From the NCBI GenBank assembly GCA_019059635.1, contig JAGVRJ010000004.1, forward strand, positions 1,798,001-1,862,000: a stretch of 64,000 bases of DNA. Direction: 5' to 3'. Made by a program: the position numbers and the translations under genes. Under the pieces are notes generated by a model. The model worked only from the letters and a program-made list of their open reading frames with translations. It was not told where the DNA came from and ran no database searches. Positions 1-64,000 of this stretch are shown here, piece after piece. The stretch is from Proales similis. Taxonomy: Eukaryota; Rotifera; Eurotatoria; Ploima; Proalidae. The first letter of the stretch is position 1; each line of letters begins with the position of its first letter.

Positions 1-3000
1 TCTGCTCTTCAAATCTATGTGGATGGCATTCTACACCAAGAGCTACTTAGTTCATCAAGCCGAGCGTTTTTTTCTTTTGACTACAATCCGTTCAAAATAG
101 TCGAAATCTTACGATCAGGCCCTAGCCAAGTGAACAAAATATTGTTCAATGATACTGCTAGCCAGATTCCATTTTCCTATGTCGTCGGCCAAACGCCAGA
201 ATATTTTCTAGGCTGTGTCAAGAGTAAACAAGAAGCCGATTCGAAAACTCTTCCATATGAGGAATGCAAGTCCACTTGTGTAAAAGAGCGGAATCAGTTT
301 CTTATGATTCGCTCCTATGATACGTGTATTTGTATTCGAGACCGAACGCATCTCGAGCAAGAGTTTGAGCAAGTCGATTGTCTCGACATGCAGGCAGCCA
401 TGTTGTATCGAGGAGCCAATTTAGATTTTTCGCGCCAAGGTCAAGCCTTAAATCTTGATCTGAGTACGAACAAGCTGCAGTTGAGCACTGGCGAACTGTT
501 TGTGCTTGACATAAGCAGCAAATCAGACGAAAATTTCCAAGTCTGCGTTGACTTTGAAGAAGCAGAAATCAAATGCAAGATTGGAAATGGTCCACTCTTC
601 AATGAGTACTCGCAGACCGGTGATTACACAGTGACCGTAAAAGCAGCCAGTCTAAGCAACAGCTCACTTACCTACAACACTCAGTATCAAGTTAAGGTGA
701 CTAACGAAGTAATTCAACGTCGACCATTGTCCGGTGTTGCTCTCAGCGCCTCGTTCGTTTCCGAGCAAAGCATTCAAATTGAGATTTCTGTACTCAGCGG
801 GTTGAAATTCGCATGCCAAATTGACACTGGGGATTCCAATACGATGAATTTGTCAAAGTCAAATTTGGAAAACGAAATTGAAACGATCAGATTGAACCAC
901 ACGTACTCGAAATCAGGCTTTTACCGAATCACGGCCGTCTGCAAATCGGACCAATCCGAATTAAATAATTCAACGTTGGTCTATGTGTCCGAGATTGGAA
1001 GCTATGACAGTGCGGAATATGCTCTGAAAGCAGTGCGATCGTTTTACTTGAGCCAAACTGAAGCCCGGCTCGGCATCACCCTCAACCTACCATTCTCGTT
1101 CGCGGATCCAACAATCGATTTTGAACTGGTGAACAACTTGAATGGCAAGAAGAGAAGCTCGAGACCACGAATAATGAACGAACGGCTTCAGATCGACCTT
1201 AATCTAAACGAAACCAAGTTCCTTGGTTCTGATCCTTCATCATTATGGTTGAGTTTGAGCGCATCTGGAATCTGGGTGGCCAGTTACTTGATAACAATTG
1301 AGCCAGAACTAGTTGACAGACCGGTGATTGATGTTCTGACCAATCCTGTCAGATACGATCAGCCCGTTGAATTTGAAATAGCGGTGAATCAAGCTGGCTT
1401 GCTTATGGTCAGTTTTGGTGACAAAAGTGAACCTCAAGCAGTATCCGTGAATTCAGCTCCGGCTAAAATTAAACTTTCGCACGTTTATGAAAACCAAGTT
1501 CAGACCGACTTTGAGTTTGGCGCGACGCTGGCAAACCACGTCAGTAAAATATCCGATAGCGTTTTAATTCGTTTTCAGTTTGGATTACCTGTATTTGAAT
1601 TCCGATCAGAATCGAATGTGTCAGATATCGGAACCGACGTCTGGTTCGTTCTTAGAGTGGCCAATGTCGAACCAGAACAAGAGCCTGTTTCGGTCGATAA
1701 GCTTCACTTTTTGTTTGAGCCTTCAAACGAAGTTGTCATGAAATCAGTTGAATTTAGCAAAAAGAACAACTTCGCTATTCGAGTCAAAGCCAAGTTTTCC
1801 TCTTACGGGCTATTCTACCCAAAAGTGAACTGCAGCAACAAAGTGAGCTACACAGAGGCCAGAACAATTGTCAAAGTTGGAATAGATTTGAGAGGAATTC
1901 AAGTAAAAGTTGACGAGCTTCACACTAGCTTGGGCAGCACAGTACATTTGTCTGCAAGTCTGGTGCAAGGAAATGGCTTTAACTTGACAGTCGAATTGGG
2001 CGACTCGCGAAAAGTCCACATTCCGTGGTCAATGATAGTCGCAAAAGCTGGCGTTTCTTCAGTTTCTAGTCAACAATCGGCACCATTCGTGTTCCGTCAG
2101 ATTCAAGACAGTTTTCAAATAACGTTCAGTTATCTAAAAGCCGGAGATTATTCAATTCGAGTGATTGCTGAAAATCCGTTTGGCTCAGTGTCAGCGACCA
2201 GCTGCTCCAAGCTCAGTGTTCGTCCCTTGGCTAAGCAGAGTGAAGAATGCGGGCTCATGAGAAATCGAAACGTAAGATTGACATTAAACGGCAATCCACT
2301 GCCAGAAGGTAAGAATGAAACTTTAGCGGCCAACTTCGGCAATTCAATACTATTTTTTTAAAGGGCGTGGAAAACTGCCTCGTGGACACTTGAATCAACT
2401 TAATGTGGATTCTGTGAATATCTGCGGAAACGAGACCTTGCCAAGCACCAATCAAGTGTGGCGAGTCAGCCGCTTATTGAGGCGCACAGATAGATCGATA
2501 GAAACGCGAAACATGGACGGATTTTGTAGAGTGGATCGTGAATCGCTGACTTTCCAAGTGAATAGCCTATCGATGGGAGAATATTTGTTCGAACTGGTTG
2601 TGATCGATTCGACCGACGAAGGCAATTTCCTCAAGCTAGAACACGTAATAACCGTAAGCGCAACACCGCTGGCTACATCAATCAACCAAGGATCGCAGGA
2701 CACTGAACTCAATTGGGACCAGATGTTGCAGATAAGCTTTTACCAGCAAACATTTGATCCCGATGATAAGGCAAGCGGCCAGTCAGGCATCAGATTTGAT
2801 CTGGTCTGTCAGAAGATGGATTCGATCGTGGTCGATTCGTGGCGAAGAGGCCTACAAACGCAAACTGAAAACGCGTTTGACGAAAAAGCTTTTTTCGCTG
2901 ACTATTCTCTACTCTTTCGCAACGATCGGTTTGATATTTCGCTATATGACCATAAGAACCAAAGCTGTATTAGTCGGGATGCAGTAATCAGCTACACAGA

Positions 3001-6000
3001 GTCGCACATATTGCAAATGAACGCTTCTAGTCTTGAATTGAACGACACACTAAGCGGAAGTGTTCTCAATTTCCAGCTCATAGTCAGCAAGCAAGGACGC
3101 TATTCGCTGAGCAATTCATTCAGAGTTACTCTTAATATAAGTAGTGCGTTCGAGATCACAATTACAGCCGATCCGACCCAAATGGGAAAACAGCTGGATA
3201 AATTAGACGACATAGCGAGAAAAAATCCGAGAAAAGCTCTGGACCTACTCGGCTCGTTTGTAAACGTGATAAACGATTCTCCTAATGACGAGTCTGGCAA
3301 CAATACTGTGAGCACTACAACCACGCCAGCCAACGACAATCAACAATCAGTCTTTGCAAATGTCCTCTATTTTTCGCTTTAATTCTATTGACCGTTCTCT
3401 TTTCTAATTTTGCATTCTCATTTTTAGCTCCGAGGAAGGATGATCAATACGGTGGGCACTATAGTGGACCGACTGGACGACACCGATTCGATTATTAGAG
3501 CGGCGGACACTACTGCGGCAGTCACCTCGAACAAGGGTCAAATGCCGACAGACAACCAAGAAAAAGGCAGCTCTGTGATGATGACCATGGGCTCAAAAGC
3601 TGAGAACATGGCCAATATATCAGATCCTAATTCATTGGTCGATCTCACTTCGAAAATGCTTGATGTGGGCGGCAACTTGTTTTCGGCCGGCGAAGCCACT
3701 GCACCCGATCCTAAGACAGAGGAAATATCTATCGACGAATTTTTCGAGCCCGAAGAGGAAGAGCCTGAGCCAGTGTTGCCTGCGAAAATAATCGCTCCGA
3801 TTGAGTATTACCAATGCTCTGAAGCTGAAAATCCCGAGTGCATGCTTGACTTTCCTGAAGAGCGCTTCGAGTCCTTCTTGTTAGAAATGGAAGAAAAGGC
3901 GTTTAGAGAGGCTGAGCTCAGAGCCAAAACTGCTCATATTGCCAAGGGAACTTTCAAAGGAATGTCAAGTGCGGGCAATGCTATTGCCTCGACGCAAGAT
4001 GGTGAGCAGAAAAATGAAACCCGCATCGAAAAGCAGGGAATGGCTTTGATTGTCGGAAAAAAATCGCCGAATGCAAGCGACGATAGTTCACACACTGAGT
4101 TTCGAACAGAAGGCGGCCCCTCTATTGTAATGCCAGCCCTAGGCAAAGTGCTCAAAAACGATTCCAATCAAACGTCAGCGATTCAGACCAAAATGATTTC
4201 CTCGGCCTCAAATCCGCTGAAGAGCAAAGATGGCAAATCAAACACTAAAGGAGCGATCGTAAGTCTTGAACTCTGCGGTGCCGACGGAAAGCCACTGAAG
4301 ATAAACAATACGGACGAGCCGTTTATTATCGACGTGCCGGTGCAAGAGCCAACACCTTTAACTGACACAAACGTAACTCATTTTGAGTCACGCTTTTACA
4401 AGGTGAGAGTTTTTACCAATTGTCCCAGCCCAGCTCCGAATAGTTGAAAAATTTCTTTAGACATACTTGAAAACTAACAAGAGCTCGCTTCACTTCGTTT
4501 TGATTCCTGAAGTCGAGGGCGATTATTATCATGTCTACATCAAGTATACCACTAATAAAAGAGACAAAAACTATCCGGACGAAGAACAGCACGACTTTTA
4601 TTGCTTACTGCCCAATAATGACACGTTCACTAAAGGCGATCTAAACGAGCTCAGACACACTTGTTTCATTCCAGCAAACCAGACATTTGGAAACGGAACC
4701 TACATGCTAACGGTTCAGCTAGCAAAAGCGAGCGACAACCGGCCTAGGAGTCTGAAAGATTCGCTAGACTCAAATCAAACAAACTCAAGCGGTACTCAGG
4801 TGTTTGGATTCTCCAGTCGACTCTTTTCGACGTCGTGCAAATACTGGGACGAACTAGAGGAGACTTGGAAAACTGAAGGCTGTGAAGTGGGCAAGCATTC
4901 AACATACAACAATACCGAATGTCTTTGCTATCACTTGACCACTTTCGGCACCGACGCTTACACGCCGCCAAATACGATTGACTTTAGCACAGTGTTTGGA
5001 AAGTTCAAGTCGCTGAGTGAAAATGCGGCCGTCTTTGCTACAGTTATGAGCATATTTGGTGTCTATCTGCTTCTGATTATATTCGCCAGATTCAAGGACA
5101 AGAAAGACCTGGTCAAGTGGGGTGCGACTCCACTCGGTGACAATTTACCCACCGACCGATTTTACTATCTGGTCTCGGTCCAAACTGGCGTGGGCAAGGA
5201 CTGTGGAACAAAGAGTAGGATAGGATTTGTTCTCTCTGGCGAGTGGTCCGACAGTGGAGTGAGAGCGCTTACTGACAACAAGCGACAGGCATTTAAGTCG
5301 GGCAGCATTTGCAACTTTGTGATGGGATGCGAAGAGCCCCTTGGTCCGCTCACGCACTTACGAATCTGGCATGACAACTCCGGCACCCGTTCGTCTAAAT
5401 CTTGGTATCTCAATCAGATAACTGTGGTTGACCTGCAAAATAACGAAAAGTAACTTTATCTCTTCCTTTTTTCGAGGCCACCAGTTCTGATGTCTTATTC
5501 GAACCAAGGTCTGATTTTATCTGCAACGACTGGCTTGCAGTCGACAAGAGTGATGGACAAATAGATCGACTGCTTCCGTCTGCCTCTAGCTCTGAGCTTG
5601 TATCCTTCAAGCATTTGTTTAAGCAGTCGGTGAAAAAGAAGTTTACTGACAGCCATTTATGGTTCTCTGTGTTCGCCAGGCCCACCAAGAGCTCGTTTAC
5701 TCGCGTGCAACGAATATCCTGCTGCATGTCTCTTCTTTTCTGCACCATGATCGCTAACGCAATGTTCTATAGAAGCGATGAAAACACTCAGAGTCAAGCT
5801 GGTGTCATAAAACTGGGCCCGCTCAAGTTCACCATGTCCCAAGTAACGCCTTTTTAGCTCCGTGGTTAGCCCCGACTTTACTCGACTAAATTTTCAAGGT
5901 GTTTACTAGCGCTATTAGCACTCTGATTGTGGTGCCAGTCAATTTAATAATTGTGACGCTCTTTCGCAAAGCAAAACTCAAATACAAGCCAATGAAAAAG

Positions 6001-8651
6001 CAACAGACCGATCACGTCGCAAAAAGAAAGTATTGGCGAAGAGTAAGGACCATTGAAAATATTGAGCTCTCTGACGACGAGGGCCAGTCGGTTGAGTACT
6101 CAAAGAAATCCGAGTCCGATGGAACGGTGGCCAAGTGAGCTTCTCTTGCTCCTCCTCAAAGCCGGTCTTTTCACCATTCATTCTTTGTAAGGATTAAAAA
6201 TCTGTTCAACAAAGCCCAGAGCAGCGGTGTAGAGAATGAGTATAAAAGAGAGTCAAGAGATGATGCTCGAAATAAGAAGCAAGGCCGCAGTCTGCCACAT
6301 TGGACCATTTACATCAGCTGGTTTCGTAAGTTTCGTTCTCTCTCATGTTTGCTTTAAGTTGTCGATTAACTATCTGAATTACAGTTGTGGCCGTGAGCAT
6401 TTTGGTGCCGGCATTCTTTGTTATTCTTTACTCTATGCAGTGGGGCAAAGAAAGATCAGAAGCTTGGCTCGTCTCCATGATTCTCTCATTTTTCCAGTCC
6501 TTGTTCGTCGTTGATCCCATCAAGGTGTTTTTGATCACCGCTCTGATCACATGCATCTTGCGCAAGGTCGACGACGACTCCGATGATCTACTAGATTCGG
6601 GCGATCCACTTTACAATGCCATCGCCAACCAGGATGAGGAATATTTGCACAAGACGACGGCCAGTCTTAGCCAGGTTGACATTAGGACGATTATGGAGAA
6701 GAGGCGAACAAAGCTGACCACATTGAGGCCGGTCGACCCAGAAGAACTTGATCGCCAGCGTGAAGAGAGAATCAAGTACAAGAAGATGATGGAGATAATT
6801 AGAGAGGGCGTAAGCTACACGGCGTTCCTTCTGATTGTGCTCTTTCTGGCCTATCAGTCTCGTTCTGGCTTTGGATACGCAATTCACCAAGACATGTCCA
6901 ATACGTTTTTGAATGGAGAACTGCCATTGAATGAAATACAGACTCGCGACGATCTTTGGACCTACATCGAGACAGTGTTTATTCCGGGTCTATATGCATC
7001 CAACTGGTACAATGATCGACCGATTGGCTGGCGAGAACGATTAACGACCACGAATCGTTATGCCCTGAGAGTAGGACCGCCCCGTCTTCGTCAGCACAGG
7101 ATAAAAGAAGATACTTGTACGGTGTCGCCACAACTAAAGCACTTGATCGGACATTGCCGAGACAACTACAATTGGGTAGACGATGACACAAAAGACTATG
7201 GAATCAGCTGGCAGCCATTGACAAATGAGACCAAGCCCCGAATTTTGCCGGCAATGCGTCGCTCCAAGTACGATTGTAAAGATGCATGGTGCTATCAGAA
7301 CACAATTCAGACCAAGAGCACTCCGATTATGGCTCATTATACCACATACAAAGGCGGCGGCTACGTAGTCAGTTTGTCCAGGCGACGCGAACAAACCGAG
7401 CAGATCATTCAAGAGCTTAAAGTAGGCATTCGACTAACTGCTTCATCTTAAATCAAGTCTGAAAACTAGACACCCGGTAAAAAGGAGCAAAATTGGATCG
7501 ACGAGTTGACTCGAGCGGTTTTTCTCGAGTTCACTCTCTACATAGTGAACGTGAATCAATTTGTAACGAGCACGTTCGTTGTCGAGTATCTATCTACAGG
7601 CGGCGCGGTTACTTTCCAGAACATAAACGTAAGCGTTTGAATCAACGTTTGAATCAATGAGCTTCAAATTAAAATAACTGATGCGTAGGTTTGCCAACTT
7701 TACAATTACTTGGGCAGCGTGGGCATTTTGGTTCTTATATTCCAGATAATGTTCGTGATCTTCTTGCTTTATTTTATGGTGACCGAGGCGATGAAGATCA
7801 AGAAAGAGAAGAAAGCGTATTTCAAGCAGTTCTGGAACTTGAACGAGCTGTGCATCATTTCGTTTTCAATTGTGACCATCGCAATGTTTGCCATGCGCAC
7901 CATATTCACCGAGCTGGCAATGAAGGCTGTGCACGAGAGCGAGCTGGACGAGTTTGTCAATTTCTACACAATCGGCTCTTGGAATCAACTCTACACGGCC
8001 ATGTTCTCGTTGGTCGTGTTCTGCGCTTCGCTTAAATTTCTCAAGCTACTGCGTTTCAACAAGAAGATCGGAATGTTCGCGGCCACTCTGCGCTACGCCA
8101 GTCGTGATCTGCTCGGCTTTAGCTTCACGTTTTTCATCATCTTTTTCTCATTCACTCAGCTCGGTTTCCTCATATTCGGCAGCACCATGTATGGCTACAA
8201 AGACTTTATTTCTTCGTTGGCCAGTGTCTTCCGCTTCTCGCTTGGTCAGTTCAACTTGAAAGAGCTGCAGGAGGCTGACTACTGGATCGGATCCATATAC
8301 TTTGTGGTTTTCATATTTGTGGTCATATTTGGCCTAATGAGCATGTTCATTACCATTCTGACCGAAGCGTTCGAAAAAGTTAAAGAGGACTTGGCTAACC
8401 AGACCAACGAGACCGAAATTGTGGACTTTTTCTTCGAAACGGTCAAGAGCTTCCGTAAAAAGAGAAAGGGCACAGTTCATGACCAGAGCAAACGAGAACA
8501 AAACGAAGACGACTCAGACCCGAACGGCTCGAACGCTTCGCTCCAAGTCACAGTCAAGGAGTCGAATCTCAAGTCGAACTCGGCCCAGACCTGGTCTATT
8601 CAGCGCAGTATGGTCCGGTTCGATGAAAATGACTCATTGAGCTTTTACTAG
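1..8651 (+). CDS. Polycystin-1-like receptor/channel, 5' truncated
   Basis: Exons <1..2308, 2364..3361, 3428..4402, 4461..5449, 5485..5842, 5899..6134, 6192..6325, 6385..7421, 7485..7628 and 7689..8651 join to 2,713 residues in one frame; the 5' end lies outside the window. Visible in order: a cysteine-rich WSC-like module (nt ~200-400); PKD/REJ-type extracellular region with repeated GDYTVTV/GFYRITA-like strands; a GPS/GAIN end with an intact HLT cleavage site (nt ~4836-4945); TM1 (~5020-5090); a PLAT domain (~5150-5445); the polycystin signature CNDWLAVDKSDGQIDRLLP; then the multi-TM part with the TOP domain (~6880-7570) and a TRPP-type six-TM core (~7700-8400). Polycystin-1 proteins pair with PKD2-type subunits and act as mechanical or chemical sensors. 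The pore helix region reads SLGQFN. AATAAA signals lie at 8708 and 8716. The end of exon 2 is uncertain (weak donor, GTCCTC or GTCTTT); the other joins are well supported by phase. Confidence 0.93.
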
Positions 8652-8809
8652 ATAGATCGCTTTTTAACTCGCTTTTGAAAAGACCACAAACTCACATAAA
8701 CTATTGAAAATAAACAATAAATCGCTTTTTAGAGTTCATCATCTAACAACTTTATTTCGATTTGAACGCGCAAAAACATAAACTTGGTGCAAATGCCGAA
8801 AGCGCTTGA

Positions 8810-9277
8810 TCAAAAACGATAGCATCTCATGCTCTTCCCAATGCTTTCGGTTGCTTTATATGAATTAATTACAGTGGCGGCTGCAGCAGTGCCAGCCGCG
8901 GTGGCAGCGACCGCCTTTCTGGCGTCCTGTTGAGGCTCTGGCTTTGTCTCAGGCTTCGGTTCTGGTTCAGGCTCTGCTTTTGGCTTCTCTTCCTCTTTTA
9001 TTGGTTCCTCTCGTTTTTCTTCTTCTTTTTTTGGCTCTTTTTCATCGTTTGCATGTTGGGGCCGTTCATAGTACCACAGTTTGGTCTGTTTCTCCGTCTT
9101 ATGTCGGATTATATCTTCATGCTGCTCGATTGAATAGAATTTGCCTGTGGTTGGCTTCTTGCCCTCTTTGAGTTTTGTGATGTCCGTAAAGTCAGTGCCT
9201 TGCACTCGGCCTTCTGAAAATGTATAGAATTTGCCATTGTTTGCTCTTGTCCTGTTTGGCGCATAGCTGCGACTCAT
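8810..9277 (-). CDS. Small Lys/Glu-rich uncharacterised protein
   Basis: A 155-residue open frame starts at an ATG (9277) and stops at 8810. I do not recognise the family. The N-terminal third holds two related blocks, NNGKFYTFSEG and TTGKFYSIEQH, spaced about 35 residues apart, which suggests an internal duplication. The middle (about residues 75-115) is a charged Lys/Glu/Pro stretch, followed by an alanine-rich segment and a short C-terminus ending MRCYRF. No signal peptide or membrane segment is seen. A minus-strand AATAAA complement (TTTATT near 8752) sits just beyond the stop, so its transcript would converge with and nearly touch the polycystin-1 transcript. Short duplicated GKFY modules look like a cytoskeletal or structural protein, but that is only a guess. 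Confidence 0.6.
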   Translation of the reverse strand: MSRSYAPNRTRANNGKFYTFSEGRVQGTDFTDITKLKEGKKPTTGKFYSIEQHEDIIRHKTEKQTKLWYYERPQHANDEKEPKKEEEKREEPIKEEEKPKAEPEPEPKPETKPEPQQDARKAVAATAAGTAAAATVINSYKATESIGKSMRCYRF

Positions 9278-9669
9278 TTTCGCATTTCACAATTTCTTGA
9301 GCGAATGTGACTTGGATTGCTCAAAGGCTGAGAAGGAATAATCAAGCAGCCGAAAAAGAAAATATTTTGAATTAAAGAGCTCAGCATAATGATGGGACCA
9401 AGGTGAAGAAGCCTGATTGGGAATACGCGTCAAGAAGCTCATTGACGCGACAATTGGACGACGATGGTGATGGGCCTTTTGCTCGCTTCCATAGAAACGC
9501 CTTCATCTGACTGGCAAAGATGATTTCAAGTTTTTTCGACTCATGTCGTTTATTATGTGCGCTCTTTGATTACGTCATTTGCCTCAGAGATTGCTCGCTT
9601 TCATTCTGTTCTCAGTTTTGAGTGCTAGCGTGCGAAGAGGCCCACATAGGCGCATTCAACTAACTGAGC
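9278..9669. other. Intergenic spacer
   Basis: This 392-bp stretch lies between the 3' end of the WD40 gene and the start of the Lys/Glu-rich protein, both on the minus strand. It should hold the latter's promoter. The only structure I see is an 8-bp inverted repeat, CGCGTCAA with TTGACGCG, at 9426-9449. Confidence 0.6.
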
Positions 9670-10924
9670 TCAGATCTCCTGTGGCGCAGGTGCAGCACGC
9701 ATTGTGTAAACAGCGTTCAAGGCACCGCATGCAATCATTGAGCAAGAGTAGATTGCGTCCAAACAGTAAAGAGGCGACATACACGGCAAGCTATCGATGA
9801 GTGCTCTATCTCCTTTGTCTTCATAGTCGAGAAGATGAACTGATTGAGTACCACTGCCGCAAGCCAGTGCGCTAGAATAACTCGGCACGCTGTCCAGCCG
9901 GCCATATTTGCAAGACGAAAAAAATTTACATGCGTACAAGTAGTCACCGTTTTTGTAATTTGGTTTGGTTGAGCTGATGCTCAGGCAGTTAATTTCGCGC
10001 TCAACTTTTCTCAAATCCCAGAGCGAGAGAGAGCGCTCCTTTATCCAGGAAGCGGTCAGCACAAGTCGATCGTTGGTGTCAATTGCGTCGCTTCCACAGA
10101 TGAATGGTCCGTGAATGTTGGCCACAAATGCAGGCGAGCTCCTACAGTCCCAGATTTTCACTGATCGATCCCATCCGCCAGTCATAAACAAGTTTGGGTC
10201 ACGATCGTTGAACTTGACACACTGAAGGCGGTTGGTGTGAAAAGCGTTCGAGTCTGATGGCGATCGAGCAGATGATTGTGAGTAATCGAGAGTTCGCGAG
10301 CCGAGCGTTTGGCTTAGCTTGAATGTTTCTGCGTCATAAAGTCTTAAAACGTGATCTTTGCCCACACAAGCCAGCAGGTCTCCGCTCGTGTTTAAATCTA
10401 TGCAGGCGATTTCCTCTGTTTGCTCAATGACAAGTCGCTGCTGAGTGCTGTCTCTATTCATCAGTCCGATGTAGCCATTTACATGAGCAAAGAAGAGAGT
10501 TTGAGGTGAGCGTGGGTGCCATTTAAGGCAAACGACTGGCATATTTCGCACCAATCCCATTGGAAGTCGATTTGATTTACCGGTTGCTTTTTGAGCCGGC
10601 TGAGCAGGGGCGCCTTGCTCTGGTCGCTGACCCGAGAACACATTAAGCAGCTGATCAAAGAGAAAAGACGGTCAGCCTGGCAAATTAAAAAGAAGAAATT
10701 TCAAAACTGTTTACATCGACGTCGCCATCCGAACTGCCGGTCGCAAGAATGTTCAAATCCTCGTTGAATTTGACGCTCAACACTTCGGTTTTGTCCTGAA
10801 CGGAAAGAGGCTCCTTTTCGCTAGTATCCGATTCTGACTCTGATGACGCACCATGTTGCATTGAAGCAGTGCTGTTGGCGCCGAAATCGACCGTTTTGCG
10901 GCTCGAGTCGATTCTATACAACAT
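9670..10924 (-). CDS. WD40-repeat protein
   Basis: Two exons, 10715..10924 and 9670..10650, are separated by a 64-bp intron and give 396 residues. WD-type blades are clear: LATGSSDGDVD (spanning the splice), VVCLKWHP..TLFFAHVNGYIGLMN, IACIDLNTSGDLLACVGKDHVLRLYD, CVKFNDRDPNLFMTGGWDRSVKIWD, and LVLTASWIKERSLSLWDL, about six or seven blades in all, enough for one propeller. The N-terminus has an acidic serine-rich stretch (SSESESDTSEKEP). No catalytic domain is present, so it is probably a scaffold. I cannot assign an orthologue. The start chosen is the ATG at 10924; another ATG at 10960 is in a different frame, so the 5' end is less certain than the rest. Confidence 0.82.
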
Positions 10925-11346
10925 GCGTAGACGAGCCGGTTTAGCCAGTTGAACATCGAAACCTTGACGAGTTTATTCAAGTTTCATTTGAACAAATATT
11001 CGACTGGGATCGGAATGGGAATCCTACCGGTGCCAATCAAAGTTGCAGATGCGAGCGCCTCTTTCAGCCGTCTTCGCTGCATTCATGTGTGCAATTCCAA
11101 TTTCGTTTTTTTCTTTTATGCGAATGGCTTGGCTTAGAGCGGCCTAATTAAACTGCATATACTCACAGTGTCCATGCGAACCGACGAATAAATAAACCCG
11201 AGTGACAACACGCCTGGTTTATGTACGGAGCAGGGCAGAAAAAGACTGCCAGGCCTGTTTGCCGGCCTGATTTTCAAGAAAATGTATACATTTACAATTC
11301 CTTTCACTTTTTTTTTTATTGAATCAAGACAAATTGAGCCAGGCTA
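10925..11346. other. Intergenic spacer
   Basis: This 422-bp gap lies upstream of the WD40 gene and downstream of the epimerase gene, both on the minus strand. A TTTATT near 11316 gives a minus-strand AATAAA that fits the epimerase 3' end. No convincing coding or RNA feature is seen. Confidence 0.6.
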
Positions 11347-12524
11347 TCAGATTTTGACACAAATCTGCTGGCCCATGGTGATTTGAGAAGAAGCTGGAAG
11401 CTTAAACGCCTGTCTGACATGACCGGGCTCGACGCAAAGCATTCGAAGATATTCTTCGCCACCAAAGTCTGACATGCCTTTGGCCTTCTCAGCCCAAGGA
11501 TTCCAGACCTCTGAAATTGGAAAACTTAAAGCAAAGCCGTCAATTTTGGGGAATTTATGCAACCTGTGTCTGGAAAGTTCTCTTTGGTGATTTCAATTAT
11601 CTTGCAGCCGTCTCGCAGCGTATGACTTGGTCCTGTTGCATAATAGACGCTGTGGGAGATTTAGAGAGACTACACGAGCAAAATGGGTGTCTAATTGAAA
11701 AGGCGAAATTACCGATCGATTTCGTCTTTCACTTGAATCATGTCTTGCTCTTCCTTTTTGATCTTTCCACTATCGGCTTTATCGTAATACTCAAATCCTT
11801 TAAGTTGACTCAACTCGACTTTGGTCACGTCGTCAAATCTGAAGTAATTCAGCAACAGACACGTGAAATCGAATTCGTCTGCGCCAGTGTTTTTGATGTG
11901 TAGCCGATTGCTGAGCGAATCTTTGGACAAGGTGACCTCATAGGTGAGCTCAAAGCTATGGTTCCAGATCGAACGAGTTTCTTCGTCGTCCAAAAGAATG
12001 AATCTGGCCACCACCGATTGTTCGTGCTTTATGAGAACAGTTTTAAATAAGCAGAAATTCGATTTGTTTTGGACAACCGTTAAAACCTGTTGATTGCCAA
12101 TATGCTTCCAGGCTTTCGTTCGGGCAAAACCATGCCGAGGTCGATTTTCACTCCAATTTCCAAAATTGGCTGCAAAAGTGCTCGTATGTGATGATGCGAT
12201 TTGAGCGATTTAATAAAGAAATTAACTTACGAAAAATGATCGGAATTCCGCCTCTGATCGGCTTTTTAGAGTCGAAAATCGCCTTTTCGCTTCAGAACGA
12301 GACAAATGAAAAGCTTTCAAGGGCCGCTCAGGCATGAGACTAACCTTACGAATATAATCTCTCGATTTTGACAGATCCAAGATGTAAGAGTGGCACCTTA
12401 GCGAATGGTAAACAGATGCAAGCTGACTCGAAGTTGACTCAATTCGATTTGAATTACCGTGGAGATTTACTCGAGCCGAGTTGGCGTTGTCTAATCTTAA
12501 TTCAATTTCATTTTTTTGTGACAT
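11347..12524 (-). CDS. Glucose-6-phosphate 1-epimerase (D-hexose-6-phosphate mutarotase)
   Basis: Six exons (12458..12524, 12345..12396, 12231..12289, 11713..12169, 11564..11649, 11347..11510) join to 294 residues, with introns of 53-63 bp. Family landmarks appear in the expected order: GATLTSW near the N-terminus, KKPIRGGIPIIFPNFGNW, RPRHGFARTKAW (carrying the catalytic-type histidine of galactose-mutarotase-fold enzymes), LLLNYFRFDDVTKV, the glycine-rich turn IDRVYYATG, and the C-terminal VWNPWAEKAKGMSDFG followed by MLCVEPGHV with its conserved acidic residue. The enzyme interconverts the alpha and beta anomers of glucose 6-phosphate in the cytosol. Length matches the family (about 290). 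Several splice junctions fall inside these motifs and restore them exactly, which supports the exon model. Confidence 0.93.
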
Positions 12525-12927
12525 TTTTTAACTTGAGGCTTCTCGATTTGGGTTCTTTGAAAAATTCGCGTCTTTGCGTCATCAATTCAATACCAAGCAC
12601 ATTCACTTTCATTTGCTCAATTTAAATGCAGCATATTTCGGCTGTTAATTAAGCGCAGAGCTGTTCAGGCACTGTATCTATTTAATTGCCAGATTCCAAG
12701 CTTTCTGCTAAACTCTCAAATTAAATTGAGATGTTCGTTCTTTTTTTCGAGAAAATTATCTAAAAAAGGAAATTTCAAGCAGAGAGAGCAAGTGAGAGAG
12801 GGCTTTGAATACTGAGCCAAGACAAGTTTAGAAGCCATGTGGAATTGATTGTGAGCCGTAGCTGTGATGGTGCGACATTCATGGCGGGAAAGCGGCTTGA
12901 TTAAAACTCTGATTGAAATGAATTAAG
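12525..12927. other. Divergent promoter region
   Basis: This 403-bp gap lies between the divergently transcribed epimerase (-) and PIGZ (+) genes and must hold both promoters. It is AT-rich, with a GAGAGAGAGC-type purine stretch near 12781. No conserved element is recognised. Confidence 0.6.
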
Positions 12928-15006
12928 ATGAAATTGAGGAAAAGTAAGAGTAGCACCGGCATTCAGGCCAAAGCAGAAGGAGACAAGAAAGCGGATAAGA
13001 ATGATCGTATTGAGGAAACTGAGGCCGAGCAGACAAAGCCAGCACTAGTGAGCTTACCCCGTGCTTGGGCCTGGCTCTTTACTATTCGCCTGATGCTCTC
13101 GTTTTTCAATCAGAGAGGCTACATACATCCGGACGAGTTCTTTCAAAGTGTAGAAGTGATCGCCGGCGATCTTTTCAACTGTTCAGAGCATGTACTCCGC
13201 ACTTGGGAGTTTCACACAGAAGAAGGTCCCGTTCGTAACATTGCGATTCCATACTTGGTGTACGGACTACCACTGGCCGTCCTCAAGCTTATTACCAAAT
13301 GGCTGGACGGGGTGGTGCCGCTCCTGAGCGTTCAGACCAGCACACTGATTTACTATCCGCGCATGTTCGCCACTCTACTCTCGCTGCTAGTCGATTTGAG
13401 TGTGTTGGACATTTGTCACTTGTGCGAGCTGGACCATAAAGCGAGTCTCATTACACTGGCCAGCTCCTACGTCTCGCTGGTCTTCCTGGGCCGAACGTTT
13501 TCCAACAGCATTGAATGCATCTTGTTCGCTCTACTGCTTATGCTGATTACGCGCTCTGTCAAAGAGCAATACGTTCTAAATGACCGTCTTGTGCTCGGAG
13601 CCAAGGAGAGCAAAACGCCAAGATCGCCAATTGACCGCGTCAAGCGTGTCCGCCTCTTTGAGATATTCAAGTACAAGCATTTGTCCGCATGGATTGGCGC
13701 GCTGCTTGCTATCGGCGTATTCAATCGGCCAACGTTCGTTCTGTTCGCCGTAGCGCCAGTATTTTTCTGGCTGACGTTTGGCCTTGAAACCTGCAGCTCG
13801 GCACGACAATCAGTCATGTTCATACTTTCTCGTTTGCTAGGGCTGCTCCAGACTGCCGTGCCGGTCTCGTTCATGCTAATTGCTTTAGACACAATTTATT
13901 ATCGAAGACTCTACTCTACCGAGCTTATCGTCCAATTCGTTCAACAAAATTTTACTCAACACACAGTGGTCACTCCGATCAATTTCGTCTTGTACAATCT
14001 CAATTCGAGCAATCTAAAATCGCATGGTCATCATCCATTCTACCAGCATGTTCTTGTCAATTTGCCAATGCTGTTCGGTCCGGCGCCTTTAATTCTCTTC
14101 CTCATTGCCATACACTTCTTCCTCTTCAATCAAACCGAACAGCTAAGGCTGGATAGCGGTTGGCAGTCGATGCCATTCAATCGCTTCAGGAAAATGGTCG
14201 CATTCATTAACAGCACATTTTGCTTTTTACTTATCTCATTCGCGTTTCCGCTTCTATCCTTATCGACATTTAGTCATCAAGAGGCGCGCTTTCTCCTTCC
14301 ACTCTTGGTTCCAATCAGTCTTCTCGCCGGACACTGCCTATTTGGAGAGCGAAGCTTCACTCTTCTCCGCTATGTTTGGATCCTGTTTAATCTGCTCATG
14401 CTTATTGTGTTTGGGTTTCTGCACCAAGGCGGTGTTGTGCCAGCACTGGCTCATTTACAGCGAATGTTCATTCATTCGGGCAACATGGGTCTCGAGCAGC
14501 ATGCGATCTTCTATCAGACTTACATGCCACCAAGACACTTGTGCATGGTGCCCTGGTGCGTAAAATCAAACAAAGGCGGACAAAACCAAATAGCGCCGCC
14601 GCAGATCTACGATTTGTCGGCCAGCGTTAGTTTTGACCGAGTCGAACAGTTCATCCAGGACATTAATTCAAACAAAAGTTCCAAAAGCCCGCCTTACTCA
14701 CTGCTCGTTATCACTCCGAGCCTTAACGACCTAAAATTCCGAGGTGACGTCTATCGAGCTCAATGTGGCCTCAAACAGGTTAACAACAAAGGTAACGCTA
14801 GCAAGCTCAAATACGATTTGCTGAGTTCGTTCAGATTTCATTTTTCGTTCGAGCACATGGAGTACTATGTAAATTCGTTTTACTGTAAATTTGATAGCGT
14901 CGAACGAGAGCTGGCTACTTGTTTGACTCGAATATGTCTTCAGAGTGGAACTGTTAACCGCCTGCTTGGTTCCCTTCTGCTCAATGTTTATCAAGTTTCT
15001 CTCTGA
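12928..15006 (+). CDS. PIGZ: GPI mannosyltransferase 4 (PIG-Z/SMP3)
   Basis: A single 692-residue exon from ATG to TGA. PIG-Z adds the fourth mannose to the GPI anchor core in the ER, using dolichol-phosphate mannose. It belongs to GT family 22: the lumenal signature GYIHPDEFFQS (acidic His-Pro-Asp-Glu loop after TM1) is present at about residue 68. The phrases YVSLVFLGRTFSNSIE and FNRPTFVLFAVAP in the TM bundle, and HQEARFLLPLLVP towards the C-terminus, also match the family. I chose PIG-Z over PIG-B and the other GT22 members because VEVIAGDLF and the TFSN(S/T)IE stretch resemble PIG-Z most closely. The N-terminal 40 residues are charged and cytosolic. The gene lies 191 bp upstream of PIGQ on the same strand, with an AATAAA near 15060. 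Confidence 0.9.
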   Translation: MKLRKSKSSTGIQAKAEGDKKADKNDRIEETEAEQTKPALVSLPRAWAWLFTIRLMLSFFNQRGYIHPDEFFQSVEVIAGDLFNCSEHVLRTWEFHTEEGPVRNIAIPYLVYGLPLAVLKLITKWLDGVVPLLSVQTSTLIYYPRMFATLLSLLVDLSVLDICHLCELDHKASLITLASSYVSLVFLGRTFSNSIECILFALLLMLITRSVKEQYVLNDRLVLGAKESKTPRSPIDRVKRVRLFEIFKYKHLSAWIGALLAIGVFNRPTFVLFAVAPVFFWLTFGLETCSSARQSVMFILSRLLGLLQTAVPVSFMLIALDTIYYRRLYSTELIVQFVQQNFTQHTVVTPINFVLYNLNSSNLKSHGHHPFYQHVLVNLPMLFGPAPLILFLIAIHFFLFNQTEQLRLDSGWQSMPFNRFRKMVAFINSTFCFLLISFAFPLLSLSTFSHQEARFLLPLLVPISLLAGHCLFGERSFTLLRYVWILFNLLMLIVFGFLHQGGVVPALAHLQRMFIHSGNMGLEQHAIFYQTYMPPRHLCMVPWCVKSNKGGQNQIAPPQIYDLSASVSFDRVEQFIQDINSNKSSKSPPYSLLVITPSLNDLKFRGDVYRAQCGLKQVNNKGNASKLKYDLLSSFRFHFSFEHMEYYVNSFYCKFDSVERELATCLTRICLQSGTVNRLLGSLLLNVYQVSL

Positions 15007-15197
15007 GACGCTCACTCTTGATTAACTGTAAAGAGCCTTTGAATCCCGTTCGTGCAAAAATAAACTTGCAACTTTGGGAGCAATTTTTTTGATTGATTTC
15101 ATTCACTTTTATTCACTCCAATATGGTTCTCATTGGCCATTAGTTCATCTGAATTTTGGACAAAAAGGATTTAACTTTCATAAGAGAAGGGAAAAGA

Positions 15198-17060
15198 ATG
15201 ACCCGTCGTGTGTTTCATATATTTCTTCCAATTGAAGTTGAAGATCTTGGCACAGTTTGCACAGAGACGCTCACAGCTTCAAGTCGCGTTCAAGCCGACT
15301 CTGCACTTGTTCAGGAGATTTACGTTCACTGTCGACCGCAAAACAATGATTTGTTTGAGGTTTTTATTAATCGGTCAGCGAATAAGCAAAATAAGTCGAA
15401 AAATAGGCTCGAAATTGAACTGAAAGATGGCGAGCTGAAAAAGAGTCTAATTTTCTTCAAAGCAAACCGTTACGATCACACAAATTCTAACCAATTGATA
15501 TTTTTCTACGATTCGAATCGCTTTGATTTTGACCTTGATCGATTTCCGATCAAAACAAAAACCAAATCGAGCTTTAACATGGAAAGCCAGCAGCTACTCG
15601 ACAGGTAACTCAACTCGAGCAAGTTCTTTCGCCGCTCTACGAACACTCTAGTCGACAAATGACTTTAAAAAGGCTAAGTGAGAAATACCGCCTCGTTTAC
15701 GTCTGTCAAGAGTTTTCCTATTTCATTCGAAATCTCTTTTTCTTGATTGCACGCATATTTGTCTGCATGCGCAGAGGCGGCTTTCAAGCGCGATCAAAAC
15801 TCGCCAGCACCATACTTGGAACTTTTTACGGAATTTTCTTGTTTTGCTGGCTCTTTACTGATCCGTGGCTGGTCGATCAGCTCACACAAAGCATAACGTT
15901 CTATTCAAAGGTAAAAAACGTGCGTAAACATGTGTTCAGGTAATTGAGTGCGGCAAAGCTGATCATTAAATAGCAAATTCTGGATATGCTTGGATCTGTA
16001 ATCGATTGGCTGATGGGCGTTCCGGCCGGCCTCAAGCTTAATAAACCGCTAAACTCGTTCCTGGGCCGCTTTTTCATGTATCACATCTATTTATGGAACA
16101 GTAGGTTAATGCCACCACTCACATTTTAGCCGCAGCAAACTCTGCAACGAGTGAAGATTCTTTTGAAATAACCCGCTACTTGGTTCCTCTCCTCGTCAAA
16201 ATGGCGATCTACTCGAGCCTTTTAGGGATATCCTCGTTTATAAGCGCGTTAATGGACCTGATGGCTGTGCTGACTGTGCACAGTCAGTGCTTCTACATAT
16301 ACGCCATGAGGTGAGTGTCATTGAGCTTAAATACAAAAATCAGCATTCGATTCGCCTGAAACTTGCCAACGAGAAAGAATCTACAAGATTGAGCTTGAAT
16401 GCTTGAAAGCACTTTTCCGGCTCTTTCGCGGACGCAAATTCAACCCGCTTCGTACTCGTGTCGACTCGTTCAGTCACGAGCTCGATCAGCTATTCATCGG
16501 AACTCTCGGCTTCTGTCTGGCCTTTTTCCTCCTTCCGACCATCCTGATGTACTACGGCGTCTTCATGACAGTAAAAAAACTGACAACAAATGTGGTCGGA
16601 TTCGATCTCAAGCTTAAAATCGTAAATCAGCTTCACTGCATTCTAGGCGTGTTTCTCAAGCTGCTCAGCACTTCGGCCTATTTGACCAACAACATTCCCG
16701 TCTACGAATGCGCTCAACTATTTTACTGGCGCTCAGTAGACCCCGGTAAGTGATGATTTACTTGAAATCATGGACTTAATTGGGCTGCGATTTCTCAGTG
16801 TTTTACAGCCTGCTTCAAACTTTGTCCCGTGGACGAGGTGGTCAAACCAGATGGAGTTTCCTTGATTAAAATACAAGTAAGCGACTTGTGCAAGGCTCGA
16901 ATCAGTTGAAAGTGAAATGCGACTTTTAATCAAGTGGTCTCGAATCAAATGGGCTGATGTTAAACGCCGTACTCGATTCAGCTTATTTGAGCAGGACCCT
17001 GTCAATTTGTTTGATATAGTTAGCAAACTGGCGAACGGAGAGAAAATTCCAAGCTTTTGA
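15198..17060 (+). CDS. PIGQ: PIG-Q/GPI1, GPI-GlcNAc transferase subunit
   Basis: Seven exons (15198..15604, 15652..15910, 15974..16100, 16130..16310, 16378..16745, 16809..16876, 16995..17060) give 491 residues. PIG-Q is a membrane subunit of the complex that transfers GlcNAc to phosphatidylinositol, the first step of GPI synthesis, on the cytosolic ER face. Diagnostic stretches are WLMGVPAGLKLNKPLNSFLG, GRFFMYHIYLW, ALFRLFRGRKFNPLRTRVDS, and ELDQLFIGTLGF followed by a TM segment. The ATG at 15198 was chosen; the frame is open further upstream but without another ATG. The C-terminus is shorter than in vertebrates. The third intron (16101..16129) is only 29 bp and splits the LWNT codon cleanly. 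PIGQ directly follows PIGZ. Confidence 0.92.
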
Positions 17061-17184
17061 AAAATGCTTTGATTTATTCTAATTGATCAGTTCAGTATGC
17101 TCGAGTTTAGGTCGTCGAATGGCGAAAAATAAGAAAAAAAATTTGCAAAACGAAATGAAAATCTCAATCCGATTTTGTCTTGTA

Positions 17185-18641
17185 CTAGACCTTGAAAATG
17201 GTTCCGGCAGCTTTCGCCTCAGCAATTATCTTTTCGGCTAAATGTTCGGATACTGACGTGGCGATTGTTTCATATTCGTTGTCGTCATCGGCGTCTTTGT
17301 ATGCCTTACATATGTAGTGTCTGTGTCCAAGCTGGTGGGCCGAGCGACTTGACTGCAATCGGCTTCGATGTCTGTCGTCTCTGAGGTCCTTGCTGCTTGA
17401 GGAAGAGCACAATCGATCACTTTGCTTGAGCAAGCTCATCATTCGAGAGCTGTCGACCGGAAGCTCGGTGATACGATCGACAATACGCAGCTCACCATAT
17501 GGGCACTTTTTAAGATAATCTTTTGGATCAGCTCGAATGATGCCTTCCTCAATCACGTGTCTTATGCAAGTTGCTTTTGGTCTCTCGTACTCAATTATTA
17601 TATTTCTCGGCACTGGCTGAGGTTTAGCTTTCACTTTCTGCACAATCACTGGCCTCTTGACCGTCTTGTATGGAAGCCATTTTTCGCTAAATTTCGAATG
17701 CCAATTAAAGAAAGGCTCGCTTTCTCACAAACACAAACAGAGCACTTACTAAATTATGGTGCGGGGTTTTTCAGGTGGTGCTGGTATACGCTCAATGATG
17801 ACTTGTCTTGGTGGAGCGGGGGGCGCAGGAATTGGTCGCTTTGAAAAGCGAATTTTTGAATACGTGTTTATCATTGAAAGGATTGAGAGGCGGCTCAAGT
17901 TACCTCAATGATGGTCGGCTCGTAGACAGGCGGAGGTGAAGGAGCTCGCTCTCTAATTGTCAAAGGCGGAGGAGTTGGAGCAGCTGGAGCGGTTTGTCTA
18001 TAAAATTAGCACAAATAAGACTGTGGTCAAATTGTGGTCAAACATGCCCAAGAACTGAACCTTATAATAATCGGAGGCTGTGGAGGTGGTGCCTTCTGTT
18101 GACGCTCTCTAATGATGATCGGAGCTGGGACAGGTGGCGTAGGCGGCTGAAGATAGCGAACATTGACATTTTGTTTATAAATAAAACTTTTGTCGCTCGG
18201 CTTGGAGATGTATATCGGTTCAGGATCTTGATTAATCATTGAAGACTGAGCGGTAGCTTGAGGCTCATCTTCAATGCGAATTATGTCCACGTTTTTATAG
18301 TTGTCCCATTCAACTTCGCTACCATCTTCTCGAACTTCTTGGTAGATTGAAGGAATAGCATCGGCGCCCGTTGAGGCAACGTCCAACTGATGGCCGTCTC
18401 GGTGATAAGTCTGAGCAGGACCAGCCTTGGACAGGACACTGTAGGCCCAATCGCGCATCTCTCTTTTGTCGCCGGCCGGCTTGTCTTCGTCCGAAACGAC
18501 GCTCTCAAATGATATATTTTCGACATTCAGCTTAACGTCTGCATATGTGCTATTAGGCTCGAGGTTGGTTGCGCTGCTGCTATAGCCCGAAGAGGCTATT
18601 CCAGGTCCGGCCGTGTTCTTTCCTTGTTCCCTGCTTGTCAT
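17185..18641 (-). CDS. Proline-rich protein with IIIRER/EYERP repeats (articulin/alveolin-like?)
   Basis: Four exons (18061..18641, 17904..17997, 17750..17838, 17185..17686) give 421 residues. The first 130 residues are acidic and low-complexity. The middle repeats proline-rich modules of the form PPxP-[ILV]-[IV]-I-R/E-ER: APIIIRERQQ, PPIIIRQ, PLTIRERAPS, PTIIERPIPAPP, RQVIIERIPAPP, then TIIYEKWLPYKTVKRPVIVQ and RNIIIEYERPKATCIRHV, ending in an EEGIIRADPKDYL block. The C-terminal 120 residues are serine-rich and charged. No signal peptide, TM segment or enzyme motif is seen. Alternating Val/Ile-Glu/Arg-Pro modules of this kind resemble the articulin/alveolin cortical cytoskeleton proteins of protists as I remember them. 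Function is unknown; a filament-forming cytoskeletal protein is the best guess. Confidence 0.72.
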
Positions 18642-19449
18642 TGAAGTTTGTTGAAGCAAAAAGAATTGAACAATATCTGACGGAGAGTTCGAAATAGATC
18701 GAATTTTACATACGAGGAGCCCTATTTACGTGAGCGCTCGCTTTCACTCTTTTTCTTGGCAAAAATTTGAGAAATGTGAGAGAGAGAGCGAGGTGCGCTG
18801 CTCGAGCTCAGTCGAGATCGGTGCGTGACGTGAGCTGACACGAGCCGAGTCGAGCATCGGTGGTGTTGGCGTGCAATCAAGTGGAACCAGGCAGTACTCT
18901 GCTCGAAAAGAAGAGTCTTGTTTTTTGGTAAATAACCGTGGCGGCGAAGAATAACGCGTTTGCGCACTCACGCGTTACTTGCTTGTTTTGCTCGGCATCT
19001 TCCATCACTAGATTCATTCGTGAGAAAATCATCATGCTCTTCTAGTGCTAGAAAAGCGCGCCAGACATCTAGAGAGCCATGTGGGAAGAAGTTTATTTTC
19101 TTTGATTTTTTTTTTTTGAAACTCTGCCCTGTTTGCAATCTTCTTTTTCATTTCATTCCTAACGATTGAGTTCGGTTTGGAAATGAAGAGGTTTCTTCTT
19201 CTCAAGCAGTCCTCAGTCTCACGAAAAAGTGGTCATATGAAGCCATTCTTTCCAGCTTCGGTTTGACATTCAATGAATGCTGAATACTATTCCTTGACAG
19301 ACTCACCTATGTTTGATTGAAGCAAGTTTTAAGGAATAATCAAACCAATCAAAAAATAAAAGATTTATCAACTTGGATCACATTAAATTTATTGAATTGA
19401 TAATAGAATCGATTGATTTAAAATAAATCTACAATTCTGTGTAGATAAA
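18642..19449. other. Intergenic spacer
   Basis: This 808-bp gap lies upstream of the proline-rich gene and downstream of the LRR-TRPA-like gene (both minus). It turns AT-rich towards 19400. TTTATT complements near 19360 and 19388 could serve as minus-strand poly(A) signals for the channel gene. No ORF here has support. Confidence 0.55.
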
Positions 19450-19484
19450 TTAAAATCTTCTAGTTTTTGAATCAAACGGTTTGT

Positions 19485-19772
19485 TTTTAACTTCAGAACT
19501 CGGTCTGGAGCCCGGTTCGGTTCTAACTTCAGAACTCGGTCTGGAGCCCGGTTCGGTTCTAACTTCAGAACTCGGTCTGGAGCCCGGTTCGGTTCTAACT
19601 TCAGAACTCGGTCTGGAGCCCGGTTTGTTTTTAACTTCAGAACTCGGTCTGGAGCCCGGTTCGGTTCTAACTTCAGAACTCGGTCTGGAGCCCGGTTTGT
19701 TTTTAACTTCAGAACTCGGTCTGGAGCCCGGTTCGGTTCTAACTTCAGAACTCGGTCTGGAGCCCTGTTCAA
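19485..19772. repeat. 36-bp minisatellite, 8 copies, coding
   Basis: Eight head-to-tail 36-bp units, with the shared CTTCAGAACTCGG block starting every 36 bp from 19491 to 19743. On the minus strand they encode GSRPSSEVRTEP (five copies) and GSRPSSEVKNKP (three copies) at the C-terminus of the LRR-TRPA-like protein. Apart from the RTE/KNK variation the copies look nearly identical at nucleotide level, so the array expanded or was homogenised recently. The plus strand is also open through the array, as expected for a repeat that is a multiple of three. Confidence 0.95.
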
Positions 19773-22095
19773 TTTTTTCCATTTTAATTTTCAACTCGGA
19801 AAGTATTTTAATATATTGCGAATGAAACTCATTCATTTTGGAATAGACGTCTTCCATAGGAGACCTGATTTGCTCACTTTTCAGGTAAAGCTTGTCGAAC
19901 CGCTCCTCAACTCGATGATGGTTTTCATGCATCAACTCTTCGACGTCTTTCCTCTCTTCTGTGTTCTTCTTTATTCGTTTGGTAGACTTGTCTAAAGAGA
20001 AACAACCGAAGTTACGAAGACAGCGCACAGCCCGAACTGTTGAGAAGAACAAGCTGATGTGATAAATCCTTAGTTGGCTCACTTTCATCTGCCCTTCTCT
20101 CAATACTTCTTTCACCTCTTCAATAGCCAAGCCAATGAACAGATTCAGAACGAACACTGGCACCATGAACACAAACACGGTGATTGTCAAAAAATTGACA
20201 AAACTGAATAGAGAAAACTGACTGTCTTCCGCATCGATTTCAATATTTCCCAGCAGCATTGAAAGCATTTGAACTATGTCGGGGAAAACGTAAAGCGATT
20301 GGACCAGAATTTGTTTTTGTATCGATTGGTAAATAGACTGCATCCTTAGAGCGAAAAAGAAGCCAGTCAGCATTAATAGAACGATTGGCAAGAGCCGAAT
20401 TGATTTGACTAGAATTTTCTCGAACGCGTACACATATAAGCCGAATACGCCGGCTTTGTCTGACTTGATCAATAAAAGGATGAAGCCTGCTGGTAAAGTA
20501 AACGAGTAGAGAATGAGCTTTGCATCAAACCATGGACACCAGACGGACAAGAATACGAGCAAAAAGTAACACAATTCGAACAAATTTTTGAACGAATGAA
20601 AATATTTGCATCGAAGTCTGTACATCTGGAGACCTTCAACTGCAATGTATACGGTTGAAACAATAGTCATCCAGATGCCAGGCACTATCCAGAAAGCGAT
20701 GTTTTCATTTACGAAATGCTCAAGTGTCATGAGGCCATACAGTAGCAACGAAATAAACAAAATCACGAGGTTGAAGTAATACCACAGATAACATTTAGTC
20801 CAATGATGATCGATAAAATCTTGCACCAGTTCATCAAGAATGATGGAGCGCTGTCCACTTTCAGCAATTAGGTAAATATTAAGGGTTCCCTGTTTTTCGG
20901 TGTCCTCTACACCAAGAAGAGGATCGAACCAGTTATCTTCACTGCTTCGACAGAATTGAAGAATATGCTTGATTGTCTGCCACTTTTGATCTTCGTTCAA
21001 TTTGAACTCATTATTTTGGCAAAGCACTTTGCGGCAAAGACTGTGGAGAAATCTTATTTTAGGGTCATTTTTCTCCTTTGTGATGAGGGCATTGGATCGC
21101 ATTTCAAGAACGCATTTGAATTTGCGAACCTCGCCCTTTTTCAGACAGGCCTCCAAGTACTCTTTAACATTTTCAACAATGATTTCATCACTTTCTAATT
21201 CGAGTAAAAACTTAAGAATTTCGATCGATGGTCTTTCTTTAATGCAATCTATAATAGTTTGTTTGCTCGGCTTCGGACGGATTTCAGGAGATTTTCTTGA
21301 GCTGAAACGGCCAATAAATTCCAATAAAAGCTGATCTGGAATTTTCATGTTCCGAAAAGTGTCGTCAATTTTCATACTCAGCGGATCTCTATCTTTTTTC
21401 CTTTCTTCATACGCTTTGAATTTTTCATTTAAATTAATCCGGTTCTGTTTATTTTGATCAGTGCTTGTTGAGTTATTGGTGGTAGGCGAAGAATTTTCCA
21501 TTTGAACATCATCGGTTTTTTCAGATGAACTATTATTTGAATCAGTTCCACTATCTGTTATTTTAAAACACTTGAAACAATTCCACCTCTTTCGATCATG
21601 TGATTTATTTTCATTCACATCACTACAACTCGCATCATTCGTTTTGCTATTGCCACATTGTTCAGCGTAAATAAAGAATAAAAAAGCGCTTTGCTCGTTC
21701 TCTTCGTTTTTCTCTTTTTCTTTCTCTTTTTCTTTCTCTTTTTCTTTGTCTTGATCATTAATTACGGCGTCATATAAATCAGAAACGTGAAAATCTGGTT
21801 CTATGGTCAAATAAATCTTAAGCTTTGAATTTTGTTCAAGTAACTTTTTTCCCATATAATAAAGAGGATTATGGTCCAGTTTAATATATAACTCGGGCTC
21901 CTTATTCGAATTTTGACTTGTTTCTGAGATAACCAGTTCGAACCTTTTGATCCTGTTTTGCTTTAGATCAATAAATTCTAAGGTGTTAAGGTTGTCAAAG
22001 ATCAATTTTGGAAGCTCAGTCAAAAGGTTGCGAGACAAGTCAATCTCTTGAACGCTTTTAAGTCCTTCAAAAGTTCTAAAGTCGAGCTTCTCGAG

Positions 22096-22098
22096 TTA
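22096..22098 (-). other. In-frame TAA stop inside an LRR
   Basis: The codon after INLSNN is TAA, and LEKLDFRTF follows in the same frame. No GT-AG pair around it could remove it, and no frameshift is needed on either side. The LRR spacing is exactly kept if the codon counts as one residue. Confidence 0.9.
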
Positions 22099-22968
22099 AT
22101 TGTTAGATAAATTTATTCGTTTTAGTTTCTCCATGCCAGAAACGAGTTGGTCACTGATGGAAAATAGCCGGTTGAACGAGATATCAATTACTTCCAAACT
22201 TTGCTTGACCGGTTTAAATAGGTCTGGTGGCAGTTGCTCGATATCATTTTTGGACAAGTTAAGTTTCTTGAGGTTAAGTTTTTTTAAGCTTCCAAAAAGT
22301 GACTTTTCAATGTGGTGGAGCTCGTTATTGGACAAATCAAGTATTTCTAATTTTTTCAGGTCTTTAAATACATCCTGTCCCAAATTCGACAAATGGTTAC
22401 TCGACAAGTCAAGTTCGACGAGATTTTTAAGATGACCAAAAGGGCTCTCCAATTTGCTGAGTTGATTGTGCGACAAGTTCAATGTTTGAATGGAACTTTC
22501 CTTCGGGAAATAGTTGGCATCTATATCTCTGATGATGTTGTGATCCAGAAGGAGTTTCTTGAGCTTTTGCAATTTCGAAAACGGCCCGTCTATTTTATTG
22601 GCTTCGTCTTTTCTAAATTTAAAGCGGTTATTCGAAAAGTTTATTGTCTCTAGATTCGGGTTATTGTCGAAAGCTTCATCGTAAATTGTGTGAATCGCAT
22701 TTCCAGAAATGTCAAGGTTCTTCAACTTCTCCAGGTTGGTTAACTCGTTCTTATTGATTACTTTGAGTAGGTGCTCCTTCAGAATAACTGTTTCGAAATC
22801 ATTTTTGCCCCAACATGATTCTGTACCGGAGCCTATCGTGTTTATTTTGTAAATTTTTTCTTCATATTCGAAAGGTGACTCGATTATGAGTTTTTTGCCA
22901 TCTTTGTATTTCTCTACGATTTCTTTAGTTAACCCAGCTTGCTGGAAATCATTTTTCTGTTGAGTCAT

Positions 22969-23141
22969 TTTTTCTATGAAAACGGACCTGTTTGACGCAA
23001 GTATTTATTAAAAACGATTTCCATGGAAACTCTGCTTTTGAAAGATAAATCAAAACATGTGATACAAGCACTCAAGTGTTGGGTCAAACAAGTGAATCGA
23101 ACCAGGAGGGGCTTTTATTTAAAAATTAGATAACAAACTAT

Positions 23142-23180
<39 letters not shown>

Positions 23181-23373
23181 TCAGAACAAAACGAGTTTTT
23201 AATACTTCTCGCTCGATTAAAGCGAATAAAAAAATTATCTGTGTTTGCACTTGTGCATCTTCTCTCTCGCGAAGTAGTTCTATCAAATGGTATATTTTAT
23301 AGGCTCTCAAAAGTCCAGTGAGCAATCATGATCTTGATATTTATTATTGAAACAATAGCAACAGAGAATAAAC
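22969..23373. other. Intergenic spacer with (AC)n microsatellite
   Basis: This 405-bp stretch runs between the SDE2 stop and the channel start, both minus. It contains an (AC)16-type microsatellite at about 23147-23179 and a minus-strand AATAAA near 23115. The promoter of the channel gene should lie here. Confidence 0.75.
23147..23179. repeat. (AC)n microsatellite
   Basis: About 16 uninterrupted AC units between SDE2 and the LRR-TRPA-like gene. Confidence 0.97.
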
Positions 23374-24126
23374 TTAAGCATGAGCTTCATTTTCGTCCTC
23401 GGACGAAGAAATTTCCAAATCTTGATCCACACCGAGCCAGTCTTTTAAAGCAGTGTTGCTTAAATCTTTGGCTTTCTTGGCCGGCTCGCATTCGGTCGAA
23501 TGTGTGGCTGGCTGGGACGAATCGTCAGTTGAGGGTGAGTTTGTCGATTGGTTGTCTCCAGTGGTTGAGGATGTCTTGGCCTCGTCTTCTTGACTCAACT
23601 TTCTCTTTTTTATCTTGAGCGCACTGCTCACAGCCTGATCAACGTCTTGGGCGATCTTTTCTCGCTGGCTATCATAGTTGGAGTCGACAAACAGATGCTT
23701 GGTGTTTTCAAGTCTCTCGCGTTTAAGACGTCGCCTCTCTTGCTTCTCCTCTCTTCGCTTCTTTTCTTCTTCGGCCGTTTGACTTTGCTTTTCTAAAAAC
23801 TCTTTTAGTCGCTTTTCGTTGTTCACATTGCGTATTCGGCGGCCAGACAAGTCCCGACAAGCATCGCGATTTGTTGATTTGGTGATTTGCTTGCCGAACG
23901 ATCGAAGCAGCGAACCGAAACCGCCTTTGCCGCCCAGCACTTTGGGGCATAGGAACACGCATTCGTCCGTTGCTAAAATAGACGCTTGATTAAGCTGGAC
24001 GCCTCTTTTAGATACGAGCGTATACTCGGATGATCTGAGTCCATACTGACTTTGCACTGCCTGTTGCAAGTCGTAGAACACAACCCGGTCGAGCGAGGGA
24101 AAAATTTCGCCGAGACAAACCTCCAT
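23374..24126 (-). CDS. SDE2: SDE2 homologue (genome stability and splicing factor)
   Basis: One exon, 250 residues. The N-terminal ~77 residues form the ubiquitin-like segment. It ends in [18 protein letters not shown], where known SDE2 proteins are cut after the Gly-Gly to expose a Lys N-terminus. [20 protein letters not shown] follows, the most conserved block of the family. After that come Lys/Arg/Glu-rich helices ([15 protein letters not shown]) typical of spliceosome-associated SDE2, and an acidic C-terminus (SSSEDENEA). In yeast and human the cleaved form works in splicing of selected introns, and in human also in replication-stress control. The human protein is longer at the C-terminus, where it has a SAP domain; I see none here. 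Confidence 0.93.
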
Positions 24127-24313
24127 TTCTGACCGTCTAATTGCTATTCGTCATGAAATCCACTTGAACATAAACTAAAACGAATGGTGCGCGCATAAGA
24201 CAAAGTTCATCCACGCAATCTCTTGGGCATTGCCTCTAAATTTCTTTGATTTCTTTTTAAGTTTTTTGGATGCTTTCTGTTTTATTATCAAGACATCAAA
24301 GGAAACAAAAATT

Positions 24314-26073
24314 TTAGTTGGGCGGCTGCTCTTCAAAGAGTGGAGCGAGTGAAATCTTGACGAACGACCTTTGGAAGAGAGATTCGAGTGCGTTAGGGTT
24401 TGCGTCTCTCCGCTTTAAGAGTATTCTAACCTGTCGAAGGCATTTCTTTGCCCACTCTCGCCTTGGCCTCGCGCGTTCGCTGTGTAGATTGTGTTGGTGG
24501 CAAAATCGTAGTACGTGACCAGGAGCGAGCCGGTCTGCACAATGCTGGTTATGTCTCGAATGCCGACTTCGGCGGTCAAATTGCCGTAGTGAGCATTAAT
24601 TTGCTTGGCCAACACCTCGTTGAAGCTAAAAGCAATTTTTTTTGGTTAATTTCTCTCTGCAGCTTGGTAAATGAATTAGAGCCACCTGGGACAGAGCCAG
24701 TCCATGCCGTGGTAGACAACGTCCTTGATCTTGGGATGCCAGTCACCCACTGGAATCAAATGGGTGTCGTTAATGAAATTGGCCACCGAGGCCGAGTACT
24801 GCACACTGTTGAATTCCTGGCTCTTTCCATCGCCTACGCCCAGTATGAGATCGCAAGTTCGACTGGCGTCGGTGATTCTTCGTCGGCTGTCCTCTATGGT
24901 CTTATCGAACTGAAGAATGTCTCTAAGAAGAAAGGTGAACGGAATGCCGAATCGTGACTCTTTGCCGAACGTTTCGTCGGGATACGAGACGCCAATCTCT
25001 GAGATGGCCAGCTGAGTTGAACTGTAGCCTTGAATAGAACCAATCCAGCCGCTCCAGCCGATGTTGGCGAAGGCACTTGATTTCAAACAAACTTTAAATG
25101 AGCCGGTTTGTTTAGATGTTTGATTCGAATACTCACTGGCCGTTGGAGGCCGTCGGGTGGTAGATGGTGATTTCGGGAAAATTCTGGAGACCTCCGTCGG
25201 TAACCCAGTCGAGGGCTCTCAGTTGTAACAGAGTGTTGCCGGGTGCAATTGCCGAGCCCCAAGCACCGAACATGGAGCAGCTGCCCTTGCTATGAGTTGA
25301 AATAGAGTGAAATGCTAATAAAAGTTCAAAGCCCAGCCGAATGATCCTACGTCAATTCGCCGATCAAATGAATTCTTCTGAAGATTTTCATGTTGATTCC
25401 GGTCGCGTCGGACATACCCTTCATCTGTTGGAGAAAGTACGGACCAGTAAAACGCTCGGTGATCAAATTCTCTAGATCCAAAGCGGCATCCAACCTTAGC
25501 GCGATTATTAAATCTTGAGTCTGTGGACAGGCTGTGTGAGACTTGGCCTACCCGATGTCGGCCACTCTCTTGAGGAAGTCGGGTCGGAAAAAGCCTTTGG
25601 TTGTGCCGTTGATGGAAGAAATCTAACTCGAATAGAAATATATGATTTCAAAGAATTCAAAAGTCAAAGAAAGAAATCAAAAGTTTAATTCACAACTCAC
25701 AATTTCGCTCTCCATGTAACTCCAAAACGTGTTGACTAGACCGCGAATGCGATGCGGAATGAGTCGTCCGTGAGCGAAGCCCATCTCGTACGGCGAACCC
25801 CACAGGTGCACAAGGTAGATTTGATCGTCGCCAGCTCCAACCGTGAAGAGCTTGGCATTTTCTGTTGAATTGACAAACACCGGTGCCCCATCAATAATTG
25901 GATTCAGATTTTGCTTTGCATTCGGACTTGGCTAATCATTTGATTAGTTTTCGACTAGACACTTCACTTTTGGTTCGTCTTACGTGGCCATTACAGTAGG
26001 CAGCGTTTGCGTGTCTCATCAGGCATGCAACGCCCAATGCAAATACTAAAGCAGGGCCAAACTTGCGATACAT
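24314..26073 (-). CDS. Secreted C45/dcd1-type Ntn hydrolase (acid-ceramidase-like)
   Basis: Eight exons (25984..26073, 25701..25931, 25552..25622, 25351..25494, 25137..25289, 24686..25075, 24431..24625, 24314..24368) give 442 residues; introns are 52-78 bp. A signal peptide (MYRKFGPALVFALGVACL) precedes the mature chain. GSPYEMGFAHGRL, the segment before the nucleophile, and KGSCSMFGAWGSA, with Cys183 as the likely N-terminal nucleophile, are followed by LDWVTDGG, GVSYPDETFG and the C-terminal AFDRSFVKISLAPLFEE. This pattern matches the Dictyostelium dcd1/acyl-CoA:6-aminopenicillanate acyltransferase-like family of Ntn amidases, which self-process at that Cys. The substrate is unknown; an amide or N-acyl lipid in lysosomes or outside the cell is likely. 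A phospholipase B-like assignment was considered but fits the nucleophile context less well. Confidence 0.82.
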
Positions 26074-27322
26074 TTTGATTTGAATGTCAAATGATGAGAA
26101 GAGACGCATTTATAAATAGACTCGAACCGGCTACTGAATTTTTCTCGCTTGAGTCGGGCGTCATCTGCTTGAAAGTTGATTGATTAGAGCGTTAGAGCGT
26201 TCTCTTTCTTATCGCCCTCAGATAATTATCTAACACTGGGGCCATTTTTCTTTGGGAAATCGAGGCCAAGCACCTATGTAGAAATTCAAACAGCCAATCA
26301 CCTTAGCCAAACAAAATTTTGTTTTAAAATTTTATTATCGAACCCTGGTCATAATTGAAAGTGTAATCAATTTATTGCTTCGGTACAATATCGAATGGAT
26401 AGGATTGAATAGTTGAAAGGAAAGACTAAGTGGCAATTTACAGAGTGAAAAAGGATCGCATGCGAGCAGAATGCGCAGTGTTGATATTGAACAGTTTGGA
26501 GAGCTTCGAAGCATCCAGTTCAAATGGTTTACGTTTAAACTCAAAGCAATCGAAGGCCAAATGTTTTGTACAAAACAATGGCTTAGCTTTGAGAAACCTA
26601 GCTGAGTTCGTACCTATCTTTCAACGCAAATCGGCAGACGCGAATTGCTAATCGACCAATGAGGGAATAGTTAATCTAGTCTCATGTATCATGCCCCCTG
26701 TTATTTGGAAGCTTAAACAATCATATCAATTTGGGAGAGAACGCTTCATGGCATGGTTGCCTGTAAGTGCCAGACCTTGTACTACAGCCTTCGCCAATCC
26801 TGTTCGATCAATTCTCTTCGTTTGCTTGAACCTAAGGCTGAATAAAAAAGCAGATAGAGAGAGAGAGAGAGAGAAAACAAGAAAAGGAAAAAAGGGAGGG
26901 ATAGACTGAGGCGGGCGGAGGAGGCTCCGGTTACATAAGAGGCGCATGTGCTTAACATTTGCGGGCTTGAGCGAATTTCATTTGTGCACCTCATCTGCAC
27001 GCCAGCACTTCCAAGTCGGCTTAAGCCTAAAAATCTGCGCCAGTTATTCGCGCTATGCGGGCAACGCTCCGCCGCAACTCTCGTCGACGCATCACTCCAG
27101 CACATATCCACATTGGCCACCGAAGCTAATTGCACCATAATAAATAAACACGCTGCTGCATGGAAACTTTTGAAAGCATCCAGTGCCGGTCTTTCTGTTT
27201 TGTTCTCTTTCTCTCGCTCTTTTTGCCTTATTGTGCATCGATTCAAGCATTTTCAAACTGCCAAGTTGTTCTCTGTGTTTATGACGTTGTAGGCAGAAAA
27301 GATTTGATTCAAGGCCGATCCG
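26074..27322. other. Divergent intergenic region
   Basis: This 1,249-bp region lies between the Ntn hydrolase (-) and the ZASP-like gene (+). It holds a GA-rich run near 26853-26875 and several random open frames without family signal. A 5' untranslated exon of the ZASP-like gene may lie here, but I cannot define it. Confidence 0.55.
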
Positions 27323-28535
27323 ATGGCACATCACGACTTGAACGTCACTTTGTTCAGGGACAGTCTCTCGACTCCGTGGGGTTTCAGACTTGAAGGCGGA
27401 CGCGACTATGGCTTCCCGCTCACCATTCAACGAGCAAGTTTCGTTCAGCAACGCCCAATCTGAACAGAAAGGCTAAGTCGAGCTGTTCTTTTTCAGGTTT
27501 TTACTGGAAGCCCCGCGTCAGGCGAGCTGCAGCGTGGTGACGTTATTCTCACCGTTCAGAACCGTGATACGAGCCTCATGATGCACCAAGAGGCCAACGA
27601 ACTCATCAAACGAACTGGCGGCTCGCTTCAACTTACAATCAGAAGGCAAGTACATAACATTCAGAAGCAAGCAAGCAAACGCACGCAATTGAATAGCAAA
27701 CATTTACAGAAGTGGCTCAGCTCAGCAGACGCCCCAGTACTCGCCTTCTTTTGGCCACACTTATGCAGGAGCGCCGCCAATGGCTCACAATCATAGCTAC
27801 CTTCAGCCTTCTGGCTTTTTCTACAGCGTAGAAGACCCTCAATCGGTAGAGCGCGCCATTTAGTCGTCTCCTCGTCAATATTAAAAAAACTTGTTGTCAA
27901 GGCTTATATTCGAAGTCGACCAATTGAAAAGACAAAAGATCCGAGGCCAATACTCAGCCAGACTGGGAGTCCGATTTTGCCCGGGGGAGGCGCCAGCTTC
28001 AGTTCGACGCCAACTGTGAAAAAGTACAGACCTGTGAATAGCGCGCCCGTGCTGGGCTCGAGCCAGCCTCCGTTGGGCGCCTTGCCTCACGACAGAAGGA
28101 TGGTCAATCAAATTCAACAGTCGCTGAGTCGTGCAGTACACTCGCCAAGACACTTGGCGCCGGCGCCCTCGTTTGCGCCCGCACCTGTCAGCCCCACGAG
28201 TCCTTCGATGCAACACAACTACTCAGCTTACCAGCCAGATCATTTTAGTTTCTCAAGCTCGCCTACGCCAAGACCTGTTCCTGTTACGATGCAGCCGGTC
28301 GTCAGCCCGCCCGCCAAGTCGCCGTTCACTGTTCAGGCGTCGCCCAAGAGCCCTAAAGTGGTCAATCTACAGTACAACACCCCGATCGGTCTCTACTCAA
28401 ACGCGAACATAAACGAGGAGCTGTACAAACAAGTCGGGTAAGAGAATTGTTTTGGCAATCGAATCAGCTTTCAATCATCTCTGCTCTTGTTTTTAACGCC
28501 TCAGCAACAAAGCGGCTCCCTCGTCCGCATTTTAA
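27323..28535 (+). CDS. ZASP/PDLIM-type PDZ protein with ZM motif, no LIM domain
   Basis: Five exons (27323..27433, 27497..27645, 27710..27845, 27902..28437, 28505..28535) give 320 residues. Residues 5-87 are a PDZ domain with the carboxylate loop PWGFRLEGG in place of GLGF, as in ZASP/Enigma proteins. The middle is proline/serine-rich and disordered. Near the C-terminus KVVNLQYNTPIGLYSNANI is a clear ZM (ZASP-like) motif, which binds alpha-actinin rods at Z-discs. No LIM domain follows, so this is a short form or a LIM-less paralogue. It should act in muscle Z-discs or stress fibres. Introns 1 and 2 both start with GC instead of GT (gcaagt donors). Confidence 0.9.
27434..27496 (+). other. GC-AG intron (ZASP-like intron 1)
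   Basis: The 63-bp intron begins gcaagtttcg and ends ttttcag. Joining CAACGA to GTTTTTACTGGA restores the PDZ strand TIQRVFTGSPA. No GT donor nearby keeps the frame. Confidence 0.8.
27646..27709 (+). other. GC-AG intron (ZASP-like intron 2)
   Basis: The 64-bp intron begins gcaagtacat and ends atttacag. It restores LTIRRSGSAQQTP in frame. It is the second GC donor in the same gene, in the next intron. Confidence 0.75.
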
Positions 28536-29018
28536 GACGCTGATTCGAGTAGCCCGGCAAAAATCGTTAATCGCGCTTCGTTAAAGGCATCAAGAAGAAA
28601 ACACACTTTTCTTGTATTTTTCTTCTTCGTCAATTTACTTCTTTTGTATGTGTTGCTTAGACTAAAGATCGAGCCGAGCGAAGGCCCTGGTCTTTCATGA
28701 GGCTCCAATCAGTTTAGGAGTGAGAACCCGATTTTTTCTAGACTATTCGCCTGATCGCAACTCAATCTCGTCGGGCCAATTCATCGGCGCCATTGGCGCA
28801 TGTGCTACATTTTACATTTGTCTGGCAGTAATAAACCAGCGCGTTCACACTCTTCGTTATCTCGCTCGTTTGGCTAAGAACAACAAGAAAGAAACAAGAA
28901 AAAAAACGATCGGCGTTTGATAATTGTTCACAAGAAAGAAGTGTAAAACTGCGAGAAAAATAAAACACAACTTGTGAAAAGTGAGGCGATTGTCAGAATA
29001 ATTAGAGAATATCATGTC
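28536..29018. other. Convergent 3' region
   Basis: This 483-bp stretch separates the convergent ZASP-like (+) and LRRC14-like (-) genes and should contain both 3' UTRs. No coding feature is supported. Confidence 0.6.
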
Positions 29019-30608
29019 CTAGGAAAAGAGTTCGATGAGAACAATTTTGAACTTTTGTCGGATGATGGCCTCGATGCGCTGGGTGAAGAGACGCTTGAGA
29101 AGATTTTGCGCCTCGACATTGCTCTGATTCGGATCGTAGATATCTACCGGATAGGAGAGGCGCCAGGCTCGCAGACTGGGTGTGTAGAATAGAAACTCGG
29201 CGGCCAGCACGTGGTCGTTTAGCTCAAATGTTCCCTTTAGACCGAGCATTCGAAGCATAGGCATCTTACGCGCCACGCAAATTATGGTCAAGTAATCTAT
29301 ACAATCGAATCGGTTGTCGTCCAGCTCGAGGACGCGTAGATTCGCCGAGCATCGTTTCAGCAAGAGAATAAGTGCGTCGCTGTAGCGGGTGAGACGGTTC
29401 TCGCCCAAGTCCAAATGCGTCAGTGAGCGAGTGTGACTCGAGTTGGCCAAGAAGAAGAGGTCAGAATCGAGCAGACCACATGAGTGAAGGCCCAAGTAGT
29501 CGAGTGACTTGATGAGCTTGCTCAGCAGCTGAGAGACGCAGCCTCCGCAGGGCGAGCCGCTCAAGTCAATTCTAGTCAAATGTGGCAACAAACCGAGTGT
29601 ATCGCTCATTTCCTGCGCTGTAGTCGAGTTTTGGCGGTAGTCGATTAGATTGCAGGACAAGTCTAGTGCGGTCAGATTTTGAAGTTTGCTAATTGAAGGT
29701 ATGAGCTCACGCACACTCTCTTCGGTCAGTGAGTTGTATTGGAGCCTCAAGGCTTCCACGTGGGCCTTGTCAAGCCGATCGAGGAGCAAAAGAATGTTCA
29801 TTTTGCCCAGACAAATTAAATCTAGTTTGGCGATTAGCAGACGAAAGCAGCTGCCGTTGGCGGCAGCACTGGCCTCCAACGCACACATGAGCTCGTCGAA
29901 TGTGGCTCGTTCCTGAAGAACTAGATCGAATTTGAACTGAATCGGAGCGTCGCTCGGCAATGACGAGCTCTTTTTCAGATCGTAGCGGTACTGCGTTTCG
30001 CTTCGGTTGCCAGCAGCGATTTGTACATACAGATGCTCGAGGTCGTTGACATTTTGCAGGTACTCGTCGATCAGCTGATTGCGTTGATGCTCTTTGTGCG
30101 CGAGACGACAGTGCGTGGCCACGTATTTGATTATGATTTCGGCGATCGGCAAGCCGGTCACATCCAAATGACGCAAGTGAGTGTGACTGCCACGCAGGGC
30201 GTCTATGAAGCTGTGCACAACGTCGGCCGAGTACTTGACGCCAAGTCGGGTGCGCTGTCCCATTTCGAGCTCGTTGTAGAGGTTGACTATTGACGAGAAC
30301 ATGTTATGAATGTATCGATTGAGACGAAGGGTGCGATAAGGCCATCGATCAATCAGAACGTCAAGAACGGCATCGCGCACCGGATACAGAGCGGCCTTGA
30401 GCAGCCACTCGAACAGTTCGGCCGGTATCACCTGCACAATTCGATCAACGCTTGCCGGGCTCATTTGCGATACGATTGCTTTGCTGGAGAGAAATTTGAG
30501 CGAGCGCTCCTCAAGCGCCTTTGGCCAGTCATGTTCATCAGACACGACGTCCAACTCAGTCGGATAGATTGCGCCCTTGCGATTGAACAGGAACGTAAAG
30601 TCGGCCAT
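29019..30608 (-). CDS. LRRC14-like (PRAME-family) leucine-rich repeat protein
   Basis: A single exon of 529 residues from the ATG at 30608 (an upstream GTG in frame is not used). The N-terminal part, with LFEWLLKAALYPVRDAVLDV and LIDRWPYRTLRLNR, matches the PRAME/LRRC14 helical lead-in. About eight LRRs follow (LTALDLSCNLIDYR, LDYLGLHSCGLLDSD, LTHLDLGENRLTRY, LRVLELDDNRFDCID). In vertebrates LRRC14/PRAME proteins act as substrate receptors of Cullin-2 ubiquitin ligases or as inhibitors of NF-kB signalling. Which of these applies here cannot be read from sequence. The C-terminus ends shortly after the last repeat, as usual. Confidence 0.82.
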   Translation of the reverse strand: MADFTFLFNRKGAIYPTELDVVSDEHDWPKALEERSLKFLSSKAIVSQMSPASVDRIVQVIPAELFEWLLKAALYPVRDAVLDVLIDRWPYRTLRLNRYIHNMFSSIVNLYNELEMGQRTRLGVKYSADVVHSFIDALRGSHTHLRHLDVTGLPIAEIIIKYVATHCRLAHKEHQRNQLIDEYLQNVNDLEHLYVQIAAGNRSETQYRYDLKKSSSLPSDAPIQFKFDLVLQERATFDELMCALEASAAANGSCFRLLIAKLDLICLGKMNILLLLDRLDKAHVEALRLQYNSLTEESVRELIPSISKLQNLTALDLSCNLIDYRQNSTTAQEMSDTLGLLPHLTRIDLSGSPCGGCVSQLLSKLIKSLDYLGLHSCGLLDSDLFFLANSSHTRSLTHLDLGENRLTRYSDALILLLKRCSANLRVLELDDNRFDCIDYLTIICVARKMPMLRMLGLKGTFELNDHVLAAEFLFYTPSLRAWRLSYPVDIYDPNQSNVEAQNLLKRLFTQRIEAIIRQKFKIVLIELFS

Positions 30609-31238
30609 CGAGTCTGGCACCCGGTCACGGATTCCCTTTCACTCTCTATTTGTTGTTGCGATCGTTTTTATCAGCTTTTCTCTTTGTTTGCTTCTGCATT
30701 GCCTTGCCTCTCGCATTCCTCGCCTCTTGTTTTGCGCATAATTTGTTTCAAGCTCGGTCCATTATGCGAGCGCCGAGTAGTCCAGTTCGCTGGGTTGTGG
30801 GGCCATGCTTTGCTATGTGTCCTTCTGACTTGACGAACAAATCATCAAACAGAGCAACTAATCAAGGCCTAATTCAAAATAAGCCAATTTCAAATTTCCA
30901 CCGGTTATGTGATAAGACCTTCTGCTTAAACTGAAAGCTCGTTCGGATATTGATTTGACTGATGCGCTTCCTTCAGGGTCTGTTACTTAAGAACGGTTCC
31001 GCTTAGGCATCATCTTTTTAATAAAATCTTCTGTTCAAGACGCTTGAACAGATTAGCTCACGAGAAACGAGCCGATCGATTTAAATGCCTTCAAGATTAG
31101 ACAACCGTGTGACATATCATTAATCCTAAGAGCTTTTTGATATTAAAATTCTCAAATAAAAAGAAAAGGACGTCAGAAAGAAATAGACGAGCGATTATTT
31201 TAAATTGAGTAGAGAGAAGGACGATCAAAGAGGAGAAA
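30609..31238. other. Divergent promoter region
   Basis: This 630-bp stretch lies between the LRRC14-like (-) and GPCR (+) genes. No conserved motif or repeat is evident. Confidence 0.55.
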
Positions 31239-32518
31239 ATGAACAGCTCGGATGCTATCAACGCTTTTGTACTGACTCTTGGCCAGCCGATCAGATATCA
31301 GCCGTTTATCTCTACACTCACAGTCGGCCTACAGTCGATCTATTTGGCTTTGGGATTTTCGGGTTTGAGATTGATCGGTGCCTGACTTTTAGAATATTTA
31401 ATTCAATTTTGTCCAAAGGAAACTTGCTCATCTTGTTAGGCATTCTACTGAATCCGACTCTAATCTCAAGCCCACCGTTTATTCTCATATTCAACGCCTG
31501 TCTCACCGAGCTAATTCTCACCTTGACCGTTTGTCCGGTGGTCATAATCAGTGAGCACAAATTAAAATTGTTCATTTTCACTTTACTCGACTCTACCAAG
31601 TGGCTGTTGAGGTGTCTTTATTGGCGAAGAGGTTATGCTTGCTCGGCCATGTCTCTGCAGTCTGCTGGCATCGCTCTCAGTCATTTTGGGCATCTTTTAC
31701 ATGTCAATTACGTTTCTCATCTGCCTCAATCGGTATGTGCGCGCCAACGCAGTTCTTTTCACTGAGCTCTTTATTAAATTGCCTACGATCGATTGATGGC
31801 GTCATCATTATCATGTTGTCAATCAGCTATTTTCTAGTCAAACATCCCCACCGCTACCGGCTCATGTTCACGCAAAAAAGCACCTGGCTCTTGTGCATGT
31901 CTATCTGGGCCTTTGCCATATTAATGGAGCTTGCCAATCGTCTGGGTTAGTCAAAAGCCTTTATCTCAACAAAAAGCCAATCGAACAAGACGCGTTCTAG
32001 CCGGCGCCAAGTACAAATTCAATCAAAAGCTCTATTTGTGCTTGTCAGAGGCGGCTGAAAAAAACAGAGACTCCCTCTCACTGCTGGCGTTTCTTGGCCC
32101 TCCGATACTCGCCAACGGAGTTCTCTATCTCAGCATATTCTGCCACGTGCGTCGGTCAGAGCGTCGAACCAAATTGAACAGAGCTCTTGACCTTCATTCA
32201 GACTCGAATCGTCTCATCAAGTCAATGTTCTATCAGTACCTTCTCTACACAGTCACCTGGTGAGTGTCGGAGTACGGCTGAAACGCCCATCCTGACCACT
32301 TCATTCCATCCACTCGATTAATGCCCATCTTGATTTAAAGGCTGCCTTTGACAATCGTCCTTGTACTGCAACTCGACATTCTGACTGGCTTAGCGTTTTT
32401 GCTATTGTGCTTTGCCAATCTTCATTTGGCCGTCAACCCGATTCTCATCACCTGTTACAATTATCGTCTGAGAAGCTCGTTGCGTTCACAGGTCAAATCG
32501 TGGCTAAGATCGACTTGA
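31239..32518 (+). CDS. Rhodopsin-like (class A) GPCR, orphan
   Basis: Six exons (31239..31377, 31419..31611, 31661..31732, 31827..31945, 31977..32259, 32341..32518) give 327 residues and seven hydrophobic segments. Class A landmarks are present but divergent: IGNLLILLGIL in TM1, NACLTELILT in TM2 (Glu for the usual Asp), LNRYFLVKHPHRYR at the end of TM3 (NRY for DRY), a basic loop RRSERRTKLNRA, TVTWLPLT in TM6 (W-x-P kept) and NPILITCYNYRLRSSL in TM7 (NPxxxxY-like). The usual Cys at the top of TM3 is not seen. Several of these motifs span splice junctions, which supports the model. The ligand is unknown. Short introns of 41 and 31 bp occur. An AATAAA lies near 32559. Confidence 0.85.
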
Positions 32519-32805
32519 ACCGAGAGCTGAGTCGCATCGTCTTCGACTGGCTGTCTGAATAAAATTTGGACACAGGTCAGATAAAAACTGGCTCATTTTG
32601 GTCTGCTTCGAGCAATCGATCGAGAAATGTTGACAGAGTTGAACGGGCAGCCAGCTCGATATTTATTTTCTTGAGAGGGGCTAGAAATAAAAGAAAGGGA
32701 GAAAGATTCGAGCAAGAAAAGGGACAGTAAGAACAAAGAGACGGAATTGGAATGAAGCTAAAAATCGGCACAAACTTAAAGAGAATGGCTTGACGATGCA
32801 AAAGT

Positions 32806-35343
32806 CTAAAACTTGGTCGTTCCAACTAATGAAAGCCTGTTCACTTGCTTGTCCCACTCCTGGGCGAGCCAGTCTTGCGCGCCGGCTAAATTGCCGTCGG
32901 CCAAATGTTGCAAATGCTGGTTGCAGTTTTTCTGGTCGTATTCAGGTTCTTCATCGTCAATAACGTCGTCGAGAACTTCGGGCGCGTCCGAGCAAGAGTT
33001 AGAGTTTGTGTCGGGCACAGTAGTGGTTGTAAGCGAGCCGGAGTTTGAGGTGGCCGGACCAGTGTCACCTATGAAACGTTGTGCAGGCGGAGGTGATGGC
33101 GACGGATGCGAGTGGTGATCAACAGCCATCTCAGACTGTGGTCGCTCATCCCAGTTTCCCACGCTTCTCGCCTGCAAGTCTCGACGCTTTCGTCGCCTCT
33201 GCTTACGATTGGCACATATTTCGTCAAACAACAGCTCAAGTGGCGAGTAATTTTGAACGATCACGAATGGGTTCCAGAAGTTCTCACTAATTACTTTCCT
33301 CTGCTGCTCGAGCTCAATTTGATCTTGGCTTAATGAGCCGCGCTCCGACTCGAATTCGAAGTATCTGTCGACGAACGAGTTCACTTCGGCAAGCATTAGC
33401 GCCTCTTGCTTGAACTCGTCCAGCGAGCGAATGCGCCGCTGGGGGTTTTTACGCAAGAGCTTTTGCACAAGCTCGCAGGCCTCGGGCGAATATTGAATGC
33501 CGTGGCGAACTGCTTGCCTCAGCTCGAATATGTGCCGGCACACTCTCTCGTTCATTTGCAAGTGATCTTTGGCCGCGTTTAGCGGATACTCGCCCGAGAG
33601 CATTGCGTAAATCAGAATGCCCAGAGACCACCAGTCGCATGCGTGGTCGTACTGCTGAACGCTGAGTATCTCCGGCGCCATGTATTGCAAAGTACCGCAT
33701 ATGGTTCCGGTTCTCTCGCCGAGTGGCAGCCACTTGGACAGGCCAAAGTCAATTAGTTGAATGTGGCCCCGCTTGTCGAGCAGTATGTTTTCCATTTTTA
33801 TATCTCGATAGATTATGCCGCGCTTGTGCAAATAATCAATGGCCAGACTCATTTCGGCCGCGTAGAGAGCGACCAGTCGCTGCGGAAAATGCTGGACTTT
33901 GAGCCAGAGCGAGAGGAGCTCGCCGTTCTCCACAAAGTCGGTGATTATGTAGAGAAATCGCTTCGACTGCCAGTAGAACCAAGTCTTGACAATGAGCGGA
34001 TGATCGCGGCACTGGCTGGCTATGGTCACTTCGTCTTTTACTTGCTGCAGAGCGCGGTCTCGTATCACTTGACTCTTCCACATTATTTTCATGGCGTACA
34101 CTTGTGAGCCATCCTCGTCCGACTGCGGGTCGCAGTTTTGATCGCTGCTGCGAGCAGACTGCTGCTTGCGCTGAACTTTGATCACGTGGCCGAATGCGCC
34201 CCGACTTATAACGTCGAGTATTTCAAAATCGGCTTCGGTCACTTGGCCCTTGACGCTGAACTCCGGCATGAACAGAGCCTCGTGTGTGTGCACTGGATAG
34301 TTTGTGTCCGCGTGTCTGAAAGGATTGGCAAGAGACTGCGTCTTGTAGCGTCGACGAGAGGCATAGCGAAATGAGTTGCGCTGCAAGCTGCTGTTCAAGA
34401 GTGTAGGATTGGGCGCGACGTTCGATCGGCGACCAATCCAGCCTCCGCTCTTGCCGCCCTTTAGTGAACGTCGATTAAGGCTGTAGGCGTATGAAGAGTC
34501 TTGTCGTTCGTCCTCTCTTCTGCCAACGTTGGCAAATATGTTCCACTGTGACTGAAGTGCCTGGATAAGTCGAGTCTGCGAGAAGAGCGAAGCCTGTGTC
34601 CGACAGCGAATTAACAAACTTGACTAGATTGCAAAGGCGATCGAATTTACCCGATTGAATTTATTACTGGGCGGATTGTGCCGCTTGCCGTTTGTCGGTG
34701 ACTGTTTGTTCTGGTCAGAGTCTCTCTGAGTGTCGATAGACGGCGTTTGCACGATGCGACGTTTCACTTTTGGCGAAGGCACAATCACTTCCTCTCGTCG
34801 CGAGTTGGACCGAGCTCTCCTGATCAGCTGTTGTCCACTCCGAGGCGACTGAGCGTAGTTTTCAATTGACTTTTTATGGTCCGTCGGCGAGGAGCTACGC
34901 AACTGCTGAACACTTTTGAACTCGTTTCTTTTGCGCAGGTTGGATTCCGATTTGACATTCGCGGCTCGAGGCGCAGGCTTGGTCGATGGTAGCAAAGCTG
35001 TGCTTGTCTTTGTGGCCATCAGAAATGACTCTGGCTTGTACAATTTGCTTCGGGTCTGCTGGGACGTGTTGAGCTTTTCGCTCATTTGACCGATAGCCGC
35101 GTGAACTTGTCGCTCGTTGCCTTTTCTCGCCCTTGAGCGTGTATCGTTCTGAGCGTTTCTACTTTGAGCTGGTTTTGATTGGAGCTGCGAGGCGTTCGGA
35201 TGCAAGTCTGCCTGTGGTTTGACAATCACGGGCGTAGATGGCGAACGAGCCATGGTGCCCATCGTCGACTGTTTTCTCTTGGTTCTGAGCGCGGTCGCCG
35301 TGTAGCCTTGCAGCTCGCTCGATCTGGCTTGTTTGTTACCCAT
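32806..35343 (-). CDS. RSKR: RSKR/SgK494-type AGC kinase
   Basis: Two exons (34651..35343, 32806..34623) give 836 residues. The N-terminus MGNKQARSS fits N-myristoylation. A long basic, disordered region of about 330 residues precedes the kinase domain. Kinase motifs: GRILxxx-like ISRGAFGHVIKV loop, YAMKIMWK (Lys), YRDIKMENILLD, IDFGLS, and TICGTLQYMAPEIL. This activation segment and the preceding GERTG match human RSKR (ribosomal protein S6 kinase-related protein) better than RSK, PKA or PKC. HRD is YRD. A long tail with low-complexity acidic and Ser/Thr stretches follows. The two exons are separated by an intron of only 27 bp (34624..34650), whose last bases TAG would otherwise be an in-frame stop. 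The kinase is much longer than the human one (about 400). Confidence 0.88.
34624..34650 (-). other. 27-bp intron
   Basis: It begins GTAAATTCG and ends GCAATCTAG on the minus strand. It is phase 0 and a multiple of three, and the frame is open on both sides except for the terminal TAG. Splicing joins FNR to SSLLIRC. Confidence 0.7.
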
Positions 35344-38469
<3,126 letters not shown>

Positions 38470-38731
38470 TCATATGTTCCCCTTCTCTTTTCTTTTTTTG
38501 GCCGCTCAAGTCCACATTCACACACATATGCGTTTAATAACCGAAATAAACTCACTCGACTGCAGATAGCTGCGAATAAGTTAGCTTCAATTTGCATGTG
38601 CATGTGTTGACTTGTAAATTAGATTGTAATAATCGAACTAATCCTTCGAGCTGTGTTTTCGGGAGGGAGGGGCGTCAAGAGTTCACTCAAGATCTGTTTG
38701 TCTGTTCGCTTGTTGCCGTTTGAGCATTTCA

Positions 38732-39596
38732 ATGGCCGGTCTCAACTTTCACAATTTTTTCGCCAAAGACAAGGTAACAAGAGTCAACTCTCTGTGTGAT
38801 GAGCTGCTGTTGTTTGAATGCTTCGATGCGACCTAGACGTTCAGACCGAAGAAAAAGTTCGAGCCTGGAACACTGCGCTACAATCTGCACAAGCATGCGG
38901 ACGAGACTCTGAGCGCGGGCGTCGATCTAAAAGAGACGGTGCGACTGCCCAAAGACGAAGAGCTAAACGACTGGATCGCGGTTCACGTGGTCGACTTTTT
39001 CAATCGAGTCAATCTCCTTTACGGAGTGGTATCCGACCATTGCACCGAGACTTCGTGCAAGATCATGTCCGGCGGACCCAAGTATGAGTACCTGTGGTGT
39101 GACCAAGAGAATTACAAGAAGCCGACTGCTCTGAGCGCGCCCAAGTACATTTCGCTGCTGATGGAATGGATCGAAAAGCAGATAAACGACGAGACTCTGT
39201 TCCCCGTCTCGGTGGGCGTTCCGTTTCCCAAGAACTTTCAGTCGATCTGCAAGAAAATTCTCAGCCGCCTATACAGAGTGTTCGTCCACGTGTACATTCA
39301 CCATTTCGATCGAGTGGGACAACTCGGAGCGGTAAGAGCTGAAAATTCGCATCTGTCCCCACTCAAACGAGCTTAATTCAAATCGAACGAAAACAGGAGG
39401 CGCATGTAAACACGTGCTACAAACACTTTATGTATTTCGTCACCGAGTTCGGCCTGATTAAGCGTGAGGAGCTCGAACCGTTGGTAATTTCTCAAAGCTG
39501 CTTGTATGATTTGAAGCTCAACTAACGTTAGTTAAGCTTCAGATGACCTTTAGAATTTGTCCTGATTTGATTGAAAAGCTCAGCAAGAAGCCTTAA
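38732..39596 (+). CDS. MOB3-type kinase adaptor
   Basis: Four exons (38732..38773, 38837..39331, 39397..39483, 39543..39596) give 225 residues. MOB proteins bind and regulate NDR/LATS and MST kinases. [56 protein letters not shown] and VYIHHFDR are the conserved blocks. The zinc ligands Cys-x4-Cys (HCTETSC) and the paired histidines are present. FEPGT with [21 protein letters not shown] and [11 protein letters not shown] point to the MOB3 subgroup rather than MOB1 or MOB2. The C-terminal tail ([17 protein letters not shown]) is longer than in vertebrate MOB3 and unlike it. Introns are 59-65 bp. Confidence 0.93.
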
Positions 39597-39913
39597 ACTG
39601 GAGAGCACGTCAGACAATTAATGTTTCTCTAATTCAAGTTCACTGTCTTCTCAATGTTCGTTTCTCTTTCGCATTTTTTTTGTATCTTTCCTTTCAAAAA
39701 TTCTATTTATTCAAATTCAATCAAAATACACACAATTTGAACGCAAGAGAGAACATTTGTTATCGGCAGTCAGCTTCCAAGAGAGTTCAAGAAGCGAGTA
39801 GCATTTGCTTGAATGCCCAGGGGCTCATTATAGGCCCTCTGATCTCGTTCGATTTAAATCAAATTTGTTTCGGTCACAAACTTATCAGGTTCACGTCAGA
39901 TAGCGGCCTAGCA

Positions 39914-40337
39914 ATGTCGCAGAGCTTCAATGTGGTCAAGTGCTGCGAGTGTAGTGTGTTTCAGGTCGACATGGGCAAAAAGTCGAACAAATGGAGCTGC
40001 AAACTTTGTGGCACCAAGCAAACGCAGAAACAAGTGAGAACAGAGCCGAGCTGACGTGGTCGATTTTAATAAAAAGGCATTTGTCGCTTACAAATAGGTC
40101 TATTTTGAAGGAACTGCGCCCGAGTGCCGCGAGCGTGTCAAGTGCATGAACATGCGCAAAGGCGAACTGAACGAGGCAAAGAGCGAACGGCGACTTGAGA
40201 TTATGGCGCAACAAATGACACATCGACCAGATTTGACTCGATACGACACGGCCATGTCACCGCCGTTGCGCATCAGCAAGTGGTCGAAATATTTGAGCGA
40301 AAAAGACATCGAAGAGATGAATGGCGAAGACGATTAA
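39914..40337 (+). CDS. Short MRNIP homologue
   Basis: Two exons (39914..40033, 40098..40337) give 119 residues. The N-terminal half holds two CxxC zinc motifs, VKCCECSVFQVD and WSCKLCGTKQTQKQ, followed by VYFEGTAPECRERVKCMNMRKGEL. This is the conserved domain of MRNIP, which in human supports the MRE11-RAD50-NBS1 complex in the DNA-damage response. A SKWSKYLSEKD block matches the second conserved MRNIP element. Human MRNIP is about 343 residues, so the long disordered tail is almost absent here and only the conserved core remains. The intron is 64 bp; an AATAAA lies near 40380. Confidence 0.85.
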
Positions 40338-40835
40338 TTTGAGATAAAGCCAAAACACTGCCGATTTTTGCAAGTTGAAAATAAAAATTAATTTTTTTTT
40401 TGGTCTATACGAGCGTGAACGAGTTGTTTAGATGAATAGTGGCCGGCCGAGCGGCTTTTACGAGCTGAGATAAAGAGTCAGATTGACGGCGATGGGCACA
40501 GAGAGAGAGAGAAAGACGAGAGGGACAGAATTACTGAACTAGTTGACGAGTGAATCATCAGATCGAGTTTGGCGGGCTATTTGCATAAGATAAGCGACGG
40601 CACCTGCGATAAGCTTTATTGGGACGAGCGAACATTCAAAGTGAACGATGCCTTTGACGACGACGACGACGACGAACAAAATGGTGATGACGATGATGAC
40701 CTGATAGCAGCTCTGAATGCGTTTAGTTTAGATCGCGCCGCGCAATTTTTGCTTTGACTTGATTGTTCGAGCTTGAGTTGACCAAGTCTGTGTGTGGCCA
40801 TTCCCGTTCTCTAGTGGAACCATTCAAGCCAAATA
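40338..40835. other. Intergenic spacer
   Basis: This 498-bp gap lies between MRNIP and the tetraspanin (both +). It contains a GAC trinucleotide run near 40660 that makes an Asp-rich open frame without an ATG, so I do not call it a gene. Confidence 0.6.
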
Positions 40836-41876
40836 ATGCTGCCCAATCATTTCACCGAGCGTCAACTGCGCAAGAAAATGGACTTTTTGATTGCGATCAA
40901 GAAGATCCTGTTTGCGTTCAACTTCCTCATTTGGGTGAGTGAACAATTTACTTCGCACAAATCCAAACGCCTCTACTTGTCTCGTGTGTAAAATTGAAGA
41001 CGGCAGGCAGTGTGGCTGCTTGCATCGGAATTTACTTTCGAATCGAGAGGAACTTTGTCACCCTGATCCAGCGCATTGCTCAGGCGGACATATCACTCAC
41101 CTCGGACGGCATCTATTTGGGCGCCAATTTGCTTATAAGCACCGGCTCTCTAGTGGCCGTAGTCGGACTGCTCGGCTCACTGGGAGTGACCAGAGAAAAC
41201 GAGATGATGCTCTTTTTTGTAAGTTCCGCTCAATTCTCCCATTATGACCAGAATTCAAAACCAGACGAAAACAGTACTGCTTCTTCATGCTGTGCATATT
41301 CGCTCTGTACATGACTACGGCCATATGGGGCTTCATTCGAATCGATTACGTAAGTTCAACTATTGACGATCAAGGGCGACCAAGAGATCAACTCTAATGA
41401 GATGTTGTTGTCGTAAATAGCTGAAAGGAATCGTCTCGGACGCAATGAGAGAGCTCTTTAGCAAGGCGATGATTGAAAATCTTGGCTCGGCCAAGTACGC
41501 AGTAAACGAGATTCAAAAGCAGCTGCAATGCTGTGGAAACGTGGGTCCAAGCGAGTATGCGGGCGACATTCCGCCATCGTGCAGCTCGTTTATAATTGGC
41601 TGCAATCAGGCATTTTACGATTTCTACTGGCGCAATACGCTGCTGATCACGCTCACCGGCCTGGTCTTCGCCGTCTTCCAGGTAATTCGGTCTCAATCGC
41701 AAAGAAGCTGGAATCAAACTAACGAACTGTCTTAGTTGTTCTGCATCGCGCTCACAATCTACTTTGCGATTGAAGTGCGCATGGCGCGCAAATTCATTCA
41801 AGTTCAGAGCAAGCAGGAAAAGAGCTCTTTGGTCGGCGAGAAGATCACTGCAGCGCAGCAAGAGGCCGGGCTGTGA
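40836..41876 (+). CDS. Tetraspanin
   Basis: Five exons (40836..40934, 41000..41218, 41275..41349, 41421..41681, 41736..41876) give 264 residues. Four TM segments are present: after KKILFAFNFLIW, around LLISTGSLVAVVGLLGSLGV, around FFMLCIFALYMTTAIWG, and LLITLTGLVFAVFQLFCIAL. The large extracellular loop holds the signature LQCCGNVGPSEY, then PPSCSS and a GC, giving the four-cysteine pattern that forms two disulfides. Tetraspanins organise membrane microdomains. The N-terminal RKKMDFLIAIKKILF fits the family. The C-terminal tail is charged. I cannot name an orthologue. Confidence 0.92.
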
Positions 41877-42674
41877 AGCAGCGTGTCGCGTCCAAAGCAC
41901 AGCGACACGTCAATTTACAAACACTCGGCGCAGAGCAGTGACTAATTCAAATTGTAAATTTTCAACTTTTTAACCGCCACTCTCGGGGCCGAGGTACTTG
42001 GATTGAATTGGTGCGCTCGCAAATTATTTGATTTTAATTAAAAGCAATCTAAAAAATAAAATTGCGAAAAGAATCAGAAGAAAAATCATTCATGTTTGCC
42101 GCCTGCGCCTTATTCGGACCTGATCAAAGCCCGTCGGTGTGAAAATAGAGACGACTTGGCAATCAGAGGCTATGAAGGGGAAAATGAAGCTGCTTTCTGA
42201 AGAGATGAAAAGAAAACCACAAAAACGAGAACCTAGACGAAAAAAACAAGACGATGAATAAACAAATTAGTGGAGGCTCATTTTCATGGTAATTAAATCA
42301 CGCTGGCTATACTGGTGTGTGTGTGTGTGTGTCAGAGAGCGAGAGAGTGCAAGAAAGAGTGAACGATTTGTCGAAGAGCATGGCATGAATCATTTTTGTT
42401 GTTTTTTTTTTTTTGCTTGGTTTCTCGATTGCACCTTGGAAACGATTCAGAGCAATGAATCAGAGGCGACCTATTGGTAGGAACGAGTGGATCGTCGGAG
42501 TAAACAAACACACGTCGCGAATTATATTGGCTGTCGGGCTCATTTGTTGTTGGGCGCTCACTCACACACAAATACACACACAGAAAGCAGTTTTGGAAGC
42601 ATTGAAGATCAGTTACTGACGAAATATTTGTTTATTGAAATTAAAACCAACCCAGATCATCTAATTGTTTCAAA
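41877..42674. other. Intergenic spacer with (GT)n
   Basis: This 798-bp gap lies between the tetraspanin and the neuropeptide-like precursor. A (GT)n run lies at about 42315-42332, followed by GAGAGAG. The neuropeptide-like gene's promoter should lie here. Nothing else is recognised. Confidence 0.6.
42315..42332. repeat. (GT)n microsatellite
   Basis: Nine GT units followed by a GAGAGAG stretch, upstream of the neuropeptide-like gene. Confidence 0.95.
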
Positions 42675-43064
42675 ATGTTGCTGCTCACATCTACTCGTTT
42701 GGAGGCACTTGCTTGCCTGCTTCTCATTCAGCTAGTGAACACAATATATGCCCGGACAGTTCAATCTGCTAGTTCAGACGGTTTAACTCAAAGACAGGCA
42801 CAATGGCTCAACCGGTTGGCTATGAATTTAAATCGAGCGACAGCCACGGACAACACTTCCAACAATCGAGAATCCAACGAGTCCAAATCCTACTCGGCAC
42901 CGTTCTTGTCTGCGCCGCGACGATCGCTGCGGAAAAAGACCCTGTCCAACTGCGAGACACCCGAAGAATGCAAGGATGTGTTTATCTCGCTGCTCAACCA
43001 AGATCGACCTCCTTATCATCACGAATCGTCTGCTCCAATGCGAACTCTATTTAAATGGGGCTGA
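42675..43064 (+). CDS. Putative neuropeptide/peptide-hormone precursor
   Basis: A 129-residue single-exon frame from ATG, with an AATAAA near 43174. A signal peptide is clear: charged start, hydrophobic ACLLLIQLV, then NTIYA as cleavage site. The propeptide is polar and Ser/Asn-rich. A basic cluster, RRSLRKK, precedes a 41-residue C-terminal stretch. It starts TLSNCETPEECKDVF, with a possible CX5C disulfide loop, and ends APMRTLFKWG directly before the stop. A C-terminal Gly is the standard amidation donor, so the predicted product ends in Trp-amide. No known family fits. CX5C near the N-terminus of an amidated peptide recalls calcitonin, but the rest differs. The assignment as a secreted peptide precursor rests on this architecture only. 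Confidence 0.6.
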   Translation: MLLLTSTRLEALACLLLIQLVNTIYARTVQSASSDGLTQRQAQWLNRLAMNLNRATATDNTSNNRESNESKSYSAPFLSAPRRSLRKKTLSNCETPEECKDVFISLLNQDRPPYHHESSAPMRTLFKWG

Positions 43065-45594
43065 GATTCAGCCGCTGATTCAATCAGCTCTCTTCTCATG
43101 GCGCTTTTTTTTTTTGAATTTTTTTCATATCTCTTGTTCAAGTCGCGCGTTCATTCTAATTTTCTGCTGATCGATAAATAAAAGAGCAATTAAGAGAAAT
43201 CTTGCAGGCCTCGATTTCAGATCGCGTGCCGGATGCCGGCTGTTCTAAAGGCTTTTAGAACGAGCGCATCAGAGGCAAGCGAAAAACGGACCGCGGAGCA
43301 TATTGGTCGCTAACGAGTTTCTCACATGCTTTAATTTCCGTCTCTAAACGATGCGCTGCTACCAGCCGCCTAATCTCAAATATTTATTAAACTTGAAGCG
43401 GCGGAAATGCGACCAAATTGACAGCGGACATTTGTAGCAGCTCAATGAAACCGAAAGAGTAGGCTCATCTTGGCAGTCATTTCTCGGGTGGCCTGAGCGC
43501 CTTGACTATCGTATGCGCTCACACACACACACACGCTCGTGCGCCTTTATAAGGCTTTTGTATTAAGAAGCCGCAGAGTTTAGGAGGCGCGTGCTGCAGA
43601 GTACCTTAACCCTCACGTCACGCCAAATCGCCTCGAAACTCTTAATTAATTTGGCAGAGAACGGTTGACAGTTTCGTGAGCTCTCTCTCTCTCCTTCCCT
43701 CGGCTCTTGAGCTTTCTTTTTTTTTTCTCAATTCGAATCAGATTGTTTGTATGGGACACTTTGAACTGGGATTTGGAGTGATCGATATTCAGTGCATTCA
43801 AACAAGCCAGATGACCGTCGGGACATGAACCAGGTGGTGGAGGCCATCATCGGCCTAATCCGTTTGAAAACATGCACGCAACACTCACTCGCTCGCTCGC
43901 TAGTCATTCAAATAGCGCCGGGCGTGCAAATAGTGAGCGAGCAAACAGGACGAGGTTGCTTAACGAGCAGGCGAGGCAGTTGCGAGGAATTCTTGACAGC
44001 CCAATGCAGACCAGGCGAGATAGAGAAATGAGGCTATCGGCAGTCGACGCCCTCAACTGCTCTCTATCCGCTTGCTCCCTGTTCCTGTTCTCTCTCTCTC
44101 TTTTGTTTCTCTCGCTCTCGTCCTCTGTCTAATCTCGTTGCAACACGCGCTCGTCTTGAGGATTAACGGGAATGCTCAAAGCAACAAACAAATCTCGTCA
44201 AGCATCCGGTCGACCGGCCGCTTACTTGCTCGCTCGTTTGTTGGACGTTGGCTGGCCCACTCGTACACCATCATCGTTTGCTGAATAAGCCCAAAAAGAG
44301 CGAAGAGAAGAGGAAAAGGCCGAGCACGGGCAGTCATCATCATCATCATCATCGTCGTCATCATTTTCCCCAAGCTCGTTATGTTTCATTTTTCGCTCTT
44401 TTTACACGTCGAATTTTAAGCTAAAAATAGACGTTGATGGCCGCCATCATTTAGATCACAGCCGTATGGGCGCCTAACCATCCAACTGATTGTCTTTAAT
44501 GCAAGTTTACTTTTAGAGCGAATAATGTGTGAATCGCCTATACGCGAATTCGATCATCATCAAAATTGAGGCAAAAGGCAGAGGCAAATCGATCGATTCA
44601 ACTCAACTGGAAGGAGTTTTATTTGAATGCATCAGGCGCGATCAGGCCAAGCGAGGCATGACGAACAAGTCGACGAGGCCAGCTATCTATTCCCGAGCCG
44701 TGAACCGGTAAGTGGCGGTCAGCCTTGACTTGTTCCGCTTTCATTATTCGAATAGCCGAGCGGCAGAGCGAATCTCCCCCCAAGAGCTGGAGAAAGAGAG
44801 AGAGAGAGTGCAACGTCGAGTGAATGAGTGAAAGGGAGCGAGATGGAGAGAGAGCGAGCCACTAAAATAGAATCCTCGAATGAAGAAAAGAAAAAACATG
44901 CCGATGATAAACGAATAAATTATTAGCGGTCGCTGCCAGGCCGCAAAAGTCAGAGCAACATTATAAAAGAGAAACTATCTCTCCAGCCCAACCTCAAACG
45001 AGACTCTCTTTTCTTCGTACACACTCTTCTGTTTTATTTTCATAGCTGCTACTGGCCTGTGTTACTTCTGTTTTGTTTCATTGGCTTGCGGCCTCAATTC
45101 AACGTGTGCTGGTGCTTGTATTAGAAGTAGTTGTTGTTTATTTATTTGTTTGGGGCGCAAATTATTCTGGGCTTATCGAGCTTTGCCCGTCTCAACTGCT
45201 AGCCTGCTAAATCAATTAGACAAAGAGATAATTAATTCCAGCCGCCAGTAGAGGCCCAGACTTTTAGGGCGCTGGCCCGCAGGCATAATCGAGCCCGTTC
45301 TTCTCATGGAATCGAGTCTTGCTTGGCGAGTTCACTCTCGCTCGCAGCCAATAGCAAACAAACTATCTCTAGTACTGCTGCTGCTGTTCCTCTCGCCGCA
45401 GTGGTGCATGCTTCACTATCTGACTATCGCGCTTGCCAGAATAATTAAAACCCGCATCGACTTAGGGCATAATCGAATAGAAAGAGAGGCCGTGTGCGTC
45501 TGACGCTCTTTGCTCTACTTCATTTCTACCATTGTAGCCAACTCTTCTTTTTTTTTCTCTTTAATTTATGGTTTCTCTTATCTATTAGGACAGC
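43065..45594. other. Intergenic/5' region upstream of RBFOX, ~2.5 kb
   Basis: The longest gene-free stretch in the window. It holds a (CA)n run at about 43520-43535, a CTCTCT stretch near 43682, and ATC-type repeats near 44337. TGCATG, the RBFOX binding motif as RNA, occurs at 45405-45410. A polypyrimidine-AG acceptor at about 45588 directly precedes the RBFOX start, so untranslated first exon(s) of RBFOX probably lie here. Several random open frames have no support. Confidence 0.6.
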
Positions 45595-48022
45595 ATGAGC
45601 ACCGAAGAGGAGCCCAAGCCAGAAGGCAACGATCTACAGCCGCCACAGAGCAGAACGGAGCAGCAGTTTAACGAGGCGTCCGAGACGATTACTCAACTGT
45701 TGCTGCCACCGACCGCGGAGCAAAACGCCGATTTCTCTGCAACTCAACTAGCAGCCGACCAAAGTCAAAACCCGCAAAAGAGTGAAATTAAAAATGAGGA
45801 GCACATCTCGTCCGAGCTATCATCGACAATTCAGGATCCTTCCGGTGCCGCTTGCTCGCCCGTCGAAGAAGTCAAAAGCGACGAGCACCCGTCGAACACG
45901 CCTACGCCCAAGCGGCTTCACGTTTCGAATATCCCATTCAGATTTCGCGATCCGGATCTTCGAGCCATGTTCGGGGTAGGAGCATTAAGACACAGCAGTC
46001 GACTCACTGAAGTTAATTTATGACGTTTTAAAGCAATTCGGAGAAATCCTGGACGTAGAGATCATATTCAACGAACGCGGCTCAAAGGTAAACATCTCGA
46101 GAGCGATGATTTAGAGACTTTTAGTCGATTCAACTCGATCCAATGGGAGCAGGCAGGGCCAGGTACTTTCCAAGCGATATCCGTGAAAATTGTCCGTGTC
46201 CGCACCCGGTCGTTCTAATGCCTGATATTCGCCAGTTCTATCTTCTTGCATCTAAAGCGTGCCCGTGCAAGTCAAGTGTCTCTAGTCTAAGTATCTGTAA
46301 AGTTTTGAGCGCAGGCTAATCCCAACTGCTAGCTTTTCTGACATGTGTACTCGCAGCGTGCACACACACACACACACACAAATCCCTGAAAAGAGCGGAA
46401 ACACATCCACAGTATCTGTTTGCATGCGAATGTTTAGGCCGGCCGCTCTCGGGCAATCTGCTGCCGACTCGTTTCCGCCCTATAAGTTTTAACTAATCAG
46501 TGCTGCTCTATTTGACTAGCTCGTAGCGATTACACTTTGTTTCTAACCAGTAAAACGATTTTGCTCTTCGCTGCGCGCTGACAGGGCCGCCGTGCATGGC
46601 CTTCACGCGCTCAAGTCTCTTTGGTGGCTGTTTTAATAATAAGTGGAGTCCAACGTTTTGCCAATTATCATGATTCTGTTGCTGAATGGCCACGCTGATG
46701 GCGGTTATAGTTATGACCATGTTGGATGACTATTCTGATGATGAAGTTGATGATGATCTGCGTGAGCTGCCTGTTCTCAGTCTAATATATTCCATGTTGC
46801 TTTAGCGCAACGGTCAACACGAAATCAATTTCGCTTCTCTATTTTAACATTTTTTTCTTCTTTTTAATCTTAAAGGGCTTCGGATTTGTCACATTCGCTG
46901 ACAGCGCGGACGCCGAGAAGGCGCGCGAAAGGCTGCATGGCACCATAGTGGAGGGTCGCAAGATCGAAGTAAACAACGCAACAGCCCGGGTCCAGAACTC
47001 CAACCCGTCTTCGGCGTCAGGGCTCAATCGGCTTGGTCTGAAGAACGCCAAGCTCGCTCTGTCCGGTCTTCATCTATACCCTGACTTGGCCGCGTTGGGA
47101 GCCATTCGAGGAATCGGCGCGGGAGCGGCCCTGGCGACGGGGCCCATTCTCTATCGAACTCCGAATGGACAACTTGTGGCAGCCGCACCACAAACGGCCG
47201 CTCAGTCCTTTATGGTTCAGCCGGCCGGTTTGATAAACGGTATTGGGGCAATAAGTGCCGCTCCCAGAGTTGTTTCGCGCCCGAACCCAGTCCAACAGCA
47301 GCAGCAACAACAGCAGCAACAGCAGCAGTTGCTCCAAGCTCAACTCAGCCTAGGCGGTCAACTTGGAGTTTCACTGTCCAATCTCGGCGGAATGCAAGCT
47401 TTAGTAAACGGCTCGGGCCTCTCGTCCATTCAACTGAGCCAGTTGCAGTCAGGACAAGCGAGCGGAATGATGCAAGCGGCGCCAAGTCATCAGGCTTCAG
47501 TCATGAATCGCTCGCAAAGCATTCAGCTCAGCTCTGGCCCGAGCCTGAACGGTCTGAGTGTGGACCAGCTGAATACGCACTATCAGTCATTAGCGAATAT
47601 TGCCAATAAAGTGAGTCCAACGCTGGGCGCGAGCTCAATGTCATCGCCCGGATTGATCAGCGTTAACAACTCGGTGAGCTCGTCAACGTCCGGCTTAGGA
47701 CAAAGTGGCCAACCGAACAGTCAATCGATGAACGGTATTGGACAAGGCCAAAGTCAGGCCAATATTCAGCAGCATTTGGGTGCCGCTAATTCGTATATTC
47801 TAAATCCGAGTCTTCATTCGGCAATGCAAGCGATTCAGTAAGTTTGAACTCGGGCGTCGACTGGCGGGCGATTTTCTCATCAACCGTTCGTTCTTTAGGC
47901 AATTTTATCCAACCGACGCCGCATTGTACAACTCACAGGCACAACAAGCGCAGCAAATCTCTTCGAGTCCAATGATAATACGCGGAGCGGCGACCGGCAA
48001 CTTTCGCTACACTCCCTATTGA
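45595..48022 (+). CDS. RBFOX-type RNA-binding splicing regulator
   Basis: Four coding exons (45595..45975, 46034..46087, 46876..47837, 47899..48022) give 506 residues. The RRM is split over three exons: [62 protein letters not shown] and [14 protein letters not shown]. This is the near-invariant RBFOX RRM, which binds (U)GCAUG to promote or repress exons depending on position. The N-terminus is acidic and disordered; the C-terminus is Gln/Ser/Asn-rich with 12 consecutive Gln (47293-47328) and ends in FRYTPY. The 788-bp intron 2 is the longest in the window. It and the following exon contain TGCATG motifs. A 5' untranslated exon is likely, since an acceptor sits just before the ATG. Confidence 0.95.
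46088..46875 (+). other. 788-bp RBFOX intron with TGCATG motifs
   Basis: TGCATG occurs at 46421-46426 and 46593-46598 in this intron, and at 46934-46939 in the next exon. A (CA)10 run lies at 46361-46381. Other introns in the window are mostly below 90 bp. Confidence 0.85.
46361..46381. repeat. (CA)10 microsatellite
   Basis: Ten CA units inside RBFOX intron 2. Confidence 0.95.
47293..47328 (+). repeat. CAG/CAA repeat encoding Gln12
   Basis: Twelve consecutive Gln codons, mixed CAG and CAA, in the RBFOX C-terminal domain. Confidence 0.95.
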
Positions 48023-48584
48023 GCGATCAATGGGCGTCCAGTCACTCGCCAGGTGAAACAGTGTCCGACCAAAGGCAAACTTGTCTATTTCTCTGATTCT
48101 TCTCGTTGCATACGAGTCTCTTGCTGAGACCGGAACTTGTCAGCACATATCGACCATCACCTAATGCGCCTGTCGTTTTCATGTCAAAGAAAAGCGCATG
48201 CGCTCTCCCTTACTTGGCATTTATTCGCTCCCATCTCAGCTGTTATTTATCATCAGAGTTTTAAAGTATTCAATTGAGACGCCGGCCAAGCAGCTCTCCT
48301 CTAAACTTCTTGCTTTCTAAACCGCAATCACTTTTCTGTGGTGTTTTCTCCGTCTCTTTTTCTTCAATTCGTTTTGAGTGAAACAAGGCATCTGCTGGCC
48401 TATATTGGCCGGCTCGTCGACTGACTAATACTTCTTCTCCAACTGATAGAGATTGAATAAACTCGTTTTGCAAAATCTGTTTAGTCGCTTGTTCGCGCTT
48501 GCGTTTACTATTTATAAATAAAAGAAAAGTCTCAAGTTTGCAGCTAATTTGAATGCTTTTGAATGAAATTGAAGAATGCGGCTG
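48023..48584. other. Convergent 3' region
   Basis: This 562-bp stretch separates RBFOX (+) and the protease homologue (-). It is mostly RBFOX 3' UTR, with an AATAAA near 48517. No coding feature is supported. Confidence 0.6.
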
Positions 48585-49947
48585 TCATTTGTTTTGGTTA
48601 ATCCAGTTAATATAGCTGCTCAGGCGAATATAGACGCTAGGACAACGTTGGGAAGTAGAATTGAGAATTGAAGCCAACAAAAGAAAATAAATAGTTCACC
48701 TGGGAGCATTATCCTGGGCACAACTCGAGCTGAAAGAGAGCAGTCCGACGACCATGAATTTCTCCGAGTTGCTCATCGTCTCCTTGACGAAGAGCGGGCT
48801 TCCGTAGTCGCCTTTTAGAGAAATTCTCATTTCGACCTGAGCTCAATGGCGAGAATCAATCACGGCATATACCAACACAGGATGCGCTTGCTGCCGCTGT
48901 GTCGGGCTCGCCGGCGCAGAACTGCAATGAAGAGTCAGTTGGCTTCATCCATGAGCCTGTGCACATGCTGTCGTTGAATATCTGCAGCTCGATGTTGTTG
49001 AATTTAAATGAGAAACTGTTATGGCCATGCGTTTTGCTGGCATGCATGCTAGAACCGTAGCCAGCTGTCCAAGCCGACTCGTCCATGTCGGGTTCAATCG
49101 CACCCGAGGCTGGCAAACAGGCGAGCTGTGTATACCGGTCGAGCTGCACTTGGTCCCTGAGCTTCAGAATGGCCAGGTCGTTGGCCAGCGAGCTCTCGTC
49201 ATACGCTTGATGCTATAGCAGAAGATAATAGCAGCAGCAGTAGAGTCAAGGTTAAGAGTGAACCACTTACGAATAAAACGTCAGAGACTGCATACGGCTT
49301 GGACGGAGTGATTGGAAATGCTCCATAGTGAAAGTCATGGGGCGCCACCATAACACTTATAATGGAGCCAAAAGTCGGATGGAACTCATTTGGCACCACT
49401 GGAATCTCGTATGTGACTCCGGCAAAAGTTTCTTCAAACGAGCGAATGCAATGAACTGCGGTTAGCACCGTCTGCCGGTCAATCAGAACTCCGCCACATG
49501 ACCGCGACTTGTGAGTCAAATAAGTTTCATTGCCCACGTTTAATACAGAGCTGTAGCGCATGTAGATCGAAACTGTAGAGGGCCAGCTTCCCACTACGAC
49601 GCTGCTAGACGAGCGGTTCACGTTCGGTGTGATATAAGAAAGGCCGCATTCGTCGCAGTAATTCACTCCGTCTCCGTTAAACTCGGGCTTGCAAGTGCAT
49701 TGGGGAGCGAACGCCTGATTCACACAGACTGCGTTCGGATGGCAGCTGACGTAAACACAAGGACCTAAGGGCGATCGTTTTAAAAATCGAAAAGGCTTTT
49801 GTCAAAATACTGTTTACTGGCCGCGCCAAGGATGAGCAGAATGAGTCCGGCAAGGCCGACAATGCCAGCGCCAATTGAGACTGCAACGCCTATTCCGATT
49901 TTCAACGCATTGCTCGGTTCGGTTGGATCAGGAGAGACTTTGCTCAT
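48585..49947 (-). CDS. Type II membrane serine-protease homologue, inactive
   Basis: Five exons (49818..49947, 49271..49764, 48873..49212, 48700..48811, 48585..48636) give 375 residues. A short cytosolic N-terminus, a TM segment (IGIGVAVSIGAGIVGLAGLI) and an EGF-like module (CHPNAVC..CTCKPEFNGDGVNYC) precede an S1 domain. His (LTAVHC) and Asp (NDLAILKL) of the triad are present. The GDSGGP motif reads GDYGSPL: the catalytic Ser is Tyr, and the residue at the base of the S1 pocket (chymotrypsin 189) appears to be Ala. The domain ends with SVYIRLSSYINWI, typical of S1. It should therefore be a non-catalytic serine protease homologue, perhaps a binding or cofactor protein at the cell surface. 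The exon that carries GDYGSPL is well phased on both sides. Confidence 0.88.
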
Positions 49948-50540
49948 TGTTAAAGATTTTTCGATTCACAACTGTGAGATGATTTTCTTCTTTTGCATTT
50001 TGATTTCGGAGCCCTGACTTAAATAGAAGTGGATTTACGGCAATTTTTCGCTCGACAGCAACATCCAATTTTTCTTTTGACTTGTTTTTACTGAAATATT
50101 CGGAAAAAAACTGGTTTCAGTTACGAAGCGAAATTCGAAAGCCCAAGCTTGAGTTGACGCACGTTTCTGCTCAGCGGGCAGGCAGGCAGGCAGCAGGCAA
50201 ATAGGCGAAGCAAATGAGCGTCAATTAATTAATCTGTGGCCCGCTAGCCTGAAGACGTTTGCCGGGTCGATTGGCGCTCGGCAACAAAGTTCTGATTGGA
50301 TGGTTGAATTATGCTAATGCGATGAAGGAGAAGATCGCGTCCCGTTTGCAACGAGGGTTCGGCCGAGTCGCTCAAGTGGCAAGCGAATAAGCAGTAGAAT
50401 AAGCAACAGCCACGGCGCAAATATCAGACGCAACCTAGACCTCGAGCGCTTCGACACTACAGTTCGGATTGAAGCTGGCACCAGAAAGAGAAGAAGCACA
50501 TCTTTGAGCTGCCACTGCTGCTAGCCAAGTCACGCCGAGA
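49948..50540. other. Divergent intergenic region
   Basis: This 593-bp stretch separates the protease homologue (-) and the phosphatase gene (+). A GGCA/GCAG repeat occurs near 50181. No other feature is seen. Confidence 0.55.
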
Positions 50541-51764
50541 ATGCAATCGATAGTGATTAGGGGCGGCAAAAAGGCCGCGGTCGCCGGCAGTAAACGAAGC
50601 TCGCTACGAGCGCCAAGTCGAACTGCGGCATCATTGGCCGTCGCTCGGCCAAATGAGCTGAGCGGCCGCTCTGACATTGGCACATGGGACGAGAAGACTT
50701 TCAACTGGCTGCTCACTCTAAATAGGCGCCTGGTGGGCATGCTGGGCGTCACGGAACAACGCAACGAACAAAATGAAATTCCTCTATCGACTCCATCAAG
50801 AATCGTCTCGTTTATTCGAGGCCTATTCACAACAAGCTTGCCGTCCATTGCGCCTGTCTCTGCAGTCAGCTCTGCAGTGGCAGGCAACATGTCGAGCCTT
50901 CAACTAGTTACTGCACATGCTGGATACTCGTGCGAGCGGCGGGATGCCCTCATGGGTAAGAAGCTGGGCAGTGCGGTGGTCGGCGACGACGCTTGGTTCA
51001 TAGCGAGCGGCTCTCGACATGTGCACGCGATGGGCGTGGCGGACGGTGTCGGCGGCTGGCACGAGCTCGGCGTCGACCCGTCCAAGTTTGCATCTAAGCT
51101 GATGCGCACATGCGAGCGCCTGGTCAACGAGCAGCACGAGTCGCTTGAGAGCAAATTTGCCGGCGATCAGGAAAGATCTGCGCTCGACCTTCTTGAGCAG
51201 AGCTATGAGACCCTCCGCGAGGACAAGGAGCACGGCGCTTCCTACACCGGCTCAAGCACCGCGTGTCTGGTCGTATTCCAGCGGCACACAAGACGACTGC
51301 ACACCGCCAATCTGGGCGACAGTGGCTTTGTCGTCGTGCGCAACAACAAGATCATTCATCGCTCTCATGAACAGCAGCACTATTTCAACTCTCCTTACCA
51401 GCTGGCCATACTGCCCGTGCACACTGCGTTCGACTTGATCAGCGATCGCCCCAGTGCGGCGCTTACGTCAAGCATTCAGCTGAGAGAAGGTGACCTGATT
51501 GTGATCGGCACTGACGGCCTATGGGACAATGTGAGCGACAAGCAGCTCTTGCTCGAGATCCGCAACGTCTGCTCACAGACCGACGATCTGCAGCAGGTGG
51601 CCGAACGCATTGCTCACAAGGCCGCTCAGCTCGCTCTTGATCCCAATCATCTCTCTCCGTTTGCAATGGCCGCCAGACAGGCTGGCATTGAGGGGATGTG
51701 CGGCGGCAAGCCGGACGACGTCACGGTTCTCATCGCCCGCGTCACTTATCCTTCCTCGTCATAG
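50541..51764 (+). CDS. PPTC7-like PP2C phosphatase, mitochondrial
   Basis: One exon, 407 residues. The N-terminus (MQSIVIRGGKKAAVAGSK, rich in Arg/Ser/Ala) is a plausible mitochondrial targeting sequence. PP2C metal-site motifs are MGVADGVGGW, GSSTACLVV with NLGDSGF, and VIGTDGLWDNVSD, ending in GGKPDDVTVLIARV. The DGVGGW..GVDPSKFA and RQAGIEGMCGGKPDDVTV blocks identify the PTC7 group. In yeast and mammals PTC7/PPTC7 dephosphorylates mitochondrial proteins, supports coenzyme Q synthesis, and limits BNIP3/NIX mitophagy. An N-terminal extension of about 110 residues before the catalytic core is longer than in human PPTC7 and shows no domain. Confidence 0.93.
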   Translation: MQSIVIRGGKKAAVAGSKRSSLRAPSRTAASLAVARPNELSGRSDIGTWDEKTFNWLLTLNRRLVGMLGVTEQRNEQNEIPLSTPSRIVSFIRGLFTTSLPSIAPVSAVSSAVAGNMSSLQLVTAHAGYSCERRDALMGKKLGSAVVGDDAWFIASGSRHVHAMGVADGVGGWHELGVDPSKFASKLMRTCERLVNEQHESLESKFAGDQERSALDLLEQSYETLREDKEHGASYTGSSTACLVVFQRHTRRLHTANLGDSGFVVVRNNKIIHRSHEQQHYFNSPYQLAILPVHTAFDLISDRPSAALTSSIQLREGDLIVIGTDGLWDNVSDKQLLLEIRNVCSQTDDLQQVAERIAHKAAQLALDPNHLSPFAMAARQAGIEGMCGGKPDDVTVLIARVTYPSSS

Positions 51765-52601
51765 CCAACCAATTGTTCTCTTCTGAATCAACATTTTTGC
51801 AGCTGTTTCAGATTTTGTTCTCTTTACTTGATTTTCCTAATTACCGCCTTTTTGCCCTCATGCGCAAGTTCCCTTTAATCTCCTGCAACTGAACATTTTC
51901 GATTCAAAATTCTGTGCTCTGTTTTTGTTCTTTCGTATTTGCTTCGATTGTGTTTATACAAATGAGGAAATGTGTAAAAATGGAATAAAAAACATTTTGA
52001 GTTGTTTGCCCCTCCTGAGAATGCATATTTGCGTCCTTGAAGTATCCAGGCAAAGAAGAAGAAGAAGAAGATTAGAGGGAGAAAGAGAGAATAGAGAAGA
52101 TTTACCTCATTGAGGCTCAACTCGTGGTGGAAGTCGGCGATTAGAGAGTGAAGCTGTTGATAACTTTGACGACAGCGCACAGAATGATCGAGCAGAAAAA
52201 ATGACGATGAAACAAAGTTGAGCGCTTTTGACGTCTGAGTCTTGCGTGCACATGCAATTGTTGGTATCAAAGTTGAGGGTTGTGTTGCCAAGCGCCAGCA
52301 ATTGATAAGCCCGCCGCCGAGATAGGTGCTGGTCTCGAGAAGAGCAGTTTGTGTTAATTGATTGGATAAACAGCGTCTCAGAGCAATGATAATGATGTGC
52401 GAAGAAGAGCAAGAGCGTTGCGCAACTCCACAATAGAAGCTCTTAAAGGCAGATTATTTCCCTGGCAACATGCGTGACCAGCTTCGAAATCAGATAAGAT
52501 GCGCTCCCTATATAAAGCAAATGATAGTTGGCGTTTTAATACACTCGCGCGTCTTGTTGAATTATTCTCGAATCGAAGGCGAGACGAACAATCGAATAGA
52601 A
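51765..52601. other. Intergenic spacer with AGA repeat
   Basis: This 837-bp stretch separates the phosphatase and mucin-like genes (both +). An AATAAA near 51985 fits the phosphatase 3' end. An (AGA)n run lies at about 52053-52070. A minus-strand open frame near 52110-52290 ends at a possible donor but lacks other support. Confidence 0.55.
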
Positions 52602-53535
52602 ATGGTAAAAATCTTATCAATTTTTGCAGGTAGTTGCCGCTTTAAACTGAATCAGAGCATCAAAAACTTAATCTGATCTTATCACTTGAACAGTGGCCAT
52701 TGTCTGCCTACTTTCAATGAAATGCGTTCAAGTCAACGCAGAGTATTTTGTTGATCAGGAGGGATCAAATGAGGAATACACTTTTACCGTAGAGACAAGC
52801 TCGTGGCCATCAGAGACCGTTACCAGTCCAGAAGCAGAAACGTCATCTGCAACGCAATCGACAGGAAGCACAGCAACAGAGAACGCTACTGACACTACAG
52901 CAGCAACCTTGATATCGAGTTTACCTTCGACAATTGTGAGCTCAATCGCTTCGACTGGCACAGATTCAAACACTGACTCGCCTTCTATTACATCGGAAGA
53001 GTCGAGCAGTAGCGTGCCAATTACAGTTCAGGACACAACAGAGAGCCCAGATATCGAGACGTCGAGCTCAGCGGCCGAAACCACCACAGAAGAAGCCGAG
53101 GAACGTACCACGTCCGAATCGAGTTTGGAAGAAACCACCTCACAAGAGACTAATGGCAGTACGGAAATAGTAACCAACGAAAATAAGAGCACTCAGAGCA
53201 GCAAATCGCCTGAATTGAGCACGGAATCTACTACTGGTCATAAGACATCTGAAAAAGTCACAGTCTCTACTGCAGTCGTTGAAACGACCGAGAGAGAGGA
53301 CCTGAATGGTACCATACCGGAGCCAGACGGACCAGGCGGCGGAGCTAGTGTTTGGGTGATCGTTGGTGCATCGCTCGGAGGTGTTGTTGTCTTGGCTTCG
53401 GTTGTCGGATTGGCCTATTACTTGATGAAGGGATCGAAGAGCGCCGATATCTATCCGGACGATGATGACGAAGAGGATGCCAACTCGCTCCAAATGCGTC
53501 CGACAAGTTCAAACAGCTACCGTAGCCGCGTCTAA
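52602..53535 (+). CDS. Mucin-like single-pass membrane protein
   Basis: Two exons (52602..52629, 52694..53535) give 289 residues. Splicing joins MVKILSIFA to VAIVCLLSMKCVQVNA, forming a complete signal peptide. The ectodomain of about 200 residues is over half Ser/Thr/Glu (TSSATQSTGSTATENAT, ETTTEEAEERTTSESS), so it is expected to be heavily O-glycosylated. A TM segment (VWVIVGASLGGVVVLASVVG) follows, then a short tail with an acidic DDDDEEDA run and serines. No folded domain is visible. It is probably a surface glycocalyx or adhesion component. Such proteins are defined by composition, so orthology cannot be inferred. Confidence 0.82.
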
Positions 53536-54279
53536 TTTCACTTGCTTACGTGAAAGTCTGCGGACATCTGTTTGTGTGAATGTGCAGATCGCATCTTAAA
53601 CGAGACCTAAAGTGCATTTTTTATATGTTTAACTTGAAACATGATTTCTTTTTAAAGTTAGAACCGCTTTTCTTCGCGACCAGACCAGAGTGTGAACAGA
53701 AATCGTTACTCGTTGCTTTGTCGTTGACAGGCTTGAGCAGTTGTTTGACAGACATGTCGCCGAGAAACGTTTGTTCTTGTAAACGATTGCATGAAATTTT
53801 TATTGGAATTCTCGAGTTCTGCTTTTTTAAATAAGAAGAAGAATAGTAATGCTTACTTTATGATAATAATGAAAACGGTAATGAAATAGAGACGAACGGA
53901 AGAGATAAAACTAATGAGAACAATAAATATATGGAGGAGCTGCGTCTTGCTATCCTCAGCGCTTCATTCGCTTTCTGAGACATTGCAAAGGCATCTCCTC
54001 GTTCTTCTGTTGAGTGCTTGCGTTTAGGGCAGAATGGGGAGAGGAATGGCGTTCGATCAAGTGAGATATTGAGAAAACATACAACAGACAGACAGAACGG
54101 AAAAGAGATCTGCGACAGATTTCATAAAGAGCTCAACTCTACTTCTTTGTGAAATGGATTATTCTATAAGAGCAGCTGAATTTCGTTAGGCAGGAGAGCA
54201 GAGTCAGATCGAATGGCGGCCGGCTAATCGTCCGAGGCCGAAATTCCTTTCACTTGTCCCTGAGTGATTTCCTACGAAT
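53536..54279. other. Convergent 3' region
   Basis: This 744-bp stretch separates the mucin-like gene (+) and PITP copy A (-). AT-rich with AATAAATAT near 53920. No coding feature is supported. Confidence 0.55.
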
Positions 54280-55575
54280 TCAATTGAACACTTGTGCTAT
54301 TCGAATGTTCGGGTTGTTGTCAGCTTCGCTTACACTGTCGAGTTGTTTTTTCACTTCTTCTTCTATTCGCCGGATGTCTTGCATGGTCAGTCCGTGCCAT
54401 TCGTCCATCCAGCAGAAGAGCTGACGGTGGAAGTTGGTGAACAAGCGTCGCTCACTCTGCCATCATTGAATTAAGTATTCTACTAAATGTTGTTTTTTTG
54501 AACCAGTGACTTACACTTTGGATGAACTTTTCGGCTTTTCCCTGCAGACCGAACCATTTAAATTCGCACGTGACTAGCTTGTAGCAGCACATGATCGGCT
54601 GCGTGCTGCCCTGCCAGTTTTGTCCGAGCGGACCACGACCAGTCTTGGCCGATTTGAATCTGCTGGGGTCTTCTTCTTCTTTGTAGTCCTTTCAGTAAGT
54701 GACAGTTTGAGCGAATTGTAATTCCGGGCTTATTTAAAAGAAGCGCTTACGCCGGCCGAGACCGGATCGTTGGCAATGTCAATATAAATAAGTTCACGTT
54801 TGCTGAGTTGGTCCTTGCTCAGGTTGAAGGGCTTCAAAACGAGCACAAGTCGCCATGGTTGAGCATTAGATATTTGCTCAACTGCTTGAGACTGTTGGGT
54901 GGCGAACTTACATTCTCCTGCTTGCCATTGTCTTGAACGTGCAACGATTCAATTTTAATGAAAAAGTTCTCCTTCATGTAGCCGGGATTCTGCACAAGTC
55001 GAATGAGAAAACGATCCAATTAAGGTGGCCAACGCAATAAAGAATTGACTACTTACGTTAATGACTGTTCGGCAGTATGGATAAGCATTCCAGGCTTCTT
55101 CGTGGAATTCGAGCGTTCCTTTGGGGGCGATCTTCCTTACCCACCAGGGCACCTTGCTTGAGAGGCGAGCGCATTTAGCCACGAGCTGATCGTTCGATTT
55201 TGACCGCCATGATGAGCGCTCACTCACCTGGCCACTTTGTAAATCTTGTGAGTATATTGACCTTCGCTGAAATCGGCAAAGAGATCGGTTTTGCCCGTGA
55301 ACGGCTCATTCTTCAACACAACAATGCCTTCACCACCGCCCGTGTTCTCTTTGCTCGCTTTGGCCACCGACCACAGCTGAGCAACTTGATACTTTAAATT
55401 TGGAAGAAACAACAAGAAGAACAAGATTAGAATGACGAAAAGAGAGTGCAAATAAGTGAAGTAAATGTAACCTCTTCGACGGTCATTGGCAATATCACGC
55501 GGCTAATAAGTTTGAATAAAAAGGGATGCGAAGCGGACAAGGCCAACCGAATACTCACAATTCTTTGATCAACAT
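54280..55575 (-). CDS. Phosphatidylinositol transfer protein, copy A
   Basis: Eight exons (55559..55575, 55472..55502, 55228..55391, 55057..55156, 54912..54989, 54751..54831, 54515..54688, 54280..54456) give 273 residues, the usual class I length. PITPs exchange phosphatidylinositol for phosphatidylcholine between membranes and feed phosphoinositide signalling. Family blocks are [85 protein letters not shown] (PKC-site region), [16 protein letters not shown] and [18 protein letters not shown]. Lipid-contact residues lie in these blocks. It is the downstream copy of a tandem pair; exon lengths 1-7 equal those of copy B. Confidence 0.95.
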
Positions 55576-56563
55576 GACTAAATACGCAAAGTTGACTTGG
55601 ACTGACTTGGCGATTTAAAAATCTAAATGCAAGAGAAATGAAGGAGAGTTAGAAGAATGAGAGAAGAAACCACAACAGCATCGATGACAACAAGGAAACA
55701 GAACAAGTTTCCCAGCCAAACAAAGCTTCTGCTCGAAGAGGCAAGCAGAGAAACAGAGCGCAAAGAGGCAAGCAACAACCACAAAAGAATAAACAAACGT
55801 CGCTGTGAAATAAGTATTGAAACTGGTTTATTTAGAGCTAGTTTAATTAATTTCAAGACACATAGAGCATGAGAGCAAGAGAGCGATCGAGCGAAATAGA
55901 GAGATAGAGAGGGCGGGGAAGGAGAAAAGGATGAGCATAGAAAAGAGTCGGCTTTTGAATCAGTGGTTGAAGTAAACAAAGGCAAAATGAGTATGAATAG
56001 GCGATGACAAGTTTAAAAATGCTCGGTTTTGAATGCTAAAATTGAAGAATTAATGGAATGCAATTAATTATTGATTGGCCACGACCGGTGGCAATGTTGC
56101 ACGACCGGCTAAGCATCAAGACAGTTTTGGCACTGCTCGGCCTATCAGAAATGTTGAATATAAAAATGCGAACCACTGAGAGGAAATAAAATAATCGGCC
56201 GATTAGAAATAATTTCAAAGAATTGAATATTGCATGTCGATTGCGAGTGGACGAGAGTAAAAGCAAAGAGAATAAGTGAGAGAGAATCGAAGAGAGCGAA
56301 ATTAAAACTACTCTTGTTTCGGAGAGAAATGTCCAGCGATAATTATAAATAATGACGCGAGCGAGCTTCATCTGTCTTCTTATAAATAAAAATAGCCATC
56401 GATTGCGATGGGAATGGAAATTCGATCGGTGGATACATTGGTGGTGGTAGTGGCGGCGTTTGTTGGGTTATTGCAGAAGCTGGCTGCTATGCTACTGCGT
56501 TTCGTCGATAAAATTGCTGAAAAGAGACGATGCAGTTCTACTCCTCGTCACCGCACTTATCAC
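55576..56563. other. Spacer between PITP copies
   Basis: This 988-bp stretch lies between copy B (upstream) and copy A (downstream) on the minus strand. It holds the promoter of copy A and the 3' UTR of copy B. No feature other than purine-rich tracts (near 55895) is seen. Confidence 0.6.
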
Positions 56564-57913
56564 CTACCACCGATCCCTGGTTGATTTGCTTGATTTTACG
56601 ACGAGAAACTGAATAAGCGAGAAGAAGAAGATGGTTTGATCAACACTTTGGCTACCTTGACCAATTTGGCTTGCAGTTCGTCTTCAATGCGTCTTATGTC
56701 TTGCATGTTGAGACCGTACCACTGGTCCATCCAGCAGAACATTTGTCGGTGAAATTTTTGGAACAAACGCCTTTCCATCTTTTAAATTCGCAATAAATAA
56801 AGAGCGCTTATCTTCACAAAGTGATTGAACTTGTTAGACAGCCGCTTACGTTCTGAATGTATTTTTCCACTCGGCCTTGCAAGCCGAACCACTTGAACTC
56901 GCAGGTAACCAGTTTGTAGCAGCACATCATCGGACGACTGGTCGATCGCCAGTTGGGCTCCAGGGGACCTCGGCCAGTTTTCACCGACTTGAATTTGCTC
57001 GGATCCTCTTCCGCTTTGTAGTCCTTTTATATTGCAATTTAGACAAACAAGAAACCGATTTTAAGACTTGGAAAAGTTTGTTTTCCGTCGGCAAAAGAGC
57101 TTACCGCGGGCGAGAGTTTATCGTTGACAATGTCTACGTAAACCACTTCACGCTTTTTCAACTTTTCCGGGGGCAAGTCGAAAGGCTGCGAGCGAGCACG
57201 ATTGATTTGATCAGGTTATTAAGGTGAAACAATACGGTCTGAGTGGCCTACGTTTTCCGTTTGTCCGTTATCGTCCAGGTGAAGACTCTCGAGTTTGATG
57301 TAAAAGTTGTCTTTCATGTAGCCAGGATTCTTTCAGTTTGCCAGAATGTGAGATATGAATCTGAATGAAGCTGAAACAACAGCTTACGCTTATGACTGTG
57401 CGGCAATAGGGATAGGCGTTCCAGGCTTCTTCGTGCAGCTCGAGTGCACCCTTCGATACTAGTCTACGCACCCACCAAGGCACCTTGCTGGAGAAGAGTG
57501 AATAAGCGTTGGCCTGGCACTCAGGCAATCACAGTGGGCTCGGCAATTGATACCTTTCCAGCTTGTAAATTTTGTAGGTATATTGTCCCGAGCTATAGTT
57601 CTTGAACAGGTCAGTCTTGCCTGCGAACGGCTCGTTCTTCTCTACCAATATGCCCTCGCCGCCGCCTGTGTTCTCTTCACTGCATTTGGCCACAGACCAG
57701 AGCAGAGCAATTTGATACTTGAAAATGCCGAAATTAGTTTGTCGAGATGTAACAGCGCGAGCATTAAAGTGTTCAATTAGAGAGAGAGAGAGAGAACACA
57801 CTCACCTCCTCGACGTTCATAGGCATCATGATTCGGCTAGAGAATGAAAAGTCGGATGATTCAATACTTTAATTAGCGGGTTTAATTGGCACTCACAATT
57901 CCTTGACGATCAT
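56564..57913 (-). CDS. Phosphatidylinositol transfer protein, copy B
   Basis: Nine exons (57897..57913, 57806..57836, 57554..57717, 57388..57487, 57252..57329, 57105..57185, 56850..57023, 56656..56778, 56564..56608) give 270 residues. Blocks parallel copy [83 protein letters not shown] and [18 protein letters not shown]. The first seven exons have exactly the lengths of copy A (17, 31, 164, 100, 78, 81, 174 nt), so the pair arose by tandem duplication. The C-terminus differs: a 47-bp intron splits the last coding part, and the tail diverges. If that intron is retained, the frame continues for a further 20 residues or so to another stop. Both copies look functional. Confidence 0.94.
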
Positions 57914-59278
57914 CTTTCAGGGCCTGGCGTTCTCGTTTGAGTGGAAATTACGTGTCTAAAACAGATTTAAAATGTCCGAAATGCCTTCTTTGTTTGTCTG
58001 TCTGTGTACATGATTTCTGGTCTAGTTGTGCTTTAATGTGTATGCGAGAGTGTGTGTGAGTGTGGTAGAAAACTGATTTGGTCGTCGGCTCGCTTATCTC
58101 GGCCATGATTTAGTCAAGATTGGGAGGGCGGGCGAATAGAACGAAAAAGAGCCCACATTTGAGCACATACTTGACTAAACATATGAAATACTTTTGCCTG
58201 CTCTCCCTCTCTCTTCAATTTTTTCTTATGAGCGGCACACACACGCGCGCGCACAGCAAATTAGAGTCGGCTAAAATTGGCTTTCACAGGACGGCAAGCA
58301 ACATGCATGCAGAGAGCAGGAGCGTAAGCGAGCGAACGATTCAACGAGAAAATGCTGCATTGTTACCGACGTCGGCTGTTGCTGTATTAAAATGATGACG
58401 AAAGAAAATCATCATAATTCTCAATTCAAATTATGTGCAGCTTGCTTGTGCGCGCATGATGGCTGTACATATGATTATGAACAATTAGTCGAGTTTAAGT
58501 GTCTAAAGCATTTGAAACCAGAGTAACGATGACGATTACGTAAGTATTGGCTAACTTCACGGGTCAAAGACATGCCCGGCTGCGTCCCCGCCAACTTTGA
58601 TTGATTGATGCTATCTCTTAAGAGCGGCTGAACGCTTGAGCGGCCGCCGCCCTATTTTAAAAGGACACGCACGCTAAACTTATGTTTGGCTCGACACAAA
58701 GCCCATTGACTTGAGCAAGCACCTCGTGGCAATTTTTGCCTACTCTGCTACTCTTGCTACTTGCCCTTGTTCTTGCACAACCTTTTTCCCAGCCTATTGG
58801 CTGCCGGTAGTTGCCAATCGGTCTAGCTCTCGTGCTAGGCAACCTATTCCACAACCCACACTACGCCCGAGCACAATCCAACGGAATCAAGACTCAAATT
58901 TAAATGCCGCTTTATTTTCATTATTCATTCATAGGATTTCAAATTTATTTTTGCCGTTCCGGCCTTTTTTTTTCTCTTTTTTTTTACACAAACACACACT
59001 CACAGAAAATTATTCGTTAATTAAATAGAACATTCAAAGTAAGGGAATCAGGACTGCATAAGCGAACTGTTTGATTTCAGCGAAAAAAAAAGAAATAGAA
59101 GAATAAAATACAATTTGAAAATAAGGCATGAACCAACTGAGAGAAAAGCAAAGAGGATAAGGAGGAGAAGGAGGATGAACAGGAGGAGGATAATAAACAG
59201 GAGATGGATGAAGAACGAGAAGGAAGCAAATTTCGGCACTTAATAAATATATTCAACGTGAATGCTAAAGCACCAGGC
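57914..59278. other. Intergenic spacer, ~1.4 kb
   Basis: This stretch lies upstream of PITP copy B and downstream of IQSEC (both minus). It is AT-rich with poly-T and CA runs near 58970-59000, and possible minus-strand AATAAA complements near 59108. No coding feature is supported. Confidence 0.55.
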
Positions 59279-62200
59279 TCAGATGTAACGTTTGATCATT
59301 TGACGCACTTTTTGGCCAGCCGCCGAGCTGATGGTCAGGTATTTGCGCGGCATTCGATTTTGCTCATAGAATCTGGCCGGCAGGTCGGTCTGCTCATTGT
59401 CTGCAAGTCCGTTCGCATTTCTGCAATTGAATTCTGTTGTGGCGGCCTCACTCGCTGGCCGGCCGATTAGTGAGCAGTCGATTGTCTGGTTCGGTGCTTT
59501 TAATTCACTTTTGCTCTGCTCGTGTTGTTTGTCATTTTCAAACTCGATCGACTCTAAACTTGCTCTAATTTGATCCTTCAAAACGAAACTTGTCAAATCG
59601 GTGACAACGGCGAGAAAAGACTAGCACAATAATCGAACATGTTCAATCAAGCATCTAACGGCTCATGCAATTAGTGGCGCAGGCGGGTAAAGTCAAGCAA
59701 GCGAAATGCAAAACCAGACATTCGACAGCTGCATTGAGTGTATTTCTTACTCGAAAATGGGAAAATCGAACGAGGACGGCCCGATTGGTTGCTGTTCGAG
59801 AATGTGGATGCTGAATCAACTACTTACCAGGTCGAACTGCACAGGCGGCTTGGAATTTGACTTTTCAAACTGGTAGTTTGGCTCGCCCAGAGGCGAACTG
59901 AGCGTAGACGAGCTGGAAACACTTTTTTGCTTGACTAGAGTTTCGTTCAAATAAATCGACGAATTGAATGGCAACGGCTGAAACAAGGACTTGAGGCGGC
60001 AGGCTGTCGAGCTGCTACGCACAGTGGACGCGTTGCTCGACGACAGCTTGGCCCTCGGCTCGCTTTCGTTCACTTGCGACAGTCGAGCAGAAGCTTGATT
60101 GTGAACATGAGCACGACAACGAGTGTTCCTAGCAGGATGGCCAGGCCCATTTGCCACATTGAGATCATCTTCACCGACCGAACTCGATTGATCCGATCGC
60201 TTGCCTGCTTTTAGCTTGTCACGCTCGGCTCTAATTCGGATTGCCTCTACTTCGTTCGTCTAGTTGCGAGAGAAGGAAAAATTGAGAAAAATTGACATGA
60301 CATGTCACTCGCAGCAATAATTATTTTTCCCTCATTCGGCTTCGGCTTAGTTCAAATAAGGTCGAGCGATGAGGCGGCATGTTACGCCAAGAGCAAACAA
60401 CTCGCTCTGAGCGTAGGTTAGCCTTTTCTTATCAGCCGGTCTCACTCTCCCCCTTCCATCTCCCTCCCTTTCTCTCACTCTTCTCCTCTCTTTTTTTTTC
60501 CTCTTTGTGTGTTTGCGTAATTTAAAGCAAATATTTGGCAAATGGAGGGGAAAAGTGCCGCGCAACGGCTCCAAACACGCATGTCAATGCGCTCTCAATT
60601 ATCCAGATGGGTCCGCGCAATGGGTGAAAATGCAGCTGAAGCGAGCAGCATGCTGGCACCAAACAGTTGAAAGGGAACAACGCAGTCCATATAGACATTG
60701 AAAGGGCAAAGGAAGAAGGGAAAATGGGGAGTCAGTGAGTGAGTGAGTGAGTGAGAGAGAGAGAGAACGGAGATGGCAAAGTGGAAACGGAAATTAAATG
60801 CTAGAAACAAAATTACTTCGCCAATGCATTCGGCCAGGTCGCGACAAAACAGCTGCTGATCACTTTCATTTCGTGCATTGAATGTAGCAAGCACTTTACG
60901 CTCCGGCATTCGAATGAGCCGTATGCCAAACTGGTAGTCTACAAATTGAATTGTTTAGAGTCAAGTAAAGGCAAGCGGTGAAATAGAACGAAACTCAGAC
61001 GAAATAAAGACACAAGACAGGCGAGCGCAGTCGAGTCATGAGGGAATCGGATAAGAGAGAGAGGGAGAGAGAAAAATTGGAAAAAGAGAAATCCAAAGAA
61101 AAGAGGAAGGATGGGAAGCACGAATGAGTAACATTGCGCTGCGCCTTCAAATTTTATCATCATCATCATGATTGTGGCTAAGCTATTTGATGCAATCGTC
61201 TTCTAGGAGCAGGCGGCGTGATTTTATCAAAGAACTTCTTTTTTTCTTTCTCTCACCCTTCTCTGGCAATAAATATCAGCGGCACGCAATTTTTATGGCA
61301 TCTCTCTCTGGCTGGTATACTAAACGCGTCCGCTGTTGGTGCCAATCAACAATAAATATTTGCAAGGCGGCGCGCAAGCCATAAAAATAAAGAAGCGAAT
61401 TGAAAGAGAGGCGATGAGAAGCGAAAGAATAGAGAGAGAGAGTGAGAGAGAAGGCGAGGAAATGTAAAATAAAATGAAAAAATAAATTTACGATTGGTCG
61501 TGAAGAGAACAACGCTCATGCTGTTGAGGGTGAGACTATACTTGAACGTATAGAGAGTGTGCTGCTTCTTCTTGGCGAGCACTTTGCTAACCTTAAAAGG
61601 CATCGTCATCATCAATCGGTTATGTTAGGGTATTTTAATAGACGAATTGAGAGGCACGATTGCGATTCGGGCTGCCTTCCTGACTGCTTGCAACTGGCTG
61701 CTCAGCAAGGCTGCATGTTCGAACCCGAGCTAAAGGGCAAATACGCCATACGATTTCGATTGGCCTAATCACAATCACGATGCTGGCTCAGATTATCCAA
61801 GTCGCTTGGAATGAGCCTCTTAGCTTTGGATGAAGCCAATCTGCAGGCGTCATCTGTCTGCTTGTTTCAAGCAGCGAGCTTACAGAGCCCAGACAGACAA
61901 GCAGCAGCAGCCACAGTCAATTGCCAAATCGCAATCGTGCTCGTCTAGTCACATTTCAACTTGTGTTTAATAAACAATAAATGCTTACAACAAGTAAATC
62001 GTTGAATAGGAAGCATTCGCGCTGATGTGAGTTGGCCTTCTCTTTTCTGGTCAAGTCTAATACTTCGTAGAGCTGAACCAGGCAAACAAGGCGTCTGTGC
62101 GGAAGCGCCAATGATCCCACCGATCGCTTTCCGTTGGTCATCAAGTTTCGCTCAAGCTCAAGCACTGTGCTCGTATGATCTTTGTTCGGCTTCAGTTCTT

Positions 62201-64000
62201 CTCTTTTTATCCTCTCATAGATCGCCTGTAAATAGGCACGATCAATGTCGTGGCCTCGATCGATGCCACGCACCATTTTCACAAACTGTTCCAGCTTCAT
62301 TTTGTCGCTTTGCTTCACGTTCGGGTTGTGTATGCTTGTGTTTAATAGAACAATCGCGTAGGCCAGCACCTGAACTCGTGAGTGAGGAGCGAGCACAGTG
62401 TGAAGATGAAAAAGCGGCAAACCTCGAGAGTTTCTTGCCCACCGTGCTCGAACAAGCGATCGCAGTCGGCTCGATTGCATTCAATGAAACGCTTAGAGAA
62501 TGTTCGCGTCAAATGCTCAATTTTCTGTGCTTCGCCCTTTCAAAATCAAATTCACGTGAGTCTTTGCCACCAGCGGCTGGGCAGCAGGACCTACCGGAAG
62601 ACGAAAGAAGCTCTGGAACTTTCGCAGGGCTTCGTCTGCACCCAGTCCGCTCAGGTCAATCAGCTTGGAGAACTCCCTTGGCGAAATTGAGCTGAAATTC
62701 GAGTCAGCTCGATTCAAAAAGCTGCTTACTCGAGCACTTGGTTGGCGAACTTGTCCTGCGTGTTGCTTATGTACTCGCCGATCATCTGCTTGCTCAAGCA
62801 GTTTCGGTTCATCAGAAATTTGGCCACAGATCGAGCATTGGCGTCGACGAATCGTTCGGCGATCAGGAAACGAAGACCTCGATCCGGCTTGCTACAAATC
62901 AAAACAAGATTTGAATAATTGTGTCGAATGGCGGCCGACTGTACATTGGCCAGACAGAAGCAACTCACCGATTGAACAAGTTCAGACCGACCAAATACTT
63001 GTGCTTGCTGAGCTCAATTTTCCTCTTCTTGACCGGCAGCGGGACGTCTGGCAGCGGTGGAAAGGGCTGCTCGTCTTGCTGACTACACTGTTCATCGTCT
63101 TCGATGCGCTCATAGTCGTCCCGGCTGACTTGGGTCATTGGCTTCTCACTGATTACTGTTTGATTGGCGATCAACTCAGCCTCGGCAATCTTGGCAGGCG
63201 AAATATCTTCGCCAGTCGAATCGGTGTCGTCCAAACTCTTGTAGTCACCGTTCACCGACACTTGCAGCTGATCGAACTGTCTGAGACAGAAATCGAGACT
63301 CGAGTCGGGCGACCAGGGCGACTGGTCGCTCTTGACATCTGACTGAAGAATTTGGTGGGCGCTCTCTGCTAAAGGGGGCGCTCGGGGAACTTTGAATTCA
63401 AAGCTGCGTCGATTCTTTGACTGACGCATTCGGAAGTAGTTCTGTCTCATTCTGTACTGTCGATAGGCGTTTTGAATGACACGTGCGGCTGCGCTCGCTT
63501 TCTCCTTTCCACCGTATCTACGCCCTAACAACTCGATCTGCTTCTCATAGAGATCTGTTGATAGCTCGTATCGACTCGAGACCGGCCCATCTGGCAAGAA
63601 CGATTCGGCAAGACGCTCTCTGCAACTGGCGTGCATAACTGTTGATTTGTTGCTTTTGAACGTTCGCCTGGACTCGGGCAATTCTCTGGTGTTCTCTACC
63701 ACTCTGGACGAGCTGAACGACTGGTTTATTGACTTTTGCCGATCGGGCCGATTTCCTGTCGGTCTGAATACTTCTCTTCGACTCTCGATTGTAGAGTCTG
63801 CTTGATTTGAGGGCGAGTCGGGCGACGACGAGGCAATCGACGAGTCGGGCGGCGTGAGTATGGTCTCGTTTGACTTGAACGCATTGCACGATGAGCGAGA
63901 CGAAGAGCAGCCGGACGAGACCGAGTCCTTTTTGCTCGTGCCTGTCGATTCGATTTGAGCAAATTGCGGCAGAATTTTTCGTATACTTTGCAAGGCCATC
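59279..64000 (-). CDS. IQSEC/BRAG-type Arf guanine-nucleotide exchange factor, 5' truncated
   Basis: Nine exons are visible: >64000..62969, 62891..62730, 62691..62595, 62536..62423, 62369..61989, 61591..61492, 60938..60817, 60259..59828, 59620..59279. An IQ motif (ARVIQNAYRQYRMRQ) lies at about 63450. The Sec7 domain follows: KPDRGLRFLIAERFV, KQMIGEYISNTQDKF, LRKFQSFFRLPGEAQKI with the catalytic Glu of GEAQ, VLAYAIVLLNTSIHNPNVK, and MVRGIDRGHDID. Then comes an atypical PH domain (LPHRRLVCLVQLYEV, HQRECFLFNDLLVVSKVL) and a Ser-rich tail. IQSEC proteins activate Arf6/Arf1 at the plasma membrane and synapse. The 5' exon runs off the window, and the last exon is inferred from phase only. Introns in the 3' half are longer (207-557 bp) than elsewhere. 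Confidence 0.93.
60733..60768. repeat. (GTGA)n/(GA)n simple repeat
   Basis: GTGA units grading into GAGAGA, within the 553-bp IQSEC intron 60939-61491's neighbour, the 557-bp intron 60260-60816. Confidence 0.9.

Follow-up and report, generated by a model that had tools for sequence, protein, structure and literature searches.

The ankyrin array gives the TRPA channels their name, and the locus described here raises the question of whether, in the rotifer Proales similis, leucine-rich repeats (LRRs) have come to stand in its place on a TRPA-type pore. Our answer is that P. similis probably possesses a family of four cation channel genes, derived from TRPA, whose ankyrin array has been replaced by a cytosolic LRR solenoid. 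At the level of the sequence, this reading draws on the order of LRRs, linker and core in one frame, the TRPA-type character of the core, the grouping of the four genes in a single clade and the lack of anything hydrophobic before the first membrane helix (S1).

The window, that is, the whole stretch of 64,000 nucleotides that was analysed and to which positions refer unless another locus is named, carries the gene on its minus strand (22968-19450). Starting from an ATG at 22968, LRRs, linker and channel core follow one another in a single frame, which contains a single internal stop in its 1172 codons; read in each of the other five frames, the same stretch has 42, 48, 65, 86 and 117 stops. 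Apart from the internal stop, a TAA, 1171 codons are open, 881 of them downstream of it. The N-terminal LRR part (22099..22968, minus) comprises 290 codons from the ATG and is followed, at codon 291 and within an LRR, by the in-frame TAA (22096..22098, minus), beyond which the final LRRs continue in an unchanged frame (21874..22095, minus). The linker between the LRRs and S1 (20881..21873, minus; its borders were chosen by us) includes a Lys/Glu-rich stretch with a 12-bp repeat at 21698-21752. The TRPA-type core (20026..20880, minus) consists of a pre-S1 motif, S1-S6 and a post-S6 helix, with the pore segment MLSMLLGNIEID at 20233..20268 and the S6 segment VFVLNLFIGLAIEEVKEV at 20104..20157, both on the minus strand. 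Near the C-terminus lies an in-frame tandem repeat of 36 bp in 8.2 copies (19477..19770, minus), whose opposite strand also carries long open frames, and the terminal stop codon (19450..19452, minus) is followed by an AATAAA on the same strand, starting at 19393. An earlier, sequence-only reading of this DNA had described a single frame apart from one stop, and its coordinates, frame and motifs all proved correct; the pore, S6 and linker strings that it quoted are likewise all present in the window ORF. The upstream neighbour (23374-24150, minus) is a homologue of the splicing regulator SDE2 (SDE2 E 7e-27).

The repeats themselves are readily recognized. A motif scan of the window gene gave 12 hits in one run with a spacing of 23-30 aa, nine of which precede the TAA, and the motif count over the whole chain is 18, compared with a mean of 4.7 and a maximum of 11 in shuffled sequences. 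The Pfam family LRR_8 matches on both sides of the stop, with E 9.3e-38 before it and E 3.1e-7 just after it (residues 2-49 of the next ORF), and the array has the tandem 20-30 aa LxxLxLxxNxL repeats by which LRR proteins are defined. The roughly eleven N-terminal LRRs that had been claimed are thus borne out by a run of 12 motif hits and both Pfam matches.

The design is not confined to the window. In the P. similis assembly that we searched (32,716,893 bases on 15 contigs, about 6 kb below the 32,722,929 bp, 15 contigs and GC 45.51 given for the published assembly in PMC11954553), the window channel ORF found itself and three further cores of 31-34% identity, with LRRs in the same frames. 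The paralog frames are open from stop to stop over 1897, 1370 and 1595 aa and all include LRR matches: from the ATG, the C7 paralog has 1882 aa (LRR_8 E 2e-206; 38 LRR motif hits, one of them out of register), the C5a paralog 1347 aa (LRR_8 E 3e-154; 19 hits) and the C5b paralog 1591 aa (LRR_8 E 1.5e-59; 28 hits). The order from LRR array through linker to TRPA-type core is the same in all four genes and uninterrupted in three, and since these three intact paralogs lie elsewhere in the genome, we regard the joined design as real. It might be objected that an LRR gene and a channel gene are separate neighbours that share a frame by chance, given that the TAA parts most of the window LRRs from the channel and that an AATAAA at 22117 lies just upstream of it. 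Against this stand the uninterrupted ORFs of the paralogs (1347-1882 aa), with their conserved linker residues, and the position of the TAA inside an LRR, with LRRs resuming downstream. Two separate genes, which had been named beforehand as the outcome that would speak against the fusion, are therefore very improbable; for the family this reading is strongly disfavoured, for the window copy less clearly so.

The same genome also contains four ankyrin-TRPA genes, clustered on C2, which have the expected ankyrin arrays and a related core. Genome searches at E up to 10, in which only first-pass candidates are scored, returned 10 rows for the C7 core and 8 for the C5b core; both sets come from the same eight genes only, namely the four LRR and the four ankyrin-TRPA genes. 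One P. similis ankyrin-TRPA gene shares 44 and 46% identity with two Brachionus calyciflorus proteins. Two neighbouring members of the ankyrin cluster (L035 420-3725 and 5264-8851) share 177 consecutive identical residues while being diverged elsewhere, which looks like recent gene conversion. A further locus (C9:819000-826500) contains exon pieces with up to 45% identity to starfish TRPA1 and is probably an ordinary TRPA1 gene split into exons.

To which channel family the LRR-bearing cores belong was addressed by profile comparison. A profile of the LRR cores matched the cores of the animal's own ankyrin-TRPAs with a probability of 99.9% (E 7e-31, 293 columns), and against the PDB it ranked fly TRPA1 (7ykr) first at 2.8e-19, followed by other TRPA1 entries including the human protein (4.9e-10 to 2.6e-8) and, after these, by TRPV1 (8.5e-7), TRPV3 (6.5e-5) and polycystin-2 (0.021). 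Structure 6wj5 is among the entries labelled fly or human here. The profile of the own ankyrin-TRPAs likewise placed TRPA1 first. By both the PDB profiles and the own-genome matches, TRPA is therefore the TRP family that the core resembles most, in agreement with the TRPA-like core that the earlier reading had recognized.

Protein-level Pfam searches behaved differently for the two halves of the chain. An HMM search had been proposed as a check, and while LRR_8 was strong and Ank was absent, Ion_trans was missed in all four proteins, that is, in the window ORF at E up to 10 and in the three paralogs at E up to 1. Because of this, the channel call is based on the profile, tree and paralog evidence instead; genome-wide, one of the four LRR cores was recovered among the Ion_trans matches listed (C5:2307129-2307827, 33.9 bits). 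Other Ion_trans matches were seen along the way, including one elsewhere in the window (7722-8390, plus strand; 56.4 bits, open frame of 320 aa) and a channel gene array at about 2.0-2.15 Mb on C4, where ORFs of about 450-510 aa are often 9-10 kb apart.

A tree of 40 cores, comprising the eight from P. similis and 32 of 33 database proteins (P0022 was left out by a length rule), unites the four LRR cores in a single clade with a support of 100/100, and this clade joins the rotifer-like ankyrin-TRPAs to the exclusion of two outgroup TRPAs (100/99). The stem of the LRR clade is very long (6.45), and the program warned that long branches meet there and that joins may be false; a placement of the LRR clade outside the rotifer-like ankyrin clade is not rejected (AU p 0.24). 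Of the phylogeny that had been suggested as a check, the grouping with TRPAs was thus obtained, whereas the comparison with other families rests on the profiles, the tree leaving out TRPV, TRPC and TRPN sequences. Taken together, a TRPA-type core is supported, and by parsimony we infer that the ankyrin array came first and that the LRR array is the derived state.

Individual core residues agree with this assignment. The pre-S1 Trp, the filter glycine, the S6 Asn and the post-S6 motif are conserved in all four LRR channels, and the residue following the filter glycine varies, being N in C5a, E in C7, D in C5b and N in the window. In all four, Trp is absent from the 29 residues starting at the S6 Asn, as expected of a TRPA channel; TRPV, TRPC and TRPM share a Trp after S6, and TRPA1 differs there from other Group I TRPs (PMC9242649). 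The C-terminal helices are predicted to be long, with low to moderate confidence. TRPA channels have a C-terminal coiled coil, and they carry a Ca2+-permeable cation current under chemical or heat gating.

The structure prediction that had been called for gave a divided result. In an AlphaFold model of the last 1200 residues of C5a, the LRR solenoid lies mostly above pLDDT 90, and the best Foldseek matches of the model are LRR proteins. The membrane parts are of moderate to low confidence, the helical linker is poorly predicted and about 200 residues are at very low confidence; the mean pLDDT of the model is 57.9. The model of the window channel part is poor (mean pLDDT 44.1); its top three structural matches are fly and human TRPA1, with TRPV close behind, at E 1.9e-4 and weaker and with TM-scores to TRPA1 of about 0.2. 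These models are supportive and, because both alignments include ankyrin-TRPA rows, they are not independent of TRPA.

The side of the membrane on which the LRRs reside follows from hydropathy. In all four LRR channels the N-terminus is not hydrophobic, nothing hydrophobic precedes S1, and no signal-peptide-like start was seen, as had been stated for the window gene. For this reason the LRRs should be cytosolic, in the position in which TRPA carries its ankyrins, and the proposed exchange of the one array for the other agrees with the topology of all four chains.

A further suggestion, namely that the helical linker between LRRs and S1 is a degenerate remnant of the ankyrin array, is not supported. 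As cut here, the four linkers are 331-474 aa long and weakly alike, with 21-25% identity to that of C5a and 12 invariant columns. Their profile matched the ankyrin parts with a probability of 0.1% and gave no ankyrin among PDB entries, with a single chance-level match, and Pfam found no ankyrin in the linker. A model built from 92 ankyrin repeats, with which the linkers were compared alongside 500 shuffles each, gave scores within the shuffle range: 16 of 500 shuffles equalled the real linker for the window, 53 of 500 for C7 and 162 of 500 for C5b, and the C5a linker had no match. The best score, 0.1 bits in the window, coincides with the very segment that had been named as the remnant. As a control, the model was applied to the ankyrin parts of the four P. 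similis ankyrin-TRPAs, where it matched 40 stretches; this test is not independent, since the model was built from the same sequences. With profile, Pfam and repeat model all without signal, the idea was set aside.

Several known systems invite comparison. With the TRPA family (fly 7ykr, human 6pqo and the rotifer ankyrin-TRPAs) the LRR channels share a core that best matches the TRPA profile, a related pre-S1 segment, a post-S6 helix without Trp and, by topology, an N-terminal cytosolic solenoid; unlike TRPA, they combine an LRR array with the linker described above, and no ankyrin repeats were detected, Pfam Ank matching none of the four. We therefore treat them as TRPA-derived and do not file them as TRPA1. 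The LRRC8 volume-regulated anion channels also carry cytoplasmic LRRs on a channel. LRRC8 proteins form hexamers with an anion pore and have four membrane helices and C-terminal LRRs, whereas in the P. similis proteins the LRRs are N-terminal and the core matches TRPA. Polycystin-1, finally, is a single chain that unites LRRs with a membrane region resembling that of TRP channels. Its LRRs are few, extracellular and preceded by a signal peptide, and it has GAIN, REJ and PLAT parts and 11 membrane helices; the LRR channels show neither a polycystin-type Pfam family nor a signal-peptide-like start.

Beyond P. similis, no relative was found in the protein database, viral contigs and prokaryotic genomes searched; as no other rotifer genome was among them, absence from other rotifers is weakly tested. 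A protein search with residues 490-1340 of P0002 gave no match at E up to 0.001 among 7989 candidates scored, and with the P0001 core (1430-1735), 1159 scored candidates yielded nothing at E up to 0.01. The sensitivity of these searches for divergent cores is low, as ankyrin-TRPAs in the same database were also missed. Viral contigs and prokaryotic genomes were scanned once each, with 101 and 89 pattern matches, respectively, and no relative was confirmed. The earlier statement that no named TRP family has this architecture agrees with searches of the open-licence literature for LRR plus TRP, in which no LRR-TRP of the same design was seen among the papers listed. One candidate report (PMC13207855) was rejected, as its available text mentions LRRs for Hydra surface receptors only and not for TRPA1.

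The state of the window copy itself is a separate matter. There is a slightly better than even chance that this member of the family is a pseudogene, in which the TAA would remove the channel; what could still be made is no more than an LRR protein of 290 aa, or a channel without LRRs that starts at a later ATG. On this reading only the window copy lacks a channel role, and the family itself is real. The TAA at 22098-22096 is in frame, and splicing offers little escape: among GT-AG pairs within 400 nt on either side and of a length that is a multiple of 3, 180 could remove the TAA with the frame open. Eight consensus donor hexamers were looked for and occur in none of these pairs, and the seven pairs that were flagged owe this solely to their preserving the 24-aa register. 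An intron hiding the TAA was thus discarded for want of a good candidate. The end branch of the window core is the longest of the four (3.98 vs 1.32, 1.54 and 2.05), and the window copy keeps 48 of the 80 core sites at which the other three agree, compared with 48 of 57, 48 of 59 and 48 of 65 for the others. Third-position GC is 0.40 in the window channel part and 0.49-0.64 in the whole paralogs. Divergence, low third-position GC and the TAA together suggest relaxed constraint and a probable recent loss. On the other side, the frame remains open over all codons besides the TAA, most of them beyond it, and three key residues, the glycine of the pore, the Trp before S1 and the Asn of S6, have been retained. 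The AATAAA after the terminal stop also points this way, weakly, because the motif occurs seven times within the window gene as well; it lies within about 100 nt past the terminal stop in all four genes and is also internal in three. The window copy, the most divergent of the four, is most likely a recently inactivated member of the family, and its full protein may not be made. Alternatively it may be intact, in which case the TAA, which is known from one assembly, would be a mistake of that assembly or a null allele that is polymorphic.

For the family as a whole, a working channel can be pictured by descent from TRPA. The subunits would form tetramers like TRPA1, with four LRR arms hanging into the cytosol; a protein or other ligand would bind the arm, or a tether would put tension on it, and the signal would travel by way of the helical linker and then the pre-S1 segment to the helix that follows S6, whereupon the gate would open a Ca2+-permeable pore. 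The range of 12-38 motif hits and the varying residue after the filter glycine suggest that the copies may differ in the stimuli to which they respond and in their ion selectivity. That same variability, with N in two of the four copies, and the very long stem of the LRR clade in the core tree would also suit a non-conducting or scaffold subunit, in which the LRRs dock to a complex and the core holds the protein in the membrane or acts on other TRPA subunits as a modulator; as the filter glycine, S6 and the post-S6 motif are conserved in all four, we consider this unlikely. More specifically, the TRPA-derived LRR channels could act as one-protein intracellular receptors, in which the arm, on sensing microbial or damage molecules in the cytosol or else some chemical or protein cue, directly opens a Ca2+ channel. 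This is a speculative proposal by analogy, and we hold it to be rather doubtful. In plants, LRR immune receptors form Ca2+ channels, and the proposed receptors would follow the same logic in an animal. Within P. similis, an ORF on C7 at about 231 kb (L023, 850-3249) combines LRRs, without an apparent signal peptide, with a TIR domain (TIR_2 E 1e-16); it runs off the end of the locus and is therefore incomplete as read, and by this union LRRs are in use on an apparently cytosolic signalling protein of the animal.

Were the receptor proposal true, the LRR arm would be a new TRP sensory module and the ankyrin arm exchangeable. Some evidence ties the TRPA ankyrin array to temperature sensing (PMC11526382). 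A natural TRPA core with an unrelated solenoid in place of its ankyrins would be a ready test of whether gating works with any solenoid, and of which senses go or arise with the arm. Control of a channel by LRRs would then have been reached twice, by this route and by that of the unrelated LRRC8, whose cytoplasmic LRR domains can be targeted to modulate the channel (PMC8440666).

As to where the LRR module came from, a cluster of LRR ORFs at 385-416 kb on C1, many of them about 740-800 aa long, is a possible source. The one ORF of this cluster that was read (L019, 397-2724, minus) has a signal-peptide-like start and matches LRR families only.
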